This document shows positions 1 to 47,794 of a DNA stretch of 47,794 nt, in pieces (within the stretch, counting starts at the first letter, position 1; each line of letters opens with the position of its first letter). The translations under genes and the position numbers were made by a program. The notes beneath the pieces were generated by a model. It was given only the letters and a program-made list of their open reading frames with translations. It did not search any database and was not told the DNA's origin. Source of the DNA: Syntrophomonadaceae bacterium. Lineage in GTDB: Bacteria; Bacillota; Syntrophomonadia; Syntrophomonadales; Syntrophomonadaceae. The stretch lies in NCBI GenBank assembly GCA_028706315.1, contig JAQWBP010000015.1, forward strand, positions 1-47,794, read 5' to 3'.

Positions 1-41
1 ACCTGAAAGACTGGCTTAAGAATTTCAACCGCAGATAATTA

Positions 42-946
42 TGTAAAGAAATATCGTTAAGGCTTTCGTTGTTTACTTTGTTTTTATGGTTAATCTTTAC
101 ATAATGAAAGTCTTAACGTAACCTTTACTCTGAGGATCTCTTGGCCTGCATAATGAAACACTGTAGCCGATACGCTTTACATATTCTTCAAAGGCCGGTA
201 CAAATATAATATTACCTAGATTTTCGCTAACCACATAGACCCTATCAAGATCATATAGAATTGTCTGTGGTCTTCCTCCAAAATATTGAAATGCATAGTT
301 ATGAGCTTTTATGGCTGTTTCGGTCGTGAAGGGATCCGGTGAAAAGCAAACAAATTTCATTCTGCTATAACTCAGAACCATACAAAAGAAATATACCCTT
401 ACAATTCTTCCATACATATCTTTAAGTTTATATTGACCAAAATCAGCCTGAGCTTCATATCCTGGTGGCGAGACTTCACGTGGCGAGATTTTCCGCTTAC
501 TGGTATGCTGATACCCATGCTGTTCCCTTAAAGCTTTCATGTAGCGATAGAAAGTAGCTCGTTTAACTTGTAAATCAGGAAAGGCTTCAATTAATTTAAG
601 ATAAATATTGGTATCTCGGATTTGTGGGCATATTTTCAACTGTTCCAGTATGTACTGACGGTAGTTATCCATGTGGTACCTTTCCTTTTCAGCTTCCCTA
701 GCATAATCCTCTTTACTCATATTCCAGTATTTACTGACAGAAGTATAGGTGATCCCCAGCGCTTTAGCAGTTTTGGTCTGGGCAAGTCCAAGTGCTTTGT
801 ATTCCTGGATTTTTTGATATTGCTCGATACCGATCATTTTGATTTCCTCCTCTGGTTGTATTGAGTATTTTATAACATCTACAATTTAATCTAGCACAAG
901 CATAAGCGCCACCTCCTTTATGAGAATGCATTGTTGATTATTTACA
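42..946 (-). mobile_element. IS21-family relic with internal deletion
   Basis: A truncated IS21-type istA lies between two short inverted end sequences: TTATGTAAA near position 39 and its complement TTTACATAA near 941. A second partial inverted copy (complement of CTTTCATTATGTAAAG) overlaps the istA stop at about 94-110. No istB gene is present. I infer that the 3' part of istA and all of istB were lost by a deletion that joined istA to the left-end repeats. The exact ends are uncertain and I see no clear target-site duplication. Confidence 0.45.
97..837 (-). pseudogene. Truncated IS21 transposase IstA
   Basis: The 246-aa reading frame has an N-terminal helix-turn-helix (about residues 10-45: TKTAKALGITYTSVSKYW). 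A DDE integrase core follows, with the first Asp in QADFGQ (about 132) and the second in LYDLDRV (about 198). The third catalytic residue is missing: the family's DPQSKGKVE motif here reads DPQSKGYVKTF and then stops. IstA proteins usually have 400 or more residues, so this copy is cut at the catalytic glutamate. The start has a good SD (GAGGAGG). istB, the ATPase partner, is absent. The protein cannot transpose by itself, though the frame has no internal stop, which suggests a recent deletion. Confidence 0.8.
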
Positions 947-956
947 TAAATTCAAA

Positions 957-975
957 AACACCCAATAAGGGTGTT
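957..975 (-). terminator. Terminator of the nucC operon
   Basis: AACACCC and GGGTGTT form a 7-bp stem with a 5-nt loop. On the minus strand it is followed by TTTTGAA. It lies about 65 nt after the stop of the nuclease gene and fits an intrinsic terminator. Confidence 0.7.
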
Positions 976-1038
976 ATAAATTATAGCTTTTATATTAGTA
1001 AGGCATCTTTTCTTCTACTATACGATGATATACAAAAA

Positions 1039-1767
1039 TTATATAGAATCCAATGCACTTCCATAACAATTAATATCAATCGCAGGTGTAGTACCCAAAC
1101 TTTGTAGCTCTATTAATAATTTTAGAAAGAAAAAAATCAATGATTCTTCCTCTGTGCTTTTCATCAAAACATCATTTTTATAATCTGCCAAGAATGAACC
1201 TTCTGCTAAGATACATCCAATATCTAGTTTACTTTCATCCTCTAAGCTATATATAGCTTCTTCAAAGCTTTTCCCTAGAGGCGGATTCCAAACACTTGAT
1301 AACGTTAATATTCCCGAAAGAATCTTATTGTGTGGCTTTGGAGCATAATATCCACCGGCATGCGGGATTGCTGTTGATGTCCTTTTTAAAGAGCGTACAC
1401 TTTTTGTTTTATCACCAGCATAGATGATATTTTCTTTATTAATTTCTTGCTTAACTTCAAATATAGCATAAACGCTCTCGGCAGGAATATAATAAGCATT
1501 ATCCTGATTGAATACAAAAGGTGAATATTGTTGGTCGTAAATAACTACATCAATTTGATCACTCATATTTCCGTCGCAATCAATTATAAAAGCTTTATCT
1601 ACGCTATATCTTTTCGGTAAATAAGTTTTTAGCCATTCAATCCAATTTAATTCGGATGAATCACCTTTTATGCCAGGATGCTGTATGTGTTGCCTATTGG
1701 TCGACAACTTAGCACACATCTGGGTCTGTAAAGAATAGAAAAGACTTTTAATATCAATTTGTCCCAT
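1039..1767 (-). CDS. nucC: NucC-like CBASS effector nuclease (DUF6602, PD-(D/E)XK)
   Basis: This 242-aa protein probably degrades DNA when a cyclic oligonucleotide binds, causing abortive infection. The PD-(D/E)XK core is visible: Asp73 in DQIDVVIYD, then Glu104 and Lys106 in AIFEVK. This gives an ID-x30-ExK arrangement, which as I recall is the active-site layout of NucC (about 241 aa), the cA3-activated CBASS nuclease. Other conserved-looking parts are the IKGDSSELNW segment and YLPKRYSV. I chose the ATG at 1767 because GGGGGG lies about 8 nt upstream. A longer frame to 1815 would overlap the upstream gene by 32 nt and has no SD. It sits 16 nt after the nucleotidyltransferase stop, so the two are probably co-translated. 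No HORMA or TRIP13 genes are nearby. Confidence 0.75.
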   Translation of the reverse strand: MGQIDIKSLFYSLQTQMCAKLSTNRQHIQHPGIKGDSSELNWIEWLKTYLPKRYSVDKAFIIDCDGNMSDQIDVVIYDQQYSPFVFNQDNAYYIPAESVYAIFEVKQEINKENIIYAGDKTKSVRSLKRTSTAIPHAGGYYAPKPHNKILSGILTLSSVWNPPLGKSFEEAIYSLEDESKLDIGCILAEGSFLADYKNDVLMKSTEEESLIFFFLKLLIELQSLGTTPAIDINCYGSALDSI

Positions 1768-1783
1768 ATCACTACCCCCCTGT

Positions 1784-2551
1784 TTACCAAATAATCTTCT
1801 CCCAGTACTCTTCATTTCTACTCTCTTTAGCTTTCTTAGCTATATCCTCTTTTTCATATTTATACAAATCATCTGATATTACATTGTTTGTATTAGCAGG
1901 ATCTTTGATAATTTTATCAACAAAATTATCTTTAAGGTAATCCAAGGTTGATAAGAAGTTTGCAGCTGGCTGATTCTTATTTTTATATCTCAAAGCTTCT
2001 ATTGTCACTAACTCCAAGTAAATAGAGGGAAAATCTAAATTGTGCAACTTTCTCCATATTTTTAATAGGATGATTTCCTCAAGCCTTCCAGAGTTTTTTA
2101 CTATCGATATATGCTTGTGTATGTTGGTTTGTGTCCAAGTATTTTTCTTGTTTCTATATAAACTATGGTCATTTGTATTACCAACATGCTTCTTCCCAGG
2201 AACCAGGTCAATACTATGCCCACCGTAATTTATTCCTATAGAAACATTTTGTTTTCTACAATTAATACCCTTACTGCTAATATAGCTAAATAGAGAATCA
2301 TAGATCTCCTTTAAAGTATTATTAGTAGTTGATTTTAGCGAAACAAATAAATCTAAATCCGAACTAATATTTATAGCAGTTCCTTTTGCTCTTGATCCAG
2401 ATATTTGAATATCATTAAGGCAATCACCTGCCCATTCTTTTATCATATTTATTAAAGGATTGACTACAAAACACTGTGTCAGAGCATCAACCTCATTAGG
2501 TACTTTATACTTAGCAATAATCCTTCTAACATATTCATCAGAAGTCATCAT
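1784..2551 (-). CDS. CD-NTase-like nucleotidyltransferase (CBASS cyclase)
   Basis: This is a nucleotidyltransferase of the OAS/CCA-adding class, likely a CD-NTase making a cyclic di- or trinucleotide signal. Evidence: the GS motif GSRAKGT, the metal-binding pair in SDLDLFV, the third Asp in GHSIDLVPG, and the C-terminal helical domain with PSIYLELVTIEAL and DPANTNNV, all in the order seen in CD-NTases. The start is one of two adjacent ATGs (2551 or 2548) behind AGGGGTGA; a longer frame to 2596 lacks an SD. The downstream partner is a NucC-like nuclease, which suggests a cA3-type product. That is inferred from the partner, since product identity cannot be read from sequence. An RNA-modifying or antitoxin-type NTase is the alternative. 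Confidence 0.75.
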   Translation of the reverse strand: MMTSDEYVRRIIAKYKVPNEVDALTQCFVVNPLINMIKEWAGDCLNDIQISGSRAKGTAINISSDLDLFVSLKSTTNNTLKEIYDSLFSYISSKGINCRKQNVSIGINYGGHSIDLVPGKKHVGNTNDHSLYRNKKNTWTQTNIHKHISIVKNSGRLEEIILLKIWRKLHNLDFPSIYLELVTIEALRYKNKNQPAANFLSTLDYLKDNFVDKIIKDPANTNNVISDDLYKYEKEDIAKKAKESRNEEYWEKIIW

Positions 2552-2644
2552 TTCACCCCTATTAATCTTAAAGTTCAACTTTATTCGTACATTCAATATG
2601 TAACGATTAAATTTATCAATCCATCTAAGTAATCTCTTGTCAGC

Positions 2645-3574
2645 TTAGGATAAATTTTTATCAAATAGATGATTCAGATTTTTATACCAATTCTTATTAT
2701 GGACTATACGAGTCTCATGTAAATCATTATTTAGTATTTCAGCTTTTGTTAGCTGTGAAATGCTTTCCCAATCATTTCTTAAAACATAAGTAGCATTATT
2801 CACTTTTACACTCTCCAAAATGTACATGTTCAAATCTTCAAAACCGTGAACAATATAACCACCAAAGCCTCCTGTGCCAATAGCAGTAAAATCAGGTGAA
2901 TACTCATTAATGGTTTCTATTCTCTTTTCAATAACAGCTCTATTTGTACCTATTGCTCTCTTAAAATAAGGTTCCAATCTTTCCTTTTGTTTCTCCCATG
3001 GGAATTTCCCCTTGGGTAATAGCTCCCAATTGAGTCTTATAACTTTTGGTGGTAGTATTGGATTATTAGTAGAGTCAAAAATTTCACATTCCCCGAATAT
3101 TTCTAGAATAACATTGACAGCCGAAATAATTTCATTTCTTTTTGTTTCATCCATAAAAAATACAGGAGATACAAGATTTTTAGACTTTCCATTGCTAACA
3201 ATTGTAAATTCAATACCAGTTGGAGGTATGACCTGTCTCTGAAATCTTTCATATGAAATCGATGTAGATTCAGTTACTTCTCTTGTTTCTCCTCTACCTG
3301 CCCACTGTTTATATGTCCATTCAATCATTCTTGAATGCTGCTCCTTGGGTTTATCTCTTAATAATATATAATCCCCCTCGGCATTTCTCCTCGTAGCTGG
3401 TCCAATTATGTCGGGTAGAATTGTTTCTCCTATTTTCAATTCGTTTGTGAAACCAATCTCCTTCATTTCTTTAATTCTTTTTTCTACATCCACTACTCCG
3501 ACTCTAAAACGTGAACCTGTTTCTAATACTTTTAACTTAGATAAGTTTCTTATCCTTTTTTGTTTAATAATCAT
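2645..3574 (-). CDS. Protein of unknown function upstream of the CD-NTase/NucC pair
   Basis: I do not recognise this 309-aa protein. It is soluble, with no membrane segment or signal peptide. The N-terminal half is basic (IIKQKRIRNLSKLKVL) and contains EWTYKQWAGRGETREV. The C-terminal part has a glycine-rich turn TAIGTGGFGGYIVHGF, then YILESVKVNNATYVL and SQLTKAEILNNDLHETRIVH, which look conserved. I chose the ATG at 3574 because AAAGGGTG lies about 8 nt upstream; a GTG three codons earlier overlaps that SD. The gene ends 93 nt before the nucleotidyltransferase on the same strand. It could be a third CBASS component (regulator or sensor) or an independent defense gene. Confidence 0.65.
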   Translation of the reverse strand: MIIKQKRIRNLSKLKVLETGSRFRVGVVDVEKRIKEMKEIGFTNELKIGETILPDIIGPATRRNAEGDYILLRDKPKEQHSRMIEWTYKQWAGRGETREVTESTSISYERFQRQVIPPTGIEFTIVSNGKSKNLVSPVFFMDETKRNEIISAVNVILEIFGECEIFDSTNNPILPPKVIRLNWELLPKGKFPWEKQKERLEPYFKRAIGTNRAVIEKRIETINEYSPDFTAIGTGGFGGYIVHGFEDLNMYILESVKVNNATYVLRNDWESISQLTKAEILNNDLHETRIVHNKNWYKNLNHLFDKNLS

Positions 3575-3731
3575 CTTATACACCCTTTCATTTTATTGTG
3601 AATTGTTTTAATTCAACATTTCCTCAAACTCACCATTTGATAATACGAATTCGCAAGCCAAGTAATTATTGATTTCTTCACCTACAATATGATAAGATGA
3701 TTATGAATTAAGATAGGCTATGCTTATCAGT

Positions 3732-3767
3732 CCCCATAGTTGCTACCAACATCTATGGGGCTTTTTT
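3732..3767 (+). terminator. Plus-strand intrinsic terminator with no gene before it
   Basis: CCCCATAG pairs with CTATGGGG (13-nt loop) and is followed by CTTTTTT on the plus strand. Both flanking operons run on the minus strand, so this hairpin terminates something else. A short plus-strand RNA starting near 3690-3705 is possible (TTGATT at 3669, TAAGAT at 3693), but the promoter match is weak. Confidence 0.5.
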
Positions 3768-3804
3768 CGTATTATAAATTTTGGTAATGCTATAACATTC
3801 GTTA

Positions 3805-4530
3805 CTATAACTCTCTTACAACTTCATCATCCAATATTTTTTTTCGTTGCTTCCAATCTGGCATCAAAGATGTCATAAAATCATAGAAATTTGAATCATG
3901 GTTCCTATACTTGAAATGAATTAATTCATGAAGAACAACATAATCAATACATAGCTTAGGTGCTTTTATCAATTCACTATTAAGTAGTATAAGTTGTTTT
4001 TCAGGGATACATGAACCCCATCTAGCTTTCATTTTCCTTATTTGGATTACTGGTTTGTCAATACCGTACTTTTCTAAATATTGATACATTCTTTGGAGGC
4101 TTTCATTGAATTTTTCATGTGCTTTTTCTCTATACCAATTATTAATCAATTTTTCTTTTCTGGTGTAGTTATGCTTATCATTCACAGATAGATAGAGATA
4201 GCCTCTATAGTATTTAACACCTTCAATTTTATCGCTTTCTTCGACTTTTAGGCGATATTGCTTACCCAGATACTTAAATGTTTCACCGCTCAAATATTCT
4301 TTATCTGCAATATGTTCTGACTGAACATCTTTGAAGTAACCTACATTTGTTATAATCCAATGAGCCTTAGATTTTACAAAACTAAGGATATATTCAATAG
4401 GAACTTTATCGCTGGCTGAAACAATAATACTCATATCTGGCCTGACACTCAAATTTATATTTTTTACATTTTTCCGTTGCAAATCAAATTCTATAATTTT
4501 TCCTCTATAGGTGATTTTGTGTTTTTCCAT
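3805..4530 (-). CDS. YgjP/DUF45-type metallopeptidase linked to type I RM
   Basis: This 241-aa protein has the zinc-peptidase motif HELIHFKYRNH (HExxH plus a third His), preceded by RKMKARWGSC. These are hallmarks of the YgjP/SprT-like DUF45 family. Members are often the last gene of type I restriction operons and their role there is not well established. The start ATG at 4530 follows AGGCGG. A GTG two codons upstream (4536) is also possible, and the hsdR stop is only 9 nt away. It is the distal gene of the hsd operon, so it is presumably co-transcribed with hsdR. Confidence 0.85.
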   Translation of the reverse strand: MEKHKITYRGKIIEFDLQRKNVKNINLSVRPDMSIIVSASDKVPIEYILSFVKSKAHWIITNVGYFKDVQSEHIADKEYLSGETFKYLGKQYRLKVEESDKIEGVKYYRGYLYLSVNDKHNYTRKEKLINNWYREKAHEKFNESLQRMYQYLEKYGIDKPVIQIRKMKARWGSCIPEKQLILLNSELIKAPKLCIDYVVLHELIHFKYRNHDSNFYDFMTSLMPDWKQRKKILDDEVVREL

Positions 4531-4539
4531 AGTCACCGC

Positions 4540-7500
4540 CTAGTACCTTCTTAGGGCCACAGTTTTAATATTTTCAATCATTGTATCTATCTGATCAAAG
4601 GTCATTTTAGGAAAATGCTTTTTCTTGACTAGATACAAAAGTTCATCTATCTCCTGAGAAATTTTCTTATGAACATCTGGATTATCGTGCCAATCCACCT
4701 TACAATGCCTTTCAATAATCACGTCAACTTCCATTGCAATATCGGCTAAAATACCTTCATAGTTGTAGATAGGGCCATCTTCTGCCACTAACTCTGTAAC
4801 TCCTGCTTCATAATACCTTTCATCTTCAAGCACTTCTTTAACCACACCATAAAAGGCTTGAGCATGGATATTATGTTTGATTTTCTCTGGGTAAGTTGTA
4901 CCTGAATACCCCTTTCTAAAATCATTCATAACATTTCGCATTTTTTCTAGGTATTCTAATTCAGAGATTCTTTTCTCCTTATACTGCTCTATGATTTCTT
5001 CAATACGTTCGGAGAATTTCTTATAATAAGCTGGATTCTCATCCCACTTTTCACTGATGCGTTTTGTCATTCTTGTACGAATTGCATCTGCTTTAGCTCT
5101 TGGCGAACCCAAACGCATCAACTCATCTTCGAACTCTTTTTCATTCAGGATATCCACTGGTGCCGTTATCTGAATGATATCTTCCGCAGCAATATAGGTA
5201 TCCATCAGATTTCTCATCTTAGCCTCATACTCTTTATGATCAATGGTGTCAGAATATCTAAGCTTTACAGAAGCTCTAAGTTCTTGATAAAACTTAAACT
5301 CACGTTTATAAAGCTTGATATCATCTTCACCTATGGCATTATAGACATGCTCTGACTCAAGAGCTATACCTAAGTATTTTCCGAAGTTACTTAACTGATT
5401 ATAGAAGTCATTTCGAAGGGCTTCATCACCTAGCAACAGTTCGTACTCTTCCTTATCCTGTTTGTTTTTGATTCCTTTGAATATGGCCACAACATTTGAA
5501 TAGGATTCTCTTAGTTTTCCTACTATACTAATGACATCAACTAGTGCACCTTCAAGATCTTTTCCATCAAAGTTTTCAAGACCCGCACCTGAATAGGTTC
5601 TCATAGCTGAATCCAGTTCTTGAATAAGTCCTCTATAATCTACTATTAACCCAAAATCCTTTCCTTCATAGAGCCTGTTCACACGTGCTATAGCCTGCAA
5701 CAAAGTATGCTCTTTCATCGGTTTATCAACATAGAGAACAGATGCCCTAGGAGCGTCAAAACCAGTTAAAAGCTTATCGACTACAATCAAAATTTCTAAT
5801 TCATCACCATCAATAAATTCACTCTTGATGTGGTCTTCATATTTTTGTGGATCACTGTAGGCTTCCATCATCTTATTCCAAAATTTGAGAACACGATCTT
5901 TTGGTTCTTCATCAACCTCGTCATACCCTTCCCGTTGATCTGGCGGTGAAATAACAATAGCTGTTTTTAAATCTCCATATTCATCAAAGGACTCTTTGTA
6001 ACGAATGGCATCAAATTTTGATGCTGTGGCTAGCATTGCTTTTGCAAAGGTATCTTTATAAAATTTTGTATAATGTACGTAGATATCATCTGCAATCAAA
6101 CGAATACGCTGTTCTGATGAAGCAATTGCTTCAAATTTACTCCACTTCTTTTTAAGTTCTTCTGCTTGCTTCTCAGCCAAATTCCTCGTAATCATTTCAA
6201 TACGCTTATCAATAGCATTCCGATTTACTGTCTGTTCAACAAGTCTTCCTTCGTAGAGCAGTGGCACAATGGCACCATCTTCAACACCATCTTTAATAGT
6301 GTACTTGTGAATCATACGTCCACCGAACTTCTTCATGGTACTCTTATCTTTTTTCATCAAAGGTGTACCTGTAAACCCTAAATAACAGGCATTCGGGAAT
6401 ACTTTCTTCATTTTGATATTTAGTTCTCCATATTGGGTCCTATGAGATTCATCAATTAATACAAATATATTTTTTGACTTTACAGGTTTCTGATGCTTTG
6501 AAGCAGTATCAAACTTATGTACCAAAGATGTAATAATATCTGCTCCGTTATTGTTAATCAGCTCTACAAGATGCCTCCCGCTTATGGCTCTTTCGGCTCT
6601 CAGTCTCGAATGATTAAAGGTTTGATGTATCTGGCTATCTAGTTCGATTCGGTCTGTAATGACCAACACCTGGGGATGAATATCAGCAAACTGAGATAAA
6701 ATGTACCTTGAAAGCATCACCATAGTTAGGGACTTACCTGAACCTTGAGTATGCCAAATAACACCTGATTGGCGGTTACCATTCCTATCGGTTTCTACAA
6801 TGGTTCTAATGATTTCTTTGATAGCGAAATACTGTTGGTATCTTGCTATCTTTTTTATATTTTTATCATACAATGTGAAAAAACGTATAATTTCTATAAC
6901 TCTTTTTGGATGAAACAGGGAAATAATATTTTTATCCTGCACCGTTGGTATTCTACAAGTAACAGTCTCTGCTAGTGTTTCTTCAAACCACTTATACTCA
7001 ATAGACTCCTTATCTTCTTTCCATAATGACCAAAACTTTTTAGGTGTTCCAGTAGTGGCATACTGGGTTTCATTCTTGTTTGTAACCATGACAATCTGAA
7101 CAAATTTGAATAGCTGTGGAATATATTCTTTTCCCTGATTTCTAAGCATTTGGCTAATTCCCTGAGAGATAGAGATACTTGCTTTCTTACATTCAATCAC
7201 CCCAAATGGAATGCCGTTAATAAAAGTAACAATGTCAGGACGTACAGTACCTTGTCCATCCTCTCGTTCCACCGAAAATTCTTCCACCACATGGAAAACA
7301 TTGTTCTCAGGATTTTCCCAATCAATATAGTTCAGATTAAAGGACTTCGTACCATCCATTTCAGAAAGACTTTCTGGATAGCTCCGGCCTAAAATTAATG
7401 AGTCATAAATCTTCTCATTGGTTTTAATTAAACCATCTGTTAACGCTTCTTCAATATCAAGTATTGCCTGCTGAATATTCTTTTCTGAAAACTTATATGT

Positions 7501-7695
7501 GCAACCCTTAAAATCAAAGCTATTAATGGCTGTTAATCGTTCGTACAAAATATCTTTAAGAACAACATTATACAGATTCCCTCGCATCTGCTCTGCTTTT
7601 TCGGGCGAAATGATGGTATACCCTATTTTATTTAATACCTCCAAAGCAGGGATTTGAGATATGTTCATTTCATCGTATGCTTCCGCTCTACGCAC
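4540..7695 (-). CDS. hsdR: Type I restriction endonuclease subunit R
   Basis: HsdR is the ATP-driven translocase and nuclease of the type I complex. The N-terminal PD-(D/E)XK nuclease is visible as VRPDIVTF (about residue 154) and GVIECKK (about 168-170). The SF2 motor follows: Walker A THTQGSGKS-like WHTQGSGKS (about 314-322), DEAH-type IDESHRTQ, GFTGTPL, and motif VI with LLTGFDAPR and QAIARVNR. Its 1051 residues match the family. I place the start at GTG 7695, four bases after the hsdS stop and behind AGAGGTGA; an ATG at 7713 lies inside the hsdS end and upstream of this SD. All visible catalytic motifs are intact, so it should be active. Confidence 0.95.
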   Translation of the reverse strand: MRRAEAYDEMNISQIPALEVLNKIGYTIISPEKAEQMRGNLYNVVLKDILYERLTAINSFDFKGCTYKFSEKNIQQAILDIEEALTDGLIKTNEKIYDSLILGRSYPESLSEMDGTKSFNLNYIDWENPENNVFHVVEEFSVEREDGQGTVRPDIVTFINGIPFGVIECKKASISISQGISQMLRNQGKEYIPQLFKFVQIVMVTNKNETQYATTGTPKKFWSLWKEDKESIEYKWFEETLAETVTCRIPTVQDKNIISLFHPKRVIEIIRFFTLYDKNIKKIARYQQYFAIKEIIRTIVETDRNGNRQSGVIWHTQGSGKSLTMVMLSRYILSQFADIHPQVLVITDRIELDSQIHQTFNHSRLRAERAISGRHLVELINNNGADIITSLVHKFDTASKHQKPVKSKNIFVLIDESHRTQYGELNIKMKKVFPNACYLGFTGTPLMKKDKSTMKKFGGRMIHKYTIKDGVEDGAIVPLLYEGRLVEQTVNRNAIDKRIEMITRNLAEKQAEELKKKWSKFEAIASSEQRIRLIADDIYVHYTKFYKDTFAKAMLATASKFDAIRYKESFDEYGDLKTAIVISPPDQREGYDEVDEEPKDRVLKFWNKMMEAYSDPQKYEDHIKSEFIDGDELEILIVVDKLLTGFDAPRASVLYVDKPMKEHTLLQAIARVNRLYEGKDFGLIVDYRGLIQELDSAMRTYSGAGLENFDGKDLEGALVDVISIVGKLRESYSNVVAIFKGIKNKQDKEEYELLLGDEALRNDFYNQLSNFGKYLGIALESEHVYNAIGEDDIKLYKREFKFYQELRASVKLRYSDTIDHKEYEAKMRNLMDTYIAAEDIIQITAPVDILNEKEFEDELMRLGSPRAKADAIRTRMTKRISEKWDENPAYYKKFSERIEEIIEQYKEKRISELEYLEKMRNVMNDFRKGYSGTTYPEKIKHNIHAQAFYGVVKEVLEDERYYEAGVTELVAEDGPIYNYEGILADIAMEVDVIIERHCKVDWHDNPDVHKKISQEIDELLYLVKKKHFPKMTFDQIDTMIENIKTVALRRY

Positions 7696-7699
7696 AGTA

Positions 7700-8941
7700 T
7701 CACCTCTTTTCATTTTCTTGGGTATTCACTCTTATTATGCCTGTTAATAGAAGTTGCATTAAGCCTTTCTTTTGTTGCTTTAGACTTTCTAGTTCTTTTT
7801 CTAATAAATCTATTTCATTATCGGCTGTTTTAAGAACTTCTCCAATTTTTTTCTGCTCCTCTAATGATTTAGGAATACGTAAAACCAGATTTTTCATAGT
7901 TGTTTCAGATATTTCCTTTTGTCCTGTACCACCTATCATATGTCCGACCCTTTTATAAAAGTCAACATTTGAAATATAGTAAAATAAAAACATTAAATCA
8001 CCTTTAATTGTTGTTAAACTACTTATTGCATTTGATGCAATGTAATTTTTCATATTACTTGGTACAATTCCTATTCCACCGTTATGATAATTCTGGCGTC
8101 CAATTAATATTTCATTTGGTTCTCTCAAATAATATGGCCTACCATTCTTTGTGTCATTTGGATATTTTTCAGTTGCTTCAATACCTTTTAAATGGAGTTT
8201 TACAGTTAGCAACTTATAATTCTGCGGCTCACTAACACGTTCTTTATTTAAAAACTTGAATACCTTGCCAAACTTCACTTCTTCCCATGCATCATTAAAT
8301 CCAGTAAATCTCACATTTCCAGTAAGTAATTTTTGCATCAGCCCCGCCTTTTGTTTTTTCTTTTCATCGATTAGCTTTTCTTTCAATTCGATAGCTTTGT
8401 CCCAAGTTGAAATAATTTTGACTATTTTATCTTGTTCATGCTTTGATTTTGGAAATTTGACTATAAATGATTTTTTCAAAGTTGTAGGATTGATATTAGC
8501 TTGTTGTATTGCTTGAGTTGCAATTGTCTTAATTCTGTTTTGGGAATCTGACATATTCATATAATAATTAAGATAATAAGGATTAATAATTTCTTGATTA
8601 ATTTTAAATCTCACAATATATGATGCACACACGTAGTCCCCATCTAAATCAAAAATCGATACTTTACCAACTAAATCTGCACTATTAGTTCTATTAATCA
8701 GGATATCACCTGGATATAATTTAAGTCTTTGAAATTCACTGTTTTCTAATTCAAGAAAAACAAGATTATCAAGAACAATTTTGCCGTCTTTCATATTTCC
8801 CATTCGCAATACAGGAATGCCAGTGTTATCATTTGTTTTCTTAGAAGTGCCGTAATCAGATGAAAGTGTTAGTTTCCCTAAACTCAGACTATTCCAATCA
8901 ACTAATGCTTGTTTTTCTGTATTATTCATCTTGTCATTCAC
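7700..8941 (-). CDS. hsdS: Type I restriction specificity subunit S (full length)
   Basis: This 413-aa HsdS should set the recognition sequence for both methylation and cleavage. It has the normal two-half architecture: a first target-recognition domain (about 1-160), a central conserved helical repeat (KLIDEKKKQKAGLMQKLLTG), a second target-recognition domain (about 210-370), and a C-terminal helical repeat (LESLKQQKKGLMQLLLTG). The start is GTG at 8941 behind GGGGG (9-nt spacing). It lies between hsdM and hsdR with gaps of 14 and 4 nt. A separate half-size S gene sits at the head of the operon. Confidence 0.93.
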   Translation of the reverse strand: MNDKMNNTEKQALVDWNSLSLGKLTLSSDYGTSKKTNDNTGIPVLRMGNMKDGKIVLDNLVFLELENSEFQRLKLYPGDILINRTNSADLVGKVSIFDLDGDYVCASYIVRFKINQEIINPYYLNYYMNMSDSQNRIKTIATQAIQQANINPTTLKKSFIVKFPKSKHEQDKIVKIISTWDKAIELKEKLIDEKKKQKAGLMQKLLTGNVRFTGFNDAWEEVKFGKVFKFLNKERVSEPQNYKLLTVKLHLKGIEATEKYPNDTKNGRPYYLREPNEILIGRQNYHNGGIGIVPSNMKNYIASNAISSLTTIKGDLMFLFYYISNVDFYKRVGHMIGGTGQKEISETTMKNLVLRIPKSLEEQKKIGEVLKTADNEIDLLEKELESLKQQKKGLMQLLLTGIIRVNTQENEKR

Positions 8942-8955
8942 GAATACACACCCCC

Positions 8956-10485
8956 TTAATATCCAAGTTCTTTAAGATAGTTATCCATCTGTGCTTTAAT
9001 CTCTTCAAGTTCTTCCTTAATACTCGCTATATTTTTAGCTACTTCTTCCATATCCACTAACTCTTCTTCTTCAAAAGTATCAACATATCTTGGGATATTT
9101 AGGTTGTAATCATTCTCTTTTACTTCATCAAGAGATGCAACATAAGCGAACTTTTCAACATCTTCATAATTTTCATATGCATCAACAATTCTCTGTATAT
9201 CTTCTTCACGCAATTTATTCTGGTTCTTACCCTTTTCATAGTAGTCATCACCAGATGCATCTATAAATAGAATATCTTTTCTGTTTCTGTTCTGCTTAAA
9301 TACTAAAATGCATGCAGGAATACCAGTACCGAAGAATAGATTTGCGGGAAGTCCAATTACAGCATCTAAAAGATTCATATCGATGATTTTCTTTCTAATC
9401 TTTCCTTCACTTGCCCCTCTAAATAGTACCCCATGAGGCAATACAACACCCATTCTTCCATCTTCTGCTAATGAGTGAAGCATATGAAGAACGAAAGCAT
9501 AATCTCCTTTTGATTTTGGTGGTACTCCCCAGGAAAAGCGCTTATATGGATCTAGTGAGGCTTCCATGTTGAAATTCTTATCACTATCTTCCCCAGCAAA
9601 ACCAGATGCCCATTTATCAAGCGAAAAAGGTGGATTTGCTACAATGACTTGAAACTTCATCAACTTATCGTTTTCTAAATGCTTCGGATTAGCTAATGTG
9701 TCACCCCATTCGATTTTCGCATCATCAATATTATGCAAGAACATATTCATGCGACAAAGTGAATGCGTTTGGCCATTTCTTTCTTGTCCATAGATTTGAG
9801 CTTTCCCATTAGGAACTTTATTAAATGCTTTAATCAATAATGATCCAGAACCACAAGTAGGATCATAGATTCTATCATTTTCTTGAGGTTTTACTAATCT
9901 TGCTAAAAGCTCTGATACCTCAGCTGGGGTAAAGAACTCTCCACCCTTTTTTCCAGCATCTGAAGCAAAATTTCCTATCAAATATTCATAGGCGTTTCCT
10001 ATAACGTCATCACCTTTGAGCCTTGATGGTCTAAGGTCAAGGTCTTTAAAGTCCTCAAGTAGATTTTTCAGCATTGTATTTCGCTCTTTTGTACTACCAA
10101 GAACAGCTTCTGAATTAAAGTCTATATTTTTAAACACACCTCTTAACTTTGTCTTGTTCTCTTCTTCCACTTGTTCTAAGGCTATATTAATGATCTCACC
10201 AATCTTTGGCTGGTTTCTTTTATCATAAATATAATCAAATGTAGATCTTTCATTCAAAACAAATCTCTCATAGCGCATTTGTCTTTCTACCATTTCTACA
10301 TCATTATTATACTTTTCCATCATTTCTTGCCTACGTTCTTTATATATATCACTAACATACTTTATAAACAGCATAACTAAAATGTAGTCCTTATAGATAG
10401 CTGAATCTATTTTACCTCTAAATGTATCACACGCTCTCCATAGAGTTCCATTTATTTCTTCCTGAGTTAGCATTTTAATCTCCAT
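8956..10485 (-). CDS. hsdM: Type I DNA adenine methyltransferase subunit M
   Basis: HsdM transfers methyl groups from S-adenosylmethionine to adenine N6 when in complex with HsdS. The 509-aa protein shows an N-terminal helical domain, the SAM-binding motif I DPTCGSGSLL (about 208-217) and the catalytic motif IV NPPF (284-287). GKKGGEFFTP, typical of this family, lies just upstream. The C-terminal 40 residues are a predicted coiled coil (VAKNIASIKEELEEI) that would contact HsdS. The start at 10485 follows GGAGG with 8-nt spacing and overlaps the end of the upstream half-hsdS by 11 nt, so translation is probably coupled. Confidence 0.95.
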   Translation of the reverse strand: MEIKMLTQEEINGTLWRACDTFRGKIDSAIYKDYILVMLFIKYVSDIYKERRQEMMEKYNNDVEMVERQMRYERFVLNERSTFDYIYDKRNQPKIGEIINIALEQVEEENKTKLRGVFKNIDFNSEAVLGSTKERNTMLKNLLEDFKDLDLRPSRLKGDDVIGNAYEYLIGNFASDAGKKGGEFFTPAEVSELLARLVKPQENDRIYDPTCGSGSLLIKAFNKVPNGKAQIYGQERNGQTHSLCRMNMFLHNIDDAKIEWGDTLANPKHLENDKLMKFQVIVANPPFSLDKWASGFAGEDSDKNFNMEASLDPYKRFSWGVPPKSKGDYAFVLHMLHSLAEDGRMGVVLPHGVLFRGASEGKIRKKIIDMNLLDAVIGLPANLFFGTGIPACILVFKQNRNRKDILFIDASGDDYYEKGKNQNKLREEDIQRIVDAYENYEDVEKFAYVASLDEVKENDYNLNIPRYVDTFEEEELVDMEEVAKNIASIKEELEEIKAQMDNYLKELGY

Positions 10486-11092
10486 GATTTAAACCTCCAG
10501 TAATCATATTCTCTAATATGATTTGATTTCTTTTATTGTTTTCTTTAATTAATAATTGAAGTAATCTTTTTTCTCTCATCATCAATTCATTAAGAGCCAC
10601 AGTTTGTTCCTGCATACTCATATCCGGAAGCATAATCTCAAATTCTTTAAAAGCAGATGTTTTAAGAATTTGAATTGCAGTACCTCTTGCTTCTCTCATA
10701 TATTGCTTTTTCATTTTATTGCTATTGAGATACAAGCTTAAATAAGATGGTAAAATATCATTACTATTAATTCTTATTACTACGAAAAGAGATGGTATCA
10801 ATATCCCTTCACTTGCTTCATCTATTGTAATTGATGTAAAAGGCATACTGAGTCGAACAACAATATCACCTTTTGAAGTAATATATTTACTTTCAATTTT
10901 TTCACTTGCTTTAAAGGAATCAAGTTCTTCTTTCACTAGATAACCGTCTTCATCAAAGCTCTTTAAAGTAAGAATACGATATTGAATTGCATCCACATCA
11001 CCTGGTGGAGCTTCTTTTCTTTTAATTACTTGACCTGTTGTAATACTCGATATATCTCCTAGTTTTACAATTTTAATAAACCACACCTCCAA
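10475..11092 (-). CDS. Half-length HsdS: one target-recognition domain
   Basis: This is a single-domain version of HsdS (about 200 aa): one target-recognition domain followed by one helical repeat (LMMREKRLLQLLIKENNKRNQ). Half-S proteins can dimerise in some type I systems, so it may give the methylase a second specificity. It may instead be the remnant of a full hsdS. The start is odd. The only canonical in-frame codon is TTG at 11092, but that TTG lies upstream of the perfect SD GGAGGTG (11090-11084). The codon at correct 8-nt spacing is ATT (11077). It is the first gene of the hsd operon and overlaps hsdM by 11 nt. Confidence 0.8.
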   Translation of the reverse strand: MEVWFIKIVKLGDISSITTGQVIKRKEAPPGDVDAIQYRILTLKSFDEDGYLVKEELDSFKASEKIESKYITSKGDIVVRLSMPFTSITIDEASEGILIPSLFVVIRINSNDILPSYLSLYLNSNKMKKQYMREARGTAIQILKTSAFKEFEIMLPDMSMQEQTVALNELMMREKRLLQLLIKENNKRNQIILENMITGGLNHGD

Positions 11093-11109
11093 TATTGTTA
11101 TTTTTTAAT

Positions 11110-11165
11110 TAGTACAATTACATTTTATATAAATATCCATCTCTTGTCAATACTTTATTGTACTA
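11110..11165. promoter_or_regulatory. Inverted repeats bracketing the hsd promoter
   Basis: TAGTACAAT (11110-11118) and ATTGTACTA (11157-11165) are perfect 9-bp inverted copies. One lies downstream of the -10 and one upstream of the -35. Each has a GTAC core, so each could be a separate operator, or the pair could form a loop. No regulator gene is next to them. The remaining 11166-11370 stretch is AT-rich and I see no gene in it. Confidence 0.5.
11122..11150 (-). promoter_or_regulatory. Sigma-A promoter of the hsd operon
   Basis: On the minus strand TTGACA (11150-11145), a 17-bp spacer and TAAAAT (11127-11122) form a near-consensus promoter. Transcription would start near 11115, about 40 nt before the first hsd gene. 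Confidence 0.75.
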
Positions 11166-11373
11166 TCTCAAAAATAACACAATGTCTTCTGAAATGTTTT
11201 TACGTGTGATGACTTTTATTTTCAAAATACATATTCTTAGTCTTCTAATATTTCATAATAAAACTTATTTTATTTCATTCGCTTACTATTACATCCATCC
11301 TGTCTCCTCAACCCTACTAATTTATCTATTCTGTCCACTCACCCCTACCTAATTTCAGACTCATTTTTACCAC

Positions 11374-11416
11374 AAAAAAACACCCTCGATTATTTCCATG
11401 AACACATATCGAGGGT
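11374..11416 (-). terminator. Terminator after the rRNA methyltransferase gene
   Basis: ACCCTCGAT (11382-11390) pairs with ATCGAGGGT (11408-11416). On the minus strand the stem is followed by GTTTTTTTG. It lies about 65 nt after the gene's stop. Confidence 0.85.
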
Positions 11417-11481
11417 ATAAGTCGAGTTGACAGATTTACTTTTATTTTGTAAAACCAAGTATTTTCAATACTTTCCAGACT

Positions 11482-12738
11482 TTATTCCTTAGACATCAAT
11501 ACTACCGTCTCCACGTGATACGTCTGCGGAAACATATCCACTGGTTGAACCTCGGAGGAAAGATATCCGTGTTCAGCAAAAACAGCCAGATCTCTAGCTA
11601 GAGTTCCGGGGTTGCAGGAAACGTAGATTATTTTGCCCGGCTCTTTTTTTACAACTGATGTAATAGTCTCTGGTTTACAACCACTTCGGGGAGGATCGAG
11701 AATGGCTATATCGTAGTTGATGTCAAGCTGAGGTAGAACAGTTTCGCAGGGGCCGCAAATAAATTGGCAGTTTTCCTGGTGATTTTCTTCGGCATTCATT
11801 CGGGCATCCCTAATGGCAGGGGCAAAGCTTTCTACGCCTGTAACCTTTGCGGCGTAAGGTGCCAGGTTTAGAGCTATACTGCCGATACCACAGAAAGCGT
11901 CCAAAATTTGCTCACTATCATTAAGATTCGCATAAGATTTTATAATGTTAATTAGTTTTTCTGTCTGCTCATTATTTACCTGAAAAAAAGCCTGTGGAGA
12001 TAGCATATACTTGGTATTACCAATATGAGGTGACAGGTATTTTAAGCCCAATAGGTGTTTTTCTTTATTATTATTTACCGTATAAATGGAGTCTACTAAG
12101 TTAGATAAGGTTTTAATATGATTGGGGGCTATTTCACCTTCAAGGTTATATAATACAAGCATAATTTGGTTTTCTGCCCGGGCCTCACGTATAACCATAC
12201 TAGTTCTTTTAGTGACAGGAAGATCATTAAGCATCGATTGTAGTAAATCGGTAACTTGCTGCATTTTATCAGATATTAAATTACACTGTTTTATAGGAAT
12301 AATAGTATGACTGCCACCCTGATAATAACCCAGAAATGGCTTTTTACCTGGTCCCCCGCCTACATGCCAGGTTACTTTATTACGATATTGCCAGGGATAT
12401 TCCATACCCACCACCGGGTTAATATCTGTTACTATTTTAGCTATTCTTAATATATTATCGGCAACTGTCTGTCTTTTTAGTTCCAGCTGTCTCTTATAGG
12501 TAACATGCTGGTAAGCGCAACCACCACACGAGTAATAGTGAGGACAAATAGGTTTAATGCGGTCAGGTGACGGCTCGTCTATATGCACCAGTTCTGCCCG
12601 GGCATAACGTTTTTTATCTGCTTTAATTTTTATAGTTACCTTTTCTCCTGGAAGGGTAAAGGGGACAAAGACAGCTTTCCCCTGTATTCTGGCTACACCC
12701 TCACCATTGTGGCTTATACCTTCAATAATACACTGCAT
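11482..12738 (-). CDS. rlmD: 23S rRNA (uracil-C5)-methyltransferase, RumA/RlmD/RlmCD family
   Basis: This enzyme makes m5U in 23S rRNA using SAM. The 418-aa protein has an N-terminal TRAM domain (residues 1-55), then a cysteine cluster CPHYYSCGGCAYQH (about 66-79) that would bind a [4Fe-4S] cluster. The C-terminal SAM methyltransferase shows LDAFCGIGSIALNLA (motif I), ILDPPRSGCKPE (motif IV) and the catalytic Cys in YVSCNPGTLARDL. In Gram-positive bacteria one such enzyme (RlmCD) often does both U747 and U1939; which sites this copy modifies cannot be told. It is monocistronic between two terminators. Confidence 0.93.
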   Translation of the reverse strand: MQCIIEGISHNGEGVARIQGKAVFVPFTLPGEKVTIKIKADKKRYARAELVHIDEPSPDRIKPICPHYYSCGGCAYQHVTYKRQLELKRQTVADNILRIAKIVTDINPVVGMEYPWQYRNKVTWHVGGGPGKKPFLGYYQGGSHTIIPIKQCNLISDKMQQVTDLLQSMLNDLPVTKRTSMVIREARAENQIMLVLYNLEGEIAPNHIKTLSNLVDSIYTVNNNKEKHLLGLKYLSPHIGNTKYMLSPQAFFQVNNEQTEKLINIIKSYANLNDSEQILDAFCGIGSIALNLAPYAAKVTGVESFAPAIRDARMNAEENHQENCQFICGPCETVLPQLDINYDIAILDPPRSGCKPETITSVVKKEPGKIIYVSCNPGTLARDLAVFAEHGYLSSEVQPVDMFPQTYHVETVVLMSKE

Positions 12739-12783
12739 TAGTATCCTCCCAATGTTTTGGTCTACTGGTAATAAGTAATAACT

Positions 12784-12820
12784 AAAAAGCGGGCAGTAGT
12801 TATTATACTACTCCCCGCTT
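12784..12820 (-). terminator. Terminator after iorB
   Basis: A long stem (AAGCGGG...AGTAGT against ACTACT...CCCGCTT) is followed on the minus strand by TTTTTAG. It lies 17 nt after the iorB stop and closes the iorAB operon. Confidence 0.85.
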
Positions 12821-12836
12821 ACTGCTAGCTCTTATT

Positions 12837-13421
12837 TTAAGAAAATAATTTATACCCTTCATTAAATGCTCGCAGGTTGATGTCGAGCGCTTTGGCTGGT
12901 ACTAACTCTTTTATAGCATTTTCTACTTTATCAGCTGGTATTCCTATAGCCCAGCTGAGTACACCCACCAAAGCTACATTAGCTGCTCTGGCATTTCCGC
13001 AGGCTACAGCAATATCAGTCGCATTGACTTCTCTAGTTTTCGCTACATGCTGTTTAATTTTGTCAACTATATCTTCAGGGTATTTAGCTTTGCCGCTCAT
13101 AACAGGCAGTGGGTCGACTCTGGCATTATTGATTAGAATCATGCCATCTTTTTTAAGGTAGTCTAACCAGCGCGCCGCTTCCAGTTTTTCGAAAGCGAGT
13201 ATGATGTCAGCATCACCCTTTTTAATAATGGGAGAATATATCTTTTCACCGAACCTCACCTGGGATACTACACTGCCACCTCTCTGTGCCATACCATGAA
13301 TTTCTGAAACTTTTACATCATGGCCCATGTCAACTGCTACTTTAGCAATAATTCGACTAGTTAGCAGTGTACCCTGTCCCCCTACGCCTACTATCATAAT
13401 ATTTGTTGTTTGGCTTTGCAT
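12837..13421 (-). CDS. iorB: Indolepyruvate:ferredoxin oxidoreductase, beta subunit
   Basis: IorB (194 aa) is the gamma-type domain of the 2-oxoacid:ferredoxin oxidoreductases. It starts with the typical MIVGVGGQGTLLTSRI and has the EIHGMAQRGGSVVSQVR segment of the family. With IorA it oxidises aryl pyruvates (indolepyruvate, phenylpyruvate, hydroxyphenylpyruvate) to aryl-acetyl-CoA while reducing ferredoxin, in the cytoplasm. The ATG is 2 nt after the iorA stop and its SD GGAGGG lies inside the iorA end. Expression is thus coupled to iorA. Confidence 0.95.
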   Translation of the reverse strand: MQSQTTNIMIVGVGGQGTLLTSRIIAKVAVDMGHDVKVSEIHGMAQRGGSVVSQVRFGEKIYSPIIKKGDADIILAFEKLEAARWLDYLKKDGMILINNARVDPLPVMSGKAKYPEDIVDKIKQHVAKTREVNATDIAVACGNARAANVALVGVLSWAIGIPADKVENAIKELVPAKALDINLRAFNEGYKLFS

Positions 13422-13423
13422 AA

Positions 13424-15166
13424 TTATCCCTCCACAACTTTAATAGCATCAAAAGTACAAACCTGGGGGCAAAGCCCACAGCTTACACATGTATTAGGAT
13501 TTATGGCTGCCTTTTTATCATCATCAATAAAATATATCCCGGTACATCCAACTTTTAAGCATAATTTGCAGCCTTTACACTTTTCTTCATCAACATAGAA
13601 CCTTTCTTTGATCGGAGTTTTATGAAGAAGAGCGCAAGGACGTTTAGCTATAATAACTGAAGGTTCTCTCCTGCCTAGTTCTTCTTTTAATGCGGTTTCT
13701 AATTCTTTAAGATTCAGAGGATCAACAACTCTGATATTATTAATGCCAATAGCCCTTACCATAGCCTCAATATCAAGTTTTCTAGTTTCCTGCCTGGTAA
13801 TCGTCACTCCGGTGGCCGGATGGTCCTGGTGTCCGGTCATAGCCGTGGTATCATTATCTAGAATTAGTACTGTTGAGGTACCCTGGTTATAAACTACATC
13901 TATTAAAGCAGTGATACCAGAATGTACGAACGTCGAGTCACCAATTACGGCTACTAGTTTACCCGCGAATTCTTCTCCGCGAGCTTTTTCCATGCCAAGT
14001 GCAGTTCCTATACTGGCACCCATACAAATACATGCATCCATGCCTTCCAGTGGACTAAGTGCTCCTAGTGTATAACACCCAATATCGCCCATAACAGTAA
14101 GTTTCATTTTTCTTAAAGTATAAAATACGCCACGATGCGGACAGCCTGGGCACATTAAAGGTGGCCGACCCGGGATTTGCTTGTCCAAACCATAGCCAGG
14201 ATTCAACTGAATGCCAGCGATACGCTCTTCAATTAATTCCGGGCTGTATTCGCCGATGAGGGAGAAATGCTCTTTCCCCTCAACTTTAATTCCCCATGCT
14301 TTTATCTGATCTTCAATTACCGGCTCAAGTTCTTCGATTACAATAAGTTTATCTACTTCCTGGGCAAAAGAACGGATCAATTTTTCCGGTAAAGGATTTA
14401 CCATACCTAATTTTAATACTGAAACATGGGGAAGAACTTCCTTAACATACTGATAAACAACACCGCTAGTAATAATGCCTAGGCTCTTGTCGCCCCATTC
14501 TATGCGGTTAAGATCAGTTGTTTCCGCAAATTCTTTTAAGCCCAGCATGCGTTTTTCAACTTCGACATGTCTTCCCCGGGCATATCCCGGTAACATAACA
14601 TATTTCGGCGCATCTTTCTTATAGTCTTTAATTCCTAACTCAAGACATTCGCCTTCTTCAACCAGGGTCTGGGAATGTGCTAACCGGGTAGTTATACGCA
14701 GCATTACTGGTGTATCAAATTTTTCACTAATATCAAATGCCAGCTTAGTGAAATCTTTAGCTTCTAAGCTATCTGATGGTTCAATAACTGGTAATTTAGC
14801 AAATTTTCCATAGCCACGATTATCTTGTTCATTTTGTGATGAGTGCATGCCAGGGTCATCAGCTGATACTATTACTAAGCCACCATTAACACCAGTATAA
14901 GAAAATGTATAAAGTGGATCAGCGGCCACATTGACACCTACATGTTTCATAGTCACCAGAGTTCTGGCTCCACCGATTGAAGCTCCAGCGGCAACCTCTA
15001 GAGCAACCTTCTCATTAGGCGCCCACTCTGCGTAAACATTATCATACGTGGAGAATTTAGTTACTATTTCTGTACTGGGGGTACCAGGGTAAGCAGTGGC
15101 AACTGTCGCACCAGCTTCATAAGCTCCCCTGGCTATAGCTTCATTGCCTATCATAAGTCGCTTCAT
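13424..15166 (-). CDS. iorA: Indolepyruvate:ferredoxin oxidoreductase, alpha subunit
   Basis: IorA (580 aa) carries the TPP site and the iron-sulfur clusters. The N-terminal half has the pyruvate-oxidoreductase fold (ATAYPGTPSTEI near residue 21). The TPP-binding motif is GDSTFVHSGITALID and continues to LILDNDTTAMTGHQDHP. The C-terminus holds a ferredoxin domain with two [4Fe-4S] motifs, CKGCKLC and CVSCGLC. The start ATG at 15166 follows GAGGAGG with 6-nt spacing; a longer frame to 15190 lacks an SD. A structured leader precedes it. The operon points to fermentation of aromatic amino acids or reverse aryl-acid assimilation. Confidence 0.95.
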   Translation of the reverse strand: MKRLMIGNEAIARGAYEAGATVATAYPGTPSTEIVTKFSTYDNVYAEWAPNEKVALEVAAGASIGGARTLVTMKHVGVNVAADPLYTFSYTGVNGGLVIVSADDPGMHSSQNEQDNRGYGKFAKLPVIEPSDSLEAKDFTKLAFDISEKFDTPVMLRITTRLAHSQTLVEEGECLELGIKDYKKDAPKYVMLPGYARGRHVEVEKRMLGLKEFAETTDLNRIEWGDKSLGIITSGVVYQYVKEVLPHVSVLKLGMVNPLPEKLIRSFAQEVDKLIVIEELEPVIEDQIKAWGIKVEGKEHFSLIGEYSPELIEERIAGIQLNPGYGLDKQIPGRPPLMCPGCPHRGVFYTLRKMKLTVMGDIGCYTLGALSPLEGMDACICMGASIGTALGMEKARGEEFAGKLVAVIGDSTFVHSGITALIDVVYNQGTSTVLILDNDTTAMTGHQDHPATGVTITRQETRKLDIEAMVRAIGINNIRVVDPLNLKELETALKEELGRREPSVIIAKRPCALLHKTPIKERFYVDEEKCKGCKLCLKVGCTGIYFIDDDKKAAINPNTCVSCGLCPQVCTFDAIKVVEG

Positions 15167-15328
15167 TATATTCCTCCTCTTAGCCCACAAACTTTAAAAT
15201 ATATAAAGCCTCTCACCCGCATTGGGAAAAGAGGCAAAAAGTCCTCCCGCTATTAACAACTTTCAGGGTAAAATATACACTCCCAATAACTAAAATTGAT
15301 ATTACCATATATACTTTCATTATGTAAA
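15167..15328 (-). promoter_or_regulatory. iorAB promoter and structured leader
   Basis: A promoter reads TTTACA (15328-15323), 18-bp spacer, TAATAT (15304-15299). The ~125-nt leader contains a hairpin GCCTCT/AGAGGC (15208-15235 on the plus strand) whose loop includes TCCCAAT on the RNA. An exact complement, ATTGGGA (15287-15281), lies 55-60 nt upstream in the RNA. The two can pair across the hairpin as a pseudoknot or as an exclusive alternative. I do not recognise a known riboswitch class. Confidence 0.45.
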
Positions 15329-15349
15329 CGATAAAGTTCCTGTTTGTAT

Positions 15350-15895
15350 CTAGGAACTTATCAATAAACGTTTTTCATTCCATTCATAAATCACTTCGCT
15401 GATAATCTTACTCATGTGATACACATCTTTTAGTGAGCCATAGTGGATATATTCAGGACGTTTTTTATCAAATTCTGAACCTACAATACCAGTTATGGCA
15501 ATATCCCCTACCGGCGGTAACCGTCTGGACAAGGCTTTACCGGGTATTAGAGCTCCCTGGCGTATTTTTATGGTACCCAGGTCTTCTTTTTTGCCCAAAG
15601 ATGCATCTATAGCTACCTGTAAATGGCCAGGATATGCAGCTTTAATTAATTGCAGTTCCCGCACTAAATTCTTAGCGTGTAAAGGGGTATCTAAAGAGCC
15701 ATAAATCAACAGTTCCGGGCATTTTCCCAGCAGCATTGAACCGGCTAGTGGTCCCAGACAATCTAGAATATGCCGGTCGGAACCGATAAAAATAAATAGC
15801 GGTTCTAATTCGCTCCCAGCTAAACAATTAGTCAAGGTGGCAACTAATTGGGTTTTTATATCCAAATCAGCATAATGTTTCTTCACCAGCAGCAT
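15350..15895 (-). CDS. yyaC: Sporulation protein YyaC (germination-protease-like fold)
   Basis: The 181-aa protein matches the YyaC/DUF1256 family: FIFIGSDRHILDCLGPLAGSM near the start, then IDASLGKKEDLGTI and IAITGIVG. It is related to the GPR spore protease and is thought to act during sporulation as a protease or chaperone of spore proteins. Its presence is the best evidence here for an endospore former. It starts 10 nt after hisC, whose terminal AAGGGG may serve as its SD. Confidence 0.88.
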   Translation of the reverse strand: MLLVKKHYADLDIKTQLVATLTNCLAGSELEPLFIFIGSDRHILDCLGPLAGSMLLGKCPELLIYGSLDTPLHAKNLVRELQLIKAAYPGHLQVAIDASLGKKEDLGTIKIRQGALIPGKALSRRLPPVGDIAITGIVGSEFDKKRPEYIHYGSLKDVYHMSKIISEVIYEWNEKRLLISS

Positions 15896-15904
15896 AAGCT
15901 GAAA

Positions 15905-17008
15905 CTACCCCTTCAAAACATGTTTTAAACTAGTTATAAACCTTTGATTGTCTTCCATAGTACCAATTGTTACCCTAATAAACGTCGGATATCCAAAAAT
16001 ATCACCGGTACGAATAATAACACCCTGGCGCAATAATTGGTTAAAAACCTCTCGACAATCCCGGCCAGTATCAACAAAGATGAAATTAGCATCTGTCTCT
16101 ATATACTGTAGTCCCATTTTAGTAAATTCGCTATAGAGGTATTTTTTCCCTTGTGCATTTAATTTCTGACTTTTGGCTACATGTTCTTTATCATCAATCG
16201 CAGCGGTGGCGCCAATTTGGGCCATCATATTCACATTGAACGGTTCGGTAACACGCTGGATAGCACTTGCTATCTCGGGTGTAGTTAGAGCATAGCCTAC
16301 GCGTAAGGCTGCCAGTCCATATATTTTAGAAAATGTGCGTAAAACTATTGCGTTTCTTCCTTCGAGTACATAACTCAGTCCACTTTGATAGCTGGCATTT
16401 TCAACATATTCGTAATACGCCTCGTCAAAAATAACTAGCACATGATCAGGAATCTGGTCCATAAAATCTTTAATTTCTTCCCCACTAACGATTGAACCAG
16501 TTGGGTTATTAGGATTACAGATATAAAGAAGTTTAGTTTTTTCATTTATAGCTGCCAACATTGCTTTTAAGTCATGTTTAAAATCTATTACTGGTACAAC
16601 TACACATTTTGCGCCCATAATGGTTGCGGCAAATTCATATTCAGCAAAAGTCGGTTGGGCAAAAATAACTTCGTCACCTTTATTAAGAAAAGTTTCTGAT
16701 ATGAGCCTAAAGAGTTCATCTGAGCCATTGCCCACTAAAATTCCTGGTTCACTTATACCTGTTGCTAATACTAATTTACTTTTAAGATTGTAACAGTTAC
16801 TGTCAGGATATATATGCAGTTTATCCAGGTTTTCACTTATAGCTTTAATCGCTTTAGGTGCTCCACCAAGCGGGTTTTCGTTGGACGCCATCTTGATTAT
16901 ATCATCTAGGCCTAGTTCCCGTTTTACTTCTTCTATAGGCTTACCTGGAACGTATGTTTTTAAATTAAATATTTCCGGCCTAGCTGTATCATTTATAAAA
17001 TTACTCAC
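15905..17008 (-). CDS. hisC: Histidinol-phosphate aminotransferase
   Basis: HisC converts imidazole-acetol phosphate and glutamate to histidinol phosphate; many HisC enzymes also transaminate aromatic amino acids. The 367-aa fold-type I aminotransferase shows the MASNENPLG entry motif (about residue 40), YICNPNNPTG, VIFDEAYYEY and the PLP-binding lysine in RTFSKIYGLAALRVGY. The start is GTG at 17008 behind AGGAGG. No other his genes are nearby. It lies next to iorAB (after yyaC), so a role in aromatic amino-acid transamination feeding IorAB is possible. The two are separate transcripts by position. Confidence 0.9.
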   Translation of the reverse strand: MSNFINDTARPEIFNLKTYVPGKPIEEVKRELGLDDIIKMASNENPLGGAPKAIKAISENLDKLHIYPDSNCYNLKSKLVLATGISEPGILVGNGSDELFRLISETFLNKGDEVIFAQPTFAEYEFAATIMGAKCVVVPVIDFKHDLKAMLAAINEKTKLLYICNPNNPTGSIVSGEEIKDFMDQIPDHVLVIFDEAYYEYVENASYQSGLSYVLEGRNAIVLRTFSKIYGLAALRVGYALTTPEIASAIQRVTEPFNVNMMAQIGATAAIDDKEHVAKSQKLNAQGKKYLYSEFTKMGLQYIETDANFIFVDTGRDCREVFNQLLRQGVIIRTGDIFGYPTFIRVTIGTMEDNQRFITSLKHVLKG

Positions 17009-17122
17009 TCCTAGTCCTCCTATTTATAGATTCGCAAGTCGGCAATTAATCGAGCCGCTCCTGCGCTTCTTTAGCTGTTATGTAGGTAAAACATTATAAA
17101 ATAAAAAGCTCTTATTTAAATT

Positions 17123-17148
17123 GGTAACCGGGTATATACCCGGTTACC
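17123..17148. terminator. Perfect 26-bp palindromic hairpin, likely terminator
   Basis: GGTAACCGGGTAT and its exact complement form a 13-bp stem 47 nt after the symporter stop. The following minus-strand sequence is only moderately T-rich (AATTTAAATAAG). Confidence 0.55.
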
Positions 17149-17194
17149 AGCAAACTAAAATATTCTAAAATATTATAGTATTCATCTGCTTAAA

Positions 17195-18721
17195 TTAATG
17201 TTCTACAGCTATTTGCCGTTTACTATAAATTCTCTGGATATGCTCCCTTGAATACTCCGGGGTTAACAAGCTTACTGCGGGTACGACAGCTAAAGGTACC
17301 AGCATAGCCAAGGAACCAAAGAACGGGGTTCCCCATTGTAGTAGTAGATCTAAAACATACGGATTAATAAAGGACGGCTGCATGGTAATAATAAAATAGC
17401 CTCCCAGGGATATCGCCATCCCACATATCATGCCTACCCAAGCCCCTGATCTTGTCGTTTTCTTCCAGTAGAGGCCATACAGATAAGGAGCAAGAAATAC
17501 TCCGGCAACAGTACCCCAGGATAGCGCCATAAGGGTTAGGATAATGGCCGGCGGATTAAGCGCAAGCCATAAAGATAATGCGATAAAAACAACACACAGT
17601 ATCCTCATTAAAACCATAGTTTTCTTTTCACTTAAATGGGGCGCAATACCACCCTTAATCAAATCAAGCGAAACTGACGAACTTGATACCAGAACTAGCC
17701 CGGATAAGGTTGACATGGAAGCAGATAAAACCAGGAGAAGAATAAGGACTGCTACAACCTCCGGCAGCGTCTGGCTAATAATATTCGGCATTAAGAGGTC
17801 AGGACTTCCCTTACCGTTTAGCATGGGAAGTTTACCAAAAAACAGATGACTTAATGAACCAACATAATAAGCTCCACCGGTAATTATCAAGGAAAAAACT
17901 GTTGATACTATGGTAGCTTTTGGTATTACTGCTTCACTTTTTATGCCGTAAAATTTCTGGACCATCTGCGGTAATCCCCAGGTGCCAAAACTAGTAAGAA
18001 TAACCAGGGAAATGAGCCCAATAGCTCCCGGAGGCCCAACTGGGGCAACAAACTGAGGATTAATCTCCTTCAGAGATTGGTATCCCGTTGCTATCCCGCC
18101 AATTACATCACTACCAACTACAAAATAAACCATTAAGACAATACCTACTATCATAATTAAACCCTGCACAAAATCAATCAGGGTAACAGCAATGTAGCCA
18201 CCTAGTACTAAATAGAGCCCGGCTAGTACTGCCATTAAAAGGAGTGCAACTATGTACGGTATACCAAATATTTGCTCAAAAAGATAACTCAAGCCCATGA
18301 AGACTGAGGCAGAATAAGGAATAAAAAAGATAAATATGATCAGACTTGAGAAAATTTTCATATTCTTTGAATCATATCGGGCCTCGAGAAATGAAGGCAT
18401 TGTAAGCACATTCAGGCGACTTGTCATTTCTCTAGTTCTAGTTCCGAGTACTTTCCAGGCTAGAAATGTACCCAGTATGGCATTGCCAACGGCTATCCAT
18501 AGGGCAGATAACCCAAAACCCCAGCCCACTTTTCCGGCAAATCCTATAATTAAAACCGCGGAAAAATAAGCCGTACCATAAGAAAAAGCGGACATCCAGG
18601 GTCCAATTGACCGGTTGCCAACTACAAAATCATTGACTGTTTTCGTTTTAGTCCTGGTATATAGACTTAATCCTAAAATCATCGCAACAAAAGCTAACAA
18701 CATAGATACTTTGAGTGTCAT
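17195..18721 (-). CDS. Sodium:solute symporter (SSS family)
   Basis: The 508-aa protein has about 13 hydrophobic segments and belongs to the SSS family (PutP/SGLT type), which couples solute uptake to the sodium gradient across the cytoplasmic membrane. Supporting segments are NDFVVGNRSIGPWMSAFSYGT (TM2 region), a conserved GWGFGLSALW, and LSASMSTLSGLVLVSSSSVS, the Ser-rich sodium site in TM8. The start ATG follows GGAGG at 8 nt. The substrate cannot be read: neighbours (speE downstream, hisC upstream in the window) fit amines, amino acids or carboxylates equally. Confidence 0.9.
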   Translation of the reverse strand: MTLKVSMLLAFVAMILGLSLYTRTKTKTVNDFVVGNRSIGPWMSAFSYGTAYFSAVLIIGFAGKVGWGFGLSALWIAVGNAILGTFLAWKVLGTRTREMTSRLNVLTMPSFLEARYDSKNMKIFSSLIIFIFFIPYSASVFMGLSYLFEQIFGIPYIVALLLMAVLAGLYLVLGGYIAVTLIDFVQGLIMIVGIVLMVYFVVGSDVIGGIATGYQSLKEINPQFVAPVGPPGAIGLISLVILTSFGTWGLPQMVQKFYGIKSEAVIPKATIVSTVFSLIITGGAYYVGSLSHLFFGKLPMLNGKGSPDLLMPNIISQTLPEVVAVLILLLVLSASMSTLSGLVLVSSSSVSLDLIKGGIAPHLSEKKTMVLMRILCVVFIALSLWLALNPPAIILTLMALSWGTVAGVFLAPYLYGLYWKKTTRSGAWVGMICGMAISLGGYFIITMQPSFINPYVLDLLLQWGTPFFGSLAMLVPLAVVPAVSLLTPEYSREHIQRIYSKRQIAVEH

Positions 18722-18798
18722 GCTACCGTCCTCCCATACAACCTATTAATTTTTTACCACACTAGTGGTTTCTTAAGAAATCCTACAATTCTACCGTA

Positions 18799-19629
18799 CT
18801 AACCCAAAAGTTCCTTAACATACTGAGGTAAATTGAATGCACCCTTGTGAATTCCTGCATTATAATATTTTAAACCATTTATAGTCTCTCTGTCATCTAT
18901 AATTTTTAAAGGACTATATTTTTTGCTGCCAATGGTAAAAGACCATGGCCCACTTACATAGGTTGGCACTGTTGCCAAATATACATAAGTCTGGGCAAAT
19001 ATAGTACTTAACGAATCGAACACCGATACAAAAATATCCTGATAAAAAATTGGGGATTCGGATTGGGCAACCATCATACCATCACTGGCTAATACCTTAA
19101 AAACGTTTTCATAAAATCCTTTACTATATAATTGTACTGCTGGCCCCACCGGGTCAGACGAATCAATAATAACAACATCATATTTTTCTTTGCTATTAGC
19201 TACAAATTTTATGCCGTCTTCCAAATAAAGATTAAGCCGCGGATCATCGAAAGCACATGCAATGGACGGAAGATATTTTTTACAGTTTTCAATGACCCTA
19301 CCGTCTATTTCCACCATATCGACTGCTTTTACATCTTTATGTTTAACTACCTCACGCAATGCGCCTCCATCACCGCCACCAATAATAAGTATCTTTTCTG
19401 GTTGCGGATGGCTATGCATGACAATATGAGTAATCATTTCATTATAAATAAACTCATCTTTCTCGCTTACCTGTAGTGCACCATCAAGTACTAATGCTTT
19501 TCCCCACTCCACTGTATCCACAATAGAAAGTTGCTGATAATCGGTAGTTTCCGTGTGTAAAATATTATTAATTTTCCATTGTACCCGGTAACCATCCGTG
19601 TTTATCTCGTTCATCCAGTATCCACTCAA
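18799..19629 (-). CDS. speE: Polyamine aminopropyltransferase (spermidine synthase)
   Basis: SpeE transfers an aminopropyl group from decarboxylated SAM to putrescine. The 276-aa length is typical. Visible motifs are the N-terminal YQQLSIVDT and LVLDGALQVSEKDEFIYNEM, the nucleotide-binding GGGDGGALREV (about 82-92), MVEIDGRVI, and the catalytic Asp in IIDSSDPVGPA. The start is TTG at 19629 behind GGGAGG with 8-nt spacing. No speD or arginine decarboxylase gene is in the window. Confidence 0.94.
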   Translation of the reverse strand: MSGYWMNEINTDGYRVQWKINNILHTETTDYQQLSIVDTVEWGKALVLDGALQVSEKDEFIYNEMITHIVMHSHPQPEKILIIGGGDGGALREVVKHKDVKAVDMVEIDGRVIENCKKYLPSIACAFDDPRLNLYLEDGIKFVANSKEKYDVVIIDSSDPVGPAVQLYSKGFYENVFKVLASDGMMVAQSESPIFYQDIFVSVFDSLSTIFAQTYVYLATVPTYVSGPWSFTIGSKKYSPLKIIDDRETINGLKYYNAGIHKGAFNLPQYVKELLG

Positions 19630-19656
19630 ATATGCTGCCTCCCTTTCGTTATAAGC

Positions 19657-19962
19657 TTAGGTCGTATATTTTTCTGCAATTAGTCCTTTAATTAGCTCTG
19701 TATTAGTTTGCAGGGATTTCTGGTTACTAAAATCTATTGCTAATAGTGTAGCCTTTACTATGGCATCAATTTCCTCATCATTTTCTCCTTTTAACCATAC
19801 TTTAAGAATGGCAAAGAGCCCTGAATTATCTCTTTGCAGTACAGACATATCTAATAAATTTAATAAGAAATGCATTTCTTCAGAATTTAGTCTGCCCCGT
19901 ACACACAAATCAACAATCAAACTGGCTGTTTCATCATAAATTTTCTTTTTATTATATGCCAT
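19657..19962 (-). CDS. Small protein of unknown function coupled to the DnaB-like helicase
   Basis: I do not recognise this 101-aa, helical, acidic protein. It begins MAYNKKKIYDETASLIVDL and has no membrane segment or metal motif. Its ATG overlaps the helicase stop in a TAATG junction, so it is translationally coupled. That placement suggests an accessory to the dnaD-dnaB pair, but this is inference from position only. Confidence 0.7.
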   Translation of the reverse strand: MAYNKKKIYDETASLIVDLCVRGRLNSEEMHFLLNLLDMSVLQRDNSGLFAILKVWLKGENDEEIDAIVKATLLAIDFSNQKSLQTNTELIKGLIAEKYTT

Positions 19963-21335
19963 TATGGCGCAACCCTTTCAGCATCTTTCATACTCTGTTT
20001 TTGCAGATCAAATGTTATAGGTATGCGAACTCCACTTCTTCCATCACGGTTTTTATCCACATAGATATAATAATTGGGATTTAAATACTTTTTTAAATCT
20101 TCATTATCTTCGAGCTCTTCTCTGGGAATAGGCGACATTTTCAACATTAGGTCACATTCATTTTTCATCCTTTTTGCACCTTGTAAACTGCCGTCAGGAT
20201 TAAGCTGAACAAGACACATGACTGCAATTTTCAGATTTTGGGCCAGCAGCTTTTGCGTTTTAACTATCTGTTCAAGTATCTGCCATTCTTGTAGTTTCGG
20301 ATCCTGCTTTTCCATTCTACCAACATAGTCTATAATCATCATATCAATTTGTTTTTGTGTTTTAAATTTCCGCGCAATGGAAATAGTTTTTTCCGGAGTT
20401 AGATTGGGGCAAGGATAAGAATAAAACCCGCTTTCGCTCAGACGTGAATAGCCATTTAATATAATTGATAATTCTGTATTAGTTATATCTCCAGTACGTA
20501 TACGGTCATGCTCAATTCCAGATAATATAGCGCCCCAACGCAATGCTATTTGTTCACGGCTCATCTCCGTATTTAAATATAATATATTTTTTCGATGTTC
20601 GACCGCGATAGCTTTAGCCGTATGTAGGGCAAATGCAGTTTTACCATGACCAGTCTGGGCACCAAGAATAATTAAATCACCTGGTTTATACCCCAGGGTT
20701 AAGTGATTAAGATTATCAAAACCAGTCGTTAGGCCATCAAGAGGTAAAACTCCCTTATGGATTTCCTTTATTTCCATAAAACGGCGAAACCGTCTTTCAA
20801 CTTCATCATAACCTGTTTTCGCTAGCTCTTCAGGTGTATCTATGTGATCATCAATTTCCAGAGCGGTGAGGTTAGTAAGCTTTTCCTCAGCAGCCATTAA
20901 GATTTGTTCAACATCAGCATCTGGTTCTTCCTCTATAATTTGGAAACTGCCTTTTAAAAAATCGATAAATTTCCTGAGCTTAGATTTGTCTTTAACCTTT
21001 TGAATCCAGTATTTGATATTTTCATCGTCGATATATTGCTCAGCAATATATTTTAATTCTTCGATATCTCGTGGATTTGTAAATACCCCCAGAGTATGTC
21101 CTTCTTTTAAAAGTTCCACATAAGTGGGGCGAATTTCCCTTTCAAAAAGACTGCAGGTCAGTTCAAAAACGGTTGCGTGTCTGGGTGCATAAAAATCCGA
21201 AGCTAATAAACTGTGATACGATTCAATACAAGCATCTTCCGAATGAAGCATTGATGACAATACTCTGCGTTCACTTTCTAGGTCGAATAAGTATTCGTCA
21301 GAAATTTGATCAGATATAGCCACATTCAAACTCAT
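19962..21335 (-). CDS. Replicative DNA helicase, DnaB family
   Basis: This 457-aa protein has the DnaB layout: an N-terminal helical domain (ESERRVLSSMLHSEDA), a linker, and a RecA-like motor. The motor shows Walker A GAQTGHGKTAFA (a variant of the usual GxPSMGKT), LNTEMSREQIALR (the usual FSLEMS region), Walker B MMIIDYVGRM and the C-terminal DKNRDGRSG motif. It would unwind DNA ahead of a fork. The Walker A variation and the nearby DnaD-like gene suggest a paralog or the helicase of an acquired replication module, but I cannot see whether the genome has another dnaB. The start ATG at 21335 follows AGGATGG. Confidence 0.88.
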   Translation of the reverse strand: MSLNVAISDQISDEYLFDLESERRVLSSMLHSEDACIESYHSLLASDFYAPRHATVFELTCSLFEREIRPTYVELLKEGHTLGVFTNPRDIEELKYIAEQYIDDENIKYWIQKVKDKSKLRKFIDFLKGSFQIIEEEPDADVEQILMAAEEKLTNLTALEIDDHIDTPEELAKTGYDEVERRFRRFMEIKEIHKGVLPLDGLTTGFDNLNHLTLGYKPGDLIILGAQTGHGKTAFALHTAKAIAVEHRKNILYLNTEMSREQIALRWGAILSGIEHDRIRTGDITNTELSIILNGYSRLSESGFYSYPCPNLTPEKTISIARKFKTQKQIDMMIIDYVGRMEKQDPKLQEWQILEQIVKTQKLLAQNLKIAVMCLVQLNPDGSLQGAKRMKNECDLMLKMSPIPREELEDNEDLKKYLNPNYYIYVDKNRDGRSGVRIPITFDLQKQSMKDAERVAP

Positions 21336-21383
21336 CACCATCCTAATAGAGCATACGAGCCGGTTAGTTTAATCTCCTAAAAA

Positions 21384-21415
21384 TTAAACGGGGATTTTAA
21401 CTAATCCCCGTTTAA
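21384..21415 (-). terminator. Hairpin between dnaD-like and dnaB-like genes
   Basis: TTAAACGGGGATT pairs with AATCCCCGTTTAA and is followed on the minus strand by TTTTTAGG. It lies just after the dnaD-like stop and would reduce or stop read-through into the helicase gene, only about 50 nt downstream. Confidence 0.75.
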
Positions 21416-21417
21416 TA

Positions 21418-22590
21418 TTATACCTTACTTTTTATTTCTTCCAAATCTCCTGGTGGGATATATAATTCATAATCGGTCGACTTAGTAGTATCTTTCTTGG
21501 TAGAAGAGGATTTTTTCTCTGTTTTTTTACGGGACTTGAACTCCCGAACTTCTTTTTCTGCATCCTCAACTTGTCTAATTTCTTTGCTCATCCAATCATG
21601 TAAAACACTGTCTATGTATTCCAGTCCGCCATTTTTGGTTCGCTGACACATTATTTCTCCAGCTTTCATTATCATAGCGTGAGAAAATCTCCAGTCATAG
21701 CGCCATTTATAATACACTTTTTTTCTGGCCTCCGCATTCATATCTATGCCCGTAAAGTTACCAAATTCGATAATATCCGGATCAAAATGGCTGATACGTA
21801 AGGCGGTATTTTTGTCTTTATCAACATAGTTTTTAAAATAGAGCCCCAGGCCTTCAACAGTATTGATTGAATACTCTTTAAGATCTTTAGCAATTCTGGT
21901 AATATCCCTGGGATTATTAATTTTACGTTCGAAACAGAATTCTAACATACATAATAAAAATTCGGGCGTAAAGGCCAGCTCGTCCAACCATTTTTTTAAT
22001 TCGTTAGACATTTTAACACTTAAAAGATTGCCAGTTTTTTTAGCTATAAAATCAGCCAGTTTCTTATAATTGTTATTCCCATCATTATATACATCAATTG
22101 TGTTAAGGGAAACACTCTTCTGTTTTGCTGCATCAAGCTCTAACTCTAGTTGTTCAACTTTTTTACGGTATTCAAGGGCAATTGCCTCGGCCTTTTCTAT
22201 TTCCTCTGCGGCAGTATCCTTTTCAAAACGCAGCTTAGGATGATCACGAATAACTAGCGACTCAAGCTTGTCCATTAAAGGTTCAATATAAATCTCTTTA
22301 TCAGCAAAAGTTTTATTTCCCTCTTCAATTTTGATAATCCCTGATTTTGCCAAACGATTTAATCTCCGCGATAATTTTTGTTTGGTCAAAGAAGGGCATG
22401 CTTGTAATACCTGTCCGGCTTCTATTCCAGTCTCATATAGTGGTTTAGCTCTTTGAAAAGAGTAAATTATAGTAGCAATTATACCTATATCCTCTATTTC
22501 GAGGTCAAGTTCTTTTGAATAGTAAAATATGATTCCGGGAACATTTGCATAGCCCCAGCGGTGGATTTCGAGTGATGCAGATCTATCCAT
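21418..22590 (-). CDS. DnaD-domain replication initiation protein
   Basis: The 390-aa protein has an N-terminal winged helix (about 20-100, with LTKQKLSRRLNRLAKSGII), a coiled coil (about 125-160), a DnaB2/DnaD-type helical region (FTPEFLLCMLEFCFERKINN), and a second DnaD-like copy ending in YIDSVLHDWMSKEI. The tail is lysine- and serine-rich. DnaD-family proteins open DNA and help load DnaB helicase at origins or stalled forks. The helicase gene is next downstream. The SD GGAGGAG is 10 nt before the ATG. No phage genes are adjacent, so it may be a chromosomal primosome component. Confidence 0.82.
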   Translation of the reverse strand: MDRSASLEIHRWGYANVPGIIFYYSKELDLEIEDIGIIATIIYSFQRAKPLYETGIEAGQVLQACPSLTKQKLSRRLNRLAKSGIIKIEEGNKTFADKEIYIEPLMDKLESLVIRDHPKLRFEKDTAAEEIEKAEAIALEYRKKVEQLELELDAAKQKSVSLNTIDVYNDGNNNYKKLADFIAKKTGNLLSVKMSNELKKWLDELAFTPEFLLCMLEFCFERKINNPRDITRIAKDLKEYSINTVEGLGLYFKNYVDKDKNTALRISHFDPDIIEFGNFTGIDMNAEARKKVYYKWRYDWRFSHAMIMKAGEIMCQRTKNGGLEYIDSVLHDWMSKEIRQVEDAEKEVREFKSRKKTEKKSSSTKKDTTKSTDYELYIPPGDLEEIKSKV

Positions 22591-22835
22591 TAATAAAAAT
22601 CTCCTCCAATGAAAAACCGAGTATGAAGATTATAGCACCTTGATTCTCAAACTTACAAGCAACACTATTAGAGGTTATTAGGAAGAAAAAGCACCTAATA
22701 TAATATATTCGTAGAAATACTGGCAACAAGTATAATGGCCATTATTTCTTGAAAAATCATATTTTTTACTTGTTTAATTATGTTTAAACTTCCTTAGTTA
22801 ATGTCAGGAATCAGCTATTAACCCTATTAACATTT

Positions 22836-24413
22836 TCAGATTGTTTTATTAATTTTTTCTAATTTATCAATAATTTCTTGATAATTATTTTCCTGATAGT
22901 TCTGCTGGAGAATATTATTTAATTTTACCCTTAATTCAAGATATAATTTTTCGGCCAAAATCGCTTTTTCTATGTTGTCGGGAGCAATGGGCTTTTCAGC
23001 CAGTAAAGATTCTGATGGTTTGAGTTCAACCTTTTCCAGCCACTCCGGAATATAAACTGGTATATTTAGCTCTTCCTTTATTGCATCAGATAAAGATAGC
23101 TGGGATTCTTCTTCACCATGGACCAGAAATATTCCCCGGGGCGGGACAACAAAATTTTTCAGCCAGGATAAAAGTCCTGCCCGATCTGCATGGGCTGAAT
23201 ATGCTTCGATACTTTTTATTTCAGCTTTTACTGCCACCTGTTCACCATGAATTTTAACTAGTTTTTCGCCTTCAGCAATCCTTCTTCCCAGGGTACCTTC
23301 CGCCTGATACCCTACTAAAAGGATGGTTGATTCTGGCCGCCACAAATTGTGCTTCAGGTGATGCTTTATTCTTCCAGCATCACACATGCCACTCGCAGAT
23401 ATTATTATTGTATTTCCTTTGATCTTATTAAGCTCCATAGATTCTTGCTGGGTTCTAGAAAATTTTAAATTCGGGATTTCGAGGGGATGTTCTCCACTTT
23501 CCACAAGCTGTCTTGTTTCATCATCGTAATATTCTGTATGCTTGTGAAAAATTTCAGTGGCGGCTATAGCCAGGGGACTGTCAATATAGACATCTATATT
23601 AGAACTTAGTAATCCTTGACTATATAAATCATTCAAATCGTATAAGAGATCCTGAGTACGTTCCACGGCAAAGGAAGGAATGATTAGATTTCCACCTTTA
23701 CGCATAGTTGCATCTATAACTTCCCGTAGTTTTTCTACTCTCCGGTTTATATCTTTGTGATACCTGCTGCCATAGGTTGTTTCTAAAATTACATAATCTG
23801 CGTTTTCTATTATTGCTGGATCTTTAACTATTGGTTGGTTACCATTTCCTAAATCCCCACTGAAAACGAATTTTAGTTTTTTGTCATCTTCTTCAATCCA
23901 TAATTCGATAATATTGGAACCAAGAATATGCCCAGCATCCCTCAACCTGATTTCTATGCCAGGAGCTAGTGATATAATTTCATCTGTATTTAATGACCTG
24001 AACTGTAATAAAGCATTATCTGCATCATCTGAGGTATAGATTGGCTCTAATAGCGGTTTTCCGGCCCTTTTAAATTTGCGGTTTTTTCGTTCTACTTCTG
24101 TTTCCTGAATATGTGCCGAATCAGGAAGTAAAACGCCGGCTAATTCTTGCGTGGCATGACTACAGAAAATTGGACCCCGAAAACCGTATTTGCATAATTT
24201 AGGTGTTAATCCGATATGATCTATGTGGGCATGAGTGAGTATTAGAAAATCAATCGAGCCGGGATCTACAGAAAACTTACCATAGTTTCTTTCTTTAATT
24301 TCTTTAGGTCCCTGAAAAAGCCCACAGTCAATCGCAAAGCGAGTAGTACCTGTTTCTAACAGAAAAAAGGAGCCTGTAACTGTTTTCGCAGCTCCTAGAA
24401 ATTGAAGTTTCAT
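22836..24413 (-). CDS. Beta-CASP metallo-beta-lactamase RNA nuclease
   Basis: This 525-aa cytoplasmic enzyme has the metallo-beta-lactamase signature THAHIDHIG (about 59-67) and the further metal ligands HILGSN and FSGDLGNG. The beta-CASP insertion contains ETTYGSRYH, PSFAVERTQ, SASGMCDAGRIKHHL and the final His in IEAYSAHADRAGL. This is the set of motifs found in CPSF73-like RNA endonucleases/5'-exonucleases. A C-terminal extension of about 70 residues is helical and lysine-rich. It probably processes RNA; the target is not known. Confidence 0.92.
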   Translation of the reverse strand: MKLQFLGAAKTVTGSFFLLETGTTRFAIDCGLFQGPKEIKERNYGKFSVDPGSIDFLILTHAHIDHIGLTPKLCKYGFRGPIFCSHATQELAGVLLPDSAHIQETEVERKNRKFKRAGKPLLEPIYTSDDADNALLQFRSLNTDEIISLAPGIEIRLRDAGHILGSNIIELWIEEDDKKLKFVFSGDLGNGNQPIVKDPAIIENADYVILETTYGSRYHKDINRRVEKLREVIDATMRKGGNLIIPSFAVERTQDLLYDLNDLYSQGLLSSNIDVYIDSPLAIAATEIFHKHTEYYDDETRQLVESGEHPLEIPNLKFSRTQQESMELNKIKGNTIIISASGMCDAGRIKHHLKHNLWRPESTILLVGYQAEGTLGRRIAEGEKLVKIHGEQVAVKAEIKSIEAYSAHADRAGLLSWLKNFVVPPRGIFLVHGEEESQLSLSDAIKEELNIPVYIPEWLEKVELKPSESLLAEKPIAPDNIEKAILAEKLYLELRVKLNNILQQNYQENNYQEIIDKLEKINKTI

Positions 24414-24449
24414 TCCCTATTCCCCCAGTATTGAAATATATTAGTTTAA

Positions 24450-24926
24450 TTATACTGCAACTATCTTCATCGTGTCCCTCTTTTTTGACAACTTATTGTA
24501 TTCCTGGTAAAATTCTATAATTTCCAGGCGAATTAGAGAAATATCTCCGCTTTCAAGAGCTCTTTCGATATTGGTAAAGCTGTTACGGCCAAATTCTCGT
24601 ACTATCTCATTACTGTCGAGATCTTTAATATGCTCACTGTAACGGTGATGAATTTGTTCAAAAATACCGTAATAAAGCTCTTTAATCTGTTCAACACGTA
24701 TAGCTACCTGTTCGATAGCTAAATCATCTTTTTCAGCAATATGCAGCAAGCTATGAAACAAGTTATGTATAAGTTTATTATGAAAAACTGCCACCATAAC
24801 TTCACGTCGGTATTGTTTACAAAGTAGATAGCGCAAATAGTCCTTCAGAGCTCTTTGTCCGGAGGGACCCAAAATCTGGTATGAGTTCAAGAGTTCAAGC
24901 TCGTCTATAGTTATATCTCCGACCAC
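24450..24926 (-). CDS. Helical protein of unknown function
   Basis: I do not recognise this 158-aa all-helical protein. The start of the protein (LLNSYQILGPSGQRALKDYLRYL) resembles the tail segment that often follows XRE-type helix-turn-helix domains, but no HTH is present. The start is GTG at 24926 behind a perfect AAGGAGG. Just upstream TTTAGT/ACTAAA arms (24940-24959) could be an operator. It lies 36 nt before the RNA nuclease gene on the same strand, so the two are probably one operon. Confidence 0.75.
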   Translation of the reverse strand: MVGDITIDELELLNSYQILGPSGQRALKDYLRYLLCKQYRREVMVAVFHNKLIHNLFHSLLHIAEKDDLAIEQVAIRVEQIKELYYGIFEQIHHRYSEHIKDLDSNEIVREFGRNSFTNIERALESGDISLIRLEIIEFYQEYNKLSKKRDTMKIVAV

Positions 24927-25070
24927 AAAAAAACCTCCTTTAGTCCTAAGGTACTAAAAGAGGTTTCCACCTGTATCTATATAATTCCTTTAGTTATTTA
25001 TCGTATTATTACTGTTAATTCCTATGCCATTCGGCATTATTCTTAAGTTTACCTTCATTATATTGGTAAA

Positions 25071-26246
25071 TTATACTGATCTATGTCGAGTAAGGAAATT
25101 TCCCATCTTTTCAATAGCATTTTCAATATTGTTTATGCTGGCTGCATAACAACAGCGGATAAAACCTTCGCCAATAGAGCCAAAGGCGTTACCAGGAACT
25201 ACTGCAACTTGTTCCTCTACTAAAAGTTTTTCGCAGAAATCCTCGCTATTCATGCCAGAACTATCTATAGAGGGAAAACAATAAAACGCTCCTCTAGGCT
25301 CAAAACACTCCAGACCGATTTCTTTTAACCCAGATAATATAATCTTTCTGCGGCAATTATAACTCTCCAGCATTTTCTTTCTTTCCGTATCACCATTACG
25401 TAAAGCTTCAATAGCTGCCTTCTGGCCCATAATGGGGGCACACATGATTGTGTACTGGTGAATTTTGGTCATCGCCCCAATTATGTCAGGATGCCCACAG
25501 GCATATCCTATTCTCCAACCTGTCATAGCAAATGCTTTAGAAAAGCCGTTTAGTAAAACAGTTCTATCTTTCATGCCTGGCAATGATGCTATTGATATAT
25601 GTTTGTTGTCATAAGTTAACTCTGAATATATTTCATCCGAGATAACTATTAAATCATTTTTAATTATAATATCAGTTAAAGCTTCTAAATCTTCCCGATC
25701 CATTATACCCCCGGTTGGGTTGTTAGGGTAAGCCAGAATTAATATTTTGCTTTTGGGAGTAATACACTTCTCAAGGTGCTCAGGTTTTAGACGGTATTCA
25801 TCAGCGGCAAAAGTCGGCACTGAAACAGGCTTTCCATAGGCCAGACTCGATCCGGCACCATAAGCTACAAATGATGGTTCAGGTACTAACACTTCATCTC
25901 CTGGTTCAAGCAAAGTACGTAAAGCTAGATCAACAGCTTCACTAACTCCTACTGTTACCAGGACTTCATCTTGCGGCTCATATTCGACACCTATCGAACG
26001 TTTCATATATGCAGCAATTTCCTCCCTCAGTTCCAGTAAACCATGGTTGGAAGTATACATGGTGTAACCTTTTTCCAGTGAGTAAAAACACTCTTCCCTA
26101 ATATGCCAGGGAGTAACAAAATCAGGTTCCCCTACTCCCAAAGATATTACCCCTTTAGTTTGTGTCACCAGATCAAAGAATTTTCTGATACCTGATGGGG
26201 GCACAGATTTAACAACAGTTGAGATATATTTATCCATCGTGTTCAA
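25071..26246 (-). CDS. Class I/II aminotransferase, likely alanine-linked
   Basis: The 391-aa fold-type I aminotransferase shows ISLGVGEPDFVTPW, YTSNHGLLELREEIA, AYPNNPTGG, VISDEIYSEL and the PLP lysine in NGFSKAFAMTGWRIGYACG. It would exchange an amino group between an amino acid and a 2-oxoacid. The operon has an Lrp/AsnC regulator gene in front and a T-box leader whose specifier reads GCC, an alanine codon. I therefore infer a role in making alanine from pyruvate. Aspartate or aromatic substrates remain possible from the fold alone. The start is TTG at 26246, overlapping the regulator's stop by 4 nt. Confidence 0.88.
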   Translation of the reverse strand: MNTMDKYISTVVKSVPPSGIRKFFDLVTQTKGVISLGVGEPDFVTPWHIREECFYSLEKGYTMYTSNHGLLELREEIAAYMKRSIGVEYEPQDEVLVTVGVSEAVDLALRTLLEPGDEVLVPEPSFVAYGAGSSLAYGKPVSVPTFAADEYRLKPEHLEKCITPKSKILILAYPNNPTGGIMDREDLEALTDIIIKNDLIVISDEIYSELTYDNKHISIASLPGMKDRTVLLNGFSKAFAMTGWRIGYACGHPDIIGAMTKIHQYTIMCAPIMGQKAAIEALRNGDTERKKMLESYNCRRKIILSGLKEIGLECFEPRGAFYCFPSIDSSGMNSEDFCEKLLVEEQVAVVPGNAFGSIGEGFIRCCYAASINNIENAIEKMGNFLTRHRSV

Positions 26247-26731
26247 GGACTAACCACCAGCCTTTTATCTTCTTCAGGTTCTTCAAAAATAAAGTTTTCT
26301 TGCTTATAAGTTTTAAGAATAAAATGAGTAACAGTACTCTGAACTTGATCCAAAGTAGAAAGTTTCTGCGATACAAACTTAGATATATCTTTCATGGTCT
26401 TGCCACAGACTACTACTGATAGGTCATAAGTACCACTCATTAAATAGACAGACCGAACTTCAGGAAAACGGCAAATTCTATCAGCAACATTATGAAAACC
26501 AACTTCACGTTCGGGAGCAACTTTTACTTCGATCATTGCCGTCACGCCATCTTCTCCAAACTTTTCCCAGTTAATGATAGTGTTGTAACCCAAGATATAG
26601 CTTTCTTTTTCCAAAAGCTTAAGGGTTTCCCTTACAACAGTCTCATCTTCATCAAGCATAACTGCTATTGTTTTCGGGTTTAATTTAGCGTCATGTTCGA
26701 TTAAACCTAGAATCTTTTTTTTCAACTCCAT
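26243..26731 (-). CDS. Lrp/AsnC-family transcriptional regulator
   Basis: The 162-aa protein has an N-terminal winged helix (KKKILGLIEHDAKLNPKTIAVML) and a C-terminal RAM ligand-binding domain (about 65-145) with VRSVYLMSGTYDLSVVV. Lrp/AsnC proteins form octamers and respond to amino acids. It is co-transcribed with the downstream aminotransferase, which it overlaps by 4 nt, and probably regulates this or other amino-acid genes. It is itself under the alanine-type T-box leader. Confidence 0.9.
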   Translation of the reverse strand: MELKKKILGLIEHDAKLNPKTIAVMLDEDETVVRETLKLLEKESYILGYNTIINWEKFGEDGVTAMIEVKVAPEREVGFHNVADRICRFPEVRSVYLMSGTYDLSVVVCGKTMKDISKFVSQKLSTLDQVQSTVTHFILKTYKQENFIFEEPEEDKRLVVSP

Positions 26732-26779
26732 GAACCATCCTCCTTTGCTATGAATAATTACACAGTTAAAAATATAAAT

Positions 26780-27025
26780 AAAAAAACCCTCATCCCTGTA
26801 TCGGGACGAGAGTTTTGCTCCCGCGGTACCACCCTATTTGGCTATTGCCCTGCTTAGTTCCTATAACGGTTGGAAATCCGTCCGGCTTAATATCTAAAAG
26901 ATATGTGCACCGAAACTCCCAGGTGGCTTTCATTGTAAACATGCTGCCGGTTCGCAGCTTACCCGGCTCTCTGTAAACAGATTAACAATTACTTCTTCTG
27001 GTCATCGATTTAATATTTTAATTGA
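26780..27025 (-). promoter_or_regulatory. T-box riboswitch, specifier GCC (Ala)
   Basis: The T-box sequence AGGGTGGTACCGCGG is at 26835-26821, followed by a terminator hairpin (about 26812-26787) and a run of seven T. Stem I is upstream. The AGTA and GAA halves of the loop-E motif flank a helix (ATTGTTAA/TTTACAAT), and the distal part has AGAGAGCCGG...AACCGGCAG. By position after GAA-A, as in the well-studied glyQS leader, the specifier is GCC (26927-26925) followed by A. Uncharged tRNA-Ala would prevent termination and switch on the regulator-aminotransferase operon. Confidence 0.88.
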
Positions 27026-27030
27026 TAATT

Positions 27031-27059
27031 ATCCTATCACGTGTATTTAACGCAGTCAA
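27031..27059 (-). promoter_or_regulatory. Promoter of the T-box operon
   Basis: TTGACT (27059-27054), a 17-bp spacer and TAGGAT (27036-27031) form a good sigma-A promoter on the minus strand just upstream of Stem I. Confidence 0.75.
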
Positions 27060-27084
27060 GCTGATTATTAGTCAGTAAGCAAAT

Positions 27085-28242
27085 TTATCTAAAAAGTAAG
27101 AACTTTTTTTTCAGAATCCTATATTCAATAAAATAGCCTGATAACATAAAAATAAAAATACCTAGATAAATTAATCGTTCCAAGTTAAGTCGGGTTTTTA
27201 GCCGGTTTATAACTTGTTCTCTTTCACCAGCAAAATCAAATATACTCTGTCTCTCCTCTTTTATCGACCCTATCTGGCGTATAGCACTATACAATTCATC
27301 CTGGGTATCAAAATATTTATTCCAGGAATATATCCGGCTCTTTTTTAATTCACTAATACAGGAATTTAAAACAAATAGGTTTTCATCTTCTGCTATATCA
27401 AGGGCTTCATAAATTGGTATACCTCGTGTTCCGTATAATTTATCTAACCCAACCACCCGGCAAACTGTTGGTGCTATATCAATCACCATAGACCCGGTAA
27501 TTTTGCTCCCGATTTTACATCCGGGTCCGTGCATAATTAATGGCACGAAATTACTAGGCGATGAACTTCGGGCCGAGGTAACAATAATTAACGAATTATA
27601 ATATAGCTCCTGCTTACGCAAAAAGTTTATTAAATAACCCAGACTATCGTCGCACTTTTTAACTGACTCGTAGTAGGCCTTTTCATCCAAACTGAAAAGG
27701 GCGTTCTTACAATCATTAAGATAAATATAAGTGAAAAAAGGTTTGTTTTCTTTAAAGCTTTTAATTGCCTGCTGGATTACTTTGCCATCTTCGCAATCTG
27801 CATCCAGCTTAATATATTCTTTCTCACCTCGGGCAAATGACTGGAGCTTACCACCAGATCCGTCAACAACCATTAAAGTCCTTTTCTGCTTTTTCATCCC
27901 TTCCAGGAGCGACTCAACTTCTACTTTATCCCGGGCAATAAGATGCCGATGATCCTCCGGAAACGCACCCGTCAGCAAAGAAGCTTCCGCAGCCTCCATA
28001 GTGTTTACGCGCAAGCCAGTTGCCTTTTCATCAATTACTCCTTCACCAGCAAGGTGTTTCATATTAGTAACCGGTGTACTAATATAGCCCTCATAATTAA
28101 GTCCATCAATACTTATTATTATCACATGTTTTAACTCTTTTTTCTCTTCTTCTGCTGCAGACACCTGACCAATAAAGATAAAGCATACTGCCAGAATTAA
28201 ATAAAACCCGATAGTTCCCAGCAGTATCTGATATTTATGCAA
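27085..28242 (-). CDS. Membrane-anchored alkaline-phosphatase-superfamily protein, probably degenerate
   Basis: The 385-aa protein has an N-terminal signal anchor (about 5-28), an extracytoplasmic domain of the phosphodiesterase/sulfatase type, and a C-terminal transmembrane helix (about 355-375). The first metal ligand is present in IIISIDGL, and a possible nucleophile lies in VNTMEAAEASLLTGAFP. The second half follows the family pattern (CDDSLGYLINFLRKQ, then LIIVTS), but the expected Asp-His-Gly after VTS is replaced by ARSSS. It may be inactive or use a different mechanism. The start is TTG at 28242 behind GGGGAGGGG. Confidence 0.75.
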   Translation of the reverse strand: MHKYQILLGTIGFYLILAVCFIFIGQVSAAEEEKKELKHVIIISIDGLNYEGYISTPVTNMKHLAGEGVIDEKATGLRVNTMEAAEASLLTGAFPEDHRHLIARDKVEVESLLEGMKKQKRTLMVVDGSGGKLQSFARGEKEYIKLDADCEDGKVIQQAIKSFKENKPFFTYIYLNDCKNALFSLDEKAYYESVKKCDDSLGYLINFLRKQELYYNSLIIVTSARSSSPSNFVPLIMHGPGCKIGSKITGSMVIDIAPTVCRVVGLDKLYGTRGIPIYEALDIAEDENLFVLNSCISELKKSRIYSWNKYFDTQDELYSAIRQIGSIKEERQSIFDFAGEREQVINRLKTRLNLERLIYLGIFIFMLSGYFIEYRILKKKFLLFR

Positions 28243-28307
28243 TTCATCCCCTCCCCTCCAGTCTCCTGTTGTCTAATTATATTTTGAGAAGGGACATAAT
28301 ATGCAGG

Positions 28308-29978
28308 TTAGTATCTACCGCTCTTTAATATCGAATAGGCCAGAAACAGAGCAAGTATAACACTTAGTACAAATCCTCCCTCTACTAGAGGAAGTCTGGT
28401 TAATAAGTTACTACTGCCTTTATCTGCTATCAATGATGTACCTATTATAATGCTGGCCAATATGATAGCCAGGGCTAAACGGTTAGACACAATATCTATT
28501 CTCGCGATTAATTTTCTTAAATTAGTATGCTCCATTTTAACCCGGAGTTCGCCTTCCACAATAGTATTAAGTATATCATTAACCTTACGCGGCATTGAAC
28601 GGGCAACTTGAGCATAATCGAAAATAGCATCTATCATTTCATCTTTTATTTTATGCGGGGAAAGCTTTTTTTTGAGTACCTTTTTACCATAAGGTTCCGC
28701 AATATCCACAATACTTATCTGGGGATCTAACTGCGAGACAATGTTTTCAACGGTCATCATCATTTTAACTATTAATGATAATTCTGCCGGCATACGCATT
28801 TCATATTTTAATGAAAGGTCTACTAGTTCCGACAGTGATTGGCCTATATTTATTTCAGAAAGAGGTATTCCATAGTATTTGTGTTGCAGCCGGGAAACAT
28901 CTTGCCTTAGCTCTTCCTGGTTAACATGTTGACTGCCAATTCCTAAATCGAGCAGGGCGCGAGTCACACTATTTGTATCATAGCGCATCATGCCGATGAG
29001 AAGATTTATGTATTTTTCTTTAGTAACGTTATCAACTACTCCAACCTGCCCGAAATCATAAAAGATAATTTTTGCTCCTGATGTTATGGCAATATTTCCC
29101 GGGTGTGGATCAGCATGAAAAAAACCATATTCATAGACTTGCTTAAATAAGGCTTCCACCAGATGAGTGGCGATTTGAACTTTGTCAAAACTTTGCTTTT
29201 TGAGATTAACAAAATCAGATATTTTTACCCCTTCCACATATTCCATAATAAGGATTTTACCCGATGACAAATCCCAGTAAATTTTCGGAATAATAACAAA
29301 CTCATCATCTTTGTGGTTATTATAAAAAATATCGGCATTCCGGGCTTCTTTTCTAAAATCGAGTTCGTTAGTTAAGGCTTCACCCATTTCGCTGACAATT
29401 TCACTGACTTTATATAATCGTGCCCAGCTGTTTCTTTTTTCTAATAATCTACTCAGATCTAAAAGTATCTCCAGATCGGTTTCAATTATTTTTTCAATAC
29501 CCGGTCTCTGGACTTTCACTACTACTCTTTCACCACTGTTTAGATAAGCTTCGTGGACCTGGGCTATAGATGCTGCAGCAATAGGAACTGGGTTAATATA
29601 CGAAAAATCATTTTCCAGATCAATTCCTTCATGGGTAAATATTTTAACAATTTCCTCATAAGGAAATGGAGGAACGTCATTCTGTAATTTTTCCAATTCA
29701 CTAATTATTCCAGGGCTTAGTAGGTCAGCCCTAGTACTTAATAGTTGTCCAAGTTTGATATATGTGGGACCCAGCTCTTCAAATGCGGCTCGCATCCTTT
29801 TACCCAGGTTATAAGGACCCAGGTCTTTATCCGGTGCTTTAAAAATTCTCCCACCAGTGAGTTTAGCCAGGGTAAAGCGGTCAAAAATAGACCCAAAACC
29901 GTGTTTTATTAATATATTTGCTACTTCCCTGTACCTGGGAATACGATGAATGTGGCTAAATGCAATTAATCGGCCCAC
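28308..29978 (-). CDS. UbiB/AarF (ABC1) atypical kinase-like protein
   Basis: The 556-aa protein shows the family's invariant KxGQ motif in TYIKLGQLLSTR (about 74-85), the A-rich loop AAASIAQVHEA, and the metal-binding Asp in IIFYDFGQVG preceded by FFHADPHPGNIA. Two C-terminal transmembrane helices anchor it in the membrane. UbiB proteins bind ATP and support isoprenoid-lipid or quinone metabolism. Start GTG 29978 follows GGAGG at 9 nt. A phasin-like gene is just upstream. Confidence 0.93.
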   Translation of the reverse strand: MGRLIAFSHIHRIPRYREVANILIKHGFGSIFDRFTLAKLTGGRIFKAPDKDLGPYNLGKRMRAAFEELGPTYIKLGQLLSTRADLLSPGIISELEKLQNDVPPFPYEEIVKIFTHEGIDLENDFSYINPVPIAAASIAQVHEAYLNSGERVVVKVQRPGIEKIIETDLEILLDLSRLLEKRNSWARLYKVSEIVSEMGEALTNELDFRKEARNADIFYNNHKDDEFVIIPKIYWDLSSGKILIMEYVEGVKISDFVNLKKQSFDKVQIATHLVEALFKQVYEYGFFHADPHPGNIAITSGAKIIFYDFGQVGVVDNVTKEKYINLLIGMMRYDTNSVTRALLDLGIGSQHVNQEELRQDVSRLQHKYYGIPLSEINIGQSLSELVDLSLKYEMRMPAELSLIVKMMMTVENIVSQLDPQISIVDIAEPYGKKVLKKKLSPHKIKDEMIDAIFDYAQVARSMPRKVNDILNTIVEGELRVKMEHTNLRKLIARIDIVSNRLALAIILASIIIGTSLIADKGSSNLLTRLPLVEGGFVLSVILALFLAYSILKSGRY

Positions 29979-30002
29979 GATATATATCCTCCACCATCTA
30001 CA

Positions 30003-30032
30003 AAATACTGCCGGGTATACCCGGCAGTATTT
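30003..30032. terminator. Palindromic terminator between the phasin-like gene and ubiB
   Basis: AAATACTGCCGGGTA and its complement form a perfect 15-bp stem with T-rich flanks in both directions. It lies 12 nt after the phasin-like stop and 25 nt before ubiB, so it probably attenuates ubiB or acts in both directions. Confidence 0.65.
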
Positions 30033-30044
30033 TAATCATCTGTT

Positions 30045-30335
30045 TTACTGTAATTTACTTTCTAGCTCCTTAATACGGTTTTCCAGTGCTTCGAGGTCAG
30101 ATTTGGTTACCATAGACGATTCTTTACGCAGTTTCCCAATTTCCTGCCGAATCAGGTTATGCATCTCTTCTTTTTCTTCTTGTCCCTTCTTCACAGCATC
30201 ATCTATAAACTGCCGTGCTTCTTCGTGGGATAATTCACCTTTTTCCGCCAACTCGTCAACGACTTTTTCTAGTTTCTCCCGAGTTAAGCTAACTGCCCCT
30301 AAACCAAAATAAAGCGCCTTTTTAATCATATCCAC
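30045..30335 (-). CDS. Small phasin-like / coiled-coil protein
   Basis: This 96-aa protein begins with a short hydrophobic stretch (IKKALYFGLGAVSLT) and then is almost entirely charged amphipathic helix, ending in a coiled coil (LEALENRIKELESKL). It matches small phasin-family proteins that precede ubiB-like genes in many Firmicutes; their role there is unclear. The start is GTG 30335 (8 nt from GGAGG); TTG 30338 is the alternative. Confidence 0.82.
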   Translation of the reverse strand: MDMIKKALYFGLGAVSLTREKLEKVVDELAEKGELSHEEARQFIDDAVKKGQEEKEEMHNLIRQEIGKLRKESSMVTKSDLEALENRIKELESKLQ

Positions 30336-30443
30336 CAAGCAAACCTCCTTTACGGTTAATCTGCCCTTTTATATTGTTAGCATACCATAATATAGTATTG
30401 CATACTACACATCACCTGATGCATCAAAACCCAGCCCATCCGT

Positions 30444-30469
30444 GCCTATGAAAACACAGATAGGCTTTT
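30444..30469 (+). terminator. Weak plus-strand hairpin in the 30.34-30.60 kb gap
   Basis: GCCTAT pairs with ATAGGC and is followed by TTTT on the plus strand. The gap also has a 14-bp palindrome ATTCCCGCGGGAAT (near 30531-30544). I see no gene in this stretch. Confidence 0.3.
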
Positions 30470-30600
30470 GTTGCAATATGACACCCTCTTTAATAGATGA
30501 TATGTAAGCGCTCTTTGATACCTCTCCTTATATTCCCGCGGGAATAGTAAAGACTTTTTCTTCTATGTAACCCATTATAATCCATTACTAAAAATATATA

Positions 30601-31878
30601 CTATTTACCCCTAAAAATAACATGCTCTAAAAACAGCGAGACCAGAACGCCCATTACAAAGCCATTGCCAAGGATAGGGCGGAGGCTTACCGGAAAGCTT
30701 AGCAGTACATCGGGGGGCAAGAATGCTACTATAATGCCTGTTAACAACGGTAAACCGAGTAAGAGAGCATTATCAAAAGCCGGTTCTTCCATGGCCCCAA
30801 AAGCAGTCATCAAACCAGCGGCAACCTGTGTGCACATGATAAAGAGCAGGGCACAGCCAATTACTACTGCCGGGATAAAGGATAGGTAGAAAAGAATTCG
30901 GGGCAGGAAGGCCAATACCAGCATGGCTGCGGCCGTCGGAATCAGGGTACGGCGAGCGGCACAACCGGTAGAAGCAATCACCCCGGGGCTAAAAGAAAAG
31001 TTAACCGGCCCGATAACCCCCACGAAGCCAGCCAGGGCATTTCCTAGCCCGGTGACGGTAATACCACGGGTAATTCGGCCCGGCATGTCTTTCACTTTTA
31101 AAACCGAACCAACCGCTTGAATAGACCCCAGGTCATTTATAGACAGCCCCAGAAAACAGAGCATAAAAGCTACTAAAACACCAGGTTCAATAACGAAATG
31201 TGCATAGTGTGAGAAGAATCCGCTCACGAATGGAAACACTGATCCACTCGCACCGGCGGTCCATCCAGGATTAATCAAGAAGTACGCCAAGCTGCCCACA
31301 ATCATAGCCCATAAAATTAAGGTAGATTTCCACAGGCCAGTCAGCAAGCGCTGCCCGGTAAACATAAGGAGCACAAAAACCAGAGCGAAAGCCAGGTGCC
31401 CGGCAGATGAAACACCATCCACCGAACTGCTGATAAGACTAATAATGGTTGGAGTTATAGTAAATGCTACCAGCAACAGAATTACTGCAACTACTCGTGG
31501 AGTAAACAGGCGGCGCAGGTAAGCAAATAGCCCGCTGATGGCCAGAAGTGCCAGTAAGATGCCTCCCAGCAGGATACTGGTGGCAATCGAGTCTGGACTG
31601 CTGCTGCTTGAAGTCAGTATTCCGATGAGTAAGACCGTGGCCGGTCCTAATACTATTGGCATACGGTGCCCCCATATAGTTTGCACCAGAAGAACAATTC
31701 CAATTACGGCAAAAAGCTTTTGTATATAGAGAATTTCCAGATCCACTGAACCCTGCATAGACCCAAGCAACTTACCTATAATAAGAACAGCAGGGACGGT
31801 GACAGCCAACCATTGTAAACCATAAAGAAGGCTTTCTTTTACCGGCGGTCGGTCTTCTAATTCATATTGAAAATTCAT
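30601..31878 (-). CDS. NCS2-type (xanthine/uracil family) permease
   Basis: The 425-aa protein has 12-14 hydrophobic segments and the overall NCS2 pattern, including the glycine-rich GLGNALAGFVGVIGPVNFSFSPGVI before a CAARRT segment. NCS2 proteins import purines, pyrimidines or ascorbate with H+ or Na+. The usual QH pair of TM1 is QW here (YGLQWLAV) and the classic signature is diverged, so the substrate is open. The gene is visibly richer in G+C than its neighbours, which suggests horizontal origin. The SD AAGGAGG precedes the ATG. Confidence 0.85.
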   Translation of the reverse strand: MNFQYELEDRPPVKESLLYGLQWLAVTVPAVLIIGKLLGSMQGSVDLEILYIQKLFAVIGIVLLVQTIWGHRMPIVLGPATVLLIGILTSSSSSPDSIATSILLGGILLALLAISGLFAYLRRLFTPRVVAVILLLVAFTITPTIISLISSSVDGVSSAGHLAFALVFVLLMFTGQRLLTGLWKSTLILWAMIVGSLAYFLINPGWTAGASGSVFPFVSGFFSHYAHFVIEPGVLVAFMLCFLGLSINDLGSIQAVGSVLKVKDMPGRITRGITVTGLGNALAGFVGVIGPVNFSFSPGVIASTGCAARRTLIPTAAAMLVLAFLPRILFYLSFIPAVVIGCALLFIMCTQVAAGLMTAFGAMEEPAFDNALLLGLPLLTGIIVAFLPPDVLLSFPVSLRPILGNGFVMGVLVSLFLEHVIFRGK

Positions 31879-32076
31879 CGTATTTCCTCCTTATACGCCC
31901 ATTTTACACTAAAATAATATCAATTAGGGCAAAACCAACCAGTCCATTATTCGAACAAACTCCTCCAAACTAGAAGCAGTTGAAAATCTAAATATTTCTC
32001 TCCCAAATCAGTGCGTCAAAATCCTTTGCTCCCTGTTTGGCACCTTTTTTGTATTTTACAGCAAAAACAGAAAAAC

Positions 32077-32178
32077 AAAAAACCCACCATTAATAGTGGG
32101 TAATTTTAATGATCAAGAGCAGTGCCGAAAAAGCCCTACTCCTTAGTCAAAGCCGAATAAACTCTGACCTATGATCAT
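32077..32178 (-). ncRNA. Candidate ~100-nt small RNA or riboswitch, three-way junction
   Basis: A promoter (TTGACG 32211-32206, 17-bp spacer, TAAACT 32188-32183) predicts a start near 32177. The RNA folds into a three-way junction: P1 ATGATCA/TGATCAT (32178-32172 with 32115-32109), P2 GGTCAGAG/CTTTGACT, P3 GAGTAG/CTGCTC. It ends at a strong terminator CCCACTAT/ATGGTGGG followed by six T. About 200 nt separate it from the permease ATG, and 31924-32070 holds no gene. It could be a free sRNA or a transcription-terminating riboswitch for the permease. I do not recognise the class. Confidence 0.55.
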
Positions 32179-32182
32179 TTAT

Positions 32183-32211
32183 AGTTTATGCTATTTAATG
32201 TCTGTCGTCAA
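32183..32211 (-). promoter_or_regulatory. Promoter of the candidate small RNA
   Basis: TTGACG, a 17-bp spacer and TAAACT lie on the minus strand immediately upstream of the P1 stem. Confidence 0.6.
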
Positions 32212-32290
32212 CAAGAAAAATAACCTAGATCTTGTCAAGATACTTTGGCTGTTTAATTTCCCCAAAGTAATTTTGTGCTAAGATAATTTA

Positions 32291-33061
32291 CTAATCTCCT
32301 TTTTTAATAAGATATTTAATTGGCATTTCATATATACCAAAATCATACCCTCCACGTTGGTTAGGTAACCTCATTGATAAAGCCGCAATTCTCGCAAATA
32401 ACTCCACCAACCATTCTTCAAATACTCCATCCGGTATTTTTCCATTTTTATTAAAGCCCATTCCATAGTATTTTCTAATAATGTTCCCGGCAAGATCAGG
32501 AAATCGAATCAAAGGATGCGTTTGTGATGCAACAAACAGTGGTAATTCAACAATATGGTTATACTGTCTCCCGGATCCATGAGTAAAGAGAAAACGTTTA
32601 AACCCTAGTGCTATGCGCCCATCATCTTTATCATGGATTTTATCGTATATAACTAATACATCTTTTTTACAGTGTTCGCCGTAATTTTGTAATCTTTCAA
32701 GTAAGAATCTATGTTCATTGGGTAGTAATTCTGGTTCATAATACGGATTATAATCGGGACGAGTCATAACTATTGAAAATACTGCAGCTTCATATATTTC
32801 CATTATATCAACTACTTCATCAGTATATATTTTTCTATTCTGGTAGTGTTCTCTCACCGCTCGAAAATTAATCATATCGTTACCCTTTAGTTTCCTACTA
32901 AAGGTAGGATCTTCGCCGAAAGTTTTAATTTCGGCACTATATAGTCTTTGAGTTATTTCTTTTATACTATCACTATTGACACAAACTGCTGTTAGCGTTG
33001 GGTAAACATCTGCTTCAGACGGATAAGGTTTTCCACTTTCATCAACAAATGCAAAAATCAT
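32291..33061 (-). CDS. DUF3800 protein
   Basis: The 256-aa protein begins MIFAFVDESGKPYPSE, the DES-G motif that marks DUF3800, a family with an RNase H-like fold and probable nuclease activity. A second acidic cluster, VLVIYDKIHDKDDGRI, and the His in HPLIRFPDLAGNII complete the family pattern. DUF3800 genes are common in mobile and defense regions; the activity is not established. I chose the ATG at 33061 (AAGGT upstream) over 33109, which lacks an SD. It lies just outside the integrated element. Confidence 0.85.
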   Translation of the reverse strand: MIFAFVDESGKPYPSEADVYPTLTAVCVNSDSIKEITQRLYSAEIKTFGEDPTFSRKLKGNDMINFRAVREHYQNRKIYTDEVVDIMEIYEAAVFSIVMTRPDYNPYYEPELLPNEHRFLLERLQNYGEHCKKDVLVIYDKIHDKDDGRIALGFKRFLFTHGSGRQYNHIVELPLFVASQTHPLIRFPDLAGNIIRKYYGMGFNKNGKIPDGVFEEWLVELFARIAALSMRLPNQRGGYDFGIYEMPIKYLIKKGD

Positions 33062-33431
33062 ATTATTACCTTGCTTTCGATTGGGATTGTTCGGCATTAT
33101 CAAAATCATATCATTAGACTACGATCCTTACTTTTACATATATTTGACATTTATCTAAATATCTCCTGTTATTTTCGGGATTTTTTATAATATTCTAATG
33201 TTCCTCGTATCAGAATAAACAAAAGCCAGCAACACAGATCATGTTAGAATGGAGAAAACGTGTTCTTACAGGAAGGGGCAACCTGAGGCCGTGTTACAAT
33301 CCCCAAAAATTACTATATCGATTGTAATTTAAATTATAAATTCAACTCTGTTTGGAATGTTTATGCATTCAAATTAACGCTGTATGACTTTTTGCAGTGG
33401 AATCAATGTTAAAATACGACCTAAAAACTAT

Positions 33432-33453
33432 GACACCAAGTGGGCACCAAATG
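33432..33453 (+). repeat. Tandem 11-bp repeat outside attL, possible relic arm sites
   Basis: GACACCAAGTG and GGCACCAAATG are adjacent near-identical 11-mers 66 bp from the tRNA fragment, with a terminator between. This mirrors the integrase arm repeats at the other end of the element (71 bp from the tRNA). It may be the remnant of an earlier insertion. I see no gene from 33110 to 33480. Confidence 0.35.
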
Positions 33454-33478
33454 CCCTAAATAATTAAATATCAGAAAA

Positions 33479-33506
33479 TAAAAAAACCGCGCAAACCCGC
33501 GCGGTT
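33479..33506 (-). terminator. Terminator next to attL, once downstream of tRNA-Lys
   Basis: AACCGCGC pairs with GCGCGGTT around AAACCC and is followed on the minus strand by TTTTTTT. Before integration this would have followed the tRNA-Lys 3' end. Confidence 0.8.
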
Positions 33507-33518
33507 ACTTACTTTTTT

Positions 33519-33565
33519 ATGGTGGGCCATACAGGAATCGAACCTGTAACCTTCTGATTAAGAGT
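33519..33565 (-). repeat. attL: 47-bp 3' fragment of tRNA-Lys
   Basis: These 47 bases are identical to 47668-47714 and cover the CCA end, T arm and anticodon-stem side of the tRNA-Lys gene. After position 33565 the sequence departs from a tRNA, so this is the displaced 3' end at the left junction of the element. Confidence 0.95.
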
Positions 33566-33655
33566 TATAAGAATATCCCTTTTTAGGTGTTACTACATGC
33601 TACTGATACCGTAATATAGGCATTGTCTATTTTTGTTATACATAGTTTTGCATCT

Positions 33656-33679
33656 CGGTTGCAACACCGGTTGCAACAT
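33656..33679 (+). repeat. Left arm-type repeats (likely integrase sites)
   Basis: CGGTTGCAACA occurs at 33656 and 33668 (12-bp period). The same pair, in the same orientation, occurs at 47575-47597. A TTGCAA follows at about 33680. Such paired direct repeats flanking both att cores fit integrase arm-binding sites. Confidence 0.65.
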
Positions 33680-33704
33680 TTGCAATAGTCTGGAGGGCGA
33701 AATA

Positions 33705-34601
33705 TTACCTTTTAAAAGTACTCACCCATGTTGTTATTTGCTCGATTTTTATACCGGTAGCTCTGGCTATTTCCTCTGGACTTTTTCCTTCCCTCCAGAG
33801 CAATCTAACCTTTTTCTTCCTAGCTTTGTTATTTCTTTGGTTGACCCTGTTTTGACATTCAGGACTGCAATACTGGGGTTCGCCACGCAAGTCTTCAGGA
33901 TAAAAGAAATTACCACAACGAGGATCAGCACATTTATATGGACCACCTTTAGTAGTAAGATCAAGAAAAAGCATAAAATAGAGTGCTGAAATAAGATCAG
34001 GAATAGCCCAGTCCCACTCTAAAACTGGGCGCTGACCAGGCTCTTTATATCTCATTACCAGTACTGGTGATATGCCTGCGAGATAAGGCTTAGTAGAATC
34101 AAAGGTATATTCCAATCTATCCTCTCTACTCTCAAAAATCATATCGTCCCAGTCTAATTCCCCACCCTGAACTGGATCTCCAGAAATAAGCTTTTTGAAA
34201 TCTTTTCCTGCTTCCATAAACCTCTTGAATGTAGCATATGCGTCATAAAAAGGAAATAGTTCAACTTTAGCGCCTCCATTCTCTTCGAAATTTTCCCAGG
34301 GGCTATAAAGAGGGCCAAACTTTTCAACCCATCTTTTTACCTGTTCTTTATCTGAACAATCCAATGATGCAAACAAATGATGTAGATATAAACCTTTATA
34401 ACTGTTACCTTTTCTTCCAAGAATATAGTTAACTAAATGCTCAGGTACAGGTGCGCGATAATAATCAAACGGGTAATAATATTCCATGTTTTCAGAATCA
34501 TTCTCTTTAGAACTGTTTATATAGATAACACCATCTAAAATACAACACTTTTCCCATGCAGACCACTTGACATTATTCATTGTAAAAGCTGGATTGTGCA
34601 T
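33705..34601 (-). CDS. CGNR-type zinc-finger protein with C-terminal HTH
   Basis: The 298-aa protein has a long N-terminal region without recognised domain, then a zinc-finger CADPRCGNFF...YCSPECQNRVNQR (about 235-270). CQNR stands where the family has CGNR. A C-terminal helix-turn-helix follows (SPEEIARATGIKIEQITTWV). It is probably a DNA-binding regulator. It is the first gene inside the left end and is transcribed toward attL, divergent from the primase operon; an inverted repeat in the shared promoter region (34629-34658) may be its operator. SD AGGAGG precedes the ATG. Confidence 0.75.
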   Translation of the reverse strand: MHNPAFTMNNVKWSAWEKCCILDGVIYINSSKENDSENMEYYYPFDYYRAPVPEHLVNYILGRKGNSYKGLYLHHLFASLDCSDKEQVKRWVEKFGPLYSPWENFEENGGAKVELFPFYDAYATFKRFMEAGKDFKKLISGDPVQGGELDWDDMIFESREDRLEYTFDSTKPYLAGISPVLVMRYKEPGQRPVLEWDWAIPDLISALYFMLFLDLTTKGGPYKCADPRCGNFFYPEDLRGEPQYCSPECQNRVNQRNNKARKKKVRLLWREGKSPEEIARATGIKIEQITTWVSTFKR

Positions 34602-34628
34602 TTAATTTCCTCCTGTATTTCTAATACG

Positions 34629-34675
34629 GGTAAGTAGAAAGTGAACTTAACACTTACCTATATATAAATTATACT
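34629..34675 (+). promoter_or_regulatory. Promoter and operator of the primase operon
   Basis: TTAACA (34647-34652), 17-bp spacer, TATACT (34670-34675) form a good plus-strand promoter. GGTAAGT (34629-34635) and ACTTACC (34652-34658) are inverted repeats overlapping the -35, so a repressor could bind here. Confidence 0.7.
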
Positions 34676-34722
34676 AATATTAGCTAATGATAACAAGAGG
34701 AATGTAAAAGGAGGTACTGGCA

Positions 34723-34914
34723 ATGGCTAAGCAGGAGACTAAAAACCCAATGGCATTATCACCAGCTAAAGCAGCCGACAAACTGGGGCTATCCCCAGGT
34801 GTTGTTCGGCAGATGATATACGATAGTAAACTTCCCGCTGTACAGGTAGGGCGTAGATGGATCATTCCCGTTAAGGCCCTTGAAAGATGGCTTGATGAGC
34901 AGGTGCAAGGCTAA
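34723..34914 (+). CDS. Small HTH (excisionase/MerR-like) protein
   Basis: The 63-aa protein is a single winged helix-turn-helix: LSPAKAADKLGLSPGVVRQM followed by LPAVQVGRRWIIP and ALERWL, the HTH_17/excisionase pattern. SD AAGGAGG precedes the ATG. It is the first gene of the primase operon and lies 10 nt before the primase. It may be the excisionase or a replication regulator. Confidence 0.85.
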   Translation: MAKQETKNPMALSPAKAADKLGLSPGVVRQMIYDSKLPAVQVGRRWIIPVKALERWLDEQVQG

Positions 34915-34924
34915 GGAGCAGGAT

Positions 34925-37297
34925 ATGAATGCAGTAATGAAGCAGGTTACAGACCCAACAACTATTGCGGTAAATTTCTTTCTGAACCTATACAGCGAGG
35001 AGTCCGTTGGGTATTTAATTATATTTGCTATTAACAAAAAAACAAATAAGAAAACTAGTTACCCGTTTCCCGCAACCGCGGAGGGAATATTAGCCGCGGC
35101 TACTAAGGCTGTAGGGTTATCAGATAATAATAACCTTCAAGTGTATTATTCCCTAGGGTTACAAAAAGAACTTCCACCAAGCAGCAGTAGACGCGGGACG
35201 GCAGCGGGAGTAGTGACAATCCCCGGCTTTTGGATGGATATTGATATAAAAGGTCCTGGGCATGCAGAAGAGAATCTACCGCTAACCCGGGAGGAAGCAG
35301 TAATATTTGCTAAAACCGTTATTCCACTACAGCCGAGTCTAATAATTTTTTCTGGTGGTGGCCTACAGGTGTATTGGCTATTTAGGGAACCCTGGGTTTT
35401 TGATGGCTATGATGAATGGGAAGCAGCTGCAAGTCTTTCCCGGCATTTCCAGCATACCCTCCGACATAAAGCACAAGAAAAAGGCTGGGAACTGGATGGC
35501 ACGGCTGACCTAGCCCGAGTACTGAGGCCACCAGGGACTTTTAATAACAAGCTGGAACCAGTAGAGGTTGTAATCCTGGAAGATAACCCAGCTGCACGTT
35601 ATAACCCCGAGGACTTTGGGCCATACATGTTGGAATATGAGGAGTTACCCTACTGGGACGGTACAACTGGAGAGGATTTTCCACCAGCCGTCATTGATCC
35701 GATCATAAAAGGTTGTCAGTGGATGCGGCATTGCCGGGATAATGCGGACAGGCTACCTGAGCCGGAATGGTACGCACTACTTTCAGTCCTGGCTTGCTGC
35801 GAGAATGGCAACGAACTGGCTCATGAGTGGAGCAAGCCCTATCCAGGGTATAGCCCGGAGGAAACTGACCGAAAGTTTAACCAGTCGATTAAGGCTTCGG
35901 GACCTAGAACCTGCCAGTATATCAGGGAGAATTTGAATGTAGAATATTGTAGTAAATGTAAGCGAAAAGTAAAAAGTCCTGCTGTTTTGGGATTACCTAA
36001 AAAACGGGCTTACTTTGATGAGCAGGGAACCTTTATCCCCGCCTGGTTAGCTGAGGACTTGATGGTTGAGTATTATATCAAAAATGCGGCGAGTGATTTC
36101 TGGATTTATGAAAACGGGGTTTACAGACCTGGTGGTGATAAGGTTTTAGCCGCAGCAGCTCAACGTAAATTAGGAACGTTTACACGGACAAGCCGGATAA
36201 GAGAAACCCTAGATTTTATAAGGCGGGCTTCTTATACGGAATTACCCAAACCTAATCGAAATTTTATAAATGTTAGGAACGGGCGGCTAGAGTGGCGAAC
36301 TGGAAAGTTGTACTCACACAGTCCGGGGACATTCGAAATCGTACAGTTACCAGTAAACTATGATCCTGCAGCCACCTGCCCGGTTTTTGACCGATACCTT
36401 GAGACTACCCTAGACAAAGATGCAGCGCAGTTGGCTATAGAGATTATTGGATATTGCCTTATACCGGATACACGCTATGAGAAAGCTTTTATGCTGACCG
36501 GAAGTGGTAGGAACGGTAAAAGTATCTTCCTATCAGTAATTGATAACCTAATAGGAACCGAAAACGTATCCCATATAGCCCTGCAGGATCTAGAAGAAAA
36601 CAAATTTAAAGCAGCTGGGTTACTAGGAAAATTGGTTAATACTTTTGCAGACCTTGATAGCCGAGCACTAAAAAGTACTACACTTCTAAAAATGTTGACC
36701 TCTGGGGATCCCATAGACGCCGAAAAAAAATTTAAGGATGGCTTTACCTTCACAAACTATGCACGACTAATTTTTAGTGCGAATACGATACCGCGAACAA
36801 GTGATACAACATTCGCATTTTATGAACGCTGGGTAATTCTTCCCTTTGAGCGGGTTTTTGATGTAAATAACCCTAATACGGATCCGGGTTTACGTGAAAA
36901 ATTATCAGCGCCAGAAGAGCTGTCAGGCATCCTGAACAAAGCACTCATTGGGTTGCAAAACTTATATCTGCTGGGAGGTTTTACCCAGCCCGCAAGTGTA
37001 CGTGCGGCTTTGAGCGAGTACAAGAAACAAAACGATTCAGTATTGGCTTTCTGTGATGAATGTGTAGAACCAGGGAGGTTTGTAAGCAAAGCTGCTTTTT
37101 ACAATGCCTATAAAATGTGGTGCGAACAGCAAGGGCTACGACCTGTTAGCCAAAAGAGATTGAAACCCAGTCTTTTGCAATCCTTTCCAAATGTTACTGA
37201 AGCACGCGATGGGAATTATGGTTCACGTGGCTGGGTTGGTATTCAACTAAATGATGAAGCACCTTCAATAATAGAGTTCGGCAGATACTTAGATTAA
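34925..37297 (+). CDS. Primase-helicase (P4/D5-type replication protein)
   Basis: This 790-aa protein should start replication of the excised element. The N-terminal half has a primase-polymerase fold: GFWMDIDIKG (metal-binding Asp pair, about 110), IIFSGGGLQVYWLF and DLARVLRPPGTFNNK. A cysteine pair (CSKCKRK, about 345) follows. The C-terminal half is an SF3/D5-type helicase with Walker A TGSGRNGKS (about 522), TFADLDSRAL, the LTSGDPIDAEKKFK region and LIFSANTIPRTSD. I chose ATG 34925 (GGAG upstream) over a frame start at 34880, which overlaps the HTH gene. The iteron array follows at once. Confidence 0.92.
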   Translation: MNAVMKQVTDPTTIAVNFFLNLYSEESVGYLIIFAINKKTNKKTSYPFPATAEGILAAATKAVGLSDNNNLQVYYSLGLQKELPPSSSRRGTAAGVVTIPGFWMDIDIKGPGHAEENLPLTREEAVIFAKTVIPLQPSLIIFSGGGLQVYWLFREPWVFDGYDEWEAAASLSRHFQHTLRHKAQEKGWELDGTADLARVLRPPGTFNNKLEPVEVVILEDNPAARYNPEDFGPYMLEYEELPYWDGTTGEDFPPAVIDPIIKGCQWMRHCRDNADRLPEPEWYALLSVLACCENGNELAHEWSKPYPGYSPEETDRKFNQSIKASGPRTCQYIRENLNVEYCSKCKRKVKSPAVLGLPKKRAYFDEQGTFIPAWLAEDLMVEYYIKNAASDFWIYENGVYRPGGDKVLAAAAQRKLGTFTRTSRIRETLDFIRRASYTELPKPNRNFINVRNGRLEWRTGKLYSHSPGTFEIVQLPVNYDPAATCPVFDRYLETTLDKDAAQLAIEIIGYCLIPDTRYEKAFMLTGSGRNGKSIFLSVIDNLIGTENVSHIALQDLEENKFKAAGLLGKLVNTFADLDSRALKSTTLLKMLTSGDPIDAEKKFKDGFTFTNYARLIFSANTIPRTSDTTFAFYERWVILPFERVFDVNNPNTDPGLREKLSAPEELSGILNKALIGLQNLYLLGGFTQPASVRAALSEYKKQNDSVLAFCDECVEPGRFVSKAAFYNAYKMWCEQQGLRPVSQKRLKPSLLQSFPNVTEARDGNYGSRGWVGIQLNDEAPSIIEFGRYLD

Positions 37298-37299
37298 AA

Positions 37300-37544
37300 T
37301 AGCCACCTTTAGCCAGGTTTTAGCCAGGATTGTAGCCAGGATTAAACCGCGCTAATTGGGGTTTAGCCAGGATAGCCAGGGTTAATGCTATTAATTAATA
37401 AAAAGTTGAAAAGGCGGGGGTGTAGATATAGAAAGGTAAATATATAAAAGGTTTCTGAATAAAGCTGGCTATCCTGGCTAAAGGTGGCGTGGCGAAGGTT
37501 ACAGAGGTTGTAACCCTGGCTAAAAGGTGGCTCAACCCTGGCTA
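37300..37544. repeat. Iteron array, candidate replication origin
   Basis: TAGCCAGG occurs exactly at 37310, 37321, 37333, 37364 and 37373, with a variant (TAGCCACC) at 37300. The inverted form CCTGGCTA occurs at 37473, 37515 and 37537, with variants near 37464, 37483 and 37527. Spacings of 11, 12 and 31 bp keep the sites on one helix face. An AT-rich stretch with ATTAATTAATAAAA lies between the two groups. This resembles a plasmid or satellite origin that an initiator binds; the primase-helicase gene ends only 3 nt before it. Confidence 0.75.
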
Positions 37545-37745
37545 TTGAATCGAAAGGAGGTTATAGAAGTAAAAGATCATGATTATAATGACCCGAAATT
37601 GTCCCTATTTCTAGAAGCGGTTAGGCCTGAGATAAAAAACTTGTTTAATGATCTCATCTGTAAAAAGGGCTATGAGGAAGGATTATATATTTTTGAGCAG
37701 CTGCTGGCAGAACTGGTGGCTAAGGTAGGACTTGATGCGGTATAG
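37527..37745 (+). CDS. Small acidic protein after the iterons, start unclear
   Basis: A frame of up to 72 aa ends KKGYEEGLYIFEQLLAELVAKVGLDAV and is helical and acidic; I do not recognise it. Its start is puzzling. GTG 37527 and TTG 37545 lack an SD and lie inside the iterons. A perfect AAAGGAGG (37553-37560) is followed at 8 nt by the in-frame codon GTA, not a normal start. The short coding region may be real with an unusual start, or a fragment. Confidence 0.45.
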   Translation: MAQPWLLNRKEVIEVKDHDYNDPKLSLFLEAVRPEIKNLFNDLICKKGYEEGLYIFEQLLAELVAKVGLDAV

Positions 37746-38000
37746 GAGTAGTGATGATCTAATAGGCTGCCCAGGGGAAACAGCTGACATCAAGGTAATA
37801 CCTGAAAATATTTTTAAGGAGATGATTAATAAAAATACAATTGGAAAATATTAGGCCCCCCAGTCAGAAAAACGAAAATCCCTGAGAAGCCTAGGGACCG
37901 GGATGGGACCAAGACAAAGGAGATTTTTCGAAAAATCTCACGCGAGGGGGGTGTCCATGATCTGGCAAATAACAGAAAAATATGCGGGGGGTGAAAACGA
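37746..38000 (+). other. 255-bp gap before the ClpP-like gene
   Basis: No supported gene. A perfect 20-bp palindrome GAGATTTTTCGAAAAATCTC is at 37920-37939. A reading frame without start (EKPRDRDGTKTKEIFRKISR) runs just before the protease and may be the tail of a lost phage gene. Confidence 0.35.
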
Positions 38001-38792
38001 TTGAAAGATAAAAAACGGATGGCAGTAATAAAGCAGTCAATGAAGCCTAACACACTGGATATGTATATTTACGGTGATGTTGTGGATGATTACTTCGACT
38101 GGCGGACAGATCAGATTATTGAAAGTGAGACTTCAGCTAATTACTTCAGAGATGAGTTGGCCAAGTATCCTAATGTCAGTCAAATTAATGTCTACATAAA
38201 TTCAATCGGTGGGTCCCTGGTTGAAGGGATGGGAATCTACAATCAGCTGAAACGCCACTCGGCTAAAAAGACTGTCTATATCGATGGTTTCGCGTGTTCG
38301 GTGGCCTCAGTAATTGCTATGGCAGGTGATAAGGTTATCATGCCAAGGAATACCATGATGATGATCCATAATTGCTGGGTTACTGCTATAGGTAATTCCC
38401 GTGAACTCAGGAAAGCTGCTGATGACCTGGACGTTATTATGAAAGGCAACCGCCAGGCGTACCTTGATAAATCAGGCGGGAGAATATCAGAGAAAAAGCT
38501 TATTGAGTTTTTGGCTGCTGAGACCTGGCTAACTGCTGAAGACTGTATAAAATACGGTCTGGCTGATGAGTATGCTGCCAACAATGCAGATCTGACTGAG
38601 GCGAAGCAGGTATTAAATAGCCTGATTAATTCTAATCAGCGGCTGGCAGCTAAATTAAAAGACACGTTTAGGGACACGAATAAGGACTCCGTTCAGAGTA
38701 ACAAGACTAGAGTGAAATTAGCAGCCCTATTAGGAGGTCTAAAACCTTCAGACATAGTAAAAGCGGCTATAGAAAAAGAGAGGAGAAGCTAA
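38001..38792 (+). CDS. ClpP-like phage prohead protease
   Basis: The 263-aa protein matches the ClpP-related head-maturation proteases: INVYINSIGGSLVEGMGIYN, the nucleophile Ser in DGFACSVASVIAMAGD (about 95), the His in MMMIHNCW (about 117), and AETWLTAEDCIKYGLADE. In tailed phages it trims scaffold and capsid proteins. Here no capsid or scaffold gene is present, so its substrate is unknown. The start is TTG 38001 behind GGGGGGTGA. It is followed by a TAATG overlap with the next gene. Confidence 0.9.
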   Translation: MKDKKRMAVIKQSMKPNTLDMYIYGDVVDDYFDWRTDQIIESETSANYFRDELAKYPNVSQINVYINSIGGSLVEGMGIYNQLKRHSAKKTVYIDGFACSVASVIAMAGDKVIMPRNTMMMIHNCWVTAIGNSRELRKAADDLDVIMKGNRQAYLDKSGGRISEKKLIEFLAAETWLTAEDCIKYGLADEYAANNADLTEAKQVLNSLINSNQRLAAKLKDTFRDTNKDSVQSNKTRVKLAALLGGLKPSDIVKAAIEKERRS

Positions 38793-39478
38793 TGAGATTA
38801 TTAATCGAGAATTTATTTAACAGAAAAGAAGTGGAGGTCGAGGAAATGCCAGAACCTATACAGTTGAAAGCGGGCCAGTCTTATATGGCCCTGGTGAACG
38901 AGGAACTTAACACCAAAACTGCTGCACCGATAGAAGCAGAGATAATCAGGCTGAGGAAAGCCCAGGAGGAAGCCCGGGCGATGTGGTTTAAAAAGAATCC
39001 TGGCGGGGTTCCGGTCATCCGGGGCCAGGTTCAGCTCCCTGACCATGATGACGAGATTATTAAAACCATGGGATTAATCAAGGCGCGCCTGGAGGCTAAA
39101 GAAAAGGAACTTCGGGAAACTCGGTATAAGTGCCAGCCAGATTTGGGGCTTATGTCCCTGGCTCGACAGTTGGACCGGTTGGGAAGCCACCAGGTGGCAG
39201 CGCGGTTATTTAGCCAGTTTGCGAAAACGGTAAACGAACAGATGGACATATTAAATAAGATAGAACGGCTATACCGCGGGCAATACTATGCACCCCAGAA
39301 CTTTGGGCGACTGCAGGAGGTACTCCGTGAGATGATATCAGCTCTAAACCAAGTTGGGATACCAACCTATGACAGAAAGGAACTGGAGGCCCAATTCGCT
39401 GACCGGCTGGCCATGTTAAGGCAGCAGCGCGTGGATCAGGATGACCGCTTGACAAAGTTGCGAAGTTTAATTGACTAA
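38792..39478 (+). CDS. Coiled-coil protein of unknown function
   Basis: I do not recognise this 228-aa protein. It is rich in charged helices, with likely coiled coils at about 45-65 and 90-115, and a segment WFKKNPGGVPVIRGQVQLPD. The ATG overlaps the protease stop, so they are translated together. In place of the usual capsid gene after a ClpP-like protease, it may be a scaffold- or chaperone-like partner. Confidence 0.72.
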   Translation: MRLLIENLFNRKEVEVEEMPEPIQLKAGQSYMALVNEELNTKTAAPIEAEIIRLRKAQEEARAMWFKKNPGGVPVIRGQVQLPDHDDEIIKTMGLIKARLEAKEKELRETRYKCQPDLGLMSLARQLDRLGSHQVAARLFSQFAKTVNEQMDILNKIERLYRGQYYAPQNFGRLQEVLREMISALNQVGIPTYDRKELEAQFADRLAMLRQQRVDQDDRLTKLRSLID

Positions 39479-39531
39479 GTACCCACCTGCCATTGACCCT
39501 CCCGGCTCACTAAATAGCTAGGGAGGGGGTA

Positions 39532-39873
39532 GTGGCAAATAGCCTTAAAATATCAAATGGAGAGGAGAAAAAAACATTGAAAGAAGTAAACATAAAACTT
39601 GACCGGGAGCGTACTTTAAAACTTGACCTTAACGCTTTTTGTCTATTAGAGCAGAGATTTGAAAATATTGATCGGGCACTAAAAGAACTAGAGCGAGGCT
39701 CAATGCAGGCTATTAGAACCTTACTATGGACCGCATTGGCCCATGAGGACCCTCTTTTAACTGAAGAAGAAGCCGGGAAATTAGTAACTATTGAGAATAT
39801 TGAAGAAGTTGTGGGAGCAATAGCTAAAGCTTTGGGGGAAGCAAAACCAAGAAATTACAGCCCCGGCAATTAG
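39532..39873 (+). CDS. Phage tail assembly chaperone-like protein
   Basis: The 113-aa protein starts with a short beta-rich part (KEVNIKLDRERTLKLDLNAF), followed by helices (LLEQRFENIDRALKEL, RTLLWTALAHEDPLLTEEEA). This architecture and its place directly before the tape-measure gene match tail assembly chaperones (gpG-like, TAC). Such proteins coat the tape measure during tail assembly. Start GTG 39532 follows GGGAGGGGG. I see no obvious slippery site for a frameshift extension. Confidence 0.75.
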   Translation: MANSLKISNGEEKKTLKEVNIKLDRERTLKLDLNAFCLLEQRFENIDRALKELERGSMQAIRTLLWTALAHEDPLLTEEEAGKLVTIENIEEVVGAIAKALGEAKPRNYSPGN

Positions 39874-39885
39874 GGAGGGATATTA

Positions 39886-42456
39886 ATGGCAATAGAAATA
39901 GGCAATATGGTAGCAAAGGTAAGTATGGACCAGACCGGCTTTCAGCAGGGTATATCGAAATTAAACCGTGAGCTCAAAGTAGTACAGTCTGAATTTAGAG
40001 CCTCCTCCGCCCAGTTGGGTGACTTCGGGAAAAGTACAGAGGGACTAAAACTTAAAGCAAATTCCCTTACTAAACAATTAGATTTGCAAAAGCAAAGAGT
40101 ACAGGCCTTGGAAGGTGCCTATAAAAAATCAGTAGAGACTAAAGGCGCCGATGCAAAGGCTACCCAGAACCTTGAGATTCAGCTTAACAAAGCCCGGGAA
40201 CAGATGGCCAGGACTGAAAATACCCTCAAAAGTGTAACTGCCGAGATAGAAAAACAAAGCAACAAGTGGCACCAACTGTCTACTGGGTTGCAAGAGGCCG
40301 GCACCAAACTAAAGGGTATGGGTGGCAAGCTCGCAGACGTTGGCAAAAATCTTTCCATGAAAATAACTGCACCACTAGCAGCTCTGGGTGGGATGGCAGT
40401 TAAGACCGGCATAGACTTCGAAGCCGCTATGTCTGAAGTTGGTGCAATATCCGGGGCGACTGGTGAGGAGCTGGCAGCACTGGCGGCTAAAGCTAAGGAG
40501 CTGGGAGCTACCACTAAGTTTAGCGCCTCAGAAGCAGCCGAAGGCTTAAAGTATATGGTAATGGCCGGGTGGGATACACAGCAGCAACTGGCAGGGTTAC
40601 CTGGAGTGCTGAACCTAGCCGCCGCATCTGGTGAGGATTTGGGACGGGTTTCTGATATAGTGACCGATGCTATGACAGCGTTTGGTATGGAAGCAGCCCG
40701 AGCTGGAGAGTTTGCCGACACCCTGGCGGCTGCAGCATCAAGCTCAAATACTAATGTGGGAATGTTAGGTGAATCCTTTAAATACGTTGCACCAGTAGCC
40801 GGGGCACTCGGGTATTCGGTAAAAGATGCTTCTATTGCCCTGGGTTTAATGGCTAATGCAGGTATAAAAGGAACTCAGTCTGGTACTGCCTTGCGTGCTA
40901 CCCTAACCCGGTTAGTAAAACCACCCAGGGAAGCAGCCGATGCTTTAAATAGTTTAGGTATATCGATTAAAAACAGTGACGGAAGCATGAAGAGCTTAAG
41001 CGAAGTAATGGGGAGTGTACGCGCAGCATTTGCTAACCTAACCCCGGACCAGCAGGCTTTTTATGCGGCTCAAATAGCTGGGCAGGAAGCTATGTCTGGC
41101 CTACTGGCTATAGTCAATACATCCGAACAGGATTATAACAAGCTCAGCGATGCTATTAATGGTAGCGCTGACGCGGCGAATCGTATGGCTAAAGAGATGC
41201 AGGATAATCTTCATGGGCGCTTAGTTGAATTAAAAAGTGCACTGGAGGGCGTAGCTATACAATTGTATGATGTAATGCAACTGGTATTAGAAAATATAGT
41301 AGCATCACTACAAAACCTTGTAGCCTGGTTTGCTAACCTCAGCCCGGCTATGCAAAAAAACATAGTAATTATTGCCGGACTTGCTGCAGCTATTGGCCCA
41401 CTATTAATGATGATAGGGCAAATGGCTATAGGAATTGCAGCGATTACTACCGTTGTCGGAAAAGCGGCATTAGCTTTTTCAGCAGCTGGAGGAGCAGCCG
41501 GGATATTAGGGGGTGCACTTACAGTATTAACCGGACCGATAGGTATAGCCATAACTGCTATCACTGCAGTAGTAGCAGCAGGGGTATTACTGTATAAGAA
41601 CTGGGACACGATTAAGGAAAAAGCCGTAGAGCTAGGGCAAAAAATAGCTGAATCATGGGAAGCACTTAAAAATAAAGTAATTGCCATTTGGGATACCATA
41701 AAGAACGCAGTAGTTGGTGCTTTCCAGTGGATGTACGACCATAACTACTATTTTCAGTGGATAGTTGATGTAGTCACAAAAGCCTGGGAAATGATCCGGT
41801 ATGTTACTGAGACTGTTTGGAACGCTGTCTCAGGTTTTTTGACAGCCTTATGGGCCCGTATTCGCAACCAGGCTGAAAATATGTGGGGTGCTATCTATGG
41901 TGTTATTAAAAATACAACTGATCGCATACAGGAATGCTTTGACGGACTTGTGAACTCTGCTTTTAATTGGGGCAAAAACCTACTGGGTGAATTTATTAAC
42001 GGGATTAAGTCTATGATGTCAGCTCTATGGGACACATTAACTGATATTGGAGAGACCGTGGCGGGATTCCTGGGCTTTCATAGCCCAACCAAGTTAGGAC
42101 CAGGCCGCTTTGCTGATGAGTGGGCGCCTAACTTTATGAAGATGTTTGCAGAGGGTATTGAAGAAAATACACCACTACTTCAAAAAAGCCTTATTAGAGC
42201 AGCTAAGGAACTGGGAACAGTGCAAGTACGCTTTGCTATGCCGGCTATCTCAGAGCTGGGGGTTACAGCCCGCATGGCCCTACTTACACCCAGTGGCATT
42301 ATGTCAAGCACCAGTATAATGAATTCATCTTCAAGTACAACGACACACGGCCCTATCATTTTTCAACCTGGCGCGATTCAGATCCATGGCCATAATGCTG
42401 ATGAGGTAATGGATAAGCTTACCCGGGAATTGCACAAGCGTGGGGTTGGATTCTAA
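39886..42456 (+). CDS. Phage tail tape measure protein
   Basis: The 856-aa protein has the TP901-type tape-measure start (GFQQGISKLNRELKVVQSEF), a coiled coil (about 55-140), a conserved core with TKFSASEAAEGLKYMVMAGW and GIKGTQSGTALRATLTRLVKPP, and two to three hydrophobic segments (about 500-570) that would cross the host membrane during DNA entry. The end has FLGFHSPTKLGPGRFADEWAPNF, typical of these proteins. It sets tail length in Siphoviridae-like phages. It is intact, yet no tail tube or baseplate genes accompany it. Confidence 0.93.
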   Translation: MAIEIGNMVAKVSMDQTGFQQGISKLNRELKVVQSEFRASSAQLGDFGKSTEGLKLKANSLTKQLDLQKQRVQALEGAYKKSVETKGADAKATQNLEIQLNKAREQMARTENTLKSVTAEIEKQSNKWHQLSTGLQEAGTKLKGMGGKLADVGKNLSMKITAPLAALGGMAVKTGIDFEAAMSEVGAISGATGEELAALAAKAKELGATTKFSASEAAEGLKYMVMAGWDTQQQLAGLPGVLNLAAASGEDLGRVSDIVTDAMTAFGMEAARAGEFADTLAAAASSSNTNVGMLGESFKYVAPVAGALGYSVKDASIALGLMANAGIKGTQSGTALRATLTRLVKPPREAADALNSLGISIKNSDGSMKSLSEVMGSVRAAFANLTPDQQAFYAAQIAGQEAMSGLLAIVNTSEQDYNKLSDAINGSADAANRMAKEMQDNLHGRLVELKSALEGVAIQLYDVMQLVLENIVASLQNLVAWFANLSPAMQKNIVIIAGLAAAIGPLLMMIGQMAIGIAAITTVVGKAALAFSAAGGAAGILGGALTVLTGPIGIAITAITAVVAAGVLLYKNWDTIKEKAVELGQKIAESWEALKNKVIAIWDTIKNAVVGAFQWMYDHNYYFQWIVDVVTKAWEMIRYVTETVWNAVSGFLTALWARIRNQAENMWGAIYGVIKNTTDRIQECFDGLVNSAFNWGKNLLGEFINGIKSMMSALWDTLTDIGETVAGFLGFHSPTKLGPGRFADEWAPNFMKMFAEGIEENTPLLQKSLIRAAKELGTVQVRFAMPAISELGVTARMALLTPSGIMSSTSIMNSSSSTTTHGPIIFQPGAIQIHGHNADEVMDKLTRELHKRGVGF

Positions 42457-42466
42457 ATGGTATAAT

Positions 42467-42488
42467 CCAGCTTATAAGAGCTGGTTTA
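42467..42488 (+). terminator. Weak terminator after the tape measure gene
   Basis: CCAGCT and AGCTGG enclose a 6-nt loop and are followed by TTTATAT on the plus strand, 10 nt after the stop. Just downstream an SD-like AGGAG precedes a 17-codon frame, perhaps the stub of a lost tail gene. Confidence 0.45.
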
Positions 42489-42600
42489 TATAGGAGCATT
42501 CCTTTGGACGTGCTTAAAAATTCTCCTTTCTTTGCCCCTGGGGGCCCTCAATTTTGAGGAACCCTGGGGGTTTAATAGTAACCCTGGGGAGGCGGTAGAA

Positions 42601-42984
42601 ATTACTAACCAGGTCAAAATAAACTATCTGCAACGGTATTCAACACTAACACTGGAGACGAAAAGGGCTCTGGCCGAAGTAGACTACTGGATGGAACTAC
42701 ACAGTAAGGCAGCTAGCTTTCTCACTGACGCAGTAATGAAAAAGATAAGAAACGTGGTAAGCGATTTATACCAGCGGGCAATATACTTACAATCCGTTTG
42801 CAACGCCCTCCAGGGGAGCATAAGCGCTGTGGAAGATGAACGGTACCAGCAGCTGTTAAAATACAGATATATTGGTGGGTTAACGTTTGAACAGATTGCA
42901 GAAAAAATGTTTTACTGCCCACGATATATTCTGCGATTACATAAAAAAGCACTGGAGGGAATAACCCTGCTGGATGCTAAATGA
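42601..42984 (+). CDS. ArpU/DUF1492-like late-gene regulator
   Basis: The protein (127 aa from ATT 42601; frame open from TTG 42532) ends with a sigma-region-4-like helix-turn-helix: YQQLLKYRYIGGLTFEQIAE followed by CPRYILRLHKKALE. This matches ArpU/RinA-type regulators that activate late phage genes. The start is unusual: the only SD, GGGGAGG (42586-42592), is 8 nt before an ATT codon, and the TTG at 42532 has none. The first 23 residues of the longer frame look non-coding. Confidence 0.78.
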   Translation: MTNQVKINYLQRYSTLTLETKRALAEVDYWMELHSKAASFLTDAVMKKIRNVVSDLYQRAIYLQSVCNALQGSISAVEDERYQQLLKYRYIGGLTFEQIAEKMFYCPRYILRLHKKALEGITLLDAK

Positions 42985-43061
42985 AAAATCCCCTAAATTC
43001 CTCACTCAATCCACTTGTGGATTCATTAACAATGAGCATTTCTTGGAGTCTTCCTAAGCTG

Positions 43062-43169
43062 TCAGGGATGTGGTCGGCCTCCGGTACTTTCGCTCAAAAA
43101 TGAGCAAAAGTCTCTACCCAATACAGTATGTCTGTCGCTGTCATAGTTGATTTTAATAAGTTCATTCAT
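43062..43169 (-). pseudogene. Internally deleted antA antirepressor copy
   Basis: This 35-codon frame reads MNELIKINYDSDRHTVLGRD and then jumps to FCSFLSESTGGRP. It equals the antA copy at 43970-44224 with 28 internal codons missing. The junction lies on AGACTT, which occurs at both deletion edges in the longer copy. It still has an SD (AAGGAGG) and follows the HTH gene 43182-43382. Confidence 0.8.
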
Positions 43170-43181
43170 GAGTTGGCCTCC

Positions 43182-43382
43182 TTATCGCTGTATCCGCTTA
43201 CGGTTATTAGGTAACCGGTCTAGGTATCTTTGTAAATTGCTCGGGTAAACTATCCATTTACCACCTAGCTTGCTGCCTAGTATTTCTCCGTTCTGGAGCC
43301 GTGTATATAACCAGGTGGAACCACGGTGAAGAAAAGTACGAACTTCTTCAAAAGACATCGGTCGTTCTAACTGTTTTGGCAC
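43182..43382 (-). CDS. Small HTH (excisionase-like) protein
   Basis: The 66-aa protein is a single HTH_17-type domain: MSFEEVRTFLHRGSTWLYTR, then GEILGSKLGGKWIVYPSNLQRYL. The start GTG 43382 follows GGAGGG. It lies in the minus-strand regulatory cluster, with the deleted antA copy 12 nt downstream. It may be an excisionase or a repressor-like regulator. Confidence 0.8.
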   Translation of the reverse strand: MPKQLERPMSFEEVRTFLHRGSTWLYTRLQNGEILGSKLGGKWIVYPSNLQRYLDRLPNNRKRIQR

Positions 43383-43514
43383 GACTTATCCCTCCTTTCG
43401 TGACATCCTTTTACTGTAGCAATAAATTTAGACTACTCAATTTTGAGTATTCAAATTATAAATTATTGTCCTTCCCTCATAGTAACTAGGAGAGTCGGCG
43501 TACTCACCTAGTTA

Positions 43515-43796
43515 CTAACGGAGTTTTTCTTTTTGCTCCATCCAGGCATCTAGAGCCTCCTCCCGGATCAGGATACGGGTACCAACTCTAACGTGAGGGA
43601 TCTCACCTTTGCGAAGGAGCTCCCTTAACTTGGTTTCGCCTAGGGTCCCCTGGAAGTATTCTTCAAGCGCTGTTTTAACAGTAAATGTGCGTTTTTGGTA
43701 TTGCCCTTCAATACTGGGGTTCGATAATTTTTTACCACATTCGTGGCAAAATTTCGCCCCATCTACAGCCTTAGTTCCGCACTCTGAACAAAACAT
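43515..43796 (-). CDS. Zinc-ribbon plus HTH protein
   Basis: The 93-aa protein fuses an N-terminal zinc ribbon (FCSECGTKAVDGAKFCHECG, two CxxC pairs) to an HTH_17/excisionase domain (LGETKLRELLRKGEIPHVRVGT and ALDAWM). I chose ATG 43796 (GGAGA at 7 nt) over a longer frame to 43859 that lacks an SD and runs into the ORF6N remnant. It is probably a DNA-binding regulator of the element. Confidence 0.78.
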   Translation of the reverse strand: MFCSECGTKAVDGAKFCHECGKKLSNPSIEGQYQKRTFTVKTALEEYFQGTLGETKLRELLRKGEIPHVRVGTRILIREEALDAWMEQKEKLR

Positions 43797-43839
43797 CAAT
43801 AAATCTCCTTTAGCTGCGGAAAATTCCGCATCGAAATTG

Positions 43840-44030
43840 CTAGTTACGGTAATATTCATCTACCAGGATTTCATAAGCCTCCCAGGCTTTATCTGTATTT
43901 AAGGATTTTGCATGGAGCCATGCTCCCTTTTCGGCCCAGAGGTAGAGTTTATTAAGATTAGGCGCGACATTACAATTTGTAAGGTTGCCCTTGAACTCCA
44001 GGGGTATTCATTAAGTGAAGACCCTTTTGG
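43840..44030 (-). pseudogene. ORF6N-type antirepressor remnant
   Basis: In a frame not open from any start, the minus strand reads EFKGNLTNCNVAPNLNKLYL, then WAEKGAWLHAKSLNTDKAW and EAYEILVDEYYRN before a stop at 43840. This is the end of the ORF6N domain of phage antirepressors. Two stops precede it (near 44000-44010), and it runs out of frame with the antA fragment joined upstream. It looks like a rearranged, dead gene. Confidence 0.65.
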
Positions 44031-44224
44031 TGATCCTGAGCTGGTCGGCCTCCGGTACTTTCGCTCAAAAATGAGCAAAAGTCTGCGCCTTCGATAAATC
44101 CGTACTCGCACATTCTAGGGAACCAATCTTTGTAGGCAGTACCTACTTCTAAAAATTCATGTAAGTCTCTACCCAATACAGTTGGTCTGTCACTGTCATA
44201 GTTGATTTTTATAAGTTCACTCAT
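43970..44224 (-). pseudogene. Truncated antA antirepressor
   Basis: From ATG 44224 (GGAGGACAAATC upstream) the frame encodes an AntA domain: IKINYDSDRPTVLGRDLHEF, GTAYKDWFPRMCEYGFIEG, ADFCSFLSESTGGRPAQDH. After about residue 67 it loses the expected continuation and stops at 43970, where a different antirepressor (ORF6N) fragment begins in another frame. A complete AntA/AntB antirepressor is normally much longer. The N-terminal domain alone could still be made. Confidence 0.75.
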
Positions 44225-44238
44225 GATTTGTCCTCCTC

Positions 44239-44454
44239 TCACATTGTCATCATCCACCTAGCCAGACCGACTATCGGTATGTAATATTTGCCCTTGTTGT
44301 TAATCCTCTTAGCTGGGAAAGTCTTATCCGCTAGTAACGTTTGGCGATGGCAACCGAGCATAGAGCAAACTTCTTGTATAGTTAAAACTTCCTTGCCCGG
44401 ATAGCGTTCAGCCAGACGTTCCAGTTGTTGACGGTATTCGTCAGGTTCGCGCAC
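44239..44454 (-). CDS. Small HTH DNA-binding protein
   Basis: The 71-aa protein has a helical start and an HTH (EVLTIQEVCSMLGCHRQTLL) followed by FPAKRINNKGKYYIPIVGLA. Start GTG 44454 follows GGAGG at 7 nt. It lies 14 nt upstream of the antA fragment on the same strand and is likely part of the early regulatory operon. Confidence 0.78.
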   Translation of the reverse strand: MREPDEYRQQLERLAERYPGKEVLTIQEVCSMLGCHRQTLLADKTFPAKRINNKGKYYIPIVGLARWMMTM

Positions 44455-44494
44455 AGTATTGCCTCCTTTCCTTAAAAAAATCCTATTGCTCGAT

Positions 44495-44680
44495 TCATAT
44501 AATTTTTAGCTCCCGTAAGAGCCTATCCCGGATGATTTTCGGCTTGTCCCCTATGACTTCAGAGCACCTGTCCAGGAGCTCCTTATTTTTAGCCAGGGTT
44601 TTTCTATCTACCCCCAGCAACTGGGCAGCTTTGTTGACCGACATTACTACCGGCCAGGAGTTATAGGGTTCAGGTATCAT
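44495..44680 (-). CDS. Small HTH protein, first gene of the leftward cluster
   Basis: The 61-aa protein contains an HTH-like segment (VMSVNKAAQLLGVDRKTLAK) and a basic C-terminus. AAAGG lies 11 nt before the ATG. It is the promoter-proximal gene of the minus-strand cluster facing the parS-containing switch region, the place where a repressor gene is normally found. It has no peptidase or dimerisation domain. Confidence 0.68.
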   Translation of the reverse strand: MIPEPYNSWPVVMSVNKAAQLLGVDRKTLAKNKELLDRCSEVIGDKPKIIRDRLLRELKII

Positions 44681-44785
44681 ACTTACTTCATCCTTTCTAG
44701 TTTATAAAATAGTAAAGAATTATATTAATTATTTTGCCCTTATGCTGCAGATAACATTAAGGTTTTTGTTTGTTAAAGTATATAA

Positions 44786-44801
44786 TGTTTCACGTGAAAC
44801 A
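44786..44801. promoter_or_regulatory. parS-like ParB-binding site
   Basis: TGTTTCACGTGAAACA is a perfect 16-bp palindrome matching the chromosomal ParB (Spo0J) parS consensus of Firmicutes and most bacteria. It sits in the intergenic switch between the leftward regulators and the rightward HTH gene. A 16-bp repeat, TTAAAGTAYATAATGT, overlaps it on the left (44773-44788) and recurs at 44823-44838. The element has no parA or parB. Confidence 0.85.
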
Positions 44802-44814
44802 ATAAACGTAAGCA

Positions 44815-44843
44815 TTGACACATTAAAGTACATAATGTAACAT
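44815..44843 (+). promoter_or_regulatory. Rightward promoter in the switch region
   Basis: TTGACA (44815-44820), 17-bp spacer, TAACAT (44838-44843) give a moderate promoter. The second TTAAAGTAYATAATGT repeat lies in the spacer, so a regulator bound to it would block transcription. Confidence 0.55.
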
Positions 44844-44875
44844 ATTGGTATAACTACATGAAAGGGGAGCTGCCA

Positions 44876-45055
44876 TTGGAATTTATGACGGTAACGGAAG
44901 TTGCGGAGCAGTTGCAGGTAGCCGAGAACACAGTAAGGCGTTGGATCCGGGAGGGTAAACTAGAAGCCTTTAAAGTGGGCAGAGGTTATCGCGTAACAAA
45001 GGAACAGTTTAATGCTTTCTTACAAGCGACTTCGACAAAAAAAGAATCAGACTAA
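44876..45055 (+). CDS. Excisionase-family HTH protein
   Basis: The 59-aa protein is a clear HTH_17 domain: MTVTEVAEQLQVAENTVRRW, then GKLEAFKVGRGYRVTKEQF. I chose TTG 44876 (GGGGAG at 6 nt); an ATG at 44858 is upstream of that SD and about at the predicted transcription start. It is the first rightward gene of the operon that ends in the integrase, so it is the best candidate for the excisionase. Confidence 0.85.
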   Translation: MEFMTVTEVAEQLQVAENTVRRWIREGKLEAFKVGRGYRVTKEQFNAFLQATSTKKESD

Positions 45056-45063
45056 AAGCAAAA

Positions 45064-45161
45064 GCAGCCAGGTGCCCGCTACCAACGAAAACCTGACTGC
45101 CTCGTAAACAAGCCCGTGAAGAACCTGTCTTTTGTATTCTACCATAGGTAGCCTTCACGGG
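45064..45161 (+). other. Two tandem stem-loops before the next gene
   Basis: The first hairpin pairs GCAGCCAGGT (45064) with ACCTGACTGC (45091), one mismatch. The second pairs CCCGTGAAG (45113) with CTTCACGGG (45153), with an inner ACCT/AGGT. The second ends 5 nt before the SD of the 45179 gene. They may act as terminator/attenuator-like RNA or as a structured leader; neither is followed by a T run. Confidence 0.5.
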
Positions 45162-45178
45162 AAAAGGGAGGTAAATAC

Positions 45179-45400
45179 ATGGTAGAGAAAAATCTGTTTC
45201 AGATTTACGAAGATGCCGGCCGGACTGGAATAACAGTTGCTTTGGCCAAGCTGACAGTGGATGAGCTTAAAAAACTATGTCAGAAATATGCACTGGATCC
45301 TACAGGCTCATATCGGAACTACCAGCATAGTGGAGAGTTGGCGAAATTCATAGCCTATCGCGTAAAGTGCATGATGGAGAAGGGTAGCGTATTTAAATAA
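45179..45400 (+). CDS. Small protein of unknown function
   Basis: The 73-aa protein contains LTVDELKKLCQKYALDPTGS and an RNYQHSGELAKFIAYRV segment, a pattern I associate with short SAP-like helical proteins in Firmicute mobile elements. That recollection is weak. SD GGGAGG precedes the ATG. It belongs to the rightward operon leading to the integrase. Confidence 0.7.
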   Translation: MVEKNLFQIYEDAGRTGITVALAKLTVDELKKLCQKYALDPTGSYRNYQHSGELAKFIAYRVKCMMEKGSVFK

Positions 45401-45411
45401 GGAGGGTTAAT

Positions 45412-45660
45412 TTGGAATTTTTAATAAGACATATCCAGCGAACCGCAGACATAGCGGGAGGATACCGGGTAGGAAACCTGGTTATCAAATCACAGGGAAC
45501 GTTTCTCCAGCTGGAGAATGGTACTATGATACCCACAGCCAGCCGCCATGTGGAGGTCAATAACGGAAATCAGTGGCAGACATTAAACCCGGATGACTTA
45601 ACCAGGGTAACCGTTGAAGGTTGGCCGGCCTATGCCGGACTAGATGCCCGGATGATGTAA
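45412..45660 (+). CDS. Small beta-rich protein of unknown function
   Basis: I do not recognise this 82-aa protein. Its middle (GYRVGNLVIKSQGTFLQLEN) looks like a small beta barrel. Start TTG 45412 follows AAGGAGGG. It lies 11 nt after the previous gene in the same operon. Confidence 0.68.
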   Translation: MEFLIRHIQRTADIAGGYRVGNLVIKSQGTFLQLENGTMIPTASRHVEVNNGNQWQTLNPDDLTRVTVEGWPAYAGLDARMM

Positions 45661-45790
45661 GACAATAGAAAAGGGAGTATTTTGAAATTACATCCTTTTC
45701 TAAATGTAGTTTCGATGCGGAATTTTACGCAGCCAGTTGCATATGGCCGCCTCAAAATTGAGGAGGTTAACTAAGGGAGGGTTTTATTTG

Positions 45791-46270
45791 ATGAAGGAAC
45801 TATTAAAGTTAATGGAGATAAACCATGTTACAGAGGTAGAGCTTAAAAAAGCAGTTGCAGCCGCTGGCTACTATGCGGAAAGCACACCCATTAATAATTA
45901 TGATGCTGAGTTTATAGATAAAGCACTTATAGGAGCCTGGCCGCAGGTTTTGGAGAACATAAAAAAGCTAAGAGTAACAATGTTTAAAAATAGGGTTCTG
46001 GAACTGGAAGGCATTATTGAGAATGTTACCTGCGAGCTGGAAAAAGCCTGTTTCATACTGAACTACTGGCAGAATGAATACTTATTTCATGATAAACCGG
46101 ACCCACGGGCTGCTGTAGTCTGGGGGAGTAAGATCGGCCCTAAAACTGCCCATGAGAAGCAGTCTGCACGTTGGTTTTTTGAATATGAGCAGATAACTAA
46201 TTTTGTTAATGTTACTAGCGATTATGTGTTTGCAGCCAGGCTGAAGCTGCAGGAGGTAATAGAAAAGTAG
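45791..46270 (+). CDS. Helical protein of unknown function
   Basis: I do not recognise this 159-aa protein. It is mostly helical, begins MKELLKLMEINHVTEVELKK, and has a middle coiled-coil-like part (LELEGIIENVTCELEKACF). I chose ATG 45791 behind GGGAGGG; TTG 45788 is equally possible. A longer frame to 45737 has no SD. It is the gene before the integrase. Confidence 0.7.
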   Translation: MKELLKLMEINHVTEVELKKAVAAAGYYAESTPINNYDAEFIDKALIGAWPQVLENIKKLRVTMFKNRVLELEGIIENVTCELEKACFILNYWQNEYLFHDKPDPRAAVVWGSKIGPKTAHEKQSARWFFEYEQITNFVNVTSDYVFAARLKLQEVIEK

Positions 46271-46350
46271 GGATTGACCAGGCGGCCCGGGGTGATTATC
46301 TTTCATCCCGGGCTATGGTACTATTAGGATGAGGAAGGAGGAATTAGGCT

Positions 46351-47568
46351 ATGGCGAAGAAGGACAAGCAGGAACCGAAGAAAAAACGCAGAGCTAATGG
46401 CGAAGGAAGTGTATGGCAGCGGCCTAATGGAACCTGGGTAGCTCAGGTTAGTTTTACTGATCCGGCAACTGGCAAGCCAGACCGGAAAGCAGTGTCGGGT
46501 AAAACTAAGCAGGAAGTATTAAAGAAAAAGCGTAAACTGGAGACAGCGAAAGATATTAACCGTTTAGTAAGTAACGACAAAATAACCCTGGGGCAGTGGA
46601 TTGACCGATGGCTGGAGGTTTATAAAAAACCAGCATTAAAATATTCCACCTGGTATTCATATAAGCAGTTGGCAGACCTTCACATTAAACCAGGCCTGGG
46701 TAAAAAGCCCCTGGATCGGTTGCGGCCAAACGAAATACAGGCTTTTTATAATAAGCTATCTGAATCAGGTAGAATTGATATGGGCAAGCAGACCGAAGGT
46801 AAGCCGGCTGGCCTATCTCCCCGGACGGTTAGGTTGTGCCACATAGTGATTAATGGCGCATTGAAACAGGCAACAAAGGAAGGTTTAATTATGTGGAACC
46901 CAGCGGATGCCACCGATCCACCGCGACAGGTTAAGAAGGAAATAGCCCCACTTACCACTGACCAGGTGATTTACTTTCTGGATGCCATAAAAGAACATGA
47001 GATATATTCGGTCATAGTTACCGACCTGGGAACCGGACTAAGACGCGGGGAGCTGCTAGGTTTAACCTGGCCTGATATTGACCTGGAAGGAAAAACCGCC
47101 ATTATAAGGCAATCCTTATTACAAGTGGGTGGTAAGGTGTATTTGCAGGATGATGTTAAGACTAAAGCTAGTAAGGCTACCATAACCCTACCGGATGAAG
47201 TGGTAAAGGTGCTAAAGCAGGTTAAGAAGGACCAGGCGCAGCATAAGCTATTACTAGGGGAAGCATACCAGGATAATTACCTGGTGTTTTGTAGAGAAGA
47301 TGGAACACCATACAGACCAGATGTTATTTATCATACCTTCAAAGACTTACTTAAAGAGCATGGCCTACCTGATGTGAGCTTTCATGCCCTGAGACATACA
47401 TTCTGCACTATGCTATTAGAGCAGAATGAAGAGCTTTCTACCGTGAGCAAATTAGCCCGCCATAACAGCCTATCTATCACGTCTGACATATACGGTCATT
47501 TAACCAGACCTATGAGGGAAAAAGCAGCTAGTAAACTGGATAACATACTGGCTAGGAAAAGCAAATAA
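46351..47568 (+). CDS. int: Tyrosine recombinase integrase
   Basis: The 405-aa protein has an N-terminal arm-binding domain (GEGSVWQRPNGTWVAQVSF), a SAM-like core-binding domain (about 70-165) and a catalytic domain. The catalytic set is visible: Arg in GTGLRRGELL, Lys in KTKASKATI, HALRHTF (His and Arg), the second His in LARHNS and the nucleophile Tyr in SDIYGHL. It integrates and excises the element at tRNA-Lys. It faces the intact tRNA, with attR 100 bp downstream. SD AAGGAGG precedes the ATG. Confidence 0.96.
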   Translation: MAKKDKQEPKKKRRANGEGSVWQRPNGTWVAQVSFTDPATGKPDRKAVSGKTKQEVLKKKRKLETAKDINRLVSNDKITLGQWIDRWLEVYKKPALKYSTWYSYKQLADLHIKPGLGKKPLDRLRPNEIQAFYNKLSESGRIDMGKQTEGKPAGLSPRTVRLCHIVINGALKQATKEGLIMWNPADATDPPRQVKKEIAPLTTDQVIYFLDAIKEHEIYSVIVTDLGTGLRRGELLGLTWPDIDLEGKTAIIRQSLLQVGGKVYLQDDVKTKASKATITLPDEVVKVLKQVKKDQAQHKLLLGEAYQDNYLVFCREDGTPYRPDVIYHTFKDLLKEHGLPDVSFHALRHTFCTMLLEQNEELSTVSKLARHNSLSITSDIYGHLTRPMREKAASKLDNILARKSK

Positions 47569-47574
47569 TTTTCC

Positions 47575-47597
47575 CGGTTGCAACACGGTTGCAACAT
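47575..47597 (+). repeat. Right arm-type repeats (likely integrase sites)
   Basis: CGGTTGCAACA occurs at 47575 and 47586 (11-bp period), directly after the integrase stop and 71 bp from the att core. It matches the pair at 33656-33679. Confidence 0.65.
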
Positions 47598-47627
47598 GTA
47601 CACAAAAAACAGATATATACCAGAAAA

Positions 47628-47655
47628 CAAAAAGCCCTCCAAACACTGGAGGGCT
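47628..47655 (-). terminator. Terminator after tRNA-Lys, supplied by the element
   Basis: AGCCCTCC pairs with GGAGGGCT and is followed on the minus strand by TTTTTG. It lies just after the tRNA-Lys 3' end and replaces the native terminator now at 33479-33506. Confidence 0.85.
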
Positions 47656-47668
47656 CGGCATTTCTAGA

Positions 47669-47744
47669 TGGTGGGCCATACAGGAATCGAACCTGTAACC
47701 TTCTGATTAAGAGTCAGCTGCTCTACCGATTGAGCTAATGGCCC
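47669..47744 (-). tRNA. tRNA-Lys(CTT), intact, with attR
   Basis: The minus strand folds as a tRNA: acceptor GGGCCAT/ATGGCCC, D arm, anticodon loop CTCTTAA giving anticodon CTT (Lys, codon AAG), T arm with GGTTCGATTCC, and an encoded CCA end. The last base pair of the anticodon stem (G-A) is a mismatch. Its 3' 46 bases belong to the 47-bp repeat (47668-47714), so the gene was restored by the element on insertion. Bases 47745-47794 show nothing further. Confidence 0.95.
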
Positions 47745-47794
47745 ACATGATTAACGCAATTGATATTATAAACCGAGATAACTAATAAATCAAG

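Follow-up and report, generated by a model that had tools for sequence, protein, structure and literature searches.

A bipartite iteron array behind a SaPI5-like primase-helicase gene as the probable replication origin of an integrated phage-like element

The region from 37300 to 37544 of the window, by which we mean the whole 47,794-nucleotide stretch of DNA that was analysed, is very probably where an integrated phage-like element of 14.1 kb has its replication origin, which appears to work in the manner of SaPI/PICI origins. An earlier note on this DNA had taken the region for a likely replication origin, and this notion is supported by the occurrence of the array with the primases of two related contigs (L003 and L071), by the retention of its layout with other repeat words elsewhere, and by the likeness of the adjoining protein to the SaPI5 primase-helicase. 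The array is bipartite, since the direct copies of its 8-bp repeat all lie to the left of an AT-rich core and the inverted copies all to the right. The array and the gene that it follows comprise the following features.

34880 to 37297, plus strand: primase-helicase of 805 aa, putative initiator (Pfam, profile and fold matches)
37300 to 37307, plus strand: outermost direct iteron TAGCCACC, degenerate, one 10-bp step ahead of the first exact copy (from sequence)
37310 to 37317, plus strand: direct iteron 1, TAGCCAGG (exact match)
37321 to 37328, plus strand: direct iteron 2, TAGCCAGG (exact match)
37333 to 37340, plus strand: direct iteron 3, TAGCCAGG (exact match)
37347 to 37361, plus strand: box CCGCGCTAATTGGGG, not an iteron, separating outer from inner direct iterons (comparison with L071)
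37364 to 37371, plus strand: direct iteron 4, TAGCCAGG, of the inner pair (exact match)
37373 to 37380, plus strand: direct iteron 5, TAGCCAGG, innermost (exact match)
37381 to 37463, no strand: AT-rich core, proposed melting site (73% AT)
37464 to 37471, minus strand: innermost inverted iteron TAGCCAGC, one mismatch (near-copy)
37473 to 37480, minus strand: inverted iteron TAGCCAGG (exact match)
37515 to 37522, minus strand: inverted iteron TAGCCAGG (exact match)
37526 to 37533, minus strand: inverted iteron GAGCCACC, degenerate, in register at 11 bp with the iterons on either side (from sequence)
37537 to 37544, minus strand: outermost exact inverted iteron TAGCCAGG (exact match)

The exact copies of the 8-mer, which had been put at a minimum of five direct and three inverted, were counted as five and three between 37310 and 37544, and when the one-mismatch copy and the degenerate copies in register are added to these eight the total comes to about 11. 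The word TAGCCAGG occurs 15 times in the window against 1.77 expected, a number reached by none of 100 shuffles, and 8 of the 15 copies fall within the 235 bp of the array. Furthermore, direct pairs of the word at most 30 bp apart are in the entire 2.5-Mb genome all found in the array (five matches, with none for a reversed-pattern control), and a blind detector of bipartite arrays applied to the whole window ranks the array first (8.5), the runners-up being poly-T tracts (6.0). A nucleotide match to the array DNA was found in none of the 60 related genomes searched.

The helical phasing proposed for the repeats is borne out by the distances from the innermost copies, which fit a 10.7-bp period (R=0.95), though only seven distances enter the fit; the right half of the array is less regular than the left, having a 42-bp step and degenerate copies. 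The gap across the core measures 92 bp. The core was likewise described as AT-rich, and at 73% AT it does exceed the 56% of the element, but it is only moderately AT-rich and is broken by GGCGGGGG; its best 50-bp stretch belongs to the top 6% or so of the element for AT content.

The array adjoins the primase-helicase gene as claimed, the first exact iteron lying 13 bp past the stop codon of an intact gene. The Pfam domains of the product are D5_N, DUF5906 and Pox_D5, and the domain order is an N-terminal AEP-like primase, a D5_N/DUF5906 helicase core and a C-terminal winged helix of the Pox_D5/RFX type. The top profile match is the SaPI5 primase-helicase (7ola, E=8e-54), which is also matched by phmmer, and sequence profiles furthermore match the N-terminus to the PrimPol AEP domain 6zp9 and the C-terminus to the RFX winged-helix DNA-binding domains 8zjr and 1dp7. 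The AlphaFold model is confident for residues 377-799, and the seven best PDB matches returned by Foldseek are all chains of the SaPI5 primase-helicase, the first being 7ola with E=3e-23. The N-terminal 370 residues of the model are unreliable, with long stretches of pLDDT <50, and were left uninterpreted, so that the assignment as a primase rests on the profile match to 6zp9. The protein had been called a P4/D5-type primase, but the nearest relative is of the SaPI/PICI type rather than the phage P4 type.

Scans of genome contigs and of viral contigs with the single protein returned one relative each, and a query with an alignment returned 80 loci. Only two loci with both a closely related primase and readable downstream DNA were found, on the metagenomic contigs L003 and L071, and both carry the array. 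The L003 primase is 70% identical over the helicase half, and a TAGCCAGG array is found at the same place, with exact or one-mismatch copies at -13, -2, 10, 22, 54 and 63 from the stop codon followed by the core and inverted copies. The L071 primase is 67% identical and the copies of its array are TAGCCAGG, TAGCCATA and GCGCCATA; when the GCGCCATA copies are counted, the steps of the direct half (10-11-12-31-9) are identical in L071 and the window, and the inner inverted steps of 9 and 42 agree as well. The equivalent of the degenerate iteron at 37300 is TAGCCAGG in L071, at the same 10-bp step, and copies of the GCGCCATA type are found there on the same side as the degenerate inverted iteron at 37526-37533. 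The GCCA core of each repeat is common to all three arrays, as is AAATATATA within the AT-rich core, which also contains CTATTAATTAATA in common with L071. In the closest relative from the host family, L004 (65%), the contig ends right after the primase, and the rest of that genome yielded no AGCCAGG triple.

These comparisons also decide on the notion that the array is a chance or mutational tandem repeat devoid of function. Unrelated tandem repeats of the same word do exist, since 14 other viral contigs have three close copies of TAGCCAGG, but these are plain, monotone head-to-tail repeats with no inverted partners adjoining, whereas in the window the spacers vary and the halves are opposed. 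It is consequently the primase, not the word, that the bipartite form accompanies, and since the layout is conserved beside homologous primases in L003 and L071 the chance repeat is refuted, its probability being negligible.

A further feature common to the window and L071 is the box CCGCGC(T/C)AATTGGGG, located between the outer direct iterons and the inner ones; the L071 copy differs from CCGCGCTAATTGGGG by one base (4361). The box is neither an iteron nor a DnaA box, and it is possibly a host-factor contact or a second contact of the initiator. As to the surroundings, the stretches L071:152-6440 and L003:1665-3812 each have an HK97-type major capsid gene shortly after the origin, and in L071 an integrase precedes the primase. 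The two loci are possibly compact elements of the order int, primase, ori and capsid, be they capsid-forming satellites or very small phages.

In a wider survey, the DNA following D5-type primase genes of the same phylum, of annotated phages and of viral contigs was scored by a detector ignorant of word and spacing, a region counting as positive when no shuffle was as good. Positive downstream regions numbered 16 of 48 and 33 of 79, as compared with 1 of 34 upstream controls and 2 of 48 and 3 of 79 intragenic ones. The same layout is found with other iteron words after remoter primases (TGACCGGG, TGAACGGG, GTGACAGT, GTAGCAGT and TTCGAAGC), with GGGGACAT in mycobacteriophage Taquito and with GTGACGGA in a Lacticaseibacillus phage. 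Many of the surveyed D5 primases have no detectable array, and in some of these loci, from Oceanotoga, Proteus and Vibrio phages, the intergenic gap is absent altogether; in an archaeal MAG (L002), copies of AACCCCTA can be seen by eye but do not rise above shuffles. Two side observations concern the layout of individual loci. In arrays of the GTGACAGT type a lone iteron of opposite orientation occurs within the long gap that separates the outer iterons from the inner ones (L039, 44 and 260; L043, 35; L047, 44; positions relative to the primase stop), and in L039 it is mirrored on the right. Locus L072 has a second, convergent D5-type primase-helicase fragment of 302 aa (6234-7142, minus strand) downstream of the first on the same contig.

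The distances from the innermost copies cluster around 9, 32, 42, 53, 64, 74, 85 and 95 bp over the surveyed loci. At the loci with other words, 66 of 137 distances are at most 1 bp from the ruler of the window, where 18% would be expected and 17% are obtained in shuffles; they have a period of 10.8 bp in common, for which R is 0.57 as opposed to 0.04 after shuffling, and 26 of 28 loci are individually above the expected fraction. Among 30 loci the iteron word correlates with the identity of the winged helix (Mantel r=0.35, p=2e-4) and, with the same p, of the helicase core (r=0.30), although the p-values of the survey are too optimistic, as the loci are related by descent and their independence is overstated. 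The near-equal correlation for the helicase core points to co-inheritance of word and initiator and not to recognition by the winged helix as such. We lean towards the view that the bipartite phased ruler is a general origin architecture of D5/SaPI5-type primase-helicases in phages, prophages and satellites of several phyla, the ruler being fixed by the double hexamer and the word drifting with the initiator.

Among known systems the SaPI and PICI origins are closest in kind. Opposed repeats at SaPI origins load two head-to-head hexamers (PMC9894130), in PICI origins the AT-rich region 3' of rep is invariably flanked by two sets of iterons (PMC6092414), and the C-terminal domain of the SaPI5-like helicase class has been reported to recognise iterons directly downstream of its gene (PMC7581432). 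As far as features visible in sequence are concerned, the array fits the SaPI scheme in every one. The SaPI/PICI replicons (SaPIbov1, SaPI5 pri-rep-ori) have the origin directly 3' of the initiator gene and an initiator with an AAA+ helicase and a C-terminal DNA-binding domain, and the window likewise has the 3' position, five direct and three (plus one) inverted iterons around the AT core, and an initiator related to SaPI Rep. They differ in that the iteron word TAGCCAGG is peculiar to the window element and in that the SaPI5 primase-helicase and the window protein share 20-21% identity over the aligned fold. Working like a SaPI/PICI origin, the array would have its iterons of about 8 bp (core GCCA, consensus TAGCCAGG) recognised by the C-terminal winged helix of the primase-helicase, and both half-arrays would be bound with all sites on one helical face, given steps of 9-12 bp or of about 31/42 bp. 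One hexamer would be loaded by five to six direct iterons and a second, facing the first, by four to five inverted ones, whereupon the two opposed AAA+ hexamers may melt the AT-rich core and the fused AEP primase domain may start synthesis on the excised circle.

A similar arrangement is found in Streptococcus thermophilus phage Sfi21, the origin of which is given as a 302-bp element (Foley et al. 1998, as cited in PMC6356513). The Sfi21 record annotates the region as replication origin and the layout is as in the window, with a non-coding region that follows the primase gene, in Sfi21 overlapping its 3' end, and with TTAGTTACT pairs that face inverted copies across an AT-rich core. Sfi21 has however a different word, fewer clear copies and an AAAT simple repeat in the core, and it is a complete temperate phage. 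SCCmec Cch2 is likewise a D5-type helicase, and its C-terminal domain in isolation binds short repeats that immediately follow the gene for Cch2 (PMC7581432), but there are only three AAGTG iterons in one direct-repeat region, and opposed halves are unneeded for binding. Iteron plasmid origins of the RepA/RepE/TrfA type, where direct-repeat iterons are bound by a small Rep recruiting the DnaB of the host and DnaA boxes are usually present, do not match what we find, namely opposed halves, an own helicase and primase and no DnaA box, the sequence TTWTNCACA being absent from the arrays of the window, L071 and L003. The alpha protein of phage P4 resembles the window protein in being the fused primase-helicase initiator of an integrative satellite. 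In P4, however, ori and crr are separate sites, whereas the window array is one compact bipartite site.

It should also be considered that the array may be an operator, with TAGCCAGG as the binding site of a repressor or activator that belongs to the element and controls the genes following the primase, or else a site of iteron-like autoregulation. Iterons are able to serve as operators too, the array sits between two genes on the same strand, and the element encodes a CGNR/HTH regulator (33705-34601) as well as HTH_17 proteins. Such a role is nonetheless highly unlikely, since promoter-like sites, as well as terminator-like ones, are at chance level in the array region and since the layout is kept across gene neighbourhoods, following the primase genes of phages with unrelated neighbours and regulators. 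In addition, two opposed sets around an AT core are unnecessary in an operator, and the TAGCCAGG word accompanies the primase in L003 and L071. The region furthermore folds as RNA far better than shuffles (z=-4.9, 0 of 200), as would be expected of a structured RNA or attenuator, with a long hairpin arising from the inverted repeats of the primase transcript. This explanation is exceedingly improbable despite the folding, since repeats in opposition fold by their very construction and the only match obtained in Rfam was the tRNA; nor was a terminator found. The repeat unit is moreover short and helically phased in DNA, each side having up to six nearly identical copies of it, and in L003 and L071 many copies have degenerated in one half alone; a stem would be disrupted by this, while the GCCA core is kept.

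As a replication origin the array is a new example of the known SaPI/PICI type. The apparent sharing of the ruler by phages and prophages is less known, although the organisation has been called unique to PICIs (PMC6092414), and judging from the open-licence literature individual phage cases such as Sfi21 are known already, making this a unification rather than a discovery from nothing. If true, it would mean that PICIs inherited a phage-type origin instead of owning a unique one, and that initiator-iteron pairs can be read from sequence at scale. The many natural pairs may then help to show what determines the word that a winged helix selects, and by what means two hexamers come to face each other.

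The element itself extends over 14,149 bp from a 47-bp repeat to a tRNA-Lys gene, and the features that define it besides the primase and the array are given here.

33519 to 33565, no strand: attL, 47-bp direct repeat of the 3' part of tRNA-Lys (repeat comparison)
44858 to 45055, plus strand: excisionase-like HTH_17 protein of 65 aa (domain match)
46351 to 47568, plus strand: tyrosine integrase of 405 aa (Pfam Phage_integrase)
47668 to 47714, no strand: attR, 47-bp direct repeat within the tRNA-Lys(CTT) gene at 47669-47744 on the minus strand (repeat comparison)

The element thus contains PICI parts, i.e. an integrase, an excisionase-like HTH_17 protein, a primase-helicase, an ori and a 47-bp att in tRNA-Lys, but not the PICI gene order, in which int is beside a divergent rpr/stl repressor and structural genes are few. 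The position of int at the far end, on the same strand as the primase, and the presence of phage tail genes indicate that it is not a canonical PICI. Genes for a ClpP-type protease, a tail-assembly chaperone, a tape-measure protein and an ArpU-like regulator are kept at 38001-42984, and since no terminase, portal or major capsid was recognised among the element genes scanned, the element is a decayed prophage or satellite-like.

On this account the array may be the relic of an origin that no longer fires, a notion to which the next ORF (37527-37745), having no good start codon after its ribosome-binding site, lends some weight. We consider a dead origin rather unlikely. The primase, the integrase, the excisionase-like gene and both 47-bp att repeats are all intact, and the survival of five plus three exact copies over a divergence to 67-70% protein identity needs either selection or a recent loss. 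The element may replicate after excision, as the note had implied, and with a concrete origin and initiator at hand this becomes a simple test.

Adjoining attL and divergent from the primase is the gene of a CGNR zinc-finger protein with a C-terminal HTH (33705-34601, minus strand), which is a candidate regulator of the element. With respect to the small ORF after the array, its GTG start lies inside the inverted iterons, and a good ribosome-binding site, AAAGGAGG at 37552, is followed by no in-frame ATG, GTG or TTG. The ORF may be damaged in the window or may use a rare start codon; in L003 an ORF (1665-1916) starts cleanly beyond the array.
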